This document shows, piece by piece, positions 1 through 64,000 of a DNA stretch of 64,000 bases. The notes under the pieces were generated by a model. That model was not told where the DNA came from. It saw only the letters and a list, made by a program, of their open reading frames with translations, and ran no database searches. The position numbers were made by a program, and so were the translations under genes. Within the stretch, counting starts at the first letter, position 1. Each line of letters begins with the position of its first letter. Origin of the DNA: Oceanospirillum linum. Lineage in GTDB: Bacteria; Pseudomonadota; Gammaproteobacteria; Pseudomonadales; Halomonadaceae. The stretch is taken from contig NZ_MTSD02000003.1 of NCBI RefSeq assembly GCF_001995095.2, positions 62,001-126,000 on the forward strand, read 5' to 3'.

Positions 1-1
1 C

Positions 2-262
2 TATGAAGGGCCAAATTTTCTTGTGATTCACCCGGATGAGTGTATCGACTGTGCGTTATGTGAACCGGAATGCCCGGCAAACGCGATCTATTCAGAGGAT
101 GAACTGCCGGACAGTATGCAGCATTTTTTTGAACTGAATGAGATGTTGGCAGAACACTGGCCAAATCTTGCTGAACGCAAAGACCCGTTACCGGATGCTG
201 AAAAGTGGGACGGTGTTGAAAACAAACTGGATAAGCTGGAAGGGCTGCCGGAAGATTTATAA
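2..262 (+). CDS. fdxA: 7Fe ferredoxin, 3' part only
   Basis: Partial: the gene enters from the left edge and only its last 86 codons are in the window. The protein is a small cytoplasmic electron carrier. The visible part starts with the [20 protein letters not shown] segment and contains the Cys-x2-Cys-x2-Cys-x3-Cys-Pro cluster-binding motif, followed by the acidic C-terminal extension of about 60 residues typical of the Azotobacter/Pseudomonas seven-iron ferredoxin. The N-terminal [3Fe-4S] ligands lie outside. In Pseudomonas fdxA lies next to rpoS and the regulatory RNA rsmZ, which matches the RNA predicted just downstream here. The stop codon lies within the first unit of a 19-bp tandem repeat. 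Confidence 0.93.
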
Positions 263-307
263 TGGGCTGGAAGGTTTATAGTGGGTTGGAAGATTTATAG
301 TGGGCTG
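251..307. repeat. 19-bp tandem repeat, three units, across the fdxA stop
   Basis: Three adjacent 19-bp units begin at 251, 270 and 289, each of the form GAAGRTTTATARTGGGYTG. The first contains the last codons and TAA stop of fdxA. The other two carry TAG in the equivalent place. Units differ at one to three positions, which suggests local duplication of the gene end. Because 19 is not a multiple of three, the units do not extend the reading frame. Confidence 0.85.
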
Positions 308-331
308 AGGCTGGTATGAGTTTTCCATCAG

Positions 332-359
332 AAAAAGAGAAGGGCGGCCCCGCCGCCCT
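332..359 (-). terminator. Rho-independent terminator of the Csr/Rsm-type RNA
   Basis: On the minus strand the stem GGGCGGC / GCCGCCC with a short G-rich loop is followed by TTCTCTTTTT. On the plus strand no T-run follows the same hairpin, so it mainly terminates leftward transcription, although it may also slow the end of fdxA transcription. Confidence 0.8.
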
Positions 360-541
360 ATGTCCCTTTGCCATCCAATCCATGACAGCGCCATCGTCCT
401 GATAGCAGACTTATCCTAAGTCTTCCCTGTGGCCTCCATGAACGTATGCATCCTGCATCCCTGTTCGCCACGCGTTTCCATTCCTTTTCCCTTAATCCCT
501 GTACCGGTCTCCATTCCGGCTTGCTGCCACTCCCTGACTGC
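332..541 (-). ncRNA. Csr/Rsm-type regulatory RNA (CsrB/RsmZ-like), predicted
   Basis: The minus strand carries 16 GGA triplets between 531 and 362, many in the AGGGA, CAGGA or AGGA context bound by CsrA/RsmA. Several sit in hairpin loops. The clearest is GACTTA-GGA-TAAGTC at 408-422; others include ATGC-AGG-ATGCAT near 445-457 and a CTGC...AGGGA...GCAG stem at the 5' end. The transcript would end at a GC-rich hairpin followed by a T-rich tract at about 332. A GacA-type upstream site lies about 180 bp before the predicted 5' end, the distance I recall for rsmZ in Pseudomonas. Such RNAs sequester the translational repressor CsrA/RsmA. The neighbouring fdxA fits Pseudomonas rsmZ. The 5' end is inferred from a TAATAT-like -10 at 548-553. 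A 63-codon open frame overlaps but looks accidental. Confidence 0.75.
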
Positions 542-710
542 AGGTTCATATTAACAAATATCCGTCATTTAATAACACAATTTTTATGTGGTTAATTCTG
601 CCTCAGCCACCCCATAAAAATATAACCATTTGATTTTAAACGATTAAAATTAATGTCTTATCGATTAAGAGCTTTATACCCTGCTCCGTGGCGCTGATAT
701 CTTAGTGTTT

Positions 711-728
711 TGTAGGAAATATCTTACA
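711..728. promoter_or_regulatory. GacA/UvrY-like upstream activating site
   Basis: The 18-bp sequence TGTAGGAAATATCTTACA matches the GacA consensus TGTAAG-N6-CTTACA at 11 of 12 defined positions. It is centred about 180 bp upstream of the predicted 5' end of the GGA-rich RNA. Together with the RNA it forms the standard architecture of a Gac/Rsm regulatory RNA gene. Confidence 0.7.
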
Positions 729-770
729 AGCTGAGAAGAGATCCGCCCAAGAGCCAAGGGGAGTTAAAAT

Positions 771-798
771 AAAAAAGCCAGCACCCAAGGGCGCCGAC
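771..798 (-). terminator. Rho-independent terminator of parC
   Basis: On the minus strand, just after the parC stop, GTCGGCGCCC pairs with GGGTGCTGGC (three G-U pairs) around a very short loop and is followed by TTTTTTATTTT. Confidence 0.75.
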
Positions 799-845
799 CT
801 TCTTTAATCTCCGGCAATCACAGCCGTACAACCTTAAGAAAGAGG

Positions 846-3113
846 TTATTCCGCATCGTTTACATCGAGCCGGTCAACCTTTTGGAAACCACGGGGTAGC
901 TTATTCCCCCGTCGTCCACGTTCACCGAGGTAATGCTCAAGATCGGAGGGCTTCAGCTTAAGGTGGCGCTTTCCTGCAAAAATGGTTAAGGGTTCTTCGG
1001 CCTGCATCACGATCAGATCACGAACAAACTCTTCCCGACCCGATGATTTGGCCGATGGAATATCGATCATTTTATTCCCCTTACCTTTACTCAGCACCGG
1101 AAGCTGATCCAGGCGAAAGACAAGAAGACGTCCTTCAGTCGTCACCACGGCAACTCGGCTTTCAGTACCTTCCGGGATCAGCTTAGGTGGCAGAACCTCA
1201 CACCCTTTCGGCACGGTCAGCAGTGCTTTCCCCGCCTTCTTGCTGGCCAGCATATCCGAAGACGCCACAACAAAGCCGTACCCTGCATCACTAGCCATCA
1301 GAAAGTGACGTTTATCTTCTGCTATCACCAGCCCCTGGAAAGTTGCACCGGATGGCGGGTTGATACGCCCGGTCAATGGCTCACCCTGGCCTCTGGCTGA
1401 GGGTAGCGTGTGCACCGGCAAGGAATAACTTCGGCCACTGCTATCAACAAAAACGGCTTGCTGGTTAGACTTACCCTTACAGGCCAGGTGAAAACTATCA
1501 CCGGATTTATAGCTCAGGCCTTCCGGATCAATATCATGTCCTTTAGCAGCTCGTACCCATCCTTGTTTTGACAAAACAATAGTCACAGGATCAGCACTTA
1601 CCAGAGCCGTTTCATCCAGCGCTTTAGCTTCTTCACGACACACCAATGGTGAACGGCGGAGATCACCAAACCTATCGGCATCTGTGGTTAATTCGTCCTC
1701 GATGAGCTGATTCAGAGCACTATCGGACCCCAGCAGATGCTCCAGCCCTTCCCGTTCATTCTGCAGCTCATCCTGCTCGCCACGTATCTTTATCTCTTCC
1801 AGTTTCGCCAGCTGGCGTAGACGCAACTCAAGAATCGCTTCTGCCTGGCGTTCACTGAGAGCAAAGCGGCCGATCAGCTCCTGTTTTGGCTGATCTTCTG
1901 TACGGATAATATCAATCACTTCATCAATATTCAGATAAGCGATTAGAAGCCCTTCCAGCAAATGAAGGCGGTCATTCACTTTTTCTAACCGGTGCTCAAG
2001 CCTGCGTTTAACCGTTGCCCGCCGGAAGTTAATCCACTCTCCCAGAATCTGTAATAAACCCTTAACCTGTGGCCGCCCATCAATACCGATCATATTCAGG
2101 TTAACGCGGTAACTTTTTTCCAGGTCTGTAGTGGCAAAAAGATGGGCCATCATCGAGTCTGTATCGATCCGGTTTGAGCGAGGAACAATAACCAGGCGCG
2201 TCGGGTTTTCATGATCCGACTCATCGCGCAAATCAACAACCATCGGCAATTTCTTAGCCTGCATTTGTGCCGCAATTTGTTCCAGGACTTTGGCCCCGGA
2301 AACCTGGTGCGGTAAAGCAGTTACAACGACATCACCGTCTTCAATCTGGTAAACCGCTCTCATTTTCAGGCTACCCTTACCTGACTCATACAGCTTACGA
2401 ATATCAGCTTCAGGCGTAATAATCTCAGCATCGGTAGGGTAGTCCGGTGCCTTAACAAAGCGCATCAGGTCTGATATCCCTGAGGCTGGATTGTTCAGTA
2501 AGTGTACTGTCGCCTGAACCACCTCATTTAAATTATGGGGTGGGATATCGGTTGCCATCCCTACTGCAATACCGGTAGAGCCATTTAAAAGCACATGGGG
2601 AACCCGGCTCGGTAATACCGCAGGCTCATTTAAGGTACCATCGAAGTTAGGCAGCCAGTCAGCTGTACCGTGGCCCAGTTCAGATAGCAACAACTCAGAG
2701 AACTTAGCCAGTTTAGCTTCGGTATAACGCATGGCAGCAAAAGACTTAGGGTCATCCGGTGAACCCCAGTTGCCCTGCCCATCCACCAGAGGATACCGGT
2801 AAGAAAAAGGCTGAGCCATCAGTACCATTGCCTCGTAGCAGGCGCTGTCACCGTGGGGATGGAATTTACCCAGGACATCACCGACTGTACGTGCAGACTT
2901 TTTATGTTTGGCACTGGCTTTGAGACCCAGTTCAGACATCGCATAGATTATCCGGCGCTGAACAGGTTTAAGCCCATCACCAAGATGAGGAAGTGCACGA
3001 TCAAGAATGACGTACATAGAGTAATCAAGGTAAGCTTTCTCGGTGTACTGTTTGAGCGAAATCTGCTCAACACCATCGAAGCTGGGGTCTGCTGGGTTAA
3101 TTGGTGCACTCAT
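846..3113 (-). CDS. parC: DNA topoisomerase IV subunit A
   Basis: This is the breakage-reunion subunit of topoisomerase IV, which decatenates daughter chromosomes together with ParE (encoded 47 kb away in this window). At 755 residues it has the length of E. coli ParC. The N-terminal winged-helix/tower domain contains the catalytic tyrosine in AAMRYTE (Y130). The quinolone-resistance-determining segment [11 protein letters not shown] keeps the sensitive-type serine (S90) and glutamate (E94). The C-terminal part is a degenerate beta-pinwheel. The start is ATG at 3113, where M-S-A-P-I-N leads into the conserved [20 protein letters not shown]; the Shine-Dalgarno sequence is weak. The gene stands alone and is followed by its own terminator. 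Confidence 0.97.
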
Positions 3114-3367
3114 CCGATTTGGTAATCCACTGATTGTTCACACGGAAAATTTTAGCCAAGTCTATCTAACATCTGGTTATTTTTACAGGATTCATCGCCA
3201 CCAGATCATCAGATACTGGACTTAATCAATTTTCATGCTTTTTAGTCGTTAAGATTTCTGCAAAGCAGCCGATAGATTAAATCTACTAAAATTGCGCGAT
3301 TTCTGACTACAATCAGTAGGATAAGACTTCACTTTAAGCGTAATATTTTTACCAGAGCCCATTAATA

Positions 3368-4180
3368 ATGATTCTGACCGAATATAAATTTCGTCCTGAA
3401 AGTGACTCACGAGCAGAAGAAAGTTGCGCCGATGTCGCTAACAAGCTGAAAACCGCCTTTGCTGAAAGCACTGATATGATTGTGATTAACAATCTTCAGA
3501 TTGAAGTATATGACCGGCAGATTACCGTCGACCATGCAGTGCTTCATACATATGGCATGACATTGATCAGTAGCCGTACCCTCTATGGCAAGATTGAAGT
3601 GAACTATCGCGGCGAGTGGTCACGCAGTGTTAAAGGCCGTGATATTCCAATGGAAAATCCCATTGACCTCTACAAGCACGCCAGCAAAGCTCTTCGGGAT
3701 GATTTGGTAAAAAATGTTGAAACCATTATGAGCAAACATAATGGCGTTCAGAAAACCTTTGATGGTATGCCCATTGAGTTGATGTTTATTCAGGCTCCCA
3801 AGAGTGGATTGCAGGGTAATGGCATTAACTCATCTGCTATCCTGTTCTCTGAGCAACTGACACAAACAATTACCCGGCACTTTAATTCCTATAAAAAGCG
3901 GGTGTATCAACAGTTTGGTGGCATGGATGTTTTTCGCTTTTTCTCTTCAGATATGTTTGCCTGCGCAGATTATCTTGTTGGTAACGAGATTGATAGAGAG
4001 AGCTACCCTGTAGCCCAGCCAGACCAGACCGCATCCGGAGCAAGCTCGGGCAGTGGGCAGTCGGGAAAACGAGTAATTGTACGTACAAAGCAGATAGGCG
4101 GCGGCCCCGGGGTTATAAAAGCCAGCAGCATCAAACCCAGCCGCAAAAAACCGGAGCAAATGGTCAACGAGTCGGATTAA
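3368..4180 (+). CDS. NERD-like domain protein of unknown function
   Basis: A 270-residue soluble protein without signal peptide or membrane segments. Residues about 48-112 resemble the nuclease-related NERD domain: an alternating beta pattern around I-T-V-D-H-A-V-L, then G-K-I-E-V, a W, and N-P-I-D-L-Y-K-H-A-S-K-A-L-R. The position where NERD proteins usually carry E-x-K reads S-S-R, so nuclease activity is doubtful. A middle region (120-215) is unassigned, and the tail after 225 is Gly/Ser/Lys-rich and probably disordered. The gene diverges from parC and converges on the chemoreceptor gene, sharing a terminator with it. The assignment is by pattern only; a conserved hypothetical of another family is possible. 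Confidence 0.6.
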   Translation: MILTEYKFRPESDSRAEESCADVANKLKTAFAESTDMIVINNLQIEVYDRQITVDHAVLHTYGMTLISSRTLYGKIEVNYRGEWSRSVKGRDIPMENPIDLYKHASKALRDDLVKNVETIMSKHNGVQKTFDGMPIELMFIQAPKSGLQGNGINSSAILFSEQLTQTITRHFNSYKKRVYQQFGGMDVFRFFSSDMFACADYLVGNEIDRESYPVAQPDQTASGASSGSGQSGKRVIVRTKQIGGGPGVIKASSIKPSRKKPEQMVNESD

Positions 4181-4225
4181 AATCACTTGACTGTTTTATC
4201 CTTGCAAGGCCTGGCCTGTAAGCGA

Positions 4226-4263
4226 CAAAAAAAGGGCTGATCAGATCTGATCAGCCCTTTTTC
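4226..4263. terminator. Bidirectional Rho-independent terminator
   Basis: A perfect 30-bp palindrome at 4231-4260, built on AAAGGGCTGATCAGA, is flanked by an A-run on the left and a T-run on the right. It can serve both the rightward NERD-like gene and the leftward chemoreceptor gene. Confidence 0.9.
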
Positions 4264-4337
4264 ATAAGAATTGTCACACTGGGAAAGCCCCCCATAAAGT
4301 GAAGCTTTTTATGGTGTATTCCCTGTAAAACAGATCA

Positions 4338-5960
4338 CTAGCGTAACTTAAACTGATCAACCATCTTCTCAAGATCAACGGCCAACTTCAGCAGGCTATC
4401 ACTAACAGCGACACCTTCATTAGCCTCTGCAGAGGTCTGCTCCGCAATGGCACTAATCTCTTTCACGTTACGATTAACCTCTGCAGAAGCAATTTCCTGT
4501 TGTTGAGCGGAAAGCGTCATCTGACTGTTCAGAGCGTTAATTCCAGTCACGGCCTCGGCGATTTCCTGTAGAGAAGACGCTACTTTTTCGACCTCACTAA
4601 CACTGTTGTGGGTACTCTCCTGGGCGCTCTGCATCACCTCAATAGCTTCTGTCACTTCTTTCTGTAACTGTTCGATGGTCTGATGAACCTCCTGAGTAGA
4701 CTCATGGGTTCGGGTCGCCAGTGAGCGTACCTCATCAGCCACAACAGCAAAACCACGACCGGCTTCACCGGCCCGGGCAGCCTCAATAGCAGCATTCAGA
4801 GCCAATAAGTTAGTTTGCTCTGCAATTGAGGTGATAACATCCAGGACAGTCCCCACCTCATTACTGTAATTGCCCACCTTACTGATAACACCTGCAGCCT
4901 GCTCTATCTCTCCGGTCAGGCGGCTAATAGCTGAAATAGCCGTCCCTGTAAGGGAGGCACCCAATCTGGCTTGCTCATCAGCACTGGAGGACGCACCGGA
5001 GGCACTTTCTGCGTACGACTTTACCTCATGGGCATTATTCTCAACCTGCTGCATGGCTGAAACAACCGTTTCTGTACCCGCCTGCTGATCCCGTACTGCA
5101 GAGACGGTGCTCTCAGAGACTTTTGATATACGTTCTGCGGCCTCTTTCAACTGATGGGTTGTTCCGGAAACCTGCTGCATACTTCCCCGGAACCGGGTCA
5201 GCATATTGTTAAAAGCGGTCGCCAGGGCACCTATCTCATCATTACTCTGGACATTACTGACTTCTACGGCAAGATCTGACTGGCGCTCAACCTGCTGCAT
5301 TACACTTCGCACCCGGTTCAGAGGCGTTACAATAAGACGTCGTAGCAGGTAGATAATGACCAGAAAACCGACAAAGAAGAGCGCAACTTGTGTAAGCCCA
5401 AGACGCCACAAATTAGCGCTGATATGGCTATCCAGGGTCGCCAGTGAGTAACTGACACGCACGGCCCCCAAAACAGTCCCTTCTTCTACAATGTGGCAGG
5501 CAAGGCAGTTCGTACCCCGATAATCCTTACTGGCCCGAACAGGGTTCAGGACGGTAAGAACTCTTCCCGTTTCAGTTTCACTGATATGCGTTATTTTTTC
5601 ACCGGAAAGAGCACGGCGATCCAGTTCATCCGATGCTTTTTCCTCGGGGCGCCCAGGGCCAAAAAACTTATTGATATCCGGGCCCCGAATAATACGGGCA
5701 TCCACAACATCCGGCTGACTCATCACTTTTTTGCGTAAAATATCCCGATTTTCCAGAGTACCAGTTATCATCATGATATTAACCGCGTCAAAATAAGAGT
5801 CAGCAGTATCCTGAGTATGCTGCCAAATAACCTCTTCAACCATCTCCCGCTCATTGCGGACGCTGAAAATCATGGATACAACAAGTACCAAAACAAAGAC
5901 CAAAAGCAAGGCTACAGTGATTTTGGTTTGAATGGAGGTTCCTGGGGAAGTCTGACTCAT
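4338..5960 (-). CDS. Methyl-accepting chemotaxis protein with periplasmic c-type haem motif
   Basis: A 540-residue membrane chemoreceptor. TM1 is at about 14-33 and TM2 at about 188-206, enclosing a periplasmic sensor of about 150 residues. A HAMP domain follows (207-262), then the cytoplasmic signalling hairpin with the highly conserved core around 379-416 ([20 protein letters not shown]). The sensor contains C-x-x-C-H (C152, C155, H156; bases 5493-5507), a covalent haem-attachment motif just before a conserved beta strand, as in the haem-binding sensor domains of Geobacter and Desulfovibrio chemoreceptors. Sensing of redox state, oxygen or NO is therefore likely but inferred. There is no C-terminal NWETF-type pentapeptide. 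The start is supported by GGAG 7 nt upstream. No other che genes are nearby. Confidence 0.93.
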
Positions 5961-6167
5961 TATACTCTCCGCCTTTCCAGCGCTATTTTTTAATTCTGGC
6001 TCGTTTTGTGATTATCATGCTTGGCTTAACTTTAACGGTAAAGTTAAGCTATAGAAGTAACCAACCATATATTTTTTGTTAATTCTTTTATGGCTGCTCA
6101 GTGTTAACACAACATGCCATGACTTACTCCGTTTGTACATCATCTAACCTACGGCTTTCACAGGAAA

Positions 6168-7058
6168 ATGTCAGTGTCTGAAATCAAAACATCGCCATCC
6201 AAATATGATCAGGTTATTGCATTCCAGGGTCACCTTGGCGCGTACTCGCATCTTGCCTGCCGTAATGCACGCCCTCATCTCTCACCCGTGCCCTGTGCAA
6301 CCTTTACCGAAGCGATGCAAAAAGTAGAAAGAAAAGAAGCGGGTCTCGCTATGATTCCAATCGAAAACTCGACTGCCGGGCGTGTAGAGGAGATCTATCG
6401 GCAGCTGCCAAAAACACAGCTCTCAATTGTTGGTGAGCACTTTGAGGGTATCAGCCACTGCCTGATCGCGCTTAAGGGCAGCAGCCTGAGTCAGATAAAG
6501 ACCGTCTGCTCCCACCCTCAGGCCTTAGCTCAGTGTGATAGCAATATTATGCAACTGGGGCTGGAAACCGATGTGAAATCTGATACCGCAGGGGCGGCCC
6601 ATGAAATTATGCAGCTACAGGATCAAAGCCGTGCCGCTATCGCATCTTCTCTGGCAGCAGAACTTTACGATATGGATATTCTGAGGGAAAACTTCCAGGA
6701 TCATGATGGCAACACAACCCGTTTTATTATCTTGTCGCGGGAAGCAGACATGCCGGAGTATCGTTCTGGTCAAAAATATCTGACGTCATTGATGTTCAGA
6801 GTGCGCAACCTGCCTGCAGCTCTTTATAAGGCAATGGGCGGGTTTGCCACCAATGGCATCAATATGGTGAAACTTGAAAGTTATATGGACACGGGTAGCT
6901 TTCAGGCAACGTCTTTTTATATGGATGTTGAGGCACACCAATGCGAACAGGGAATGATCAATGCCCTTGAGGAACTCTCTTTTTTTGCAGAGGATATCCG
7001 TATTCTGGGAACCTATATCCCCAGCCCATGGCGACAATCCAAGGGAGCTATTTCTTAA
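6168..7058 (+). CDS. pheA: Prephenate dehydratase (monofunctional)
   Basis: Converts prephenate to phenylpyruvate in phenylalanine synthesis. The 296-residue protein has the periplasmic-binding-protein-like catalytic domain (15-190), with IENS at 65-68 and the catalytic motif G-N-T-T-R-F at 181-186. A C-terminal ACT domain (about 205-285) should bind phenylalanine for feedback inhibition; its usual E-S-R-P motif reads E-S-Y-M (237-240). There is no chorismate mutase domain, unlike enterobacterial or Pseudomonas PheA. The N-terminal wording (GHLGAYSHLACRNA) is closer to the alphaproteobacterial/plant type. AGGA lies only 2 nt before the ATG at 6168; GTG at 6174, spaced 8 nt, could be the true start. 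Confidence 0.92.
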   Translation: MSVSEIKTSPSKYDQVIAFQGHLGAYSHLACRNARPHLSPVPCATFTEAMQKVERKEAGLAMIPIENSTAGRVEEIYRQLPKTQLSIVGEHFEGISHCLIALKGSSLSQIKTVCSHPQALAQCDSNIMQLGLETDVKSDTAGAAHEIMQLQDQSRAAIASSLAAELYDMDILRENFQDHDGNTTRFIILSREADMPEYRSGQKYLTSLMFRVRNLPAALYKAMGGFATNGINMVKLESYMDTGSFQATSFYMDVEAHQCEQGMINALEELSFFAEDIRILGTYIPSPWRQSKGAIS

Positions 7059-7114
7059 CCCAGTCAGGCAACATTGAGCAGAAAGAAAATACCTGGTACG
7101 ACAAAAACAAAGCA

Positions 7115-7133
7115 GCGGGAGCAATGCTCCCGC
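7115..7133 (-). terminator. Rho-independent terminator between pheA and the convergent small gene
   Basis: The stem GCGGGAGC / GCTCCCGC with a three-base loop is followed on the minus strand by TGCTTTGTTTTT, so it best serves the small minus-strand gene that ends at 7154. Confidence 0.65.
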
Positions 7134-7153
7134 CAGTATCAGCAGCAGAAAAA

Positions 7154-7453
7154 TTACTGGTTATACGTCGCCGGGTCGATCCAGACCCCAAGAGAGTTGC
7201 GGTCAATCCAGTTACCCTGCTTATTCTCTTTGTAGCGAAACACAACAATATCACCCTCACTCACAGAGAGTTCGGGGTCTTCAGTCTGGTAAGAGTATGT
7301 AATACCATCCACAATCAGAGCGTGGCGATACAGCTCAGGCATTCCCAGCCATTCCTGAAACGGTCCTTCCGTAACAACAGATTCCAGTTTTCCCTTTCCT
7401 TGAAGCTTAGGTGCGCGTTGTCGGCGTGCACCGGGACGGAAGTTACCAGCCAT
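7154..7453 (-). CDS. Conserved hypothetical small basic protein
   Basis: A 99-residue protein that I do not recognise as a named family. The N-terminus is basic (M-A-G-N-F-R-P-G-A-R-R-Q-R). The rest alternates beta-strand-like segments, with a well-formed V-S-E-G-D-I-V-V-F-R-Y stretch near residue 65, as in small beta-barrel (KOW/SH3 or OB-like) proteins. No cysteines or membrane segments. AGGAG lies 5 nt before the ATG at 7453, and a good terminator follows, so it is probably a real single-gene unit. A nucleic-acid-binding role is possible but unproven. Confidence 0.7.
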   Translation of the reverse strand: MAGNFRPGARRQRAPKLQGKGKLESVVTEGPFQEWLGMPELYRHALIVDGITYSYQTEDPELSVSEGDIVVFRYKENKQGNWIDRNSLGVWIDPATYNQ

Positions 7454-7700
7454 GAATGCTCCTTTTATGTTGAGCCAAATATTTTAAACAAAGTTGCCTG
7501 AGCAGAGAAACGTAAAATCTAATCTGTTCACCCAAACGAAAGGCGATGGATTATAGGGCTTATTTCGCAAGAGACAAGTTACAAAACAACAAAATGCCAT
7601 AAGTCGAAATACAATCCGTCAAAGGTTCTTACTTTTTTAGCTGGTGGTTCAAAAAGCAATCAGTAAACTAACTCTTTTCCCAAACAAGGAATCTGACTCT

Positions 7701-8033
7701 ATGGAAATGCTTCGCGAACTGCTTCTGGCTATGGCTGACTGGATCCGCCCTCACAGCGATAATATTGCACTTGCACTTATTGCTACTTTATTAGTTATTT
7801 ATGGCGATGAGATAAACCGTATCGTCAAGCAACAACTCCGCCCCTATCCATACATCATCCGGCTGATCGGTTTTGTTGTGTTATGTGCGTTTGGTTACGG
7901 TGCTCTCACGGTATATGCAACACCCGTATTGGAAGACATCATTAATCGTATACCAGGTCTTTACCTGGCACCTGCCATCATGCTTCTCTTCCTACTGGTT
8001 GGTTTACTGGCTGAAAGGCGCCGTCAGATCTGA
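7701..8033 (+). CDS. DUF3392 family inner-membrane protein
   Basis: A 110-residue membrane protein matching the DUF3392 pattern found in marine gammaproteobacteria: a short amphipathic N-terminus (LLLAMADWIRPH), TM segments at about 20-36, 50-72 and 86-104, the L-A-L-I-A-T-L-L-V-I-Y-G-D-E-I-N-R signature and the C-terminal L-A-E-R-R-R-Q-I. Function unknown. I chose ATG at 7701 (AAGGA 10 nt upstream) over the GTG at 7644, which would add 19 residues not seen in the family. Confidence 0.85.
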   Translation: MEMLRELLLAMADWIRPHSDNIALALIATLLVIYGDEINRIVKQQLRPYPYIIRLIGFVVLCAFGYGALTVYATPVLEDIINRIPGLYLAPAIMLLFLLVGLLAERRRQI

Positions 8034-8128
8034 CCAGTAGCGCCTCAGAAACAGAGAATACGACAGACTTCAACCGTCAGGTATACCCATGATATTTCAC
8101 CGGAAAAGACACCAGGTCAACCTACAGC

Positions 8129-8614
8129 ATGGATAAACATCATTGTATTTTCCGTAAAAGCTATTCTGCCGCAGGCATCCGGCAAACCCCCGGAGAGCTG
8201 GCGGCATTCTCTGATCAGGAAAGGCAGAATTTTGCACTTTTCTGGCTTGCTGATCAGGCTGAAGACAGTCTGATGCTAGGTTATTTTACGTCGGAAGCAA
8301 TATTAGAAGAGCATGCGAAACGCTTTATACTAAAGCCTTTGACCACACCAGCTATCGCTTTGGGCCAGGCTGAAGCTCAGCAGCTCAGAAGGCTGGATAC
8401 GCCACCTGTGCTCCCACCCCTCCATGGAGTATTTGGCACAGCGTTTAGCGGCTACCTGCTAAAGCCAGACAGTGAAGAAGCATCAGACAAACTGATGCTT
8501 TTCTATACAGCGGATTATCGCTCAGAATTACTGGGGGTGTTTGATGCTGCCGAGGCAACTCAAGTGTTGACTGAACACTATGATCGCCGCCGACAACAGT
8601 GCATGCTCTGCTGA
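8129..8614 (+). CDS. Hypothetical protein
   Basis: A 161-residue soluble protein that I do not recognise. It has no signal peptide and no membrane segment. It is rich in Ala, Leu and Glu and ends R-R-R-Q-Q-C-M-L-C. A single open frame runs without interruption, with codon use like its neighbours. The ribosome-binding site is weak. It converges on dnaB, with only 12 bases between the two stops, and no terminator is visible between them. Confidence 0.6.
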   Translation: MDKHHCIFRKSYSAAGIRQTPGELAAFSDQERQNFALFWLADQAEDSLMLGYFTSEAILEEHAKRFILKPLTTPAIALGQAEAQQLRRLDTPPVLPPLHGVFGTAFSGYLLKPDSEEASDKLMLFYTADYRSELLGVFDAAEATQVLTEHYDRRRQQCMLC

Positions 8615-8626
8615 GGGGGGAACGGT

Positions 8627-10030
8627 CTATTCGTCACCGCCCATGGCTTCAACGTACTGAGCATAATGTTCGGGAGCCAGATCTTCAAAACGGGTAAATT
8701 GCCCCCGGAAAGCGAGTTTAACACTACCGATAGGGCCGTTACGCTGCTTACCAATAATAACTTCTGCAATGCCCTTATTCGCTTCATCCTCTTTGTTGTA
8801 CACCTCATCACGATAGATAAAGGCGATAACGTCAGCATCCTGCTCGATCGCACCGGATTCACGCAGATCTGACATCACAGGTCGTTTATTCGGACGCTGC
8901 TCCAGACTCCGGTTCAACTGAGAAAGTGCGATTACAGGGCAATTAAACTCTTTTGCGAGTGCTTTAAGAGAGCGGGAAATCTCTGAGATCTCTCCGGTGC
9001 GGTTATCCGCTAAACCCGGAACACGCATCAGCTGAAGATAATCGATCATCACCAGCCCTATATCGCCATTCTCCCGATGCAGACGGCGTACACGGGAGCG
9101 CATCTCACTGGGGCTTAAACCCGCTGTATCGTCAATAAAGAGTTTTTTCTTTTCCAGCAAGTTAACTGCAGACATAAGCCGCGGCCAATCATCATCATCC
9201 AGCTTACCGGTACGCACCTTAGTCTGGTCGATACGTCCCAGGGAAGATAGCATACGCAGCATCAGAGAATCACTGGGCATCTCCATACTGAACACCACCA
9301 CCGGTTTCTCTTGGGTCAGGGCCACATTCTCGACAATATTCATGGCAAAGGTGGTTTTACCCATCGATGGACGCCCGGCAACAATAACCAAATCGGAGGG
9401 CTGCAGGCCGGATGTCATACCATCAAGATCCGTGAAGCCTGTGGCAATACCGGTCATAGAAGAATCCAGGCGATAAAGCTCATCAATACGGTCGACTGTT
9501 TTCTGCAGAATAGAAACCACACCTTCCGGCCCCCCCACCTTAGGCCTGTTTTCAGCGATGGAGAACACCAGCTGTTCAGCCTCATTCAGCAGCTCATCAG
9601 ATGTCCGCCCTTCAGTATCGTAGGCGCTTTCAGCAATCTTATTAGCGGCATGAATCATCTGGCGCAGCGTCGAACGCTCCTGAACAATTGAAGCGTAAGC
9701 GGCAATATTGCTGGCAGATGGTGTATTGCGAGCCACTTCAGCCAGATATGCTAACCCGCCGACCTGGTCCAGCTCTTTACGATCATCAAGCAGCTCAGAA
9801 ATAGTAATCACATCAAACGGCTGAGCGCGTTCAGCAAGCTCCATCATCGCGTTAAAGATCAGCTTATGGTCCCGGCGATAAAAGTCATGGGCACTGATAC
9901 GTTCAGCTACAGCATCCCAGGCTTCGTTATCCAGCAGCAGACCACCCAACACCGATCGTTCCGCCTCCAGTGAATAAGGAGGGATTTTGAGAGCTTCGGT
10001 TTGCTTATCGGTATCAGTTCGTTCGGACAT
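8627..10030 (-). CDS. dnaB: Replicative DNA helicase
   Basis: The hexameric 5'-3' helicase of the replication fork. At 467 residues it has the N-terminal primase-interacting domain (PPYSLEAERSVLGGLLLDNEAWD), a linker and the RecA-like motor with Walker A G-R-P-S-M-G-K-T-T, Walker B (V-M-I-D-Y-L-Q-L-M) and the conserved S-D-L-R-E-S-G-A-I-E-Q-D-A-D motif. The start is ATG at 10030 (M-S-E-R-T-D) with AGGAGA upstream; a longer frame to 10126 would add 32 unconserved residues. It follows rplI after a terminator, the same order as in Pseudomonas. Confidence 0.97.
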   Translation of the reverse strand: MSERTDTDKQTEALKIPPYSLEAERSVLGGLLLDNEAWDAVAERISAHDFYRRDHKLIFNAMMELAERAQPFDVITISELLDDRKELDQVGGLAYLAEVARNTPSASNIAAYASIVQERSTLRQMIHAANKIAESAYDTEGRTSDELLNEAEQLVFSIAENRPKVGGPEGVVSILQKTVDRIDELYRLDSSMTGIATGFTDLDGMTSGLQPSDLVIVAGRPSMGKTTFAMNIVENVALTQEKPVVVFSMEMPSDSLMLRMLSSLGRIDQTKVRTGKLDDDDWPRLMSAVNLLEKKKLFIDDTAGLSPSEMRSRVRRLHRENGDIGLVMIDYLQLMRVPGLADNRTGEISEISRSLKALAKEFNCPVIALSQLNRSLEQRPNKRPVMSDLRESGAIEQDADVIAFIYRDEVYNKEDEANKGIAEVIIGKQRNGPIGSVKLAFRGQFTRFEDLAPEHYAQYVEAMGGDE

Positions 10031-10187
10031 AAACCTGAGATTCTCCTGGGTAAAGATGAAGTGGTGACTAAGTGTATCTGAAAATTGATGCCCGTAAAGA
10101 TGACAAAAAAGAGGAAGGGACAACACCGGAAAAGGCTTTCGTTAATTTTCCAGGCGCTTAACGATATACCAAAAAAAAGGAATAAAA

Positions 10188-10218
10188 AAAGGCACCCGGG
10201 AAAACCCAAAGTGCCTTT
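10188..10218 (-). terminator. Rho-independent terminator of the rpsF-rplI operon
   Basis: On the minus strand AAAGGCAC pairs with GTGCCTTT, with an inner GGG/CCC helix, followed by a run of seven T. It separates the ribosomal operon from dnaB. Confidence 0.85.
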
Positions 10219-10237
10219 CAGAGCTGATCAGCAGATC

Positions 10238-10687
10238 TTATTCTTCAGATGTCACGATAACGCGAACTGAAGTCATAACATCGCTATGCAGCTGGATTGC
10301 AACGTCGAATTCACCAACGGTGCGAATCGGACCTTCCGGCAGACGAACTTCGCTTTTCGCTACATCGATGCCAGCAGAGCTAATTGCTTCTGCCAGATCA
10401 CGTGTACCGATAGAACCGAACAGCTTACCTTCGTCACCAGCTTTAGCACCGATAGACAGTTCAATCTCACCCAGAGCAGCAGCACGAGCTTCTGCTTCAG
10501 CTTTGATCTCTGCAGCCTGAGCTTCAAGCTCAGCACGGCGGGTTTCGAACTCAGCAATGTTTGCTTCTGTTGCTACAACAGCTTTGCCGTATGGCAACAG
10601 GAAGTTGCGGCCATAACCAGGCTTAACGGTTACTTTGTCGCCTAAGCCACCCAGTTTGCCTACTTTCTCGAGCAGAATAACTTCCAT
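10238..10687 (-). CDS. rplI: 50S ribosomal protein L9
   Basis: A 149-residue protein with the L9 N-terminal domain ([20 protein letters not shown], then [16 protein letters not shown]), the long exposed central helix (about 45-75, Ala/Glu-rich) and the C-terminal rRNA-binding domain. AGAGG lies upstream of the ATG at 10687. Last gene of the rpsF-rpsR-membrane protein-rplI operon. Confidence 0.98.
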
Positions 10688-10707
10688 CTCGTTAACCTCT
10701 TTCTATT

Positions 10708-11574
10708 TTATGGCGCTTCATCATCTGAAGGCTTCATCAGCCTTTTACGGAAATTCAGACTACTATCAAGCAGCGCCACAAAAATCATCAATACGTACAG
10801 TGAGTGTCCGGCAAAAAACAGCACAAAATAGAAGGCTGTCAGCCAAAACGAACTCAGTTGTTTGATCGTTACAACAGCATGTACTAAAGCGATACAGGCA
10901 AAAACCAACGGCAGTGTCAGTGAGGGAATCCACTTGATCGCCTCGGGGGTAATACCCGCACCGAAAACAACCATGCCACCCAAAATAAGACCTGCCCAGA
11001 CCGGAAGACGCAGCTGATGAAATTCTTTCTGGAAACCACCCGGATTATACAGGGCAGCTTGCCAGAAACGGGCCAGCATAAGGCTCCCCGTCATCATCAG
11101 CGCATGCACCGCAGAGATAACACCGGAGAAAAGCCCGACCAGAAACTGATCAAGCTCAACACCAGGACTCTCCGCCAGCTCAGCTTCACTCAGAATCATT
11201 TCCCGACTTGCCTGGGCAAGATCAAGCATTAATTCCGGCGGTAACCACTGAACTGTACTCGCGGTAACAGCTCCGATACCAGCGCCCACCAATAGCGTTT
11301 GCGACCAGCTGACGCTGTGCCTGAGTACCAGTGCCATAATATAGGCACCGATTATTACAAACGCAGGGGTTAGGTCGCCCTGAGCAAACCAAAAGAGAGC
11401 AGGCAGCGAGCCCCAGAGCATCACCTGACTGCCATCTTTGCCACCCTTTCTCAGAGTGACCACACTGACAACAGCGGCAGCAATCCAGAATAAAAATGGA
11501 ATAGCTGCACTTAACGCTGTTGCTATAATCGCGTTAGTCCGCGATTTTAGTGCATATTGTGCGATAGAACGCAT
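10708..11574 (-). CDS. Multipass membrane protein of the rpsR-rplI interval
   Basis: A 288-residue hydrophobic protein with about seven or eight predicted membrane helices, resembling the DUF2232-type protein found at this position in Pseudomonas (between rpsR and rplI). Function unknown. It is embedded in the ribosomal protein operon, 26 nt after rpsR and 20 nt before rplI, so it should be highly co-transcribed. AAGG/AGG precedes the ATG at 11574. In E. coli this place is empty and priB sits between rpsF and rpsR; no priB is seen here. Confidence 0.85.
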   Translation of the reverse strand: MRSIAQYALKSRTNAIIATALSAAIPFLFWIAAAVVSVVTLRKGGKDGSQVMLWGSLPALFWFAQGDLTPAFVIIGAYIMALVLRHSVSWSQTLLVGAGIGAVTASTVQWLPPELMLDLAQASREMILSEAELAESPGVELDQFLVGLFSGVISAVHALMMTGSLMLARFWQAALYNPGGFQKEFHQLRLPVWAGLILGGMVVFGAGITPEAIKWIPSLTLPLVFACIALVHAVVTIKQLSSFWLTAFYFVLFFAGHSLYVLMIFVALLDSSLNFRKRLMKPSDDEAP

Positions 11575-11600
11575 GCACCTGCCTTATATCGTTTTAAATC

Positions 11601-11828
11601 TTACTGGTGGCCGTCGGTGTACGGCAGCAGAGCCAGGTAGCGGGCGCGCTTAATAGCGGTAGCCAGCTGACGCTGATAACGTGCTTTAGTACCCGTGATA
11701 CGGCTTGGAACGATCTTGCCAGTTTCAGTGATGTAGCTTTTCAGAGTTTCGATGTCTTTATAATCGATCTGATCTACACCTTCAGCGGTGAAACGGCAGA
11801 ACTTACGACGACGGAAAAAACGTGCCAT
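11601..11828 (-). CDS. rpsR: 30S ribosomal protein S18
   Basis: A 75-residue protein beginning [13 protein letters not shown] and ending L-L-P-Y-T-D-G-H-Q, with the S18 core I-D-Y-K-D, S-R-I-T-G-T and [11 protein letters not shown]. It binds S6 and 16S rRNA. ATG at 11828 is the family start; an upstream in-frame start at 11843 would add five residues. It follows rpsF by 30 nt. Confidence 0.98.
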
Positions 11829-11858
11829 GGAATATACTCCCAATAAGTCTGTTAAAAA

Positions 11859-12278
11859 TTACTCTTCAGAGTCAGCAGCCGGAGCTACTTCTTCTTTAGA
11901 TTCAGCCTGGGCTTCCGGAGCACGCTCTGGTTTACGATCGTCACGACGATCTTCACGAGAGGCTTCTGCTTTTACCGGAGATGCTTCAGTTACAGCATTT
12001 TTGGTACGAACAACCAGATTACGGATGATCGCATCGTTGTAACGGAAGATCTCAGTCAGCTCATCAACAACCTCACTGGTTGTCTCTACGTTCATCAGAA
12101 CATAGTGAGCTTTGTGAATCTTGTTAATTGGGTATGCCAGATGACGACGACCCCAATCTTCCATACGATGAACCGAACCACCATTGTCCTGTACCAGGCT
12201 GGTGTAACGCTCGATCATTGCTGGAACCTGTTCGCTCTGGTCCGGATGAACCATGAACACAACTTCGTAATGACGCAT
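11859..12278 (-). CDS. rpsF: 30S ribosomal protein S6
   Basis: A 139-residue protein with the S6 fold ([15 protein letters not shown], then [12 protein letters not shown]). After residue 100 it has a Glu/Ala/Arg-rich extension, where E. coli S6 carries post-translationally added glutamates. AAGGAG lies 6 nt before the ATG. First gene of the ribosomal operon. Confidence 0.98.
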
Positions 12279-12370
12279 TATAGCTCCTTACGGTTTTACA
12301 GCTTCTCAAAGGGTTTGTTCCCCAGAAAAGCAAGGAGTGGAAAGAAACGTTGTTTAAAAACAACCGCGAG

Positions 12371-12399
12371 ATCTTACAGACCCAGAAAATAAGACGCAA
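12371..12399 (-). promoter_or_regulatory. Candidate promoter of the rpsF operon
   Basis: On the minus strand, TTGCGT (12394-12399) and TAAGAT (12371-12376) are separated by 17 bp, about 95 bp upstream of the rpsF ATG. The leader between them and the gene includes a GTTGTTTTTAAACAAC inverted repeat, which may relate to autogenous control by S6:S18, but I could not confirm the known leader motif. Confidence 0.5.
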
Positions 12400-12455
12400 G
12401 AGAAATCATCCTGCAAAAGAATATTTCCTGAATAAAGTATATGCGCAGACCGTGT

Positions 12456-13298
12456 CTAAGCGGTCTGCGAGCGCTGGCGGACGGCTTCGTACAAGCAAAC
12501 ACCGCTGGCTACAGAAACATTCAGACTGCTGACTTCACCGGCCATCGGCAGATTGACCAACAGATCGCAGTGCTCACGGGTCAAACGGCGCATCCCTTTA
12601 CCTTCAGCTCCCATCACCAACGCAGTCGGGCCGGTCAGATCCGTTTCATATAACCCCTGATCCGCCTCGCCAGCCGTTCCCATGACCCAGACACCATGCT
12701 GCTTTAATTCATCCAGGCAACGGGACAGGTTTGTGACACTAACAACCGGCATCACTTCAGCCGCCCCGCAGGCTACCTTACGTACCGTGGCGTTCAGGGT
12801 TGCTGATTTATCCTTGGGAACAATAACCGCATCAGCACCTGCCGCATCAGCCGTTCGTAATACCGCCCCCAGATTGTGCGGGTCAGTTACGCCATCTAAT
12901 ACCAGCAGTAAAGGTGACGATCTCTCTGCCAACCGATCAAACAGCCATTGCTCACTATAGGTTTTCAGCGGTTTACAGACAGCAACAACCCCTTGATGGA
13001 CCAGGCCGCCGGTCATCTCATCCAGCAGGTCTCGCTCCATTAGTTCCTGCTGAAGGCCGATTTGGGAGGCCAAACGAGCAATCTTATCCAGCTTATCATC
13101 TTCACGCCCTTTCATAAGATGAAGACTGATCACCTGTTCAGGCTGACGCTCCAGAAGGCTGGTGACAGCATGGATACCAAACACCGCTTCAACCGCTGGC
13201 TTCCTGGACGCTTTACGTCTGCCCTGCTGCTTTTTGCCACCGCTATGCTGGGGACGTTCACTTCTGTTTTGGGGGCGTTCATTTCTGTGCTGTTTCAC
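12456..13298 (-). CDS. rlmB: 23S rRNA (guanosine-2'-O)-methyltransferase
   Basis: A SpoU-family methyltransferase that modifies G2251 of 23S rRNA in E. coli. The 280 residues comprise a basic, low-complexity N-terminal extension of about 33 residues (R-N-E-R-P-Q-N-R-S-E-R-P-Q repeats), a substrate-binding domain starting A-V-E-A-V-F-G-I-H-A-V, and the knotted catalytic domain with L-D-G-V-T-D-P-H-N-L-G-A, V-M-G-A-E-G-K-G-M-R-R-L and L-P-M-A-G-E-V-S-S-L-N-V-S-V-A. The start is GTG at 13298 with AGGT upstream. A strong hairpin (12444-12469) overlaps the stop codon but lacks a T-run. Downstream of rnr, as in Pseudomonas and E. coli. Confidence 0.95.
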   Translation of the reverse strand: MKQHRNERPQNRSERPQHSGGKKQQGRRKASRKPAVEAVFGIHAVTSLLERQPEQVISLHLMKGREDDKLDKIARLASQIGLQQELMERDLLDEMTGGLVHQGVVAVCKPLKTYSEQWLFDRLAERSSPLLLVLDGVTDPHNLGAVLRTADAAGADAVIVPKDKSATLNATVRKVACGAAEVMPVVSVTNLSRCLDELKQHGVWVMGTAGEADQGLYETDLTGPTALVMGAEGKGMRRLTREHCDLLVNLPMAGEVSSLNVSVASGVCLYEAVRQRSQTA

Positions 13299-13468
13299 TA
13301 ACGTACCTGATTACAGTTTCTGGCAGCCCGATGCTGCGCTATCGATTTCTGCCGTCTTGCGGCCTGATACGGAAACAGGGCTCTGATTCAGAGCCCTGCC
13401 GGGAAATATTAAGACAGGCAGACAACAACAGGAAGCCGGATGCGCCCATTGCTGCTAACTGCTTGCTC

Positions 13469-15967
13469 TTAATCTTTTTTTACTTTTTTCTTCTTGGGTC
13501 GCTTTTTCCTGATGTCATCATTCAGGCCAGAACGTCCCTTTTCAGCTGGCTTCAGTTTTTTCTTTCTGCCACCTTTATGCTTCGGCTTGCCGGATGCATC
13601 GTCACGATCATTTTTCCGTTTCGAATCCGCTGCATCATTAGAAGCGACAACCTTTGAAAGCCGGTCTTCAGCATCCGTCATATTGCGCTTACGGGGCTTA
13701 CGCTTACGTCCCACGGCATTATCAGGCTGACGGGTATCCAGTTCAAAGTCGATCTTGCGTTCATCAAGATCAACCCGGGCCACAATGACGGTCAATTCAT
13801 CATTCATACCGTAAACACGGCCACTACGGTCACCGCGCAAACGCTGGGTCAGAGGGTCAAACTGATAGTAGTCCGATGGCAGGCCGGTGATATGTACCAA
13901 ACCTTCAACATAGATCTCATCCAAACGAACAAAGAGCCCAAAACCGGTAACACCTGTCACTTTACCCGTAAAGCTTTCCCCTACGTGACTGGCCGTGTAT
14001 TCACACTTCAGCCAGGCAAGAACATCATAGGTGGCATCATCTGCACGCCGCTCTGTCATAGAGCAGTGTTCGCCAAGCTCGACCATCTGAGCTTCATTGT
14101 ATGGCAACCATTTATCCCTGGGTTCTGTCGGCGTTGTCTCACAACGCTGCAGATGACTACCGGTCAGGTCACTGCGAATCAGAGCCCGAATCGCGCGATG
14201 CAGTAGCAGATCCGGGTAACGGCGAATCGGCGAAGCAAAGTGTGTATAGGCTTTGTAGTTCAGGCCGAAATGGCCTTCATTCTCCGGTGTGTAAACCGCC
14301 TGCGACAACGACTGTAGCAGCATCGTTTGAATGTTACCGGCATCAGGACGGTCACCGATCGCCTGAAGCACTTCCTGATAATCTTCCGGTGTTGGCTTTA
14401 AGCCACCGCCCAGTTCAAAGCCCAGTTCACCCAGAAAAGACTTCAGTTTTTCAAGCCGTTGCTCTTTAGGGCCTTTGTGGACACGGAACAGCCCCGGTAT
14501 TTTGTACTTCTCCAGCAAACGGGCAGAAGCGACGTTTGCGCAGAGCATGCACTCTTCGATCAGTTTATGGGCTTCATTACGCACCACGGGAACAATACGC
14601 TCGATTTTACGGTGCTCATCAAAGATGATGCGGGTTTCCACCGTTTCAAAATCAATTGCACCACGCTCACTACGGGCAACACGAAGTTGTTTATACAGCC
14701 CGTACAGCGTTTCAATCGGGTGAACCAGGTCCGTATATTTCTCTTTAAAAATAGCTGCATCCGGCAGTTCTGGATCGTCCAGAAGCGCACCCACCTGGGT
14801 ATATGTCAGGCGTGCCTGAGACTTGATAATAGCCTCACAGAAACGGTAGCGACTGATCTCTCCTTTAGCACTGATACTCATCTCGCAAACCATCACAAGA
14901 CGGTCTACGTGGGGGTTCAATGAGCAGAGGCCATTGGATAACAGCTCCGGCAGCATAGGAATCACCTGTCCGGGGAAGTAAACGGAGTTCCCTCGGCGGT
15001 GCGCTTCCTGATCCAGTGGCGTATTAACGCCGACATAGTGTGAAACATCAGCAATAGCAACAAAGAGCTTCCAGTTGCCGCTGCGCTTCTTCTCACAATA
15101 AACCGCATCATCAAAGTCTTTCGCATCTTCACCGTCAATGGTGACAAACGGCAGGTGGCGAAGATCAACGCGATCACGTTTATCCGCTTCCTGAACCTGG
15201 TCAGACATATTGCGGATCTGGTCCAATACGTCTTCAGGGAATTCATTTGGCAGATTATGCTTGCGAATGGCGATATCAATCTCCATTCCCGGAGCCATCT
15301 CATCGCCCAATACTTCCTTAATGCGGCCCTGGACATGGGCACGACGGGCCGGTTGCTGGGTTACTTCAGCACATACCACCTGACCATCTTCAGCCCCGGC
15401 TTCCTGTCCCGGCGGAATCAGTACATCGTGATGCAGCTTAGGGTTGTCAGGACGGACATAGCCAATACCGTTGTGTTCAACAATGTAGCGGCCGACAATT
15501 TCGTGTGTATTATGCTGCAGAACTTCAACAACAGCGCCTTCTTTGCGATTACGGCGATCAACACCAACCACACGCGCCAAGGCCAGATCCCCGTGGTACA
15601 CGGTCTTCATCTGAAAATTGGACAGAAAAAGATCTTCCCCGCCATCATCCGGCACCATAAAACCAAAGCCATCAGCATGGGCTTCGATTCGCCCTTTGAC
15701 GAGCTGCATCTTTGAAATCAGGCCATAAGCACCTTTACGGTTACTTAACAGCTGACCATCACGCTCCATCGCCTTCAACCGGCGACGCAGTGCTTCAATA
15801 TCATTTTCACTGGTCAGTCCCATGCGCTCACAAAGCTGCATATGCGTCAGGGGACGCCCGTAGTTTTCAAGCCATTGCATAATAAACTCTCGGCTCGGCA
15901 CCGGATTATCATACTTATTAGCTTCACGATCGGCCTGAGGATCCTGCTTCACTGACCAGCGTGTCAT
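13469..15967 (-). CDS. rnr: Ribonuclease R
   Basis: A 3'-5' exoribonuclease that degrades structured RNA. At 832 residues it has an N-terminal helix-turn-helix, two cold-shock domains, the RNB catalytic domain (with D-G-E-D-A-K-D-F-D-D-A-V and the later R-R-Y-P-D-L-L-L-H-R motif) and an S1 domain (G-K-V-T-G-V-T-G-F-G-L-F-V). The C-terminal tail of about 95 residues is Lys/Arg-rich, as in the E. coli enzyme. I chose ATG at 15967 (AAGG 9 nt upstream) rather than the TTG at 15988. Upstream are the tRNA-Leu genes on the opposite strand. Confidence 0.96.
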   Translation of the reverse strand: MTRWSVKQDPQADREANKYDNPVPSREFIMQWLENYGRPLTHMQLCERMGLTSENDIEALRRRLKAMERDGQLLSNRKGAYGLISKMQLVKGRIEAHADGFGFMVPDDGGEDLFLSNFQMKTVYHGDLALARVVGVDRRNRKEGAVVEVLQHNTHEIVGRYIVEHNGIGYVRPDNPKLHHDVLIPPGQEAGAEDGQVVCAEVTQQPARRAHVQGRIKEVLGDEMAPGMEIDIAIRKHNLPNEFPEDVLDQIRNMSDQVQEADKRDRVDLRHLPFVTIDGEDAKDFDDAVYCEKKRSGNWKLFVAIADVSHYVGVNTPLDQEAHRRGNSVYFPGQVIPMLPELLSNGLCSLNPHVDRLVMVCEMSISAKGEISRYRFCEAIIKSQARLTYTQVGALLDDPELPDAAIFKEKYTDLVHPIETLYGLYKQLRVARSERGAIDFETVETRIIFDEHRKIERIVPVVRNEAHKLIEECMLCANVASARLLEKYKIPGLFRVHKGPKEQRLEKLKSFLGELGFELGGGLKPTPEDYQEVLQAIGDRPDAGNIQTMLLQSLSQAVYTPENEGHFGLNYKAYTHFASPIRRYPDLLLHRAIRALIRSDLTGSHLQRCETTPTEPRDKWLPYNEAQMVELGEHCSMTERRADDATYDVLAWLKCEYTASHVGESFTGKVTGVTGFGLFVRLDEIYVEGLVHITGLPSDYYQFDPLTQRLRGDRSGRVYGMNDELTVIVARVDLDERKIDFELDTRQPDNAVGRKRKPRKRNMTDAEDRLSKVVASNDAADSKRKNDRDDASGKPKHKGGRKKKLKPAEKGRSGLNDDIRKKRPKKKKVKKD

Positions 15968-16102
15968 ATCATTTGCCTTTTTTATCAATCTATATCTTCT
16001 TTAATTTATCATTTGTTTTTTAACTACCCCACCAAAGTACCACTGATTATAAGACTTGGCGAAGAAATTTGCTTTTTATACTGTTTTTTCTGCAAAAAAG
16101 TA

Positions 16103-16130
16103 TTGCAAGAGAGAAAATCCTCCTTATAAT
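16103..16130 (+). promoter_or_regulatory. Promoter of the tRNA-Leu genes
   Basis: TTGCAA (16103-16108) and a perfect TATAAT (16125-16130) are separated by 16 bp and followed by the C-rich discriminator ACGCCCCC, typical of stable-RNA promoters under stringent control. The first tRNA begins 17 nt after the -10 element. Confidence 0.8.
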
Positions 16131-16147
16131 ACGCCCCCAGTTGTCCA

Positions 16148-16234
16148 GCCCAGGTGGTGGAATTGGTAGACACGCTAGCTTCAGGTGCTAGTGGCCGTAT
16201 GGCCGTGGAGGTTCAAGTCCTCTTCTGGGCACCA
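16148..16234 (+). tRNA. tRNA-Leu (anticodon CAG), copy 1
   Basis: An 87-nt class II tRNA with encoded CCA. The acceptor stem is GCCCAGG/CTGGGC, the D-loop contains TGGTAGA, the anticodon arm is CTAGC-TTCAGGT-GCTAG with anticodon CAG, the variable arm GGCCGTATGGCC is long as in leucine tRNAs, and the T-arm is GGTTCAAGTCC. Confidence 0.97.
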
Positions 16235-16315
16235 ACTCTTAATCTTAGGCAGATTAAGCGGTTGATGTGACAACTAGGTTGTAATAAGCAACTTTTTGTT
16301 TTGCCTGTGCATTGC

Positions 16316-16402
16316 GCCCAGGTGGTGGAATTGGTAGACACGCTAGCTTCAGGTGCTAGTGGCCGTATGGCCGTGGAGGTTCAAGTCCTCTTCTGGGCAC
16401 CA
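16316..16402 (+). tRNA. tRNA-Leu (anticodon CAG), copy 2
   Basis: Identical over all 87 nt to the first copy, 81 nt downstream of it, with encoded CCA. The spacer differs from the sequence upstream of copy 1, so only the gene is duplicated. It is probably processed from one transcript with copy 1, since no second promoter of comparable quality is visible. Confidence 0.97.
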
Positions 16403-16443
16403 TTCCCAATGCAAGCAAAACAAAGACAAGCCTAAAAGAAAAT

Positions 16444-16466
16444 AAATCCCGCGATGGGATTTTTTT
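16444..16466 (+). terminator. Rho-independent terminator of the tRNA-Leu operon
   Basis: AAATCCC pairs with GGGATTT around GCGAT, and the T-run extends beyond the stem. Confidence 0.85.
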
Positions 16467-16659
16467 CGTTTCTAACACCTGTATTTCCTATCCCGAACAG
16501 CTCTACGCCATACAGCCAACCGCAAACCTTTCCAGAGCCCCCTTAACAACAACAGACTCAGAACAAGGCATTCCGGCACTCAACCGTTCAGCCTTAATTT
16601 ATTTGTCTGAAGTCCGACAGGGCAACTCACTGCCGGCCAGTAACTAAATTGTGAACCAA

Positions 16660-17496
16660 CTAATACCGTGAAGGCTTCCGGGCAACATCATTCAAACGCC
16701 AGAGGGAGCTATCTTTCATCGCCTCCAGCTTCACTTCCTGGCTGTCCGGCAACGCATTGAAGAAATTAAGCCCAGTCACTTCCTCTACCTGATCGACACT
16801 GACGACAAACTTTGTCAATGGCTCACTACCCCGAACATTTTGCGGCATCAGGAAGGCCAGCATACTTTCTGCTTCACCCTTGCGATTCAGGCCAACAAAA
16901 ATTTTGTAAAATGCATCCGGCACCTCAACCCAGCTATCCAGGCGCTCTGTTTCCTGATCAAAGACAGGCCCGGTTATAACCGCAATCCGGGCAAACTGGC
17001 CTGTAAAATGGTCAACAGCGGCCTCTTCAAGGCGCTGCCAGACTTTACGATTAAGATTCGGCTTCTGCGGCACAATATTGGTCATCAGAAACGTTTCTGT
17101 CTGAGCCTGTTTACCATACAAGCGCGAGATCGCATAATTCGGAGCCAAGTGCCCTCTATCATACCCTGAGCGGGTATAATCCCGATGACTGACCCGCCAG
17201 ACCGTGCGCCAGTCCTCACTAAATTGCCCCGGTCGCTTATAGCTCTGGCGCTTCTGCTCCGCCGTAAGCTCCTGCAGCCAATAGGTTGCCCAGAGCGGAT
17301 TCATGCGAAGGTCGGAATAACCCACCATAAAGCCGTCATTTCTTAACACCCGATACCAGTGACGCCAACCGGACTCCATCCGCTCCGGCATGCCTCCATA
17401 AATAAAACTATTACGACTGTTTTGTTCAAGGAAATACCAGGCGGTACTTCCCAAAAGTGCCAGTACCAATGCAAAAACGACAGGTATAGAGCGCAC
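16660..17496 (-). CDS. DNA/RNA non-specific endonuclease (NUC1 family), membrane-anchored or exported
   Basis: A 278-residue beta-beta-alpha metal endonuclease. An N-terminal hydrophobic segment (about 4-21) suggests export or anchoring in the periplasm. The catalytic signature D-R-G-H-L-A-P, with the general-base histidine, is present, followed by M-T-N-I-V-P-Q-K-P-N-L-N-R with the metal-binding asparagine. The start is GTG at 17496 with AAGGAAT close upstream. It stands alone between the tRNA genes and the beta-CASP gene. A role in nutrient scavenging or degrading incoming DNA is inferred. Confidence 0.9.
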   Translation of the reverse strand: MRSIPVVFALVLALLGSTAWYFLEQNSRNSFIYGGMPERMESGWRHWYRVLRNDGFMVGYSDLRMNPLWATYWLQELTAEQKRQSYKRPGQFSEDWRTVWRVSHRDYTRSGYDRGHLAPNYAISRLYGKQAQTETFLMTNIVPQKPNLNRKVWQRLEEAAVDHFTGQFARIAVITGPVFDQETERLDSWVEVPDAFYKIFVGLNRKGEAESMLAFLMPQNVRGSEPLTKFVVSVDQVEEVTGLNFFNALPDSQEVKLEAMKDSSLWRLNDVARKPSRY

Positions 17497-17623
17497 ACTT
17501 ATTCCTTTTTTAAAATACCGATTGAATCAGAAACGCCAAACCTGATTATTGGGAATCTAAGTTTGGCGTCAGTTTAAATAACAATTTTTTCGGGTCAGGC
17601 TATAACCAGAAAGATCTCAACGT

Positions 17624-19051
17624 TCAGGACGCCTGATTTTCTGCGTTATCATAGCTCATACGGATCAAGTCCAGCTTCTGCCCCGGCTTAGCAATATCCG
17701 GGAAGTATCCCAGACGGTTGCCAACTTCATGCTGCAAAGCATCCTGAGCCCCGGGCTCACCATGAACAAGAACAACCTTCGGCTGCTTTTTAAAATGTTT
17801 CAGCCAGTTGATAAGACCATCCTGATCAGCATGGGCTGAAAATCCTCCTACCGTATAAACACTGGCCCCAACAGAAATGGTCTCACCCCACAGTTTGACC
17901 GTTTCAGCTCCTTCCACTAATTGACGACCCAGCGTGCCTTTGGCCTGAAACCCAACCATAAGCACCTTGGTGTTACGCTTCCAAAGCTGGCATTTAAAAT
18001 GATGCCGGATTCGACCACCTTCACACATTCCGCTGCCGGCAATAATAATGGCACCAGAGGCGATACGGTTGAGCGCCATGGATTCTTCAGGCGTCTTTGT
18101 TAACCGAAGATTAGTAAGGCTATCCAGTGACTCATGATTTAAAACCCTCTGCTTGGCCTCTTTATTATATAGCTCACAGTGATTCAGGTAGACCTCTGTT
18201 GCTTCAATAGCCATGGGGCTATCCAAAAAAATCTGCCAACGCCCCATATTCCAGGCATCAAAATTTTCACTAAACAGATATAGCAACTCCTGAGTGCGAC
18301 CAACCGCAAAAGAGGGGATCAGGATATTTCCTTTGGAGTTTGCCGCATCATTTAAAATCTCCCCCATCTCATCCATGCTCTCCTGCCAGGGGCGATGGCA
18401 TCGGCCGCCATAGGTGCTTTCCATCAGAACAACGTCAGCCTGATGAATCGGTGTCGGATCTCTGAGTATTGGCGCATCACTATGCCCCAAATCCCCCGTG
18501 AATACGACCTTACGGCGATGCTTGCCGTCCTCCAGCCAAAGCTCAACAATTGAAGAACCAATAATGTGACCAGCATCTTTAAAACGGATGCGAATACCTG
18601 GCAAAATTTCATCTTCAACGTCATAAGCCATCGGCTGAAAGTGTTTTAATGCTTTCTCCGCATCATCAGCGGTATACAAAGGTTCAACAGGAGGCAAATG
18701 TTTCCGGGCCCGCTTCCGGTTCAGGGTTTTAGTGTCATGATCATAAATATTGGCCGCATCCCGAAACATAATGCCACACATCTCACGACATACTTTTTGT
18801 GTATACACCGGGCCCTTAAAGCCTCGCTTAACAAGCAAGGGAATACGCCCGCAATGATCAAGGTGTGAATGACTGAGCACCACAGCATCAATCTGCTTAG
18901 GGTCGAAAGAAAAAGGTTCCGCATTACGCTGCTCACCGTACTTTCCACCCTGTATCAAACCACAATCCAAAAGCACCCGATAATGCCCAACCTGAACCAG
19001 GTGGCAAGAACCTGTCACTTCTTGTGCTGCTCCATGAAATTCGATATGCAT
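17624..19051 (-). CDS. MBL-fold/beta-CASP RNA-processing-type hydrolase
   Basis: A 475-residue zinc metallo-hydrolase of the RNase J/CPSF73 superfamily, likely an RNA nuclease. The metal motif is H-S-H-L-D-H-C-G (H61, H63, D65, H66), followed by D-A-G-H-I-I-G-S and F-T-G-D-L-G. The inserted beta-CASP domain contains E-S-T-Y-G-G and P-S-F-A-V-G-R-T-Q-E. The C-terminal part has G-S-G-M-C-E-G-G-R-I-R-H-H and the final F-S-A-H-A-D-Q and V-H-G-E-P of the RMMBL region. ATG at 19051 has AAGGAG 6 nt upstream; the frame extends further to 19081 without support. Substrate unknown. Confidence 0.93.
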   Translation of the reverse strand: MHIEFHGAAQEVTGSCHLVQVGHYRVLLDCGLIQGGKYGEQRNAEPFSFDPKQIDAVVLSHSHLDHCGRIPLLVKRGFKGPVYTQKVCREMCGIMFRDAANIYDHDTKTLNRKRARKHLPPVEPLYTADDAEKALKHFQPMAYDVEDEILPGIRIRFKDAGHIIGSSIVELWLEDGKHRRKVVFTGDLGHSDAPILRDPTPIHQADVVLMESTYGGRCHRPWQESMDEMGEILNDAANSKGNILIPSFAVGRTQELLYLFSENFDAWNMGRWQIFLDSPMAIEATEVYLNHCELYNKEAKQRVLNHESLDSLTNLRLTKTPEESMALNRIASGAIIIAGSGMCEGGRIRHHFKCQLWKRNTKVLMVGFQAKGTLGRQLVEGAETVKLWGETISVGASVYTVGGFSAHADQDGLINWLKHFKKQPKVVLVHGEPGAQDALQHEVGNRLGYFPDIAKPGQKLDLIRMSYDNAENQAS

Positions 19052-19283
19052 AACAACTCCTTGTACCCAGCCAGGCTGCACTAAGCCAAAAAAACGAACT
19101 GCCGGTCAACCTAAAAAGCCAGATATAAAATGACTTCTGATGAGCGTTTTGACATAACTAAACATAATTGACAGTTAGCAACCGTTTAACATCAAAAAGC
19201 ACCAATTACAGCTAGATTACCGCGTTTATAAGGGGTACAGTCAATATAATTAATCAGCAACTGGCAACCGTTTGCAGCCCAAA

Positions 19284-20144
19284 ATGTCACTTATTAAATA
19301 CGTCTTTAGTATCTCACTGTTTCTTACGTTGTCTCTCTGGCAGCAGTATGGACTTGCCGCAGAAAACCCGGAAGGGTCAGATGATGCGCTTCAGCATTTT
19401 CGGTTATTGCTGGGTGAGCAATTAAGCCCCGACCGTGCAACTATTGAACGTGTTTTCAACCCTATTGGAGAGGGCCAGTCATTGCTGATCCGGGCTTATG
19501 TTTCAGGTCCACAGGAGTTGGTGTACCGGCCGCTTTTCTCAGAGTCTGAAGATGGCAGCCTGATATCATCCCACCCCGACAGTTTTATTCTGCGCACACT
19601 ACCGGGCACCGAACTGAAAGAGGTTCTGGTCAACTTTGAAGCAAACAAAGATCATTATGAGCTCTTCTTCGGTAATTTCCGCTATAGCGTAACTCCGGAC
19701 ATGAGTGATGCCAGCCATATATCCGCTCGCCGTGAAGCGGCTCAGTTTCTGACTCAAAATTTCCAGACACTTTTTATCGACCAGCCTTCAGCAGCCCTGG
19801 GTATTCGCTACCTATTTGACCAGCAAAACGAGCAGGGTACACAGGCAATTATTCAGCTTAAGAAAGAATATAAGGACAGTACAACCGGTGAATTAATGGT
19901 AACCAGTGATGGTGATATTCTGAATCATTATCGCTTTGAGATGTACGAAGCCATTAATGTTGAACCCGTCTACTTTATCGAGCAATACCACCTGGATGAT
20001 ACGGGTACTATTCGCTATTACATTCAACCGGATGGCCTGCAAAGCTATCATCTGGGTGAAACCGGTGAAGCACGTGCCGGAAACTGGATCTCACGCCGCC
20101 ATATGCAAAAACCCCGGTTATTCGCACCATCCCAGAATCCTTAA
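19284..20144 (+). CDS. Exported protein of unknown function
   Basis: About 286 residues starting with a clear Sec signal peptide (M-S-L-I-K-Y-V-F-S-I-S-L-F-L-T-L-S-L, cleavage probably after Y-G-L-A-A). The mature part is acidic with many beta-strand-like segments and ends with a basic tail. I do not recognise a family. An in-frame TTG at 19272 would add four residues. The Shine-Dalgarno sequence is poor. A terminator follows, so it appears to be a single-gene unit. Confidence 0.7.
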   Translation: MSLIKYVFSISLFLTLSLWQQYGLAAENPEGSDDALQHFRLLLGEQLSPDRATIERVFNPIGEGQSLLIRAYVSGPQELVYRPLFSESEDGSLISSHPDSFILRTLPGTELKEVLVNFEANKDHYELFFGNFRYSVTPDMSDASHISARREAAQFLTQNFQTLFIDQPSAALGIRYLFDQQNEQGTQAIIQLKKEYKDSTTGELMVTSDGDILNHYRFEMYEAINVEPVYFIEQYHLDDTGTIRYYIQPDGLQSYHLGETGEARAGNWISRRHMQKPRLFAPSQNP

Positions 20145-20217
20145 AAAATTAACCATGTGCAACATGGAATTAGCGCCCCCTACTGACATCAGTAATCCAT
20201 CAATGCAGAAAAAGAAA

Positions 20218-20248
20218 GACGGCATGCGACGTATAGCCGCCTTTTTTT
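20218..20248 (+). terminator. Rho-independent terminator of the exported-protein gene
   Basis: A GACGGC / GCCGCC stem with one mismatch is followed by a run of seven T. Confidence 0.6.
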
Positions 20249-20424
20249 ATACCCGAAAGAGAGTATTCTTAGGGCAAATATGATTTGCGCCAATGCATGA
20301 AACCAAACCATCTGTTTTGATCTCATGCCCAGTTACAACCACTGAGCATTTTTTCCCGTAATAAGAAAGAACGATCAGTAATCATTTTAAAAATAGCTTG
20401 ATGATAAAACCTAAGGTGAATCCT

Positions 20425-20736
20425 ATGAAAAAACTATTAGCTATTGCAGGCATCCTTGCAATCTCTGCTTCTGGTTCTGCCCTGGCTGCCGGTGACGCAG
20501 CAGCAGGAAAAACAAAATCAGCCGTGTGTGCAGCATGCCATGGTGCCAACGGTGTCAGCATGATACCTATGTATCCAAACCTGGCTGGACAGAAAGCTCA
20601 ATATCTGGAAAATGCTCTGAAAGCTTATAAAGCGGGTCAGCGTGGTGGTCCTACAGCTGCACTGATGAACCCTCAGGCAGCTAACCTGAGCGATCAGGAC
20701 ATTGCAGATCTGGCAGCGTACTTCAGCTCACTCTAA
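20425..20736 (+). CDS. Cytochrome c553-type monohaem cytochrome
   Basis: A small periplasmic electron carrier of 103 residues. A signal peptide (1-22, [10 protein letters not shown]...A-L-A-A) precedes the mature protein. The haem site is C-A-A-C-H (C35, C38, H39) and the probable axial methionine lies in [13 protein letters not shown] lies 6 nt before the ATG at 20425; the frame opens further upstream without support. It lies 65 nt before the HiPIP gene with a hairpin between them, so the two carriers may be co-transcribed. Confidence 0.93.
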
Positions 20737-20752
20737 GCTCTAATCGATCTGT

Positions 20753-20782
20753 ACAAAGGGTTGGATATGCCCGACCCTTTGT
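20753..20782 (+). terminator. Hairpin between cytochrome and HiPIP genes (terminator or attenuator)
   Basis: ACAAAGGGTTGG pairs with CCCGACCCTTTGT around a short loop. No T-run follows, so it may stabilise the cytochrome mRNA end or lower HiPIP expression rather than fully terminate. Confidence 0.5.
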
Positions 20783-20801
20783 GATACCGGAGGACTCAGA
20801 G

Positions 20802-21092
20802 ATGGATATTAGTCGTCGCACGTTTCTGATCATGGCCTGCACTCTGCCAGTGACACCCTTTATCAGTCATAAAGCTCTCGCGGCATTTCCACCATTATCT
20901 GAACGCTCTGCGCAAGCCAAAGCCCGACACTATAAAAGTAATGTAAGACGGGTTAGACACCCAAAATACAAGAAAGGCCAAACCTGCTCTAATTGTCAGT
21001 TTTTTAAATTTCTCGACAGCGGCTGTCAGCTATTCTCTTCCAACAGTGTCGCACCAGCAGGTTGGTGCCAGTCCTGGGTTCTGAAATCCTGA
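20802..21092 (+). CDS. High-potential iron-sulfur protein (HiPIP), Tat-exported
   Basis: A 96-residue precursor with a twin-arginine signal (M-D-I-S-R-R-T-F-L-I) and cleavage probably after S-H-K-A-L-A-A. The mature part is basic and carries four cysteines in the HiPIP arrangement (C62, C65, C75, C89; C-S-N-C...G-C-Q-L-F...G-W-C-Q-S-W), binding one [4Fe-4S] cluster. HiPIPs carry electrons in the periplasm, typically between the bc1 complex and terminal acceptors. GGAGGA lies 7 nt before the ATG. Its pairing with a c553-type cytochrome suggests alternative carriers for the same branch. Confidence 0.92.
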   Translation: MDISRRTFLIMACTLPVTPFISHKALAAFPPLSERSAQAKARHYKSNVRRVRHPKYKKGQTCSNCQFFKFLDSGCQLFSSNSVAPAGWCQSWVLKS

Positions 21093-21433
21093 CGCTACCT
21101 CAACGTCCCTTCCTTCAGCAAACCATATACAACAAGAAAGCCGCCTATACTGGCTTTTCTGACGATCTCTTCTGAGCCTCTGGTTCGCTAGCTTTATCAA
21201 CTACAGGAAAAATATAGATTAGAATCCGGGAGCTTTTATCTAAGTCCGGATCAAAACCTGCCAGCCATAAGAAGCAAATGCGAATCAATAACAAAAAACC
21301 CCTTTACCCGCTAAACCAAAGTCGTACAATGGCTGCTCAGAACGTAAAGTATTGAAACGGGTATCGGAAACAGAGCGATTCGGTACCGGACATCACTGGA
21401 TGTGTTATCTGAAATCGGTCCAAGAGGCGACCC
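21093..21433. other. Intergenic region between HiPIP and AraC-type genes
   Basis: Apart from a small hairpin with T-run (AAAGCC / GGCTTT, 21137-21159) that may end the HiPIP transcript, I see no gene, repeat or clear operator. The right half presumably holds the promoter of the AraC-type regulator. Confidence 0.5.
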
Positions 21434-22201
21434 ATGAATACGGCGATCCGCGTAAACCGACTCCCTAACAGCTGCCTGAGCCATGACCATGAATACCATC
21501 AACTGGTCGTTGCTTTGTCAGGTAAAGCTGAGTTTGAGATAGAAGGCAACCAAGGTATCGTTACCCCTTGGCAGGGATGTCTAGTACCTTCTGAGCATAC
21601 GCACTACTACGAAGGCATTGGAAGTAATACCCATCTGATTATCGACCTGCCCCACCGTCATCCATTACTGCAGAGTAGTGTGATTGACCTCAGTCGTTTA
21701 TTCGATACTCCCGGATACTTCACCATCGACAGCAACCTGAAACTCTTTCTCACATTTATGTTGAAAGAGATTAAGTCCTTTGGCGATGACCCTGGCACAG
21801 CGGACTTCCTGGCTTTTGCTTTTCTTCATCGTCTGCATCAACGTATATTTCAACAGGAAGCACCGCTTAAACAGATCGACCGGGTCACTCTGAAACTGGA
21901 TTTGATTGACCGTTATATTGCGGAGCACCTGGCGGAAAAAATATCAGTTGCCCAATTGGCTGATGTTGCCTGCATGAGCGAAAGCCACTTCCATATCATG
22001 TTCCGTAATGTTGCCGGTATTACACCACACCAATACCTGATTCAGGCCAGGCTGAAAGAGGCAGCAAGACTTTTGCGACACTCCCAGTCCCCACTAAATG
22101 ATATTGCTGAACAAACAGGATTTACCAGTCAAAGCGCCCTTGGAAATGCATTTAAACGATATTTTCAACTAACACCAGGGCAATTTCGTCAGCAACATTA
22201 A
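21434..22201 (+). CDS. AraC-family transcriptional regulator, probable activator of putP
   Basis: A 255-residue regulator with an N-terminal cupin-like ligand domain (D-H-E-Y-H-Q-L-V-V-A-L-S-G at 18-30) and a C-terminal AraC double helix-turn-helix (about 160-253), including I-S-V-A-Q-L-A-D-V-A-C-M-S-E-S-H-F and the family signature ending F-K-R-Y-F-Q-L-T-P-G-Q-F-R. AGAGG precedes the ATG. It lies directly upstream of putP in the same orientation. In Pseudomonas an AraC-type protein (PruR) activates proline catabolism and uptake, so a proline-responsive activator is a reasonable inference. Confidence 0.88.
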   Translation: MNTAIRVNRLPNSCLSHDHEYHQLVVALSGKAEFEIEGNQGIVTPWQGCLVPSEHTHYYEGIGSNTHLIIDLPHRHPLLQSSVIDLSRLFDTPGYFTIDSNLKLFLTFMLKEIKSFGDDPGTADFLAFAFLHRLHQRIFQQEAPLKQIDRVTLKLDLIDRYIAEHLAEKISVAQLADVACMSESHFHIMFRNVAGITPHQYLIQARLKEAARLLRHSQSPLNDIAEQTGFTSQSALGNAFKRYFQLTPGQFRQQH

Positions 22202-22221
22202 CGCGCTTTTCAGGGGAACAT

Positions 22222-22307
22222 CAGAGTTTTTTACAAAAAAAACACAGTTTTTTGCAAGAAGCACCTGACTTATCTCAATACAGTGCCCTTAGCGTGGTTT
22301 TTTGTAC
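22222..22307. promoter_or_regulatory. Direct repeats upstream of putP, candidate AraC-type operators
   Basis: CAGAGTTTTTTACAA (22222-22236) and CACAGTTTTTTGCAA (22243-22257) start exactly 21 bp apart, two helical turns, as expected for a dimer of an AraC-type activator. A third, weaker copy (GTGGTTTTTTGTAC) lies at 22294-22307. Further toward putP are two small hairpins of the form GCCTC-loop-GAGGC at 22371-22384 and 22509-22525, which could lie in the putP leader. Confidence 0.5.
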
Positions 22308-22590
22308 CCTCGCGAAATGTCTGGCTTCTCAGTTTGCACGCAGAGAAAGCTCAGCCCACAGTAAATATTTGCCTCGATTGAGGCAGGAACAGAAGTGATC
22401 ATCTACGCTCTGTAGATATTGCTTAGCAAATGTTCTGCTATATCGTATTGAATTCGGTTTGCTTCACAGCTGAAATCTCATTCCATGCGATGTGGCCCGC
22501 TGGGTATAGCCTCCTTAAGAGAGGCAGTCTAAACACCATCCGGTGTGCCCATAAAAATAACTAAAGAGTCTGCACATAAAGGTAACTACC

Positions 22591-24066
22591 ATGGTAGAAA
22601 CAAACGCGATTGTTGGCTGGACCTTTGTGGTCTATATCGCCCTGATACTAGGGATCGGTATTTACGCCTACCGTAAAACACAAGATCTTTCCGATTATAT
22701 TCTGGGTGGTCGCAGCTTAGGCCCCTGGCCTTCAGCCTTGTCCGCTGGTGCATCTGATATGAGTGGCTGGCTGCTATCGGGCCTACCAGGCTATGCCCTG
22801 GCAGCAGGTTTCGAAGCCTTCTGGCTCGCAGGTGGTTTGCTGGTTGGCACCTGGCTAAACTGGCTGATCGTTGCCGGTCGTCTGCGCGTTTACAGCCAGG
22901 TGGCCAGTGATTCCCTGACTCTGCCTGAATTCTTCGAAAAACGCTTCCGTGATAACTCGCATCTGCTGCGTGTCATCTCAGCATTTTTCATTCTGCTCTT
23001 CTTCCTGTTCTACACCAGCTCCGGTCTGGTCGCAGGTGGTAAGCTATTCGCAACTGTATTCGGCATGGACTACTTCACTGCTGTACTGGTTGGAACCCTC
23101 GCCGTTATTACCTACACCTTCTTTGGTGGTTTCCTGGCGGTATCCTGGACTGACCTGGTACAGGGCCTGATGATGGCCGCAGCTCTGATAATCGTTCCTG
23201 TCATCCTGCTGGGTGAAACCGGTGGCATATCCGGCACATTTGCCGCGATGGAAGCGAAAAATCCTGAGTTCCTGACGCTATTTAACGGTATGAATGGCGA
23301 GCCTCTGGGCATCATCGCAATCATATCCCTGGTAGCCTGGGGCCTGGGTTACTTCGGACAGCCTCATATTCTGGCACGTTTTGCAGCGATCCGTAGTGAA
23401 AATGACATTCCAACGGCTCGTCGTATTGCAACAAGCTGGACTGCAATCAGTCTGCTGGGTGCCTGCTTCGTTGGTTTTGGTGCTGTCAGCTACCTGGACT
23501 CAGGTCTTGCCGATGGCGAAACGGTGTTTATGGTACTGGTTAACGCTCTGTTCCACCCGGTTGTAGCGGGTATTCTGCTGGCAGCGATTCTGGCAGCGGT
23601 AATGTCTACTGCAGATTCCCAGCTACTGGTATCGTCTTCTGCGCTGACCGAAGACTTCTATAAGTCTTTATTCCGCAAAGATGCAACCCAGAAAGAGCTT
23701 GTTATGGTTGGCCGCTTCGCTGTTGTTGGCATCGCGATGATCGCTCTGCTGCTGGCACGTGATCCCGATTCTTCGGTACTGGGTCTTGTATCTTATGCTT
23801 GGGCGGGCTTCGGCGCAGCATTTGGTCCGACTCTGATCCTGGCTCTGTTCTGGAAGCGTATGAATACCATGGGTGCTCTTGCAGGTATCATTGTTGGCGG
23901 CGTCACCGTGGTTATCTGGAAACAGCTATCCGGTGGACTGTTCGATATCTACGAAATCGTTCCAGGCTTTATTCTGGCATGGATTGCAATCTATGTTGTG
24001 AGTATGGCCACTCCTGAGCCTTCTCAGGAAATCCAGGATGAGTTTGATCAGGTGGCTAACCGCTAA
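22591..24066 (+). CDS. putP: Sodium/proline symporter
   Basis: A 491-residue solute:sodium symporter (SSS family) with about 13 membrane helices. PutP-type signatures are clear: D-Y-I-L-G-G-R-S-L-G-P-W, A-L-S-A-G-A-S-D-M-S-G-W-L-L-S-G-L-P-G, the Na+-site region and W-A-G-F-G-A-A-F-G-P. It imports proline for nutrition or osmoprotection. AAAGGTAA precedes the ATG. No putA is in the window. A perfect palindromic terminator follows. Confidence 0.95.
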   Translation: MVETNAIVGWTFVVYIALILGIGIYAYRKTQDLSDYILGGRSLGPWPSALSAGASDMSGWLLSGLPGYALAAGFEAFWLAGGLLVGTWLNWLIVAGRLRVYSQVASDSLTLPEFFEKRFRDNSHLLRVISAFFILLFFLFYTSSGLVAGGKLFATVFGMDYFTAVLVGTLAVITYTFFGGFLAVSWTDLVQGLMMAAALIIVPVILLGETGGISGTFAAMEAKNPEFLTLFNGMNGEPLGIIAIISLVAWGLGYFGQPHILARFAAIRSENDIPTARRIATSWTAISLLGACFVGFGAVSYLDSGLADGETVFMVLVNALFHPVVAGILLAAILAAVMSTADSQLLVSSSALTEDFYKSLFRKDATQKELVMVGRFAVVGIAMIALLLARDPDSSVLGLVSYAWAGFGAAFGPTLILALFWKRMNTMGALAGIIVGGVTVVIWKQLSGGLFDIYEIVPGFILAWIAIYVVSMATPEPSQEIQDEFDQVANR

Positions 24067-24100
24067 TCTGCCCCCGTTTAAACACAATATAATCCTTCAG

Positions 24101-24124
24101 CAAAGGGCCCTTAAGGGCCCTTTG
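24101..24124 (+). terminator. Rho-independent terminator of putP
   Basis: A perfect palindrome (CAAAGGGCCC, TTAA, GGGCCCTTTG) is followed by TTGTTTTC. Confidence 0.85.
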
Positions 24125-24271
24125 TTGTTTTCAGACAACAGTCCGTCATTGCTCAATTAAAAAGGCCCGGCATATAAACAAACCCGTAGATATCTGAGTT
24201 ACAATGCTGATAACTGCTTGTATTCCCGTGGATCTCAAGCCTGATTGTGTACCGGACTTCGGAATAAAATC

Positions 24272-26008
24272 ATGTCGTCAAAAGCCACATCAACAAATAC
24301 TTCTGTTGCCAAAGGACTGACCCAGTGGCGCAAAGAGCTGTTAAAAGTGTCCCTGCCTGCGTTATCGGATACTGGTGCCCGCTTATTGAAATCATTGAAA
24401 AAACCGGATGTATGCCTGAAAGACCTTGAACTGATTATTGCAGAGGACCCTGTTCTCTCTTTTCAGATTATTGCCCATGCCAGTAAACTTCGGAACAATC
24501 CTGAGAACGATATGCTGTCTCTGCCTCACTCGCTTTCTCTATTGGGGATGGACAAGCTGCAACCAATGCTCAGGAAGGTGAAATACATTCGTTTTGATCC
24601 GGCGAAAACAGCCCATAAAGCCTTCCTGCAGGCGCTGAACACCAGCCTGCATGCGGCGACCCAAGCCTATATGATCGCAGAAAGGAAAAGCCCTGGCACA
24701 GGCGAAAGTAATTACTGGATATCACTACGTCTGAGTTCGGTATTCTGGCAGTTGGCTTTAGCCTCACCAAAAATTTACCACGCCATTGAGCAGCGGGTTC
24801 AAACCGGAGAAAGTCGTCACCACGTTGAAATGACATTGATGGGGTGCACGACTCAACAACTTACCCAGGCAATGTTACCTGATTGGTGTCTGAGTAAATT
24901 TACTCAGAATAACCTGTACAAGTTACTCGATTCAAAAGCCAGAATGCTGGCCGATATTGCCAAGTGCGCCTGGAAAGATGGCATAGCACCTGAGATCCCC
25001 CAAAATGTCGGGCACTTCTTGCAAACACCTTGGTCAGCAGCGGTTCTGACTCACTGGCTGGCGCTTAATACGGCGGTCACCTGGTTTGGCCCGAAAACGG
25101 AACGAATTGAATGCATGATTGCAGCATTTCTGCATCAACATCTTGACGACGTTATCCCTTTCCTGCATCGCAATGCCGTTATCTACTCTGCCAGCCATAA
25201 ACTCAGCGGTGTCTGGTTACCCGCCATAAAACTGCTACACCCTCCCCTGAAAAAGCGCTCACTGCCGGTAAAAGAAGCACCAACACAGGCTAAAAAAGCA
25301 AAGCATTATCAGGACCTATCCAGTGATACGCGCAGAAAAGCTGAATTGCAATCAACGCGAGCTCAGATTACAGAGCCTAAGAAACAAGCTGCCCCAACAT
25401 CTATAGCCGTCACTGAAAAAGCCAAGGTGGAAGCAGCAACGCCCCCTCCTAATAAAGATCTTGCGGTACAGACAGCGCTATTTAAGATCTATTATCTGCA
25501 AACTGTCAGGCAGAAGCAGGTTTTTTCTATTCATCAGATGATGGACGGTGCCAGCCAGGTTTTGCACTTTGACCTAGGTTTAACCCGCTGCATTCTGTTC
25601 ATGAAGTCCCGCAGCCACGGGAGTGTTAAGGGTGTTTACGCCAAAGGCTTTACCGATAACAGCCCGTTTGCCAAAATGACCCTTAATGCGGACAGTCGAC
25701 ACCTCTTTGGCAAGTTACTGTCAAAACAAGCCGCTTTATGGGCTAAGCCTGAAAACCGTTCACGTTATCTCACTGAGTTACCCGCAGGTTTCTGGCCTCA
25801 TCTGAACGAGCCTGCAGAGTTTGTACTGGCTTCGATTATGCTGAGAGGTAAGGTTTCCGGGATCTTGTACGCTGATAATAAAGATTCAGATAAAGCACTC
25901 ACACAGTCCAACTATGCGACCTTCCGGGCTCTGGCTCAGGCTATCAGCCATGGCATGGGAACACTGGCCGACCGGAAAGAGCAGGAGCACCGAAAAAACC
26001 GCCTTTAG
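24272..26008 (+). CDS. HDOD-domain signalling protein with C-terminal GAF-like domain
   Basis: A 578-residue cytoplasmic protein. The N-terminal half (about 25-320) matches the HDOD output domain pattern: L-P-A-L-S-D-T-G-A-R-L-L near 30, D-P-V-L-S-F-Q-I-I near 60, S-L-P-H-S-L-S-L-L-G-M near 85. A Lys/Ala-rich linker (about 335-405) leads to a GAF-like region (about 410-570). HDOD proteins lack enzymatic HD residues and act in signalling and motility control. The start is ATG at 24272; the Shine-Dalgarno sequence GGAATA is weak. It is a single gene, with no obvious partner. Confidence 0.82.
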   Translation: MSSKATSTNTSVAKGLTQWRKELLKVSLPALSDTGARLLKSLKKPDVCLKDLELIIAEDPVLSFQIIAHASKLRNNPENDMLSLPHSLSLLGMDKLQPMLRKVKYIRFDPAKTAHKAFLQALNTSLHAATQAYMIAERKSPGTGESNYWISLRLSSVFWQLALASPKIYHAIEQRVQTGESRHHVEMTLMGCTTQQLTQAMLPDWCLSKFTQNNLYKLLDSKARMLADIAKCAWKDGIAPEIPQNVGHFLQTPWSAAVLTHWLALNTAVTWFGPKTERIECMIAAFLHQHLDDVIPFLHRNAVIYSASHKLSGVWLPAIKLLHPPLKKRSLPVKEAPTQAKKAKHYQDLSSDTRRKAELQSTRAQITEPKKQAAPTSIAVTEKAKVEAATPPPNKDLAVQTALFKIYYLQTVRQKQVFSIHQMMDGASQVLHFDLGLTRCILFMKSRSHGSVKGVYAKGFTDNSPFAKMTLNADSRHLFGKLLSKQAALWAKPENRSRYLTELPAGFWPHLNEPAEFVLASIMLRGKVSGILYADNKDSDKALTQSNYATFRALAQAISHGMGTLADRKEQEHRKNRL

Positions 26009-26061
26009 CCTGACGCCATGGATGGGTCATTAATATAGAGAGCAGCCTTCTGTTACAAAAC

Positions 26062-26754
26062 TCATTGGCAGACTGTTTTAATGGAGGCGATTTTTTCGGA
26101 AAACCAGTTCAACATCTTCAAAACCCGTTCCGTCCTCAGATTGGGGGGGTCTTGCAGAGCAGGGTAATAATGCCGTTCAATATAAAGACTTACCCCGGGA
26201 AAGTCCCAGTGCCCGACATAACCCTCCCGCAGGTACTGACCTACCTCAGCAGGCATAGTATGTCCCAAAACCGGTAAAGATAAGCTTTGCCCGAAGCGAA
26301 CCAATTCATTAACAGCACTCGCCTCACCGTAGCGCCCCAGCCGGAGACTGATCCGCATCTCTTCGATCACATTTCCCCGGCCCAGCGCCATATAGCGCAA
26401 CGTGTGCTGGTTATTTACACCTAGGTAGCGCACCGGACTTAAACAACGTACAGAGCCGTCTTTCTGGTACTGGTATGCTCCTGCCAGATCCAGATGGCTT
26501 AAATAGTGACACTCATCGGTTTTATGCATATTGGGGTAGCGGGCATCACTCTGAATAAAGCTGAAAATGCCATACAAAACCAGACCAAAAGCAGTTGCTG
26601 CAAGGGAGCATGCTGCAAAGGAATAACGGGGAGCAGGTGAGTCAATACAGGCTGATGGCGGAGAGGCACTTGTCATGGAGTCATTCTGCTGACGGGCCGC
26701 AAGGTTGCGCCGGGGCACCAGCTTAGGCAAAGCCGTCGGTTTTAAGGACTTCAT
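26062..26754 (-). CDS. Hypothetical single-span membrane protein
   Basis: 230 residues with a cytoplasmic basic N-terminus of about 45 residues, one membrane helix at about 46-66 and a periplasmic C-terminal domain of about 160 residues. I do not recognise a family. The domain has several conserved-looking aromatic/basic clusters (Y-I-E-R-H-Y-Y-P-A-L-Q) and three cysteines. The start ATG at 26754 is preceded by AAGGAGAGGAA; the frame extends upstream to 26799 without a better site. It is convergent with the HDOD gene. Confidence 0.7.
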   Translation of the reverse strand: MKSLKPTALPKLVPRRNLAARQQNDSMTSASPPSACIDSPAPRYSFAACSLAATAFGLVLYGIFSFIQSDARYPNMHKTDECHYLSHLDLAGAYQYQKDGSVRCLSPVRYLGVNNQHTLRYMALGRGNVIEEMRISLRLGRYGEASAVNELVRFGQSLSLPVLGHTMPAEVGQYLREGYVGHWDFPGVSLYIERHYYPALQDPPNLRTERVLKMLNWFSEKIASIKTVCQ

Positions 26755-26988
26755 TGGCTTCTGTTCCTCTCCTTGCCTGTAAGCCACATAGATAATCACA
26801 CTCTGCCCGTACTGTCTAACCCTTTAGTCTAAAATCATCTGATAAAAAGAAAGGAAGTTCCATTCGGTTATATATAATATGCGGGCAGAAGTAAAACCGG
26901 CCCCTACCTGATATAAGATCCCTGAACAGCCTAAAACCGAGACTGCCCAGGGAAAGATGAACCAGGATTCTGCACGCAGGTCCAGGGT

Positions 26989-28011
26989 TTAGTTCATCAG
27001 GGATAGCAGTTCATGCCTCAGGCGAGGGTCGAGCAAAATGACACTCTGGGGCATCCACTCTTTGCGTAACATCAGTTTCCGGATCAAAGCGTTAGAACTG
27101 ATAGCCAACTGCCAACAGCTCCCTTTAGCAGAACCATCAACGCAAGGCTGGGCATATTCATTCATATATTCCTGCCAGAACTCAGGAAGGAAACGGCGCA
27201 CGGGTCGTCCGGTTTCCCCTGCAATATGCTCAGCTAGTGCCAGCCCGCTCGGATCAAGATCACCAAAATGTATATGGGGGACATACTGAGGAATCATCTT
27301 CAGCACTTTAATAGCCAGATCCGGGTAATTTAGCGGAGCCCAAATCAGCATAAGATGATCAGGAATATCCATATCAGCAAACACGGAAAGGTTCTCAACC
27401 GTCATCACCATATATGGCTGTTCACCGTCAACTTCCGTCAGCTCCATTACATCCCGTTCAGGAATGGCGGCATGTGACATCATCTGAAGAATCGGGCCTA
27501 ATCGAATCGGTTTTAGCATCTTTCTCATCAGATGCATATCCGTTGTCCCTCTGATCCTTAACATCGCATCCTCACTGATACGATATTTTGGTAGCAGGGC
27601 CTGAAGATCATCAGAGACCTGCGTTTTTTCATCCCCGCCATACAAGGTATTAAAGCTCTTGCGATTAATCCAGACCGGCAGATCAAAACGGGTATTAGCC
27701 CGAATAAACTCAAGACGGCGCATAAAGGCATCGCGCTCTTCATCCTGCATATTCATACCGGACAGCGCCAGCTCCTGCCATTGAGGTAAGTTCTGATCCA
27801 GAAGTTTGGGATACTGATGACGCCCTTTTGGGGTCAACGTATATACATCCTCATTATCAACCTGACTCAGCCACTCAAGCTCAAGCAGCTCACTAATTAA
27901 TGGCCCAGTATAAACATCGCGCCGGATTCGCTCCGTTTTAAACAGACCGATTGCCGCATCTCTCAATATCTGGCTTTGCCAGTCTACCGCCAACTCTGGC
28001 TGATCACTCAT
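26989..28011 (-). CDS. Toprim/DUF2220-like protein (Wadjet JetD-like C-terminus), orphan
   Basis: A 340-residue soluble protein. The first 75 residues look like a winged helix (I-S-E-L-L-E-L-E-W-L-S-Q-V-D-N-E-D-V-Y-T-L-T-P-K-G-R). The C-terminal third fits a Toprim core as in DUF2220/JetD: E206 in T-V-E-N-L, then H-F-G-D-L-D-P-S-G-L-A-L-A-E-H-I with D251 and D253. JetD is the nuclease of the Wadjet plasmid-defence complex, but no jetA, jetB or jetC lies nearby, so this is an orphan or a different Toprim protein. AAGGAAGAGG precedes the ATG at 28011. Its neighbours are a membrane protein and a TetR regulator, all on the minus strand. The family call rests on motif spacing alone. Confidence 0.6.
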   Translation of the reverse strand: MSDQPELAVDWQSQILRDAAIGLFKTERIRRDVYTGPLISELLELEWLSQVDNEDVYTLTPKGRHQYPKLLDQNLPQWQELALSGMNMQDEERDAFMRRLEFIRANTRFDLPVWINRKSFNTLYGGDEKTQVSDDLQALLPKYRISEDAMLRIRGTTDMHLMRKMLKPIRLGPILQMMSHAAIPERDVMELTEVDGEQPYMVMTVENLSVFADMDIPDHLMLIWAPLNYPDLAIKVLKMIPQYVPHIHFGDLDPSGLALAEHIAGETGRPVRRFLPEFWQEYMNEYAQPCVDGSAKGSCWQLAISSNALIRKLMLRKEWMPQSVILLDPRLRHELLSLMN

Positions 28012-28082
28012 TGAAAACCTCTTCCTTACAGAACCTGCTTTGCTCTGCATCATACCGAAAGGGCGGCGGCGGGAATAGTTTC

Positions 28083-28115
28083 TGCGCTGATCACTCAGAA
28101 ATGAGTGTCAGCGCA
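28083..28115. other. Long inverted repeat between the TetR and Toprim-like genes
   Basis: TGCGCTGA-T-CACTCA and TGAGTGTCAGCGCA form a 14-bp stem with one bulged base around a GAAA tetraloop. It lies downstream of the TetR gene and upstream of the Toprim-like gene (both minus strand). It has no T-run, so it is either a processing/stability hairpin or a protein-binding palindrome. Confidence 0.55.
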
Positions 28116-28149
28116 CACAGGAAGGAATTACTCTTATAGGCTGAATAAA

Positions 28150-28785
28150 TCAGGCTTGAGCTAATGTCTGCCCAGTACGACCGCCGGAAACCGGCCGCGC
28201 AGGATTAGGCTGCAACTGCCTAAGCAGATCATCGGCAACACCCTGAAAATGCCCCCGATCACCCGATGCACGCGCTACCAGCATAGCACCTTGCAGTGTT
28301 GCCAGAATAATACGTGATTGAGACTGGAAGCTACCGGAAAACTGAAGTTCGTGAGCCCGCTTACCCTGCTCCAGAGTCTGCCCTAACCAGCGCTCTGTTT
28401 CACTGATAAAACGTTGCAGATGTTCTCTCGCAGAGCTTGGTAACGCCTCCACCTCAGCAGATAACATTGTCACCGGACACAGCTTTTCTTTGTCTTTGAT
28501 GATCCGGCTGTAGATCAGAGTAAACTCCCGGAGCCTTGTCAGGCTGGAGTCATGTTTGCGGTCTAGCTGGTGCAGTCGTTCCAGAAACTGGTCCACGTAA
28601 CGTTTACAGAGACTGACAACCAGATCCCCCTTAGATGGGAAATGATAATGAATACTTGCTTTGCGAATTTTGACCCGTTCGGCTATATCCTGATAGCTAA
28701 AGCCGTTAAAGCCCTGACGCTGTAACAGATCCTGGGCAATATCCAGAATTCGTTCAGCAGTTGATGAGTTATTGTTTTTATTCAT
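28150..28785 (-). CDS. TetR/AcrR-family transcriptional regulator
   Basis: About 211 residues with an N-terminal TetR helix-turn-helix (A-E-R-I-L-D-I-A-Q-D-L-L-Q-R-Q-G-F-N-G-F, then I-R-K-A-S-I-H-Y-H-F-P-S-K-G-D-L) and a C-terminal ligand domain with one cysteine in K-L-C-P-V-T-M-L. AGGGT precedes the ATG at 28785; a start at 28803 is also possible. It is divergent from the CPA2 antiporter gene, whose promoter it could control, but no operator was identified. Confidence 0.88.
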   Translation of the reverse strand: MNKNNNSSTAERILDIAQDLLQRQGFNGFSYQDIAERVKIRKASIHYHFPSKGDLVVSLCKRYVDQFLERLHQLDRKHDSSLTRLREFTLIYSRIIKDKEKLCPVTMLSAEVEALPSSAREHLQRFISETERWLGQTLEQGKRAHELQFSGSFQSQSRIILATLQGAMLVARASGDRGHFQGVADDLLRQLQPNPARPVSGGRTGQTLAQA

Positions 28786-29227
28786 CTTGACCCTAATAAG
28801 CAACAGGCTGGCACCTGTCGCTTTTCTTTATTGATTTTATTGTCCGCAGTCTGTGGAACACTCAGTGCTTCACACCTGCTTTTGCAAATATTTTTGCTCT
28901 GCTACTAATCAGTAACCAAGCACGTCCTACAACAATCAAGCACACCGTTTTATTCTTCGTTCCAATATGCTGACCGACATACTAGCACTAACATCCATCG
29001 CGTATCACCTCACCGAAAGACATAAAAAATATCAGTCCGGCACCATAGCTTCAATGAACCTCAACCTCATCTATAGAAATTCAGTACCTGCCAGATATCA
29101 CGTAGTAACCTGAGCCGGTGCGTCATCAAAACGCTGTATTTCATTTTAGCTGTACAATGTTAATCTCAAAATACAAAGCACTAATACTAAAACAAAAATA
29201 AACAAGGGCTGCCGCCTGAGGACACCG
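28786..29227. other. Divergent intergenic region between the TetR and CPA2 genes
   Basis: A 442-bp AT-rich stretch that should hold both divergent promoters. I see no convincing palindromic operator. A 48-codon open frame (28967-29113) has no ribosome-binding site and is not called. Confidence 0.4.
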
Positions 29228-31219
29228 ATGTTAGAAAACACTGACTATTTCAACCAGGTGATGATTATTCTGGGTGGCTCCGTCATATCCACAGCACTGT
29301 TGCGCAGATTACGCTTACCCCCTGTTCTCGGCTATCTGGCCGTAGGCCTGTTAATTGGCCCTTATGCATTTCAGTTAATCCCTAACCCTGATGATCTGAG
29401 TTTTCTGTCAGAGTTTGGCCTGGTTTTCCTGCTCTTTTCCCTTGGTCTTGAGTTCTCTTTAGGCAAAATGAATGCCCTGCGTAAAACCGTGTTCGGCCTG
29501 GGCAGCAGCCAGGTTATTCTATGCAGCTTCTTTTTCTGGTCCGTTCTCCACTTTATGCTGGGATTCAGCTCAGAAACATCACTCATTGTAGCCGGAGCAT
29601 TAGGCCTGTCTTCAACGGCCATTGTCACTCAGGAACTAACCCGATGGAACGAACTCAACAGCAGCCATGGCCACTCGGCAATTGGAATACTCCTGTTCCA
29701 GGATCTCGCTGCCGTTATCTTTCTTATCATGATCCCTGCCCTAGCCGGAACCAGTGATAACAGTTTCTCGTTTGCTATCGGCCTTATTCTGCTCAAGGGC
29801 GTTGCCCTCTTCATTGTGATGCTTGCTGTAGGCAAATGGCTTATGCCTTTTATATTTCATGAGATCAGCAAAACCCGCTCGGAAGAGCTTTTTGTCATGA
29901 CAGTACTCCTGGTCGCTCTGACAGCCGCCTGGATCACCCACGCCCTGGAGTTATCCATGGCACTAGGTGCTTTTCTGGCTGGCATGATGCTGGGTGAAAG
30001 TCACTTTAAACACCAGATTGAAGCCGATATCCGCCCATTCAGGGATATTCTGCTGGGGCTGTTCTTTGTTACCGTGGGTATGCAGCTTAATTATCAGGTT
30101 CTGATCGGTAATCTGCACTGGGTCATACTCGGCAGCATAGGCCTGGTACTCTCAAAAGCCTTTCTCATCGCTCTGTTGGCCCAGTTATTAGGTAAAGACA
30201 AATCGTCTTCCATACGTACCGGACTTATATTAGCCCAGGGCGGTGAGTTCGGTTTTGCACTGCTGACATTAGCCTTAACGAACGGGCTATTAGAAGCTAA
30301 AACCGCCAGTCTGGTCGTCGCTATTATCGTATTTTCCATTGCCGTCACACCATTTCTTATCCGCTATAATGCAGATATCTGTCAGCGGCTTATCCCCAAT
30401 AAGCCTTATGAGGAAGTACCACCCCACAATTCGGAAGAGCTTGCAGAGGCAACCTCTGAGTTAAACAAACATATTATTGTTTGTGGCTTTGGCCGCGTTG
30501 GGCAAACGGTCGCTCGCTTTATGCGTAAAGAAAGCCTGCCTATTCTGGCCCTTGATAACGACCCTATACGGGTACAAGAAGCCACAGGTGGTGGTGAAAA
30601 TATTTTCTTTGGCGACTCAGCCAGCCGCAAGGTTCTGGAGGCTGCTGGCTTACACCGTGCAAGCCTCGTGGTTATCACCGTCAATGAATATGAACAAACC
30701 CTGTCGATTCTCCGTAGTGTCCGCGCTCTGGATTATCAGATCCCTGTGGTGGTGCGCACCCGGGATGACTCCCATCTGGAGGACCTGAAGCAGGCAGGTG
30801 CTACCGAAGTCATTCCGGAGGCACTGGAAGGCAGTCTTATGCTGGTAACTCATGTAATGACCCAAATGCACATTCCTTTTCGCCGTATAGCCCGTATGGT
30901 GCAGACCGCCAGAGAGCAACGCTACCAGCTGCTTCATGGATATTTCCATGGCCGCCTTTCCCAACTTCTTGATAAACAAGGAAACCCAAGAGTCCGTCTT
31001 CACCCGGTGAAAATCAGTAACAGCTGTTATGCTCACGGCAAAACCATAGAAGAAATTAAATTAAACAGTTGTCAGGTTCAGATTCTGCGCATTCATCGCA
31101 AAAATGAAGATATTGAGCACCCGGAGGCTAATATCCGGCTTACCAGTGGCGACACCTTAATCCTTCAGGGATTAACTGATCAGATCGAACAAGCTGAATC
31201 CCTGATCTATAGTGGTTAG
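29228..31219 (+). CDS. Monovalent cation:proton antiporter of the CPA2/Kef family
   Basis: A 663-residue inner-membrane K+ efflux-type antiporter. Residues 1-385 hold about 12 membrane helices with the L-G-F-L-L-F-S-L-G-L-E-F-type motif, G-L-S-S-T-A-I and the R-P-F-R-D-I-L-L-G-L-F-F-V-T-V-G-M segment. Residues about 412-540 are an RCK/TrkA-N Rossmann domain (I-I-V-C-G-F-G-R-V-G-Q), and the last 100 residues are TrkA-C. The architecture resembles YbaL or KefB/C, but no glutathione-linked ancillary subunit (KefF/G) is adjacent. GAGG precedes the ATG. It is 80 nt upstream of a ComFB-type gene in the same direction. Confidence 0.92.
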   Translation: MLENTDYFNQVMIILGGSVISTALLRRLRLPPVLGYLAVGLLIGPYAFQLIPNPDDLSFLSEFGLVFLLFSLGLEFSLGKMNALRKTVFGLGSSQVILCSFFFWSVLHFMLGFSSETSLIVAGALGLSSTAIVTQELTRWNELNSSHGHSAIGILLFQDLAAVIFLIMIPALAGTSDNSFSFAIGLILLKGVALFIVMLAVGKWLMPFIFHEISKTRSEELFVMTVLLVALTAAWITHALELSMALGAFLAGMMLGESHFKHQIEADIRPFRDILLGLFFVTVGMQLNYQVLIGNLHWVILGSIGLVLSKAFLIALLAQLLGKDKSSSIRTGLILAQGGEFGFALLTLALTNGLLEAKTASLVVAIIVFSIAVTPFLIRYNADICQRLIPNKPYEEVPPHNSEELAEATSELNKHIIVCGFGRVGQTVARFMRKESLPILALDNDPIRVQEATGGGENIFFGDSASRKVLEAAGLHRASLVVITVNEYEQTLSILRSVRALDYQIPVVVRTRDDSHLEDLKQAGATEVIPEALEGSLMLVTHVMTQMHIPFRRIARMVQTAREQRYQLLHGYFHGRLSQLLDKQGNPRVRLHPVKISNSCYAHGKTIEEIKLNSCQVQILRIHRKNEDIEHPEANIRLTSGDTLILQGLTDQIEQAESLIYSG

Positions 31220-31299
31220 ACTAAGTAGTACAAGAGTATTCGTCAGCTAAAGAATATAATGAACAGAGGTAAGATAACTCTGATTACCGGAGAAATATT

Positions 31300-31572
31300 A
31301 TGCTGCTTCAGAACGTACAGAACTACTATGAAAAACTGGTACTGGAAGAACTCACCGAACGGGGTCTTATATCAGGCTACGAGCAAGGCTACGCCGAAGA
31401 TATCGCCTGTGTGGCACTGAATAACCTGCCACCGCAATATTTCCGTTTTGAGGTCGATATGGGATTCTATCTCGAAGATGAAGATCACATTATGATGTCC
31501 AAGCAGGTAAAAGAGGCCGTTGATAACGCGATTGCTTTTATCAACGACAAAATAGATAAAGAAAAAACCTGA
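31300..31572 (+). CDS. ComFB-family protein
   Basis: A 90-residue protein matching the late-competence ComFB domain: N-Y-Y-E-K-L-V-L-E-E-L near 8-18, then E-D-I-A-C-V-A-L-N-N-L-P-P-Q-Y-F near 38-53. ComFB-type domains in other bacteria have been linked to cyclic dinucleotide binding. CGGAG lies 8-9 nt before the ATG. It is 80 nt downstream of the CPA2 antiporter gene, possibly in one transcript, which makes control of ion transport by a nucleotide second messenger conceivable. Confidence 0.85.
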   Translation: MLLQNVQNYYEKLVLEELTERGLISGYEQGYAEDIACVALNNLPPQYFRFEVDMGFYLEDEDHIMMSKQVKEAVDNAIAFINDKIDKEKT

Positions 31573-31626
31573 TCTGATTATCGGTATTAATAAAGCAGGC
31601 CCAAGCCGGTTTTATGGCAGCCCGAC

Positions 31627-32568
31627 TTACTCCGATTCTGTATTACCTGTAAGCAGAGGTGCAGTTCGGGGTAAGTGCATTTTTAAAGCGCCTGGGACAG
31701 CTTCAAATCTCAAATGACGGCCAGAAACCGGCTCCCCATCGATATTGATATTCATGCTTTGTTCAGCTTCAATTTCAAGCCAGGGAATCCGTCGATGAAT
31801 CATCTGATCCTGCATAACGGAACCATTATCCAGCATAAAATACTGCAGAGTATCCGTCAGTGTCTGCTGATCTGCCTTTGGTAACAGATTAAGATCCAGC
31901 AACCCATCATCCAGTAAAGCCTCCGGGCATAGTTCGTGACCTCCCCCGGCCTGCCTGCCATTGCCAACCCCAAGCACCATAAACTGACCATGCCAGCTGA
32001 AATCAGGTGCTGTAATCTGTCCTTCAACAGCAGCAATACTGGTGAACTTACTCATCCCGGTCAGCAGATAAGCCAGGCTCCCCAACGCCCGCTTCAGTTC
32101 ATCCGGAGTCGCTGTCGTTATCTGAGCACCAAAGCCACCGGACGCCATATTCAGATAATAGCGCTGATTCACCCGTGCCAGATCCACAGCGACAGGACCG
32201 ACCTCAGTAATCAGCATCAACGCCTCCAGAGGGGCTAAAGGAATTCGGCAACTTACGGCAAAATCATTGGCCGTTCCGAGAGGAATAACACCTAAAGAGG
32301 GCATCTCGAGTCTCGAGTCCGCTGCCATCAGACCATTAATCACTTCATTGAGCGTACCGTCCCCACCGGCGGCGACGACAATATCCACCCCTAGTTGACG
32401 AGCTTCACAGGCCAGCCTGCGGGCATCACCTTCTTCCCAGGTGACACGCACATCAATTTTGTAGCGATGATCCCGAAGCAAACGTACTGCATCGCGTAAA
32501 GCAACATTCTGAGCTTCTTTACCATGCAGGATAATGCGTAGATGGTAACGGTTATCCGATAAAGTCAT
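31627..32568 (-). CDS. yegS: Lipid kinase of the YegS/diacylglycerol kinase family
   Basis: A 313-residue enzyme expected to phosphorylate phosphatidylglycerol or diacylglycerol. The catalytic-domain signature A-A-G-G-D-G-T-L-N-E-V is at 66-76, followed by L-G-V-I-P-L-G-T-A-N-D-F-A, and the C-terminal beta-rich domain has the V-G-N-G-R-Q-A-G-G-G motif. Length and motifs match YegS. The ATG at 32568 has a weak Shine-Dalgarno sequence. Confidence 0.93.
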   Translation of the reverse strand: MTLSDNRYHLRIILHGKEAQNVALRDAVRLLRDHRYKIDVRVTWEEGDARRLACEARQLGVDIVVAAGGDGTLNEVINGLMAADSRLEMPSLGVIPLGTANDFAVSCRIPLAPLEALMLITEVGPVAVDLARVNQRYYLNMASGGFGAQITTATPDELKRALGSLAYLLTGMSKFTSIAAVEGQITAPDFSWHGQFMVLGVGNGRQAGGGHELCPEALLDDGLLDLNLLPKADQQTLTDTLQYFMLDNGSVMQDQMIHRRIPWLEIEAEQSMNINIDGEPVSGRHLRFEAVPGALKMHLPRTAPLLTGNTESE

Positions 32569-32639
32569 TAGGGCTCGTCTCTTTGAGCTTTAATCTGGTC
32601 TGTTACGTCTCTGATGGCATTTGATTTTTGCCACCAGTC

Positions 32640-32988
32640 TGTGGAAAACCCAGATATTTCAACCAGAAGCATAAAGCTGTGGATAAAACCTGAATAGGCT
32701 GGGACTTTAACGGGAGTATACTGTTATTTCCGCTAAATGCACGGCCCTGAAGGGCATGACAAATTCGCCCAATGCCAACAACAATACACAAAACACTGGA
32801 TATAAAAACACCTTAACCAGCTGTTTTGATTCAAGTTTCAAAGAAAAAGAGGTCAAGTAACAGTAAACCGCCGTCCTGAAACAGATTTATGGCAAAACAA
32901 AGTAGCTATACACAAGTATCCGGTAAACAGCTGTGGATAATTATGGGACAACTCATGCCGTACAAGGCTGCATCGCACCTGTAGAAAA
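32640..32988. promoter_or_regulatory. Cluster of DnaA-box-like sequences in a 565-bp intergenic region
   Basis: Between yegS and the DUF3549 gene (32569-33133), TGTGGATAA, the exact complement of the DnaA box TTATCCACA, occurs at 32678-32686 and 32932-32940. Single- and two-mismatch versions, TGTGGAAAA at 32640-32648 and TGTAGAAAA at 32980-32988, lie in the same orientation. Nothing else gene-like is seen here. The setting (no dnaA, gidA or rpmH) argues against oriC. Confidence 0.55.
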
Positions 32989-33133
32989 CTGTCTATTTTT
33001 TGATCAAAGAAGAAACCCTCTCCCTGGCCCGATAGCAGCCACTGGCACAACTGGCTTAAAAGCAGTAATCTCTGCAACCTCTGAAAACCCGCACAATTGA
33101 AACTGTCTTCAGCTTGGCAAAACAGGAAGCTCT

Positions 33134-34192
33134 ATGTCTGACATCACAACCCTCACTGACTTTCTCGAAAAAACCGGGGCCAATCTTCGTGTCTTCGATA
33201 TGGGACGACGGGTATCCCTGGTGTCTGCTAATACCTTTTCCCGATTTGAGCAATGCGAGATACCTTATCCGCAGCCATACATGTACCACGCACGACTGGG
33301 TGTTCTTTTCTGGTATCCACAGGCACCTGAACAGCACTTTATCTGGTTTCTGCAATTCCCGCTGGATGAACAGGGCTTTATTATTCAGGCTGCCCGGGAC
33401 GACTTTCTAAAGCGCCTGCTGGAGACTATCGGCCAGAACGCGAAAGACCTGTCAGAAGAGGAAAATCAACAGGCCCAGAACCTGATGAAGGACAACCCAT
33501 TGGCCTTCACACCCGATCAGGAAAGAATCGCCATATTTAATGCCAAAGCCAAACTGGCACTGGGGCAGCCCGCTTCCCGCTTCCACGATCAGGCGGAAGA
33601 ATATTTCACCGGTCAGCGAGAAATGGACAACTGGGAAGATATAGGTCTGCAGGGTATTGCAGATTTTACCGTGCGACTGGAAAAGCAGGACAATGGCGCA
33701 GAGCTGACGCAACATATCGCTGACTTTCCTGATATCCCTTTCAGTGCACTTTGCCGCTGCCTGGAAAACGAAGCCATTGATCATAAACTGGCCGCAGCCA
33801 TTTGTGAGAGGGCAGAAAAACTGATCGCAGACCCCGAAGCCGACCGTCTGACCCTTGCCGCAGCAATTCGGGGAGTAGGCCACAGTCAGGCTAAAGGTCT
33901 TCGTGACGGGCTGATCCGAAGTGTGCTGGAAAGCAGCCATAGTGAGGATATTGAAATATTGACCGTCATTGCAGCCCGGGCCTGGGAGTCACTGGAAAGC
34001 CCCGCACTGCTGAAGCCTTATCTTGAAAAGCTGGCCATCTGCTCTGCCGGTGACCAGGCCTTTGTTAAAATTGTCCGGGATCTGATATTTGTTCCCGGCC
34101 TGCGCACACTGATAATTGCTCAATTCCGAGATCCGGATCGTAGTGAAGCTCTGAGTAATGCGATCGGCCTGCTCATGGGACAGGATAGCTAA
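33134..34192 (+). CDS. DUF3549 family protein
   Basis: A 352-residue cytoplasmic protein of unknown function found in Pseudomonas and relatives. The N-terminal signature I-T-T-L-T-D-F-L-E-K-T-G-A-N-L-R-V-F-D-M-G-R-R-V is followed by P-Y-P-Q-P-Y-M-Y-H-A-R-L-G-V-L-F-W. The second half is alpha-helical, HEAT-like. AGGAAG precedes the ATG. It lies downstream of the DnaA-box cluster and ends at a strong terminator. Confidence 0.85.
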   Translation: MSDITTLTDFLEKTGANLRVFDMGRRVSLVSANTFSRFEQCEIPYPQPYMYHARLGVLFWYPQAPEQHFIWFLQFPLDEQGFIIQAARDDFLKRLLETIGQNAKDLSEEENQQAQNLMKDNPLAFTPDQERIAIFNAKAKLALGQPASRFHDQAEEYFTGQREMDNWEDIGLQGIADFTVRLEKQDNGAELTQHIADFPDIPFSALCRCLENEAIDHKLAAAICERAEKLIADPEADRLTLAAAIRGVGHSQAKGLRDGLIRSVLESSHSEDIEILTVIAARAWESLESPALLKPYLEKLAICSAGDQAFVKIVRDLIFVPGLRTLIIAQFRDPDRSEALSNAIGLLMGQDS

Positions 34193-34224
34193 AACCCTGC
34201 AGGTCGCGTCAAAAAGCCCAATAG

Positions 34225-34255
34225 AAAAGCCGTTCTTTTAACAGAACGGCTTTTT
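34225..34255. terminator. Rho-independent terminator (DUF3549 gene, possibly bidirectional)
   Basis: AAAAGCCGTTCT pairs with AGAACGGCTTTT around a six-base loop and is followed by further T. The A-run on the other side allows it to serve the convergent CoA-transferase gene as well. Confidence 0.9.
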
Positions 34256-34291
34256 ATTCAGCGTGTGAAGGTTTGTTTCATTGGGGGCCGG

Positions 34292-35809
34292 TTACATCTG
34301 CCCCTCTTCTTCATAACGCTGGTGCCAGCTCAGAGCCTCGCCTAAAAGATGAGGCGTGTGCATGCCTCGCCCGGAATGCAGCGCCCGCTCGAAGTAGTCA
34401 TGCAATGCCGGACGGAAATCCGGATGAGCACAATGGTTAATAATCTCCCGGGCCCGCTGGCGAGGTGATAATCCACGTAAATCAGCCAACCCTTGCTCGG
34501 TCACGATCACTTTTACATCATGCTCGGTATGATCCACGTGGGAAACCATAGGGACAATGGAGGAGATCGCACCGTCTTTGGCTATCGATGGCGAGACAAA
34601 AATCGACAGATAACCGTTACGGGCAAAGTCGCCGGAACCGCCAATACCATTCATCATACGAGTACCCATAATATGGGTAGAGTTGACGTTACCGTAGATA
34701 TCGCATTCGATCATACCGTTCATGGCGATAATCCCGAGGCGACGCGCCAGCTCAGGATGGTTGCTGATATCCTGCTGGCGCAGAATGATCTTGTCCCGAT
34801 AAAGATCAATATTCTCATCAAACTCTTTAATGCCCTCGGGGCTCAGTGAAAAGGCCGTCGCCGACGCCACACTCAAGGTGCCTGATTTCAGCATTTTCAG
34901 CATGCCATCCTGAATCACTTCCGTAAAAGCGGTCAGGTTTTTAAACGGCCCTGCATCCAACCCCTCAAGCACGGCATTCGGAATATTACCGACACCGGAC
35001 TGAATCGGCAGCAGCTCTTTTGGCAGGCGACCCAGTTCAATTTCACGCTCAAAAAAGTCCAGAATATGCTGAGCAATCTTCTGAGAAGTCTCATCGGAGG
35101 CTTTAAAGGGAGAGTTACGATCAGCAGCATCACTTTCAACCACCGCAATCACCTTTTCCGGAGGACATTCAAAATAGAATTCTCCGATCCGGTCTGCAGG
35201 GTCTGTCAGCATAATGGGCTTACGGTCAGGGGGCAGAGCCGTGCCGTAGTACACATCATGCATCCCTTCCAGTTTAATATTCTGTTTGCTGTTAACTTCC
35301 AGAATGATCTTATCCGCCTGCTCAATCCAGGTTTTGTTATTACCGATGGAGGAGGAGGGAATCAGGCTACCATCTTCGCGGATGCCTGCCACTTCAATCA
35401 ATGCAATATCCATCTTGCCCAGAAATCCAGACCAGGCGTACTGGGAAACTTCAGACAGATGCAGATCCACATAATCCATGGTCCCATTATTGATGCGTTG
35501 CCGACAAATAGGGTCACTCTGAAAAGGGAGGCGCATCTCAATACCATCAACCTCTGCCAGAACACCATCCAGCTCCGGTGCGGTGGAAGCACCTGTCCAA
35601 ACATTGATACGAAAAGGCTCACTGCCTTCACGGGCATTCAGCTTACGGATGCGCTCAGCCAGAGCACCGGGCACCACTTTAGGGTAGCCGGCACCGGTAA
35701 AGCCACTCATGCCAACATTAGCACCGGCGGGTATCAGCTCTGCAGCCTTCTCGGCAGTCATCAGGCGCTGTTTCAAAGTCGGACAGAGAATTCTGGCGTT
35801 AGCTGACAT
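34292..35809 (-). CDS. Acetyl-CoA hydrolase/transferase family, probable succinate CoA-transferase
   Basis: A 505-residue class I CoA-transferase. The N-terminal G-M-S-G-F-T-G-A-G-Y-P-K-V-V-P, the F-T-E-V-I-Q-D-G motif with catalytic glutamate E297 and the G-I-G-G-S-G-D-F-A-R-N motif match the succinate CoA-transferase subgroup (as in AarC of acetic acid bacteria and YgfH/ScpC). It would move CoA between succinyl-CoA and acetate or propionate. The ATG has GTGAG upstream. A cluster of short palindromes precedes the gene. Confidence 0.9.
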   Translation of the reverse strand: MSANARILCPTLKQRLMTAEKAAELIPAGANVGMSGFTGAGYPKVVPGALAERIRKLNAREGSEPFRINVWTGASTAPELDGVLAEVDGIEMRLPFQSDPICRQRINNGTMDYVDLHLSEVSQYAWSGFLGKMDIALIEVAGIREDGSLIPSSSIGNNKTWIEQADKIILEVNSKQNIKLEGMHDVYYGTALPPDRKPIMLTDPADRIGEFYFECPPEKVIAVVESDAADRNSPFKASDETSQKIAQHILDFFEREIELGRLPKELLPIQSGVGNIPNAVLEGLDAGPFKNLTAFTEVIQDGMLKMLKSGTLSVASATAFSLSPEGIKEFDENIDLYRDKIILRQQDISNHPELARRLGIIAMNGMIECDIYGNVNSTHIMGTRMMNGIGGSGDFARNGYLSIFVSPSIAKDGAISSIVPMVSHVDHTEHDVKVIVTEQGLADLRGLSPRQRAREIINHCAHPDFRPALHDYFERALHSGRGMHTPHLLGEALSWHQRYEEEGQM

Positions 35810-35900
35810 GGTGTTTTCTCACTTACTATCGAGTCAGGTTTTGCCTGCAACAGAAGGTTGCTAAGCTGTTTTACGAGGCAGGAATTTTAGCAGCATTTAA

Positions 35901-35964
35901 TTCTATATTTAGAAATAATTACAGAAAAAAGCTACACATTTAGTCTAAATAGATAGTTTTATCT
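35901..35964. promoter_or_regulatory. Three adjacent short palindromes upstream of the CoA-transferase gene
   Basis: Within 64 bp lie TTCTATATTTAGAA (35901-35914), ATTTAGTCTAAAT (35938-35950) and AGATAGTTTTATCT (35951-35964). They are about 90-155 bp upstream of the CoA-transferase start in an AT-rich region, so they may be regulator sites. The rest of the 451-bp gap to the Prx-Grx gene holds that gene's terminator (36160-36204) and nothing else I can name. Confidence 0.4.
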
Positions 35965-36159
35965 GCAACTTATCAACATTTAGGCACAAAATAGCAATCC
36001 AACCAATCAGAAGGAAGGCTCGGATTTCAAAGCATTATCCTCCCGTGATAACACCTATCACGCTCAACAGCACACCACCGCTTTTAACCCCTGTCATTGA
36101 GCGCTATTTAACCCGTAGCGACTTATAAACAAATAGCGGCGGACTTATAAGCAGGTACA

Positions 36160-36204
36160 AAAAAAGCCATCAGAGTCGCCTTACGGCCAACTCTGACAGC
36201 TTTA
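36160..36204 (-). terminator. Rho-independent terminator of the Prx-Grx gene
   Basis: On the minus strand TCAGAGT pairs with ACTCTGA around a 13-base loop, extended by AAAGC/GCTTT and followed by a T-run. Confidence 0.7.
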
Positions 36205-36260
36205 TTCTGCGCTCAGCGACCGGTTTAAACATCAATAAACCGAACGCTGATGAATCACCC

Positions 36261-37001
36261 TTAAGCCTGCTGGCTTAACCAGGCTTCCAGTTCGTCAGCA
36301 CCACCAATATGCTCACCTTCAATAAAGATCTGAGGCGTCGTGCCGCGACCTGAGATCGCATTCAGAGTTGCCAGGCTAATACCATGACTACCCACGGTGA
36401 TCTCTTCAAACTTCATGCCCTGTGCTTTAAGTGCATTCTTTGCCCGGGTACAGTGGCTACAGCCTGGCTTGCCAATCAAGGTCACACGCTTAGGTGCCGC
36501 CGCATCCGGCGCAAGATAGTTCAGCATGGTGTCAGCATCAGAGACTTCAAACGGGTCACCCGGTACATCCGGCTCAATGAACATCTTCTCAACAACACCG
36601 TCACGAACCAGCATAGAATAGCGCCAGCTACGATCACCGAAGCCCAGATCAGCTTTATTAACCAGCATCCCCATTCCCCGGCTGAAATCACCATTACCAT
36701 CCGGCAACATAGTGATATTCTCAGCATTCTGGTCACCAGCCCACGCATCCATTACGAACGGATCATTCACTGACAGGCAGATGATGTCGTCAATCCCCTG
36801 GGACTTAAAGACCGGAGCCAGCTCGTTATAACGTGGCAGGTGAGTACTGGAACAGGTCGGAGTAAAGGCACCCGGTAAGGCGAACAGAATGACATTTTTA
36901 CCCTTGAACAGGTCATCCGTTGTTAGCTGAACCCACTCATTATCAACGCGTGTATTAAAAACAACCTGTGGAACCTTCTGGCCTTCACGATTCTCTAACA
37001 T
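36261..37001 (-). CDS. Peroxiredoxin-glutaredoxin fusion protein
   Basis: A 246-residue hybrid peroxidase that reduces hydroperoxides with glutathione. Residues 1-165 are a Prx5-type peroxiredoxin with the peroxidatic cysteine in P-G-A-F-T-P-T-C (C50). Residues 170-246 are a glutaredoxin with C-S-H-C (C181, C184) and T-T-P-Q-I-F and G-G-A-D-E-L motifs, as in the Haemophilus and Neisseria hybrid enzymes. ATG at 37001 has AAGGGG 9 nt upstream; starts at 37010 and 37019 are too close to it. An OxyR-like site lies about 170 bp upstream. Confidence 0.94.
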   Translation of the reverse strand: MLENREGQKVPQVVFNTRVDNEWVQLTTDDLFKGKNVILFALPGAFTPTCSSTHLPRYNELAPVFKSQGIDDIICLSVNDPFVMDAWAGDQNAENITMLPDGNGDFSRGMGMLVNKADLGFGDRSWRYSMLVRDGVVEKMFIEPDVPGDPFEVSDADTMLNYLAPDAAAPKRVTLIGKPGCSHCTRAKNALKAQGMKFEEITVGSHGISLATLNAISGRGTTPQIFIEGEHIGGADELEAWLSQQA

Positions 37002-37168
37002 GGTATACATCCCCTTCAATTCAGATAAACCAACGTCTGGCTTTCAGATATCGGTGTTACGGTGGGCTGAAAGCCCTCTGGTATATGTTTGACAGCATTC
37101 AGGTTAACAGTCGGCTTCACTGCTGTCTTTGATGCGTTCACTATATCCCTCGTCTTTTGATCGATAAA

Positions 37169-37205
37169 ATATAACTTTCATATCATATCAATAGCCAAAA
37201 CCTAT
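37169..37205. promoter_or_regulatory. OxyR-like binding site upstream of the Prx-Grx gene
   Basis: Four tetranucleotides spaced by exactly 7 bp read ATAT, ATAT, ATAG, CTAT (37169, 37180, 37191, 37202). The OxyR consensus is ATAG-N7-CTAT-N7-ATAG-N7-CTAT, so 14 of 16 fixed positions match. The site sits between the Prx-Grx gene (minus) and the small ORF at 37348 (plus) and could serve either. The rest of 37002-37347 shows nothing else. Confidence 0.5.
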
Positions 37206-37347
37206 CAGAGGCAGTGCCGATGCATTTTTTTACAGTCATCAACCTGCCACCTTATTGTGATCAACCATCAGCCATGCTATCTATAGTTATCCGGTTCAAG
37301 CCGATTTATGATGTTTTACTCAACGCTAACCTAAAGAGATACTCACC

Positions 37348-37491
37348 ATGAAAACACTCATTATGAAGACCATGACGACCAAACCTATGATGCGCAATAT
37401 TATGACCACAACTGCAGATAACCTATCGCGACCAGAACCTTTGCTTCAGAATCAGGAACATCATCATGCTGTCTCAGACCACCACTGCTAA
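37348..37491 (+). CDS. Small Met- and His-rich ORF, possible leader peptide
   Basis: A 47-residue open frame preceded by AAAGAGA. The first half is rich in Met, Thr and Lys (M-K-T-L-I-M-K-T-M-T-T-K-P-M-M-R-N-I-M), the end is His-rich (E-H-H-H-A-V-S-D-H-H-C). Its last 26 bases overlap the start of the next gene (37466) in another frame, an arrangement that allows translational coupling. Whether it is translated is unknown; a chance frame cannot be excluded. Confidence 0.4.
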   Translation: MKTLIMKTMTTKPMMRNIMTTTADNLSRPEPLLQNQEHHHAVSDHHC

Positions 37492-38314
37492 TTCTTTAGA
37501 TTTTGCTTCACCGGCACAGCTGACAAACACTCTGTTTGATCTCGGCGACTGTTTTGGCAATCTTTGCCGACTCCCTCTTAAAAGTGCTCTGAAAATTTTC
37601 CAACCATTATCCCAACCCCAAACCAATAGCTCTGATCATTCTGAGCCGGCACAGAAACACCACCTTTTTTCCCAACAGCTGCAGACAAATATTCCTTTTG
37701 CGGTGAGCCGTGAATGGAAAAATCAGGTCTGGAGTTATCAGCTTTCCCTGCACACACCCCATACCGGTTCTGACAGTCATGCACTGCATCGCCACCTGTC
37801 AGCCCGCAGCCTGACAAGTATTCCAACGGAACAGAAAGATAGCGTGCAGGACTGGCTCTACTTCGCCAGCCCCCTTGATCATCTCACCAGACTCCACTGG
37901 CAACTGCTTACGGCAGAAGAGCTGAAACAGCAACGCCTGCTGAATCTGGCCTTCTGGCTGAAACAAAAACTCGACCAGGGCAGCCTGATTAACAATCTGC
38001 TACTAACCCCTCTGACTGACCTGCCCCTGGGAGATGGATTAAATCTGCAACCAGCCCGCAGCTTCGCACGGGTTGGAAAACAATCACTGCCTGACCAGCG
38101 ACGCCTTCCATCTCTGCACTTTGCAATCTTTCGCCAGCACAGATTAACTGAAGGTTATGGCCTACAGCCATCAGAGCTCTTTGCTGCTCAGGAAAAGCTC
38201 GCAGCCCAGTCTTCTGTAATGGCTTCAAACCAAGCCCTGCTGATTCTCGATTACCGACAGTGCTCAGAGCTTCTGGAGCTGCTGGAAAAAGCGCTTCTCT
38301 TAAAAAAAAGCTAG
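37466..38314 (+). CDS. Hypothetical protein
   Basis: A 282-residue soluble protein, rich in Leu, Gln and Ser, with no signal peptide, membrane helix or motif that I recognise. Two segments stand out: W-L-Y-F-A-S-P-L-D-H-L-T-R-L-H-W near 130 and a C-terminal leucine-rich helix. AGGA lies 9 nt before the ATG at 37466, supporting this start. It is followed after 88 nt by trxC; no terminator is visible between them, so co-transcription is possible. Confidence 0.65.
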   Translation: MLSQTTTANSLDFASPAQLTNTLFDLGDCFGNLCRLPLKSALKIFQPLSQPQTNSSDHSEPAQKHHLFSQQLQTNIPFAVSREWKNQVWSYQLSLHTPHTGSDSHALHRHLSARSLTSIPTEQKDSVQDWLYFASPLDHLTRLHWQLLTAEELKQQRLLNLAFWLKQKLDQGSLINNLLLTPLTDLPLGDGLNLQPARSFARVGKQSLPDQRRLPSLHFAIFRQHRLTEGYGLQPSELFAAQEKLAAQSSVMASNQALLILDYRQCSELLELLEKALLLKKS

Positions 38315-38402
38315 GCTTCGGCTATACAGTTGTGGCGGTTGAAAACCCTTTGACCGCCCTTATATAAGATTTAACTAACAGATCTTATCAATGGAAATTA
38401 TC

Positions 38403-38843
38403 ATGTCCGAGCAACCAATATCGCACGTTGTCTGCCCTCACTGCACTGCCGTAAATCGCATCCCCGATAACAGGCTGGCGGATCAACCCAACTGCGGTAA
38501 ATGCAAGCAGCCTTTATTTACCGGAGAACCTCAGAACCTGACGCAGTCAACAATGAGCAAAGTGATTGCGAATTCGGATCTGCCGCTTGTTGTAGATTTC
38601 TGGGCACCGTGGTGCGGTCCTTGCCAAATGATGGGGCCAATGTTCTCCCAGATGACTAAGGAGCTTGAGCCGCAGGTAAGAATGGCAAAAGTGAATACTG
38701 AGCAGGAGCAGCAACTGGGTGCTCAGTTTGGTATCCGAAGCATTCCGACATTGGTGATCTTTAAAGGAGGGAAAGAGGTTGCCCGACAGTCAGGCGTCAT
38801 GCAGCCCGCTCAGCTGAAAGCCTGGATTCAGGCCAACAGCTAA
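38403..38843 (+). CDS. trxC: Thioredoxin 2
   Basis: A 146-residue cytoplasmic disulfide reductase. The N-terminal zinc module has C-P-H-C (C11, C14) and C-G-K-C (C31, C34); the thioredoxin domain has the active site W-C-G-P-C (70-74) and the cis-proline in R-S-I-P-T-L. In E. coli trxC belongs to the OxyR regulon. I chose ATG at 38403 (GGAA 7-8 nt upstream) over the ATG at 38391. Confidence 0.95.
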   Translation: MSEQPISHVVCPHCTAVNRIPDNRLADQPNCGKCKQPLFTGEPQNLTQSTMSKVIANSDLPLVVDFWAPWCGPCQMMGPMFSQMTKELEPQVRMAKVNTEQEQQLGAQFGIRSIPTLVIFKGGKEVARQSGVMQPAQLKAWIQANS

Positions 38844-38907
38844 CCACAGCAAGATGAGAGATAAGGCGAGGGCAGATTAAAAACGATGGCGCACTAAGCA
38901 GGAGCGC

Positions 38908-39441
38908 TTAGCTCTTTTTTTTGCCTTGCTTGCGATTTTCTTCTGCGGTCTCATCACCCGTATTCAGGCGTGCGATCTCTTTATCAGAAGGAACATAGAC
39001 CACCTCTGATTCCGAGAAACTATCCGGCCAGGTTTTCTTCCCAGGGGAAAACAGCATCCAGAAATGCCCCACCCCTAAACAGATCAGGGAGAAAGCGCCA
39101 CAGAAAAAGCGCATCAGTGACTGCGTCAGAGAGATCGGGCGACCATCACTGTTCTGGATACGGATGCGCCACGCCTGCATACCCAAGGTCTGACCGGTAC
39201 GACGCCAGAAGAAGGTGAAAAAGCCAAAGGTCACCAGAAACAAAACACTCTGAAAACCCGGCCCGGCATGGTCATTCATCGCATCAACCCCTTCCGGCAG
39301 GAAGGGCAGCCGGGCAAAGCCCAGCAGCATCCAGATAGCGACAATAATAAGAAAATCGTACATCATCGCCCCTAATCGGCGAACCAGTCCCGCCGGGCGT
39401 GTATAAATCTGTTTTGGAAACGGGCGACCACTTGTTGTCAT
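38908..39441 (-). CDS. RDD family membrane protein
   Basis: A 177-residue protein with the RDD domain: A-G-L-V-R-R-L-G-A-M-M-Y-D-F-L near 17-31, two or three membrane helices, and T-L-G-M-Q-A-W-R-I-R-I near 83-93. The C-terminal tail is charged and ends with K-K-K-S. Function unknown; a transport role has been proposed for the family. AAGG precedes the ATG. It is 45 nt downstream of lptG on the same strand. Confidence 0.88.
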   Translation of the reverse strand: MTTSGRPFPKQIYTRPAGLVRRLGAMMYDFLIIVAIWMLLGFARLPFLPEGVDAMNDHAGPGFQSVLFLVTFGFFTFFWRRTGQTLGMQAWRIRIQNSDGRPISLTQSLMRFFCGAFSLICLGVGHFWMLFSPGKKTWPDSFSESEVVYVPSDKEIARLNTGDETAEENRKQGKKKS

Positions 39442-39485
39442 TTCTCAGCCTTAATATGCATTAAAAGAATAAAACTAAACTGCCT

Positions 39486-40556
39486 CTAACCGGTTCTTCG
39501 GATAAGAAAAACCCCATACAAGGCGCAGCCTATTGCCGGTGTCAGCACGGCCCACACAGGATCGAAACCATACACAACACTGGCGGGGCCTAAAATATCC
39601 TGAACATATTTCACAGCCAGACCGACGATAACACCACTGAAGACACGGGTACCTGCCGGTGCGGATCGTAGCGGGCCAAACACAAAGGATGCCGCAACCA
39701 AAACCAGCGATGACAGTGTTAATGGCAGCAACACTTTCTGCCAGAAAGCCATCTCATGCTCGTGGGATTTCAAGCCCTGATCCTTGAGGTATCGGGAATA
39801 CCGCCACAGATCTGAAGGTGCCAGATACCGTTGCTCCAGAATAATAACTTTCATCAGCTCCGGCTTCAGGTCACTGCTCCAGAAAATAGAAGGGATCTGT
39901 TCATTGATAACCCGGTGAGTGCCAATATTTGCCTTTACAGCCTGGTCCAGTATCCAGCCTTTTTTATCAAAATCATAACGCCCGGACTGAGCATAAGTGA
40001 TTGAGAGTAATCTTTTACCGGTTTCATCAAAGCTATGGCGCTGGACTCCGGATAACTTTCCATCCGTCCGGATCGATCTGAAATAGAAGTAATCATTACC
40101 ATCCCTGAGCCACACACCCCACTTCCCTGCCGCATTGGTTGTATCCCAACGCTTCATCGTGCGGTAGTTCTGCGCCTCTACCTCTGTTTTCGGAGAGATA
40201 AACTCCCCTACAAAAGCCGTTACCGCGATAATAAGTAACATCGGCTTCATCACAGACCAGATAATTCGGGTGATTGAAACCCCTGCGGCCCGAATAACAG
40301 CTAATTCGTTATTACTGGCGAGGCTACCCAAGCCAATCAGGGCTCCGACCATGACGCCCACTGGTACAAGATCATAAAAGCGACGCGGAGCACTCAACAT
40401 CACATAATAAAGTACATTGCTAAGTTGATAACTGTCATTCAGGTTATCAAGCTCATTAACCAGCGCCAACATCATATCCAGACCCAGTAGTAACATCTGA
40501 ACAATCAGAACCGCTGCAAAAACACTCTTAGCAATATACCGGTCCAGGGTTTTCAT
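39486..40556 (-). CDS. lptG: LPS export ABC transporter permease LptG
   Basis: A 356-residue inner-membrane subunit of the LptB2FG complex that extracts lipopolysaccharide for transport to the outer membrane. It has the N-terminal M-K-T-L-D-R-Y-I-A-K-S-V and six membrane helices with a central periplasmic beta-jellyroll domain (about 130-255). Its ATG overlaps the lptF stop by 4 nt (ATGA), indicating translational coupling. Confidence 0.96.
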   Translation of the reverse strand: MKTLDRYIAKSVFAAVLIVQMLLLGLDMMLALVNELDNLNDSYQLSNVLYYVMLSAPRRFYDLVPVGVMVGALIGLGSLASNNELAVIRAAGVSITRIIWSVMKPMLLIIAVTAFVGEFISPKTEVEAQNYRTMKRWDTTNAAGKWGVWLRDGNDYFYFRSIRTDGKLSGVQRHSFDETGKRLLSITYAQSGRYDFDKKGWILDQAVKANIGTHRVINEQIPSIFWSSDLKPELMKVIILEQRYLAPSDLWRYSRYLKDQGLKSHEHEMAFWQKVLLPLTLSSLVLVAASFVFGPLRSAPAGTRVFSGVIVGLAVKYVQDILGPASVVYGFDPVWAVLTPAIGCALYGVFLIRRTG

Positions 40557-41662
40557 ACCTCTTGCCCTCTCAGGCCAGAGGACTTAAACATATTCGCCAC
40601 GGGCTCTTTTAGTAACAGATACGCTGCAATCATTAAGAAAACACCATGTACTACCCATAAACCAACTGCAGGGTCCAGCTTTCCTTTCTCAATCATCCCC
40701 TGAACAGAGATCAAACCACTCAGATAAAAGATATGTAGAAAAATGGCAGGAAAAAGCTTCGCAAAGCGCCCCTGTCTTGGGCGCACATAACTTAAAGGCA
40801 CTGCAATCATGGTCACAACAATCACCATCAAAGGCAACGATATCCGCCATTGAAAAGCGGCCTGATGCTCAACCTTATCGGAGTTCCACACAGCCGATGT
40901 TGGCATCTGACGGACTTTATAAGAGATCGTCGCGGCTTTTCTTTCTGACATGCGCACGGCATAACGCCCGAAAGTCAATAATGAAAAGTCCCCCGAACCG
41001 GCCCGCCCCTCAGTACGGGAGCCATTCTCTAAAACCAGGTAACGGCTGCCGGTTGTCGCATCCAAATACTGATACCCCTGCTCAGCTTTAAAAACTGCGG
41101 TTCGTTTCTGCCCATCATCACCAGTGATCTCCTGTGACAAAAATACCGTATGCATCCGGGTATTTGAGTCAGTCAACTCCTCCGTATAGACCACCTGTCC
41201 GCCGGAGAACTCCTGAAAACGACCTGGCTTAATCGTGGAAAAATCGACCCGCTGCTTCTGCTCCTCCAGAATCTGAGCAACCCGGGACTCACTCCAGGGC
41301 GTCAACCAGAGGCTAAAACTGGCAACAACAGATGCTACAAGCAGGCCTGTCATCAGGGTATAGCTCAGTAATCGATTGGGTGAAAAACCACAAGCCATCA
41401 AAACTCCCATCTCATTTTCCTGGTAAAGCCGGCCATAGGTCAGCATGACAGACAGAAAAAAACCAAGAGGGAGAATCAACTCCAGCACCGAAGGAAACTG
41501 CAACAGAAGAAGTGTCCAGAGAAAATCAAGAGACAGGGAGCCTTCCGCAACATCCTGAAAAAGACCAATAAACCGCCCGCCAAGAATAATCAGCAGCAAA
41601 ACGGCAGATACCGCTGTCAGCGTCAGCAGTACCTCTCGGACCAGATAGCGAAACAGGATCAA
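40553..41662 (-). CDS. lptF: LPS export ABC transporter permease LptF
   Basis: 369 residues, partner of LptG in LptB2FG. The N-terminal M-I-L-F-R-Y-L-V-R-E-V-L-L-T is typical; six membrane helices flank a periplasmic jellyroll. The start codon is TTG at 41662 with AGGAG 6 nt upstream. It is divergent from pepA, as in E. coli and Pseudomonas. Confidence 0.96.
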   Translation of the reverse strand: MILFRYLVREVLLTLTAVSAVLLLIILGGRFIGLFQDVAEGSLSLDFLWTLLLLQFPSVLELILPLGFFLSVMLTYGRLYQENEMGVLMACGFSPNRLLSYTLMTGLLVASVVASFSLWLTPWSESRVAQILEEQKQRVDFSTIKPGRFQEFSGGQVVYTEELTDSNTRMHTVFLSQEITGDDGQKRTAVFKAEQGYQYLDATTGSRYLVLENGSRTEGRAGSGDFSLLTFGRYAVRMSERKAATISYKVRQMPTSAVWNSDKVEHQAAFQWRISLPLMVIVVTMIAVPLSYVRPRQGRFAKLFPAIFLHIFYLSGLISVQGMIEKGKLDPAVGLWVVHGVFLMIAAYLLLKEPVANMFKSSGLRGQEV

Positions 41663-41868
41663 AAGATGCTCCTAAGATATGAAACGATAAGCCAAAGTGC
41701 TTATGTCAGGTTCGATAACCTCTTCTGTGATACGTCCATATCACTTTCGGTTACCACAGGCATTGCGTAAACTGTCAGCAGTCACCATATACTACTGAGT
41801 CAAACGGGCAAATTATCTAATAACAGACTGCTTTTGTCTTGCCTGTCATCATTTCAAGTGGGGTTTTT

Positions 41869-43353
41869 ATGTTCTTTAACGCTACAACTCAAGCACTATC
41901 CGAAGTAACCGCTGACTGCCACATCGCATTTGTCGCTGCAGACGCAACACTTGGCAACAACGCACAACAGCTGGATAAAGCCAGCGGTGATGCCATTAGC
42001 CGTATCTTAAAACTCGGGGACTTCAGCGGAAAATTTGGCCAGACACAACTGCTGCCGGAAGCGGGTGAACTAAAAGGCCGGCTACTACTGGTGGGCACCG
42101 GTAAAGCTGAAGAGCTGAAAGAGGGTAAATTCCGTACCCTGATCAAAAATATTATCAGTGCCGTAAAAGACACCAAAATCAAATCTCTGGCCCTGAGCCT
42201 TGAAGATGTTGAGTTCAAAACCCGCGATCTGAACTGGAAAGCACGCCAGTTTGCTGAAAGTACAGTCACCACCCTCTATGTTTTTGACCAGCTGAAAAGC
42301 AAGCAGGCTGACCCCAGCGCTCTGAGCAGCATCACCTTGTCTATACCGGGTGCAGAAGGAGCGGTTCAGAAAGCACTGGATACCGGTGCAGCAACCGGTG
42401 AAGGCATGAACCTGACACGTACCCTGGGCAACCTGCCGGGTAACATCTGTACGCCGGTTTATCTGGCACAACAGGCGGAAGAGCTGGCAAAAGATTTTGA
42501 CGAGCTGTCCCTGACCATCCTGGATGAGAACCAGATGGCCGAGCTGGGCATGGGCTCTCTGCTGTCCGTTGCCAAAGGTAGTGTCGAAGCACCACGCCTT
42601 GTGGTCATGGAGTACAAAGGCAACGGTGATGCCAAACCCCATGTTCTCGTGGGCAAAGGCGTTACCTTTGACTCCGGCGGTATCAGCCTGAAACCTGGTG
42701 AAGGCATGGATGAGATGAAGTACGACATGTGTGGTGCCGCCAGCGTATTTGGCACCATGCAGATGCTGAAGCAGCTGAAACCTGCCATCAATGTTGTCGG
42801 TGTCGTTGCTGCTGTTGAGAATATGCCCGCCGGTAACGCCTCTAAGCCAGGGGATATCGTTACAACGATGTCCGGTAAAACCGTCGAAATTTTAAATACT
42901 GATGCTGAAGGCCGCCTGGTTCTTTGCGACGCTCTGACGTATATCGGCAAATACAACCCGGAAACGGTTGTTGATATCGCCACGTTAACCGGAGCCTGCA
43001 TTATTGGTTTGGGTCATCACGCAACCGGGCTTCTGTCCAATGACGATACCCTGGCCGCTGAGCTATTAAGCGCAGGTATTGACGCAAGTGACAAAGCCTG
43101 GCAAATGCCGCTGTGGACAGAGTATCAGCAACAGCTGGATTCTAATTTTGCCGATATGGCCAATATTGGAGGTCGTCCTGCCGGCACCATCACGGCAGCC
43201 TGCTTTCTGTCCCGCTTTACTGAAGACTACCGCTGGGCGCACCTGGATATCGCTGGAACAGCCTGGCATAGCGGAAAAGAGAAAGGTGCTACAGGACGCC
43301 CGGTACCTTTGCTGACCCAATACCTGCTGTCTAAGGCTGATAAAGCCTCATAA
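41869..43353 (+). CDS. pepA: Cytosol (leucyl) aminopeptidase
   Basis: A 494-residue M17 metallo-aminopeptidase. The catalytic C-terminal domain contains K-G-V-T-F-D-S-G-G-I-S-L-K-P and the signature N-T-D-A-E-G-R-L (343-350), carrying two metal ions. In E. coli PepA also binds DNA at Xer sites and carAB. ATG at 41869 follows GTGGGG; the open frame extends to 41839. Followed by a terminator and then, unusually, by a diguanylate cyclase on the other strand rather than holC. Confidence 0.96.
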   Translation: MFFNATTQALSEVTADCHIAFVAADATLGNNAQQLDKASGDAISRILKLGDFSGKFGQTQLLPEAGELKGRLLLVGTGKAEELKEGKFRTLIKNIISAVKDTKIKSLALSLEDVEFKTRDLNWKARQFAESTVTTLYVFDQLKSKQADPSALSSITLSIPGAEGAVQKALDTGAATGEGMNLTRTLGNLPGNICTPVYLAQQAEELAKDFDELSLTILDENQMAELGMGSLLSVAKGSVEAPRLVVMEYKGNGDAKPHVLVGKGVTFDSGGISLKPGEGMDEMKYDMCGAASVFGTMQMLKQLKPAINVVGVVAAVENMPAGNASKPGDIVTTMSGKTVEILNTDAEGRLVLCDALTYIGKYNPETVVDIATLTGACIIGLGHHATGLLSNDDTLAAELLSAGIDASDKAWQMPLWTEYQQQLDSNFADMANIGGRPAGTITAACFLSRFTEDYRWAHLDIAGTAWHSGKEKGATGRPVPLLTQYLLSKADKAS

Positions 43354-43413
43354 ACAGAACCGGTGATAACCGGAGGTATTGATTACTAAGCACTCAGTCG
43401 CTTCCGGGCCAGA

Positions 43414-43440
43414 GGGGCTCAACCAACATGGTTGAGCCCC
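43414..43440 (+). terminator. Terminator-like hairpin after pepA
   Basis: GGGGCTCAACC pairs perfectly with GGTTGAGCCCC around a five-base loop. It is followed only by TTATGTCTT, so the T-run is weak. Confidence 0.6.
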
Positions 43441-43506
43441 TTATGTCTTAATGACTCAAATATTTAAGTGATTTTTATAGCGTAGCGGGTTACAGAGTGA
43501 CCGGCG

Positions 43507-45492
43507 TTAATGTTGTGGCAGTGATACCGACTCAGCACAAACCCGATTGCGCCCCATATTTTTGGCACGGTAAAGTGCTTCATCCGCCCGGTAAACCAAT
43601 TGATCCAGTGTCGAAGCTTCAACAGCATCATAAACCGCCACACCAATAGATACCGTAAAAGCAATATTGTCTCTTGCACTATTATTGATGCGCAAAGCCT
43701 CTGTTGCAGCCCTTATATGTTCAGCGCAGGCGGCAGCGGCCGACAGGTTCATTCCAGGTAAAACCGCCAAAAACTCTTCACCACCAAAGCGTGAGAAGTA
43801 TCCCTGAGCCCCCAGGCACTCCTGGCATAACCGCGTAAATGCAACAAGAACGTCGTCCCCGATACTATGGCCGTAGGTGTCATTGATATTTTTGAAATGA
43901 TCAATATCCAGCATCAGTATGGCCAGATTATCCTTTTCTGAAGACATCTCTTCCAGAGCATGAAGAAACAGCTTTTCAACATATCGACGGTTATAGGCAC
44001 CGGTTAAAGCATCGGTATTAGCAAGCGCTTTCAAACGTTGTTCCAACTCTAACTGCAAACTAATATCCTGCACACTGCAGCGACTGATCGTTAATGCGGA
44101 GCCGTGAAATTTGGATGAGATCGCACTGGCAACAGGTAGCCAGCGGCCATCTTTACACTGAAGATCCAGACGTAAATCACCCACATAATGTGTCGACATC
44201 GCCAGATTAAGCTGGGCCTTCGAAGCATCTGACAGCATCTCTCTCAGGTGTTTTTTATTGACTAACTCATCCCGGTCATAGCCCAGATATTCCAACGTTT
44301 TATTGTTGGCATTCGTGATAAGGCTGGTCGCATCAAAGGTCAGATAACCCACGGGGGCATTGTAATAAAGGTCTTCCAACTCTGCGGTATAGCTGTTTCT
44401 TTGCTGCTCATTAATTTTTTTAGCCACTTGGTGTTTTAAAAAAAACCAAACCAAAGTAAAGGTAGAGAAATAGATGATAAAGATAAAAAACTTAACACCG
44501 GAATGATGATAAAAAGCGTTGGCCAACCACTCATCTTTTGAGGTCCGAACCATAGAAAACCATGACTGGACTTTTACATCCTGCTTTAAGCCCAGGTCAG
44601 CGGTAAAGCGCCCATCCGAGAACTCATCAAACTCTGCGGGCCGAATTTTACGGTAGCTAATCAGCTCATCGTTAGCATCAAAAGCCCCCTTTGGTTCTTG
44701 CTGCATCTGCTGCCATAGCTCAGGGTTCCATGCCGAGAGCACTTTGTCCGGCATACCCAACTGCCAACCCCATTCGCTTTCTCTGAAGTGATTTGACAGC
44801 CAATAACCATCACTATTGACCAACATACCCCGATCACCAGCTTCAAAATGTGCCCGGAAACGATTCAGAAAATAGCCGGCTTTATAGTTAAGCACCACCA
44901 TAGCGATAGGCGCACCAAGGTCATCGGTGAGCAGCGTGACCGCACGAATAACAGGTTTATGGGGCTGTTCAATCTCACCCCGCTCTACATTCAGATCTAA
45001 TGGCGACAGGTAAACCTGACCCGGTGCGAGCTTCAAGCCCTCCTGAACGTAATAACGGTCGTGTTTATTTTGCAGGTGTTCAGCAGCAACAGGACGTGCT
45101 CCATCGGTATAGTCATTGATACGGATAAGCTCCTGACCCGACAGGTCAATAATCCGAACCTGATCATAACGACTGTCAACATCCGTAGCACGGCGGAAAA
45201 CATCCTCTACTACCAGCCGGTTTGCTTTAGAGGGCGTCAAGATAAAATGCCGCACACTTGGCAGAATACTCAGTTGCTGTGCATCCAAAGCAACACGCAA
45301 CACAAACTGATGAATACGGTTTTCGGTAAGATTCAGCAGATACTGATGGCGCTCAATCGTTTTACTCTTAAGCCCCTGATCGTATGCTTGTTTTCCCGCC
45401 AGGAGAGCCAGGCTTATAACAAGATAGGCACCACAGGTGAGTATAAATAAACGCTTCCATTCCTTTTTTAGGAACTGGACAGATTCAAACAT
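43507..45492 (-). CDS. Diguanylate cyclase with periplasmic Cache-like sensor and PAS domain
   Basis: A 661-residue membrane enzyme making c-di-GMP. TM1 is at 14-33, followed by a periplasmic double-Cache-like domain (about 35-330), TM2 at 334-352, a PAS domain (about 370-480) and the GGDEF domain (490-655) with the active-site G-G-E-E-F at 570-574. The inhibitory R-x-x-D site is absent (G-A-Q-G at that place), so product inhibition there is unlikely. GGGAGA precedes the ATG at 45492; 45522 is an alternative. It sits between pepA and holC, genes normally adjacent. Confidence 0.93.
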   Translation of the reverse strand: MFESVQFLKKEWKRLFILTCGAYLVISLALLAGKQAYDQGLKSKTIERHQYLLNLTENRIHQFVLRVALDAQQLSILPSVRHFILTPSKANRLVVEDVFRRATDVDSRYDQVRIIDLSGQELIRINDYTDGARPVAAEHLQNKHDRYYVQEGLKLAPGQVYLSPLDLNVERGEIEQPHKPVIRAVTLLTDDLGAPIAMVVLNYKAGYFLNRFRAHFEAGDRGMLVNSDGYWLSNHFRESEWGWQLGMPDKVLSAWNPELWQQMQQEPKGAFDANDELISYRKIRPAEFDEFSDGRFTADLGLKQDVKVQSWFSMVRTSKDEWLANAFYHHSGVKFFIFIIYFSTFTLVWFFLKHQVAKKINEQQRNSYTAELEDLYYNAPVGYLTFDATSLITNANNKTLEYLGYDRDELVNKKHLREMLSDASKAQLNLAMSTHYVGDLRLDLQCKDGRWLPVASAISSKFHGSALTISRCSVQDISLQLELEQRLKALANTDALTGAYNRRYVEKLFLHALEEMSSEKDNLAILMLDIDHFKNINDTYGHSIGDDVLVAFTRLCQECLGAQGYFSRFGGEEFLAVLPGMNLSAAAACAEHIRAATEALRINNSARDNIAFTVSIGVAVYDAVEASTLDQLVYRADEALYRAKNMGRNRVCAESVSLPQH

Positions 45493-45787
45493 TAAGTGTG
45501 CTCTCCCGGTAAAAGCCAACATGCTGTCCCTGCCTTAGAAACATCTGTCCCATACCGACCATCCAAATACGGATGCCTTTAGGGTCAGTCAACGATAGCC
45601 AGACGTCCAGCCCGTCAGGATACTACCATATCCATTTCTGGTGTTATCGTATTGTTTTTTCAGGTGTTACAATACCCATATGCTCTACCGGTGACATTTG
45701 TATTTATGTCAAAACCACCAACAATCTGTTACAAAAAGCCTGCTGGAAGCAACTGATTCAGCGACTCGTTACGGGCACCCTACCGAT

Positions 45788-46219
45788 ATGACACAAGTTG
45801 ACTTCTACATTTTGCCTGCCACCGAGCCTGAAAATCAGCTTCATTTCGCCTGCCGTTTGGTTGAAAAAGTGCTGCATAAGGGCCACCAGGTCTATATCCA
45901 GGCCGCTGATGAAACTCAGGCAAAAGAGATTGATCGCCTGCTTTGGGAATTTCGCCCGGATAGCTTCATCCCGCATCTGATGGTTGATGATGAAAAGATC
46001 CAGGAAGTTCCTGTTGCCATCGGTCATGCGGATGACTGCGCCCACCATCACGATGTGATGATCAACCTTTGTTCCCATGTCCCGGATCATTTCAGCCGTT
46101 TTGAGCGAGTTGCCGAGATCATTTTTCAGCAGGAGCCGCTCTTAAAGGCTAAGCGTAACGACTGGCGCTTTTACAAAGAGCGGGGCTATGTACTGAACCG
46201 CCATGATATGCGCCGCTGA
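45788..46219 (+). CDS. holC: DNA polymerase III subunit chi
   Basis: 143 residues. Chi links the clamp loader to single-stranded DNA-binding protein. The HolC pattern is seen in V-D-F-Y-I-L, the H-F-A-C-R-L-V-E-K-V-L-H-K-G-H-Q-V-Y-I segment, L-W-E-F-R-P-D-S-F-I-P-H and the C-terminal W-R-F-Y-K-E-R-G-Y. ATG at 45788 is the family start; no strong Shine-Dalgarno sequence is visible. The 295-bp gap upstream must contain its promoter because the preceding gene is divergent. Upstream of valS as in E. coli. Confidence 0.94.
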   Translation: MTQVDFYILPATEPENQLHFACRLVEKVLHKGHQVYIQAADETQAKEIDRLLWEFRPDSFIPHLMVDDEKIQEVPVAIGHADDCAHHHDVMINLCSHVPDHFSRFERVAEIIFQQEPLLKAKRNDWRFYKERGYVLNRHDMRR

Positions 46220-46447
46220 TCACCAACAGGAAAATCACCCTCCAGCCACAATTTCTGGCTTCACGCTGGTATCAGGCGGTTATCACAGCCTTAAACGCCA
46301 TGTATAATCGACCGATTATCAAGTACTGATCCGTATCGAGTCCGAAACAGTCTCCAGTACGATCTAACAATTTCCGTTCGCTGCCCGCCTGTGTCCTTCT
46401 GACCTTTCAGCAGGCAGCCAACCTGATTAGCGGTGAACCAGACCTCC

Positions 46448-49330
46448 ATGGAAAAGACTTACCAACCCGAACAGATTGAACGCACCTGGTATCAGAACTG
46501 GGAAGAGAACAAATACTTCCGCCCGTCCGGCGAAGGTGATGCTTATTCCATCGTGATTCCACCGCCAAATGTCACGGGTAGTCTGCACATGGGTCACGCT
46601 TTCCAGTACACCATTATGGATGCGCTGACCCGCTACCGCCGTATGCAAGGCCGCAATACACTCTGGCAGGTGGGTACAGACCACGCAGGTATCGCCACCC
46701 AGATGGTAGTTGAGCGCAAGCTGGCCGCTGAAACAGGTGAGAGCCGTTATGATCTGGGCCGAGAATCTTTTGTCGAAAAAATCTGGGAATGGAAAGAGGA
46801 GTCCGGCGGCACCATCACCAAACAGATGCGTCGACTGGGCAACTCCGTAGACTGGGAAAACGAACGTTTTACCATGGATTCCGGCTTCTACCATGCGGTG
46901 CAGGAAGTCTTTATCCGCCTGCATGATGAGAGCCTGATCTATCGCGGCAAACGTCTGGTGAACTGGGACCCGAAACTGCACACCGCCATCTCTGATCTGG
47001 AAGTTGAGAACAAAGAAGTTAAAGGCAAGATGTGGTACCTGCGTTACCCGCTGGCTGATGGTGTTAAAACTGCCGCCGGTGAAGACCACATTGTAGTGGG
47101 TACAACCCGTCCGGAAACGCTTTTAGGCGATACCGGTGTTGCGGTAAACCCGGAAGATGAGCGTTATAAAGATCTGATCGGTAAGTTTGTTGAGTTGCCA
47201 CTGGTGGGTCGTCGTATCCCGATTGTGGGTGACGAACACGCGGATATGGAAAAAGGAACCGGCTGCGTAAAAATCACGCCGGCACACGATTTCAACGATA
47301 ACGAAGTGGGTAAGCGCTGTGGTCTGCCGATGATCAACATCCTGACCCTGAACGCAGACATCCGCGACGCCGCACAAACCTTTAACACCGACGGCTCCGT
47401 TAACACTGAGATCGACACCTACATCCCTGAGCAATACCGTGGCATGGAGCGCTTCGCCGCCCGTAAAGCGATTGCCGCCGAAATGGAAGAGAAGGGGCTG
47501 CTGGTTAAGATTGAAGAGAACAACATGACCGTGCCTTACGGTGATCGCGGCGGCGTGGTGATCGAACCCATGCTGACCGACCAATGGTTCTGTGATGCCA
47601 AAACACTGGCTAAGCCGGCCATCGAAGCGGTTGAAAATGGCGACATCAAGTTTGTGCCTAAGCAGTACGAAAACATGTACTTCTCCTGGATGCGTGATAT
47701 TCAGGATTGGTGTATCTCCCGTCAGCTGTGGTGGGGTCACCGTATTCCGGCCTTCTACGATAACGAAGGCAACGTTTATGTAGCCGCTTCTGCTGAAGCA
47801 GCCCGGGAGAAATACAATCTGGATCTGGAAACCGAGCTGCGTCAGGACGATGACGTACTGGATACCTGGTTCAGTTCCGCCCTGTGGACTTTCGGCACCA
47901 TGGGCTGGCCAAACGATATCGAGAAGATGAAAACCTTCCACCCGACCGATACCCTGGTGACCGGTTTCGACATTATCTTCTTCTGGGTCGCCCGCATGAT
48001 CATGATGACCATGCACTTCATCAAAGATGAAGATGGCAAGCCGCAGGTACCGTTCAAAAACGTCTACGTCACCGGTCTGATCCGTGATGAGAACGGCGAC
48101 AAGATGTCCAAGTCCAAGGGTAACGTACTGGACCCGCTGGATATGATCGACGGTATCGATCTGGAAACTCTGCTGGAAAAACGCACCGGTAATATGATGC
48201 AGCCTCAGCTGGCTGAGAAGATCGGCAAGCGCACCAAGAAAGAGTTCCCGGAAGGTATCACCGCCCACGGCACTGACGCCCTGCGCTTCACCCTGGCGGC
48301 ACTGGCCTCTACCGGCCGTGACGTTAACTGGGATATGAAGCGCCTGGAAGGTTACCGTAACTTCTGTAACAAGATCTGGAACGCCGCCCGTTACGTGCTA
48401 ACCAACACCGAAGGTCAGGATTGCGGTCAGAACGGCGAAGACGTGATTCTGTCTCTGGCAGACCGCTGGATCATCAGCAGCCTGCAACGTACCGAAGAAA
48501 CCGTCATGCGTCAGATGGACGAATACCGTTTCGATCTGGCATCCCAGACCCTGTACGACTTTATCTGGAACCAGTATTGCGACTGGTATCTGGAGCTTTC
48601 CAAGCCGGTACTGTGGGATGAGTCCGAAGGTGAAACCGAGGAAGAAAAAGCCCAGTTGGCAGCACTGAAACGCGGCACCCGTGGCACTCTGGTTCGCGTT
48701 CTGGAAGCGATCATGCGTCTGTCGCACCCGATCATGCCGTTTATCACCGAAGAGATCTGGCAGCAGATCAAAGGTCTGGCCGGTAAAGAGGGCGATACCA
48801 TCATGCTGCAGCCATACCCGGCTCCTGTGGCTGAACTGATCGACGAAACCGCTGAAGCCGATATCGAATGGCTGAAGTCTGTGATCGTCAGCATCCGTAA
48901 TATCCGTGGCGAAATGAATATCGCACCGGGTAAAGAACTGCCGGTACTGATTCAGCACGGCAGCGACGACGACTTCCGCCGTCTGCAGGATAACTACGTA
49001 TCTCTGTCCAAACTGGCCAAGCTGGAAAAAATCACCTGGCTGGAAGATGACGAAGAAGCTCCTATGTCGGCCACCAAGCTGGTGGGCAAAATGGAAGTAC
49101 TGGTTCCCATGGCCGGCCTGATCGATAAAGACGCTGAACTGGGCCGTCTGACCAAAGAGATGGAAAAACTGCAGAAAGAGGTGGGGCGTCTGGAAGGCAA
49201 ACTGGGCAATGAGAAGTTTGTGGCCAGTGCACCGGAAGAGGTCGTTGCCAAAGAGCGTGAAAAACTGGCATCCGCACAATCATCACAAGCCAAACTGCAG
49301 GAGCAGTATAAAAAGATCGAGGCACTCTAA
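46448..49330 (+). CDS. valS: Valyl-tRNA synthetase
   Basis: A 960-residue class I synthetase charging tRNA-Val. The HIGH motif reads H-M-G-H (47-50, after P-P-P-N-V-T-G-S-L), the KMSKS motif is K-M-S-K-S (552-556), an editing domain lies between them, and a C-terminal coiled coil ends the protein. ATG at 46448 begins M-E-K-T-Y-Q-P; an upstream GTG at 46433 would add five residues. Codon use is more strongly biased than in its neighbours, as expected for a highly expressed gene, and this creates long meaningless open frames on the opposite strand. Confidence 0.98.
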
Positions 49331-49365
49331 ACGCCCCGATACAGGTATGACCTGATCAGAAATGC

Positions 49366-49389
49366 AAGCCCGGTTCGCCGGGCTTTTTT
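49366..49389 (+). terminator. Rho-independent terminator of valS
   Basis: AAGCCCGG pairs with CCGGGCTT around a stable TTCG tetraloop, followed by a T-run. Confidence 0.92.
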
Positions 49390-49513
49390 ATGTCGGACGT
49401 TTATCTGACCGGAAGCAAACCGGATACAATAAGCATCTGTACACCTAACCAGTATTTACCTAAACTATTTGCCCTTCACCGATTCGCTCGATACGGCAGA
49501 ATGAGAGGTCATT

Positions 49514-52151
<2,638 letters not shown>

Positions 52152-52179
52152 GCCTTTCCCGCAATCAGAATAACCTTCA

Positions 52180-52252
52180 CCCTCGTTCCCACGCTCCGCG
52201 TGGGAATGTATAGCTGTTCCCGTGCTGCTACCACGCAGAGCGTGGGAGCGAG
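52180..52252. repeat. REP-like dimeric palindromic element
   Basis: Two related palindromes in inverted orientation: CTCGTTCCCACGCTCCGCG at 52182-52200 continuing to 52206, and CCACGCAGAGCGTGGGAGCG at 52231-52250. Each can fold by itself, and the two can pair with one another. Elements with this CGTTCCCACGC core are widespread between genes in gammaproteobacteria and are mobilised by RAYT-type transposases. None is encoded here. Confidence 0.8.
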
Positions 52253-52329
52253 TTACACAGAAACGAACTCTATGTGAGTCGGGCTTTAGCCCGTCAATCT
52301 CCCTATTGTTGCCCTAAGACCGGAGCTTT

Positions 52330-52938
52330 ATGAGCCTCTTCCTACTTTATCTGGCCACCATCTTTCTGATTATCGCCACACCCGGCCCTTCGATTCTGCT
52401 GATCATGCAGCACTCGGCATCCTATGGTGTAAAACGCAGCTTTTATAACGCTTTAGGCGGCGTCAGTGCCGCACTCATTCTGATCATATTATCACTGGGT
52501 GGTGTCGCGTTTCTGATTCAGGGCATCTGGATCAATGTACTGTCGATTCTCGGCGCTTGCCTGTTAGTTTGGATCGGCTTTAAAAACTTCAAGCCGATAG
52601 TCTTGAGCGAAGAGGGCGATCATACAGAAAGTAATAAAGAGCTCTTTAAAACGGCGTTCTATACCGGCATCAGTAACCCCAAAGATCTGATCTTTTTTGC
52701 CACCCTGCTACCGCAGTTTATCATCACCGACCTGCCCTACTGGCAGGCGTCACTGTATCTTGCCTTCGGTTGGCTGGTGTTGGATGTCAGTATTATGATG
52801 AGTTATGCACTGGGCGCGCACCTGCTGGCGCAAAAACTCAGTATGGGCGCACTGAACAAAACCCGAGCCTTTAGCGGCGTATTACTGATCCTAATCGGCG
52901 GGGCGCTACTATCAAGCAACGCATATCAGTTGGTGTGA
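52330..52938 (+). CDS. LysE/RhtB-family amino-acid exporter
   Basis: A 202-residue membrane protein with about six helices and the family N-terminus F-L-I-I-A-T-P-G-P-S-I-L-L-I. The motif S-N-P-K-D-L-I-F-F-A-T-L-L-P-Q-F near residue 118 is typical. It probably exports an amino acid or homoserine-lactone-like compound; substrate unknown. GGAG lies 4 nt before the ATG. It converges on the MNT antitoxin gene with only 4 nt between stops. Confidence 0.9.
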   Translation: MSLFLLYLATIFLIIATPGPSILLIMQHSASYGVKRSFYNALGGVSAALILIILSLGGVAFLIQGIWINVLSILGACLLVWIGFKNFKPIVLSEEGDHTESNKELFKTAFYTGISNPKDLIFFATLLPQFIITDLPYWQASLYLAFGWLVLDVSIMMSYALGAHLLAQKLSMGALNKTRAFSGVLLILIGGALLSSNAYQLV

Positions 52939-52942
52939 TATC

Positions 52943-53251
52943 TCAGGCTTTGCGGTAAAAAACCTCTCCAACACGCTCGATATGATCAAGCAAATCAGGA
53001 TTCTCAATCTGGTTATAAATTGAGAGATCAATTTGATAGGGCAACATAAGATCATCAAGACACGTTTCCAGAGCGGTAAAACGCTCCCAACTTATATTGC
53101 CCATCAGAGTCAGGTCGATATCAGATGCCGCTCTAAAATTACCTTTTGCGCGTGAACCGTAGAGAACAACCTGCTCAACTTCCTGAAAATCAGCGAAAAT
53201 ACTCTGATACTGCTGGATATCCTGCTCGGAAAGACCAAAACGTGCAGTCAT
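52943..53251 (-). CDS. MNT-domain nucleotidyltransferase, antitoxin of a HEPN/MNT pair
   Basis: A 102-residue minimal nucleotidyltransferase with G-S-R-A-K-G (32-37) and S-D-I-D-L (43-47; metal-binding D44 and D46). In characterised MntA-HepT pairs this enzyme AMPylates the HEPN partner and so neutralises it. The start is ATG at 53251, one base after the HEPN gene stop (TAAGATG), indicating translational coupling; a longer frame to 53311 overlaps the HEPN gene and is unlikely. Confidence 0.9.
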   Translation of the reverse strand: MTARFGLSEQDIQQYQSIFADFQEVEQVVLYGSRAKGNFRAASDIDLTLMGNISWERFTALETCLDDLMLPYQIDLSIYNQIENPDLLDHIERVGEVFYRKA

Positions 53252-53252
53252 C

Positions 53253-53678
53253 TTAAAACTCTTCATCCAGCTGGTTTTGTTTTTCGCTAAAGGTTTTGAA
53301 GAACTCAGCAAACAAAACAGAATACTTGTGCTGCAGGTGATTCAGAATCTCTTTGGCGGTCTCTTCGTTGTATGTATGCACTGTTCGATTTCGGTCCTGC
53401 AACATCGCCAACCAGGTATGACCGTCTGAGATCAACTCACGCTTAAAGCCTTCTCGGATTGCATCGCGGGAACCCGATATCGTCTCAATCCCCTGCCAAA
53501 CCAGAAAGTCCCGTAGTACGTTCCACGCCAGCTCATAGGTGAATTCGAAAGCCTGAATCGCACCTTGCTTTTCGATATTACTCAGCTCACGGGCAGCCAT
53601 CAGATCCAGAGCTTCCTGCAGCTGACTGTATGCTTTTTTGAAGTGGTTAAAACGCTGAGACCAGCGAACATCTGTCAT
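53253..53678 (-). CDS. HEPN-domain protein (HI0074 type), toxin of a HEPN/MNT pair
   Basis: A 141-residue all-helical protein of the nucleotidyltransferase substrate-binding family (HI0074-like): F-E-F-T-Y-E-L-A-W-N-V-L-R-D-F-L near 44-59, S-R-D-A-I-R-E-G-F near 70-78. The HEPN RNase motif R-x4-H is intact (R96, H101) and continues as H-x-Y (Y103), the R-x4-H-x-Y form in which the tyrosine is the AMPylation target. It is first in the two-gene operon. Related pairs are toxin-antitoxin modules carried on islands or plasmids. Confidence 0.9.
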   Translation of the reverse strand: MTDVRWSQRFNHFKKAYSQLQEALDLMAARELSNIEKQGAIQAFEFTYELAWNVLRDFLVWQGIETISGSRDAIREGFKRELISDGHTWLAMLQDRNRTVHTYNEETAKEILNHLQHKYSVLFAEFFKTFSEKQNQLDEEF

Positions 53679-53805
53679 AACAGGCCTATTTTTAGTTGGG
53701 GTAACGATGTGTAGAGTCTATCAGATTTGGGATCGTCCAAGTGAGTTGCAAGGACTGGAGCGATGTAGTTTGATTGTCGCAATTATCAGATAGACAGGGA
53801 TGACT

Positions 53806-54711
53806 ATGAATTGGTCTAAAGCAATGGCAGTGGGTTATGTTGCATCAATCGTTCTTGGTGCCGTTATCGGAGGTTCATTTGCACCGGCGTGGTCTGGCTA
53901 TGTTGTACTTACTGGTTTAGCTTTGCTGCCCCTCATTATTTTCCTCAAGCCCGAAGCACTACAATCAATGTCACGCCATCACTTTGCTGAAAAATTCAAA
54001 ATGGCTTTTGGTGGAATTTCAGCTTGGCTATGGGGAATTGTCATATTTTCCACAGCAGGCTCAGTATTACTTGCTGTAACGGATACAGAAAAAAGCGGGA
54101 CTCATGAGTTGGTAACACCTATTCTCCAGTCTATCGTGGCTGCATTTGTTTTCTATGTAATTGATGTGAACTATAGTCGAAACCAAAAGCAAAAACATGC
54201 CTATAAGCTGTCATACAGATTCCTAAGAAACATCACTCATCACGCAAAATCCCTTATCGTTCACCTTTGCGAGATCCAAGAATTTCCAATTGAAATTTAC
54301 GATGGGTATCTAAAAAACAAACTAATCTGGAAGCCTGAATTTGATATTTTTTTCTCTATACTTGATGGCGCTAAAGAGCATAGATACTGCGCTTACGACC
54401 GAACCGTGACCCCGCACAAAATGTGTAATACTCAAGAACTTCTCTGGCGGCACTATCAGTCAATCCAAAAGAATATCGCTAAATCAAATCGCTGGTATGG
54501 TAGTGTCATTGGCGATGAATATATTCAAGTGCTGATGGAAATAGATTCATGCTACTTGATACAAGAATATATTCCGACGTTTTGCGACCCCGAAAGCCCA
54601 TATAGAATCCCCCCAGAAAAAAGCAACCCGTCAATTCCACAATACTTTTGCGAATACATCATACTTTGCCAGAAGCTAGAGCAGCTTTTAGATAAAGATA
54701 TTGTTGATTAA
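53806..54711 (+). CDS. Hypothetical membrane protein beside the HEPN/MNT pair
   Basis: About 301 residues. Four membrane helices are predicted at about 6-24, 30-47, 69-91 and 103-120, followed by a soluble domain of about 175 residues that I do not recognise (rich in Tyr, Lys and Ile, with several Cys). Base composition is visibly more AT-rich in the second half than in the flanking core genes, suggesting transfer. ATG at 53806 has AGGG upstream; ATG at 53800 is possible. The head-to-head arrangement with the HEPN/MNT operon and the shared atypical composition hint at a common accessory pocket. Confidence 0.7.
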   Translation: MNWSKAMAVGYVASIVLGAVIGGSFAPAWSGYVVLTGLALLPLIIFLKPEALQSMSRHHFAEKFKMAFGGISAWLWGIVIFSTAGSVLLAVTDTEKSGTHELVTPILQSIVAAFVFYVIDVNYSRNQKQKHAYKLSYRFLRNITHHAKSLIVHLCEIQEFPIEIYDGYLKNKLIWKPEFDIFFSILDGAKEHRYCAYDRTVTPHKMCNTQELLWRHYQSIQKNIAKSNRWYGSVIGDEYIQVLMEIDSCYLIQEYIPTFCDPESPYRIPPEKSNPSIPQYFCEYIILCQKLEQLLDKDIVD

Positions 54712-54729
54712 TCCCTCTAATAATAAAAA

Positions 54730-54757
54730 CCCGCTGCGATCTCTCACAGCGGGCTTT
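54730..54757. terminator. Bidirectional Rho-independent terminator
   Basis: CCCGCTG pairs with CAGCGGG around a ten-base loop. A-run and T-run on opposite sides allow it to serve the plus-strand membrane protein gene and the minus-strand ilvD. Confidence 0.85.
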
Positions 54758-54783
54758 TAAGGTTCTGCATCTTAGCTAGGCTA

Positions 54784-56616
54784 TTAGTCCAGCTGAGACA
54801 GATCCCGTACTGCGCCTTTGTCGGCGGAGGTGGCGAGCAACGCGTAGGCTTTCAGCGCGGCAGAAACTTTACGCGGACGATCTTCAGCCGGTTTCCAGCC
54901 CAGTTTGTCCTGTTCGGCGCGGCGTTTTGCCAGCTCTTCATCGGATACCAGCACGTCGATGGTGCGGTTCGGGATGTCGATGCGGATCATATCGCCATTG
55001 CGTACCAGACCGATAGCACCGCCAGCGGCTGCTTCCGGTGAACAGTGGCCGATAGACAGACCAGAAGTACCACCGGAGAAGCGACCATCGGTCAGCAGAG
55101 CACAGGCTTTACCCAGACCTTTCGATTTAATGTACGACGTTGGGTACAGCATCTCCTGCATACCGGGGCCGCCTTTAGGGCCTTCGTAGCGAACAATAAC
55201 GACTTCTCCCGCAACGACTTTGTCATCCAGGATATTAGCTACGGCTTCGTCCTGAGATTCTGTCACATGGGCCGGGCCTTCAAACACCAGAATAGATTCA
55301 TCCACACCGGCGGATTTCACCACACAGCCATCCTGTGCGATGTTACCGTAAAGTACTGCCAGGCCACCCTCCAGCGAGAAAGCGTTTTCCAGCGAGCGGA
55401 TACAGCCGTTTTCACGGTCACCATCCAGTGTCGGCCAGCGGGTCGCCTGACTGAAGGCGGTCTGGGTCGGGATTCCGGCTGGGCCTGCTTTGTAAAGCTC
55501 GACCACCTCTTCCGACGGGTTACGCATGATATCCCACTCGTCCAGAGCGTCTTTCATAGTGTCGCTATGAACGGTTGGTGTGTCGGTGTGTAGCTTACCG
55601 GCACGATCCAGCTCACCCAGAATACCCATGATGCCACCGGCGCGATGCACATCTTCAATATGGTATTTCTGAGTATTAGGCGCGACTTTACATAGCTGCG
55701 GGATCTCCCGGGATAAGCGATCAATATCCTTCATGGTGAAGTCGATTTCCGCTTCCTGAGCGATGGCCAGCAGGTGCAGAATGGTATTGGTGGAACCGCC
55801 CATAGCGATATCCAGCGCGATAGCGTTTTCAAACGCTTTAAAGCCTACAGAGCGCGGCAGAACACGTTCATTCTCCTGCTCATAGTATTCGCGGGCCATC
55901 TCAACGATGCGGTGACCGGCGCGCTGGAACAGTTTTTCACGATCAGCATGGGTTGCCAGCACCGTTCCGTTACCCGGCAGCGCCAGACCCAGAGCTTCAG
56001 CCAGGCAGTTCATGGAATTGGCGGTAAACATACCGGAGCAGGAACCACAGGTGGGGCAGGCAGAACGCTCAACGGCATCAACCATCTCATCAGTGGCGGT
56101 CGGGTCTGCAGCCAGTACCATGGCATCCACCAGATCCAGCTTATGTTCAGCCAGCTTGGTTTTACCGGCTTCCATTGGGCCACCGGAAACAAAGATCACC
56201 GGAATATTCAGGCGCATAGCCGCCATCAGCATCCCCGGAGTGATCTTGTCACAGTTAGAGATACAAACCATGGCGTCAGCGCAGTGGGCGTTAACCATGT
56301 ACTCCACAGAGTCAGCGATGATGTCCCGGGATGGCAGTGAGTAAAGCATGCCATCATGCCCCATGGCGATGCCGTCATCGATAGCGATAGTATTAAACTC
56401 TTTAGCAACACCACCGGCTTCTTCAATCTGACGGGCAACCAGCTGGCCCATATCTTTCAGGTGAACATGGCCCGGCACAAACTGGGTAAAGGAGTTGACA
56501 ACCGCAATAATCGGTTTCTGAAAGTCATCATCTTTCATACCGGTGGCGCGCCACAGGGCACGGGCGCCAGCCATATTGCGGCCTGCGGTGGAGGTCTTGG
56601 AACGATACACGGGCAT
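54784..56616 (-). CDS. ilvD: Dihydroxy-acid dehydratase
   Basis: A 610-residue iron-sulfur enzyme of branched-chain amino-acid synthesis. Cluster-ligand regions are present: C-D-K-I-T-P-G and [17 protein letters not shown]. The N-terminus [22 protein letters not shown] is typical of the long IlvD form. AGGA lies upstream of the ATG. Single-gene unit. Confidence 0.97.
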
Positions 56617-56947
56617 GGGTAGTCCTCAGCAACTTGGTGCGGGTAAAAGCCTTATCAGAACAGGGGGTTTACCCTTCTTCATAGGTTAACTCTTGCAAGC
56701 CACTTTTTTACCATTGTGACGCCGGTATGGCTAGGCATAGAGGATGGAAAAACGGACTTAAAACAGAAATTTTCACTACAAAGCCTGTTCTATACTGGTA
56801 ATAACAGACTATTTATATTGGATTTTACTGGCAGAGCCTTGTTTTTCAGAATCCAAAACCGGGTTTTGGTTCTTAGCAGCGCCTTTTCTCCTTTTGGCAT
56901 CAGGGAAACTGTCGGTCAACCTGAGCAGAGCGTACAAGGAGCATCTT
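56617..56947. other. Divergent intergenic region between ilvD and ald
   Basis: 331 bp holding both promoters. Two inverted repeats are visible: GGGTAAA...TTTACCC near 56641-56674 in the ilvD leader, and CCAAAAC-CGG-GTTTTGG at 56853-56869, followed by TTCTT, in the ald leader. No leucine/valine/isoleucine leader peptide was found before ilvD. I could not assign the promoters with confidence. Confidence 0.4.
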
Positions 56948-58063
56948 ATGCTTATCGGCGTACCAAAAGAGATCAAAAATCAGGAATATCGCGTAGGAAT
57001 AACACCAGCAGGTGTCAGCGAACTAACCTGTACCGGTCATCAGGTGATGATTGAGCACAATGCGGGGGAATCGATCGGTTTCCCTGATAGCGCCTATCAG
57101 GCAGCGGGGGCCAGCATTGAGACCGATGTTGCTGTTCTCTTCGATAAAGCCGAGATGATTGTAAAGGTAAAAGAACCTCAACCGGCAGAGTATGCCCGCC
57201 TTAAGCCTGGTCAGCTATTGTTTACCTATCTTCATCTGGCACCGGACCCTGAACAGACTAAAGGACTGATCAAATCCGGCTGCACCGCCATCGCCTATGA
57301 GACCGTCACGGATACTCACGGTGGCCTGCCTTTATTAGCTCCCATGAGTGAAGTAGCCGGTAAACTTTCCGTGCAGGCCGGTGCCCGCTGCCTGGAAAAA
57401 TCCATGGGAGGCCGAGGTGTTCTGCTCGGCGGAGTACCTGGGGTGGAACCAGGCCACGTTACCATCATCGGTGGTGGTGTCGTTGGTGAAAATGCAGCTC
57501 GGGTGGCGATGGGTTTAGGTGCAGAGGTGACCATTCTGGATCGCTCTGTCCCTCGCCTTCGGGAGCTGGAAGCCCGCTACGCCGGTCGCCTGAAAACACT
57601 CTACTCAACTCAGGAAGGGCTGCTCAACTGTATTCGCCGTAGCGACCTGGTGGTGGGTGCCGTGCTGATTCCGGGGGCCGCAGCGCCTAAACTGATCACC
57701 CGTGAGATGCTGAAAGAGATGCATAAAGGCAGTGTACTGGTGGATGTGGCTATCGATCAGGGCGGTTGTTTTGAAACCAGTCGGGCAACAACTCACGACA
57801 AACCTGTGTTTATCGAAGAGAGTATTGTGCACTACTGCGTCGCCAATATGCCTGGGGCTGTTGCCCGCACGGCAACGCTGGCACTAACCCATGCAACCCT
57901 GCCCTTTGTACTTGCACTGGCTAATAAAGGTTGGCAGCAGGCGATAAAAGACGATATCCATCTGATGAGAGGACTAAATATCCATGCAGGACAGGTCACA
58001 AATCAGGCCGTAGCAGAAGCGCTGAATTATGCTTACATCAAGCCAAGTGGCCTGATCGGGTGA
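56948..58063 (+). CDS. ald: Alanine dehydrogenase
   Basis: A 371-residue NAD-dependent enzyme interconverting L-alanine and pyruvate plus ammonia. The N-terminus [18 protein letters not shown] is characteristic, and the Rossmann motif is [16 protein letters not shown] lies 6 nt before the ATG at 56948. The frame extends upstream to 56894 without support. It converges on argA. Confidence 0.95.
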
Positions 58064-58092
58064 TTCAGGCCCTTGCTTAGAGTCTTATACGC

Positions 58093-58137
58093 AGGCAAGG
58101 CGGGAGCTTCCTCGGAGCTAAGAAAGCCCTGCCTTTT
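58093..58137 (+). terminator. Possible terminator between ald and argA
   Basis: AGGCAAGGC pairs with GCCCTGCCT (one mismatch) around an imperfect inner hairpin, followed by TTT. Confidence 0.4.
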
Positions 58138-58150
58138 CCAACAGCCTCAG

Positions 58151-59515
58151 TTAAAGCGCCTTCACAAATACCTTAGAGTTACGCTGCCAGTTGTACAACT
58201 CCTGGCGGGCCCGAGGTAAAGCATCAACATCGGCAGGCTCAAAGCCTCGCTCACGGAACCAGTGAGCAGTATGGGTTGTTAAAACAAACAGGCGATTTAA
58301 ACCAATACGGTTAGCGCGTTTCTCAATATGCTGCAAAATCAGATCACCCCGCTGCCCACCCTGATATTGCCGATGCACCGCGACACAAGCCAGTTCGCCG
58401 ATACCTTCTTCCCCAAAAGGGTACAAGGCGGCGCAGCCGATCATCATGCCATCCAGTTCCACCACGGTGAACAGATCAATCTCATTTTCTAAACGCTCCC
58501 GTGAACGTCTTACCAGTACACCCTGCTCTTCAAGGGGTCGGATCAGCTCCAGAATACCACCGACATCTTCAATGGTGGCATCCCGTACCTGCTCATACAG
58601 CTCTTGGGTGATCATGGTGCCGCCGCCATTGCGGGTGAACAGCTCCTCGATCAATGCACCATCCTGCTGATAACTGATCAGGTGAGCACGATTGACACCA
58701 AAGCGACTGGTTTGCCATGCCGCATGAAGCGCAGCATAACCGCCGGAGGTCTCATCCAGCGTTTCAAGCCGACGACCAGCCTCACGGGGCGGCATCACCC
58801 GAATCACCTCTCCGGTATCATCCAGCAAGCCCTGCCTCTCACTGAAGACCACCAACTTATCGGCTTTCAGCTCAATGGCAGCGCGGGTGGCCACCTCCTC
58901 GACACTTAACGAGAACACCTCTCCGGTAGGCGAAAAACCTAGCGGAGGTAGCAAGACAATAGCTCGATCATCCAACTGACGATTAATCGCGTCACAATCT
59001 ACCTTACGCACCTGTCCGGTATGGCCAAAATCTTTGCCATCGATCACACCAACGGGGCGCGCCGTTATCATATTGCCTGTCGCGACACGAAGTGAAGCTC
59101 CATGCATCGGAGAGTTTGGCAGCCCCATGGATAAACGGGACTGAATATCGATACCCGCTGAACCTGCCGCATCTTTGACCGCTTCCAAAACCTCATTGGT
59201 GATCACCGGACGAGCACCGGCATACTCCAGCGATAAGCCCCGTCGCTCCAGTCGCTCCATGATCTGAGGGCGGGCACCATAAGCCAGCACCAGACGTACC
59301 CCCAGGCTATTCAGCAAGGCGAGGTCGTTGATGATATTGGCAAAGTTAGGGTGCTGAATCCCCTGTCCATCCAGCAGAACAACAAAGGTTCTGCCCCGGT
59401 GGGCATTGATATAAGGCGAAGAGTTGCGAAAACTGCGTACATAGTCACTAGTGGCCTGAAGACAGTCACGGGTGGATTTCAGGCAGTCATTTGTCGGTTG
59501 AGCAGTTGAGTCCAA
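58151..59515 (-). CDS. argA: N-acetylglutamate synthase
   Basis: Catalyses the first step of arginine synthesis, acetyl-CoA plus glutamate. It combines an amino-acid-kinase-like domain (about 30-290), where arginine feedback acts, with a C-terminal GNAT acetyltransferase domain (about 305-450; A-C-V-A-V-H-R-Q-Y-Q-G-G-Q-R-G-D motif). At 454 residues from the TTG at 59515 it is a little longer than the family, because about 22 residues precede the conserved D-Y-V-R-S-F-R-N-S-S-P-Y-I-N-A-H-R. This extension contains a repeated D-C-L-x-[SA]-T-[RS]-D, so the start is uncertain. Confidence 0.93.
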   Translation of the reverse strand: MDSTAQPTNDCLKSTRDCLQATSDYVRSFRNSSPYINAHRGRTFVVLLDGQGIQHPNFANIINDLALLNSLGVRLVLAYGARPQIMERLERRGLSLEYAGARPVITNEVLEAVKDAAGSAGIDIQSRLSMGLPNSPMHGASLRVATGNMITARPVGVIDGKDFGHTGQVRKVDCDAINRQLDDRAIVLLPPLGFSPTGEVFSLSVEEVATRAAIELKADKLVVFSERQGLLDDTGEVIRVMPPREAGRRLETLDETSGGYAALHAAWQTSRFGVNRAHLISYQQDGALIEELFTRNGGGTMITQELYEQVRDATIEDVGGILELIRPLEEQGVLVRRSRERLENEIDLFTVVELDGMMIGCAALYPFGEEGIGELACVAVHRQYQGGQRGDLILQHIEKRANRIGLNRLFVLTTHTAHWFRERGFEPADVDALPRARQELYNWQRNSKVFVKAL

Positions 59516-59665
59516 GGTCGCTAATCCCAGCAGATCAGAAAGGTAGAGTATGCTCTGGCTGATAACTGCAAACCAGAGTCAGGCGGTACAAACGATTGTA
59601 GTCGGGCAGCACGCCAGAGAAAAGAGATGAAACTTAAACGATTGAAATCACGGATAGCAGAAACA

Positions 59666-59692
59666 ACAATGGCCGCAAAAAGCGACCATTGT
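59666..59692 (-). terminator. Terminator of the DUF47-pit operon
   Basis: ACAATGG-C-CGC pairs with GCG-A-CCATTGT (one mismatch) around AAAAA. On the minus strand it is followed by TGTTTCT. Confidence 0.6.
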
Positions 59693-59717
59693 GAACGGAG
59701 TTGTCTGAAATCTCTGC

Positions 59718-60983
59718 CTAGCCAAAAATTCCCTTCAGCATAAAGAAGAAGAAAATCGACAGTGCCGCACCCGCAGGTAGTGTAATAATCCAGGACATAA
59801 AGATCGTTTTAACGATATTCATATTCAAAGCGGCCATGCCACGGGCCAGACCAACACCCAGAACAGCACCAACCAGAGTATGTGTTGTGGAGATCGGCAG
59901 CCCTGTGCCTGAGGCGATCACAACCGTCGCAGCCGCCGCCAGCGTTGCGGCAAAACCACGACTTGGCGTCAGTTCCGTAATATTCGTACCAACCGTTGCG
60001 ATAACCTTATGGCCATACATAATCAGACCAGCAACAATACCGCCGCCGCCCAGCAGCAAAATCCATGCAGGCATAACCGATTTACCAGCGACAATACCGC
60101 CACTTTCAACAACGGCAACAACCGCGGCCAACGGACCGACAGCATTTGCCACATCGTTGGAACCGTGTGCAAATGCCATGGCGCAGGCGGTAAACATCAT
60201 CAGAACGCCAAATACTTTTTCGACACTGGAGAAGTGAAACTCTTTATCTGCCTTCTCGTCCCGCTTAACCGACTTCAGCATCCAGACACCGATTAGCAGC
60301 ACACCAATACCCACAGCAACCGACCATAGGGTCGCTTCAGGAAAGCTCAGGTGCAGGCCCACATGCTTGAGCCCTTTCAGCAGCGTCACCATCGCGATGA
60401 TAAAGCCCACCAGAAACATATAGAAAGGGACATAACGTTTTGCATTTGCAAAAGGGTCATCCTTTTCAAGAATCAGCCCCTGAACACTACGGAACAGTGC
60501 AAAGGCGATCGTACCGGCCAATAGCGGAGAAACAACCCAGCTGGCTGCAATCTTACCGACTTTGCCCCAGCTAACGGCATCCATAGAGATACCCACCGCA
60601 GCAAAACCGACAATCGCCCCTACAATGGAGTGTGTGGTGGAAACCGGCCAACCAAAATGAGTGGCCACCAGCAGCCAGATACCAGCCGCCAACAGAGAGG
60701 CCAGCATACCGTACACCAGTAGTTCCGGTGTCCCGGAGAGCAGACCGGGATCGATAATGCCTTTGCGGATCGTTGCTGTCACTTCACCACCGGCAAGATA
60801 AGCACCGGCAAATTCAAACAGAATCGCAATCACAATCGCCTGCTTAATCGTAATTGCTTTAGAGCCAACAGAAGTACCCATGGCATTCGCCACATCGTTG
60901 GCACCTACGCCCCAGGCCATAAAAAAACCGAAGACACAGGCCAGGATAATAAATACATCAGTGTACTGAGCTAGAATCGACAT
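59718..60983 (-). CDS. pit: Inorganic phosphate transporter of the Pit family
   Basis: A 421-residue inner-membrane phosphate permease with about 11 helices. The two family repeats each carry the G-[A/S]-N-D-V-A-N-A signature (W-G-V-G-A-N-D-V-A-N-A-M-G-T and A-H-G-S-N-D-V-A-N-A-V-G-P) and P-[V/I]-S-T-T-H. It takes up metal-phosphate using the proton gradient. It lies 44 nt downstream of the DUF47 gene on the same strand, a widely conserved pair. Confidence 0.95.
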   Translation of the reverse strand: MSILAQYTDVFIILACVFGFFMAWGVGANDVANAMGTSVGSKAITIKQAIVIAILFEFAGAYLAGGEVTATIRKGIIDPGLLSGTPELLVYGMLASLLAAGIWLLVATHFGWPVSTTHSIVGAIVGFAAVGISMDAVSWGKVGKIAASWVVSPLLAGTIAFALFRSVQGLILEKDDPFANAKRYVPFYMFLVGFIIAMVTLLKGLKHVGLHLSFPEATLWSVAVGIGVLLIGVWMLKSVKRDEKADKEFHFSSVEKVFGVLMMFTACAMAFAHGSNDVANAVGPLAAVVAVVESGGIVAGKSVMPAWILLLGGGGIVAGLIMYGHKVIATVGTNITELTPSRGFAATLAAAATVVIASGTGLPISTTHTLVGAVLGVGLARGMAALNMNIVKTIFMSWIITLPAGAALSIFFFFMLKGIFG

Positions 60984-61027
60984 AAAATAACCATTGGTTG
61001 TCTGATATTAAGTGGTTACAACAGGCA

Positions 61028-61702
61028 TTATTTCGCCAGCAGAATCTGTAAGCGGCTACCCACACGCTCAGCCCGATCAGATACATCACCAATCCAATCG
61101 ATGATCTTATACATAAAGATCGCATCAACCGGTGGTAACTCGGTTTCGAGACTGAACAGCTGGGCACGCAGCGTAACCTGCAGTTTGTCAGCTTCGTGTT
61201 CGCAAACATCAATCTTGTGGATCTTCCTCTTCACCTGTTCAGATTCATGGCGACCAAAACCGGTTTCAATTAACTCATCGATCTCATGCAGCGCACGACT
61301 GGCATATTCTGCGGCTTTAACCGCTTTTTCGACATAGGTCATCATGGCGTCAGCTAATGAGGCAGGAATCCGCATACGGCGACCCAGCATGATACCGGCG
61401 ATGTCTTTTGTCTTATTGGCGATTTTGTCCTGAACCGTCAGCAGTTCCAGCAGATCGGAACGAGGCACAGGCATAAAAAGACTCTCCGGCATATTCATGC
61501 GGATCGCTGTTTTCATATCATCAGCTTCGTTCTCCAGGACAGCGATCCTTTGCTGCAGTTTTTCAGCGTGTTCCCAATCTTCTGCTAATACCGCCTGAAA
61601 AAATGGAATCAACTGTTCAGCACAGTTGAAGGACTTGGACATATGATCCTGCATCGGACCAAAGGGGGAGCGCCCAAAGAGCTTGGAAAATGGATTACTC
61701 AT
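61028..61702 (-). CDS. DUF47/PhoU-like phosphate transport regulator
   Basis: A 224-residue all-helical protein of the TIGR00153/DUF47 family, similar to PhoU, usually encoded upstream of Pit and thought to modulate it. Typical features: M-S-N-P-F-S-K-L-F-G-R-S-P-F at the N-terminus, E-N-E-A-D-D-M-K in the first helical repeat and C-E-H-E-A-D-K-L in the second, which are metal-binding PhoU-type motifs. The Shine-Dalgarno sequence is weak. A PhoB-like repeat array lies 58-108 bp upstream. Confidence 0.93.
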   Translation of the reverse strand: MSNPFSKLFGRSPFGPMQDHMSKSFNCAEQLIPFFQAVLAEDWEHAEKLQQRIAVLENEADDMKTAIRMNMPESLFMPVPRSDLLELLTVQDKIANKTKDIAGIMLGRRMRIPASLADAMMTYVEKAVKAAEYASRALHEIDELIETGFGRHESEQVKRKIHKIDVCEHEADKLQVTLRAQLFSLETELPPVDAIFMYKIIDWIGDVSDRAERVGSRLQILLAK

Positions 61703-61759
61703 GTGGGTATCTGCCTTGGAGTATGAATTTGCGCGAAAGTATAAGAGCTGTTTTTCGCC

Positions 61760-61810
61760 GTGTCATAAAAAAATCTCAGTTTTGTCATCTTTATTTGACT
61801 TAACTGTCAC
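61760..61810. promoter_or_regulatory. 11-bp-phased TGTCA repeats, PhoB-box-like array
   Basis: GTGTCAT (61760), TTGTCAT (61782) and CTGTCAC (61804) begin exactly 22 bp apart. ATTTGAC at 61793 and AAATCTC at 61771 fall on the intermediate 11-bp register as poor half-sites. Pho boxes are built of CTGTCAT-like heptamers every 11 bp. The array lies between DUF47-pit (minus) and the CYTH gene (plus). The rest of 61703-62018 is AT-rich, with two more TGTCA-type heptamers (ATGTCAG at 61835, ATGACAC at 61857). Confidence 0.5.
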
Positions 61811-62018
61811 GATTTCTTGGTAGGAGCAATTTATATGTCAGTTATATTACAGCTTTATGACACAGAGACCGACGTTAGCCTTTTTATGCAAACCGGTAAT
61901 GCTAAAAGCTCCTGAGGGGCTGGTATACTCGTACAATGCGCCATATCCTGAGCGGAAACCAGGTATCTCACATCTCTGATAAGAGAAGCATCATTAAATC
62001 ATTCGTCACGAGGAAGCT

Positions 62019-63482
62019 ATGGCCAAGGAAATTGAACTGAAACTGGCGATCCCCATGCAGGCCGGAACCTTGCTTCGCGAGCACGTCGCTCTTGGTCAGG
62101 CCGTAAGCTTTGACAGCAGGCTTCTGCAAAACATCTACTACGACACCAAAGACCTGCTGCTGAATCAAGCCCGGGTTGCATTACGCATCCGTAAAGTCGG
62201 TGATCATTTTATCCAGACGTTAAAAACCAGTGGCAGCGGCAGCGGAGGGCTTCATGAGCGGGGCGAGTGGGAATGGGAGCTGAGTAAACCTGAGCTGGAT
62301 CTCAGCCTGATCGACGACACCCTTCTGCCGGACACACTGAACCTGACAGAGCTGAAAACAACGCTGGAGCCCGCATTCGAAACGAACTTTACCCGCCAAC
62401 GCTGGCTGCTGAATGTCCAGCATGAACATCTGAAAGCAGAGATAGAGCTGGTACATGATCAGGGGAATGTGGTCGCACAGGGTCAGAAAGACCCCATTAG
62501 TGAAATTGAACTGGAGCTTAAGTCCGGCGATACAGACCTGCTGTTTAAAGTTGCCCATGATCTTTCAGACACGGTTCCCCTCCTGGTAAGTAATATCAGT
62601 AAGGGGCAGCGCGGCTTCCGGCTTTTTGCCCCTAAAAAAGCCGGGCTTATACCTGATCGTGTCCCGGCATTTGATCATCTGCACGGCCTCATTCGCGCCG
62701 CTCAAAACGAGCTGGACCACTTTATTGCTGCCCGGGATCAACTGGCATTCAACCGTAGCTGGGCTCTGCTGGAAAAACTGTATAACAGCCTGCGCCAGCT
62801 ACGCTGGTGCCTTTTACACCTGAGTCGCCTGGCGGATATTCCTGAGGCACTGCGTTTACCGACAGCCCTGCGCTATAAGCTACGCATGTTCAGCTATGCG
62901 CTGGAACATTTGGTCACGCTATACCAGCAGAAAGTAAGCTGGGAGCGTTTGGAAAGCTGCCCACCGGCACTGCGCAACTGCGCTGATTTCGCCGTACTGA
63001 ATGAGCAATATCAACGCCTGATGGCTGCCCCCTGGGTTGGTCAGACACTATTGGAGGTGATGCAATGGCTTTATCTGATGAACCGCGAAATGCCGGAACG
63101 CCAAATAATCGACAGTGAATCTGTATTTCAGTCTTTATTAAGCCGAGTACACCTTCCCCGCTACCCCACCGACAAGGTACTCTGGTTGCGTCAGCTGGCT
63201 CCTCTTCTTCATTTGACTCGCTGGATTCACTATCAGCATCCTAACCCGGCGCTGGGGATTCAGAAACTTCAGCAGCAAGCCATAACGATACAGTCCTGCA
63301 TTTTGCGACTTAGCGGGCTCATGTCTGAAGAGGTCACTCTGATAAGACTGCAGCAAGAGGATGAGCTCAAAGAGTATGAATCCCTGCTGAAACGTAACCA
63401 GGATGATCAATATGAGCAGGTGCTGGAGCTGGGTCGTCATGAGCTCAGCTTCAATAGTCTGCAACAAAACCTGCAGAGCTGA
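62019..63482 (+). CDS. CYTH-domain inorganic triphosphatase with degenerate CHAD-like C-terminus
   Basis: A 487-residue YgiF-like protein. The CYTH domain (1-205) begins with the metal-binding E-x-E-x-K motif (E4, E6, K8) and continues with Y-Y-D-T, L-R-I-R-K and K-T-S-G triphosphate-tunnel strands; such enzymes hydrolyse inorganic triphosphate. The C-terminal 270 residues are helical and occupy the place of a CHAD domain, but the usual H-x2-R-x3-R-R-L-R signature is replaced by Y-N-S-L-R-Q-L-R-W. GAGGAAG precedes the ATG. Divergent from the phosphate-uptake operon. Confidence 0.9.
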   Translation: MAKEIELKLAIPMQAGTLLREHVALGQAVSFDSRLLQNIYYDTKDLLLNQARVALRIRKVGDHFIQTLKTSGSGSGGLHERGEWEWELSKPELDLSLIDDTLLPDTLNLTELKTTLEPAFETNFTRQRWLLNVQHEHLKAEIELVHDQGNVVAQGQKDPISEIELELKSGDTDLLFKVAHDLSDTVPLLVSNISKGQRGFRLFAPKKAGLIPDRVPAFDHLHGLIRAAQNELDHFIAARDQLAFNRSWALLEKLYNSLRQLRWCLLHLSRLADIPEALRLPTALRYKLRMFSYALEHLVTLYQQKVSWERLESCPPALRNCADFAVLNEQYQRLMAAPWVGQTLLEVMQWLYLMNREMPERQIIDSESVFQSLLSRVHLPRYPTDKVLWLRQLAPLLHLTRWIHYQHPNPALGIQKLQQQAITIQSCILRLSGLMSEEVTLIRLQQEDELKEYESLLKRNQDDQYEQVLELGRHELSFNSLQQNLQS

Positions 63483-63533
63483 GGTTCAATGCAGGAAGTG
63501 ACATCACTCAAGAATATCCGACACAGCGTCATA

Positions 63534-63549
63534 CGGGAGCGATCTCCCG
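63534..63549 (+). terminator. Short hairpin after the CYTH gene
   Basis: CGGGAG pairs with CTCCCG around CGAT. No T-run follows, so it may be only a weak terminator. Confidence 0.35.
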
Positions 63550-63586
63550 CTGACGTTCAAGACTGATGATGCAGAAACCATTGTAA

Positions 63587-64000
63587 ATGAATACGGATAA
63601 CAACAAAGCCCATAACACAGATGCGGACAACAGTGCCGTACCGGAAACCCTGAAACAGAAGATCTATCACATCATCTTCGAAGCCAGCACACCGATGGCA
63701 AAAGGGTTTGATCTGTCTCTTATTGTACTGATTCTGCTTAGTGTCGCGCTGGTGATGCTGGACAGTGTTCAGGCAATACATGAACAGTGGCATCGCGAGC
63801 TCTATATTATCGAATGGGGCTTCACCATTATCTTTACCATTGAGTATCTGCTGCGGCTTTACAGTATTGGCAAACCTCTGAAGTACGCCACCAGCTTTTT
63901 TGGACTCGTGGATCTGCTTTGTATTATCCCCACCTATCTCAGTTTGTTTATCGTCGGTGCAGAAGTGTTTCTGGTGGTTCGACTGCTGCGGGTCCTGCGG
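63587..64000 (+). CDS. Voltage-gated ion channel, N-terminal part
   Basis: Partial: the gene runs off the right edge after 138 codons. The N-terminal 25 residues are hydrophilic. Then follow helix S1 (about 42-60, L-S-L-I-V-L-I-L-L-S-V-A-L-V-M-L-D-S), S2 (about 72-92, with F-T-I-I-F-T-I-E-Y-L-L-R-L-Y), S3 (about 103-122, L-V-D-L-L-C-I-I-P-T-Y-L) and the beginning of S4 with regularly spaced arginines (V-V-R-L-L-R-V-L-R). This is the voltage-sensor layout of potassium-type ion transporters. The ATG directly follows an in-frame TAA, fixing it as the earliest start; the Shine-Dalgarno sequence is weak. Confidence 0.88.
   Translation, partial: MNTDNNKAHNTDADNSAVPETLKQKIYHIIFEASTPMAKGFDLSLIVLILLSVALVMLDSVQAIHEQWHRELYIIEWGFTIIFTIEYLLRLYSIGKPLKYATSFFGLVDLLCIIPTYLSLFIVGAEVFLVVRLLRVLR

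Follow-up and report, generated by a model that had tools for sequence, protein, structure and literature searches.

The stretch of DNA analysed here, called the window below, comprises 64 kb of the genome of Oceanospirillum linum (G000:C220:62001-126000, where G000 is the organism's own genome), and positions given without a further label are counted from its first base. At its left end the 3' part of fdxA faces an intergenic, apparently non-coding region with a Rho-independent terminator, beyond which lies parC; the gene order is mutS > fdxA > | < sRNA | < parC. The features considered are the following.

1-262, plus strand: 3' part of fdxA (NF045490), convergent with the sRNA gene; the whole gene is L015:7924-8262
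332-541, minus strand: predicted sRNA gene of 210 nt, transcribed from 541 to 332, placed on the basis of GGA motifs, terminator and comparison
341-359, minus strand: intrinsic terminator hairpin of the sRNA, with a T-run down to 332
548-553, minus strand: inferred -10 box, TAATAT here and TAAAGT in the other six copies of the genus
711-728, minus strand: putative GacA-type upstream activating site, TGTAAG-N6-CCTACA (20-bp form, 710-729)
771-804, minus strand: terminator-like hairpin after parC, from the terminator scan
846-3113, minus strand: parC, which holds the place of Pseudomonas rpoS

The identity of fdxA rests on a match of 173.6 bits to NF045490 (cut-off 135), and its stop codon is 69 nt from the 3' end of the sRNA. 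Its best named relative in the genome collection, from which records very near the window were perhaps left out, is that of Oceanospirillum sanctuarii (83%). To the left of the window, mutS (L015:5274-7912, plus strand) is read as two overlapping ORFs in different frames, while in O. sanctuarii it is one ORF of 855 aa; this is either a frameshifted gene or an assembly error.

GGA motifs, fold and control signals

A preliminary description, made from the letters of the window, had claimed sixteen GGA motifs in about 170 nt of the minus strand, several of them exposed, before a terminator. The count is exact: the minus strand of 332-541 has 16 GGA, 11 of them ANGGA, and all lie within 364-533. 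No other stretch of 170 nt in the 64-kb window, on whichever strand, has more than 9, and the high density, far above background, is confined to one strand. Shuffles of 332-541 that preserve dinucleotides gave on average 8.8 GGA, and 16 were attained by one of 5000; among the 3-mers that occur at least five times in the gene, GGA is the most over-represented. As to exposure, 10 of the 16 motifs are fully unpaired in the minimum free energy fold, and the mean unpaired probability is 0.76 for GGA vs 0.42 for all bases of 332-541. The fold energy of 328-570 has a z value of -2.42, equalled by 2 of 200 shuffles.

The terminator was likewise found as described. Its stem (341-359) is followed on the minus strand by the T-run TCTCTTTTTC, and all 7 copies of the genus share its 8 stem pairs without change. 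The terminator scan of 1-1000 returned minus-strand terminators only, including the hairpin at 771-804, which would set parC apart from the transcription unit of the sRNA. The ends of the predicted gene, 332 and 541, were placed with the help of the terminator and of the other six copies, and the putative -10 box and start were read by eye from the aligned copies; a mechanical scan of 1-1000 for sigma-70-type promoters found none.

The site at 711-728, which the preliminary description had given as an 11-of-12 match about 180 bp upstream, agrees at 11 of 12 positions with the rsmY site of P. fluorescens, which has the form TGTAAG-N6-CTTACA (PMC4353343); its first base lies 187 nt upstream of position 541, the predicted start. 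A palindrome upstream of rsmX, rsmY and rsmZ has been named a potential GacA site (PMC2375449). The exact pattern TTGTANGN6CNTACAA occurs twice in the O. linum genome, each time before a GGA-bearing RNA gene, and 11 times in the six Oceanospirillum genomes, 7 times before the RNA of this locus and twice before the second RNA described below. We considered as evidence only exact and well-placed sites, because the pattern with at most one mismatch was no commoner than its reversed control.

Copies in the genus

The sRNA gene was found in all six Oceanospirillum genomes searched, in 7 copies, since O. sanctuarii (G004) has two in tandem, G004a and G004b (L017:4324-4539 and L017:5020-5235, both minus strand), each with its own GacA site. 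According to the preliminary description, it would speak against the gene if close relatives had lost the GGA motifs and the upstream site; both are kept in 6 of 6 genomes, and the exact pattern precedes every copy, its core starting 186-198 nt before the predicted start. The copies are listed with predicted length (nt), number of GGA, and distance (nt) from the first base of the site to the predicted start.

G000 (O. linum): 210, 16, 187
G004a: 216, 14, 187
G004b: 216, 16, 188
G003: 186, 10, 186
G002: 382, 27, 197
G001: 380, 26, 187
G005: 348, 25, 198

Predicted lengths thus differ by up to 196 nt, with 5.4-7.6 GGA per 100 nt. When all seven copies are aligned, only the 3' end aligns well, that is the terminator, the GGA hairpin preceding it and a hairpin of the GACTTAGGATAAGTC type. 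Between these two hairpins G000, G004a and G004b have, as judged by eye, one extra GGA hairpin with respect to G003 and G002, which suggests that whole modules have been gained or lost. Over aligned bases, G000, G003, G004a and G004b are 73-83% identical to one another, and pairs involving G001 or G005 are 52-61% identical.

We also compared the retention of GGA at aligned positions with that of other 3-mers. In the near copies it was only slightly higher (11/16 vs 61%, 10/16 vs 56%, 7/13 vs 52%); in two far copies it was clearly higher (9/14 vs 32%, 6/15 vs 20%), and in one far copy, with 4/14 vs 31%, it was counted as no better. Covariation was restricted to the 3' part of the window RNA because the hairpin modules differ in number (G005 is absent from alignment A4 and present in A1 and A5). 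In the conserved 3' GGA hairpin it is weak: 2 pairs are changed on both sides, a value matched by 64 of 500 shuffles, and the score of 0.180 falls to 0.061 or less when the partners are slid. Given the weak covariation, the poor retention of single sites in several comparisons and the steady GGA density, we take selection to act on the density of motifs more than on individual sites.

The DNA query used for the relatives ended at 700, and hence was without the GacA site. Its matches in G005 (C39), G051, G049 and G007 (L007-L010) were dropped as chance: they cover only query 48-94, corresponding to window 607-653 in the A+T-rich spacer between site and start, and their loci have at most 8 GGA per 170 nt and no strict GacA site nearby. 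A 22-nt match in G002 (L013) was dropped as chance in the same way.

Rfam matches

At gathering scores the Rfam scan of the whole window reported two tRNAs only and not the sRNA gene, and hence a relaxed scan was needed. (The tRNA genes at 16148-16231 and 16316-16399, plus strand, lie close together with equal Rfam scores, and are possibly a recent duplication.) The relaxed scan gave the following match.

334-461, minus strand: Rfam RF00166 (PrrB_RsmZ), 32.9 bits, gathering score 44

Among the Csr/Rsm covariance models, whose use the preliminary description had proposed, RsmZ is the best match to the gene, with a score below the cut-off. RF00166 is the only match listed for the gene, save two lower ones of the same clan, omitted unnamed by the tool, which overlap it; CsrB (RF00018) is not listed at the locus. 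Against the whole O. linum genome RF00166 has one match (E 9.8e-6). At E <= 1, the RsmZ scores of the other copies are 39.0 (G004b), 21.1 (G003) and 20.6 bits (G004a); G005 matches CsrC weakly, at 21.3 bits against a cut-off of 61, and the two largest copies, G001 and G002, match no Rfam sponge family.

The spread of the sRNA outside the genus was judged by RF00166 and by the survey of fdxA given below. In the genomes of the order, searched with filters that lose weak matches, RF00166 was found at E <= 0.001 in 30 of 293, 12 of them above the cut-off; two unrelated control genomes likewise gave weak matches. Elsewhere in the order, one genome has two RsmZ-model matches close together (G132:C5:83129-83279, in L147, and 83592-83686, plus strand), perhaps a tandem pair.

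Position of the gene

In Pseudomonas, rpoS, rsmZ, fdxA and mutS are near one another (PMC4353343). The place beside fdxA, claimed as rsmZ-like by the preliminary description, is borne out by the NF045490 match: the O. linum gene adjoins fdxA-mutS and is convergent with fdxA, and on its other side it has parC and not rpoS. In G003 and O. sanctuarii the same two genes, fdxA and parC, flank the sRNA on the same sides; in G002 it lies behind an EpmA-like gene and is convergent with fdxA-mutS, and in G001 and G005 it lies behind rpoS (the EpmA-like and rpoS names were read from translations). The Pseudomonas order is thus met piecewise, the fdxA side in G000, G002, G003 and G004 and the rpoS side in G001 and G005. 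Since rpoS precedes the gene in the latter two, we read the parC side as a local rearrangement and not as another gene, and the sRNA gene is probably orthologous by position to Pseudomonas rsmZ.

For the fdxA survey we considered the best 80 of 340 loci, of which 79 were usable (L027 was left out for its short flank; L044, L048 and L065 had less than 1200 nt). In 17 of these 79, O. sanctuarii itself among them, the 1200 nt downstream of fdxA contain a 170-nt stretch with at least 10 GGA on the convergent strand; on the other strand this was so for none of the 79, and upstream for none of 78 (without L080). In 12 loci of relatives in which RsmZ exceeds the Rfam cut-off (L128-L139; 3.1 kb read), fdxA is present in 9 and rpoS in 8; a strict GacA site lies 178-189 nt before the RsmZ match in 5 of them and was not found before the other 7.

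In a Pseudomonadales MAG (L021) there are, in a row, rpoS, two GGA-rich RNAs and fdxA, with a GacA-type site before each RNA:

L021:4604-4882, minus strand: CsrB-like RNA, first after rpoS, CsrB 52.8 bits (cut-off 71)
L021:4234-4339, minus strand: RsmZ-like RNA, RsmZ 31.6 bits (cut-off 44)

Ketobacter (L025) resembles this MAG in its pair of Rfam matches, and one strict site was found there.

A predicted second RNA with a GacA-type site

The other exact GacA site of the O. linum genome (G000:C109:70697) leads to an RNA gene of about 100 nt:

L105:1352-1451 (G000:C109:70548-70647 or so), minus strand, outside the window: predicted second RNA

This RNA is present, at a locus other than that of the sRNA, in 6 of 6 Oceanospirillum genomes. 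In five copies the GacA site starts 68 nt before the RNA, and in G003 the preceding site has one change. Each of five copies has 4-6 GGA, one of them in the terminator loop, and in another GGA hairpin three pairs are changed on both sides, which is covariation. The model of the second RNA matched 3 of 293 genomes of the order, namely O. linum and two outside the genus (L159 and L160, E about 4e-4), which we rejected because they are terminator-like and without the conserved block. The invariant 5' block, with at most 3 mismatches, occurs in one of 369 genomes of the class, that of O. linum. The scan of five copies gave no Rfam match at gathering score; for the O. linum copy a Phe leader and a plasmid antisense RNA are the best of the weak matches, and CsrB contributes a 23-nt partial match of 10.3 bits. 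The second RNA may be read as a small RsmX/RsmY-like RNA.

Interpretation

The partners of such RNAs are encoded by the O. linum genome: CsrA (one match, 120 bits, NCBIfam cut-off 73), a GacA/UvrY orthologue before uvrC (305 bits, cut-off 280, NCBIfam) and a BarA/GacS-like hybrid kinase, whose best family is BarA at 714 bits, under the cut-off of 890. The GGA density, the terminator, the GacA-type site, the conservation in the genus, the place by fdxA, RsmZ as best match and these partners agree with one another, so we assign the RNA to the Csr/Rsm class, as the preliminary description had done. We are highly confident that the minus strand of 332-541 encodes a GacA-activated, CsrA-sequestering sRNA; its transcription, the binding of GacA and of CsrA, and its effect on targets we infer from sequence.

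Precisely, phosphorylated GacA would bind the palindrome at 711-728 and activate a promoter about 180 bp away, and the resulting 210-nt RNA would end at the hairpin 341-359. Its 16 GGA, many of them in hairpin loops or single-stranded stretches, would bind several CsrA dimers and titrate CsrA off its mRNA targets, so that GacS/GacA signalling would relieve CsrA control. This would place the GacS/GacA-CsrA switch in Oceanospirillum, with a sponge RNA that goes unreported when Rfam is scanned at its cut-offs.

An additional role as antisense RNA to fdxA, as proposed for CsrR2 of Alcanivorax, described as antisense to its adjoining fdx gene (PMC9788540), would make this a dual-function RNA, and it is suggested by the convergence of the two genes in O. 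linum. We consider it unlikely: a gap of 69 nt separates the end of the RNA from the fdxA stop codon, fdxA is missing from the ORFs of the 8 kb read in G005, and in G001, where the contig ends about 450 nt past the RNA, it is not seen either.

Lying between two converging genes and 69 nt from the fdxA stop, the stretch might also belong to fdxA or parC as a 3' UTR or terminator region with no separate function, and an RNA of the minus strand would be antisense to the fdxA 3' UTR. This is very improbable, given that parC has its own terminator-like hairpin (771-804), that the T-run of the sRNA terminator is on the minus strand, and that in three species of the genus the same RNA, site and terminator are found behind other genes, an EpmA-like gene in G002, with fdxA on the far side, and rpoS in G001 and G005. 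It is extremely improbable that the stretch codes, or once coded, for a short protein, since, although a 63-aa minus-strand ORF (358-549) and a 49-aa plus-strand ORF (446-595) exist mechanically and the ORFs in two relatives' RNAs (G003 and G004b) have a WRTGMQ stretch in common, the longest closed sense ORFs of the seven RNAs have just 20-37 aa and, judged by eye, read differently apart from short stretches, RNA length differs by 196 nt within the genus, and the terminator and distal GacA site suit an RNA gene.

Comparison with known systems

The CsrA-sequestering RNA proposed here shares with RsmZ/PrrB of Pseudomonas (RF00166) the place by fdxA-mutS, a palindrome about 180 nt upstream, GGA hairpins and a terminal hairpin (PMC4353343). 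It differs in that it is under the Rfam cut-off, has parC instead of rpoS on its other side, and is larger, with 210 nt and 16 GGA vs the 133 nt and 8 GGA of RsmZ of P. fluorescens SS101 (PMC4353343). CsrR2 of Alcanivorax dieselolei, a CsrA-related sRNA seen by dRNA-seq and transcribed from its own promoter, also adjoins a ferredoxin gene, a place that its authors liken to fdxA-rsmZ; it has six unpaired GGA, is antisense to its ferredoxin gene, and is likened here by description only (PMC9788540). CsrR2 being published, this arrangement is already in print for the wider group (PMC9788540).

The preliminary description had also placed the RNA, as longer than RsmZ, nearer to CsrB/CsrC (RF00018, RF00084), and the genus range, from 186 nt with 10 GGA to 382 nt with 27, and the relatives with 25-27 GGA agree with this. 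CsrB and CsrC likewise have many GGA, and CsrB is of about the size and motif number of the 348-382-nt copies of G001, G002 and G005. However, they have another chromosomal place in E. coli, the best match of the window RNA is RsmZ, and G001 and G002 match neither family at E <= 1.

Early predictions of CsrA-regulating RNAs exist, and full-text searches on Oceanospirillum in a collection of papers found no description of such an RNA. The class of regulator is well known, and the Oceanospirillum gene is very probably a new and unusually variable example of it. Its interest stems from a number of motifs that is elastic within the genus, from the tandem duplication in O. sanctuarii, and from the second RNA. 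With 10 to 27 motifs at one locus, the genus would be a natural series useful for relating motif number to titration strength.

As a tentative and rather doubtful extension, RsmZ-type and CsrB-type sponges could be size forms of a single elastic locus lying between rpoS and fdxA, in which GGA hairpin modules are gained and lost and the whole gene is duplicated in tandem (10 to 27 GGA in one genus), with an unchanging control region; Oceanospirillum would pair this sponge with the second RNA, about 100 nt long and GacA-boxed, whose 5' block, being invariant, hints at a base-pairing role in addition to CsrA binding. Duplicated genes of this class are known elsewhere: as in O. sanctuarii, rsmX-1 and rsmX-2 of P. 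brassicacearum are in tandem (PMC7911923) and Vibrio has extra csrB copies (PMC6262261), the duplicated gene being rsmX and csrB, respectively, in those cases and the rsmZ-locus gene here.
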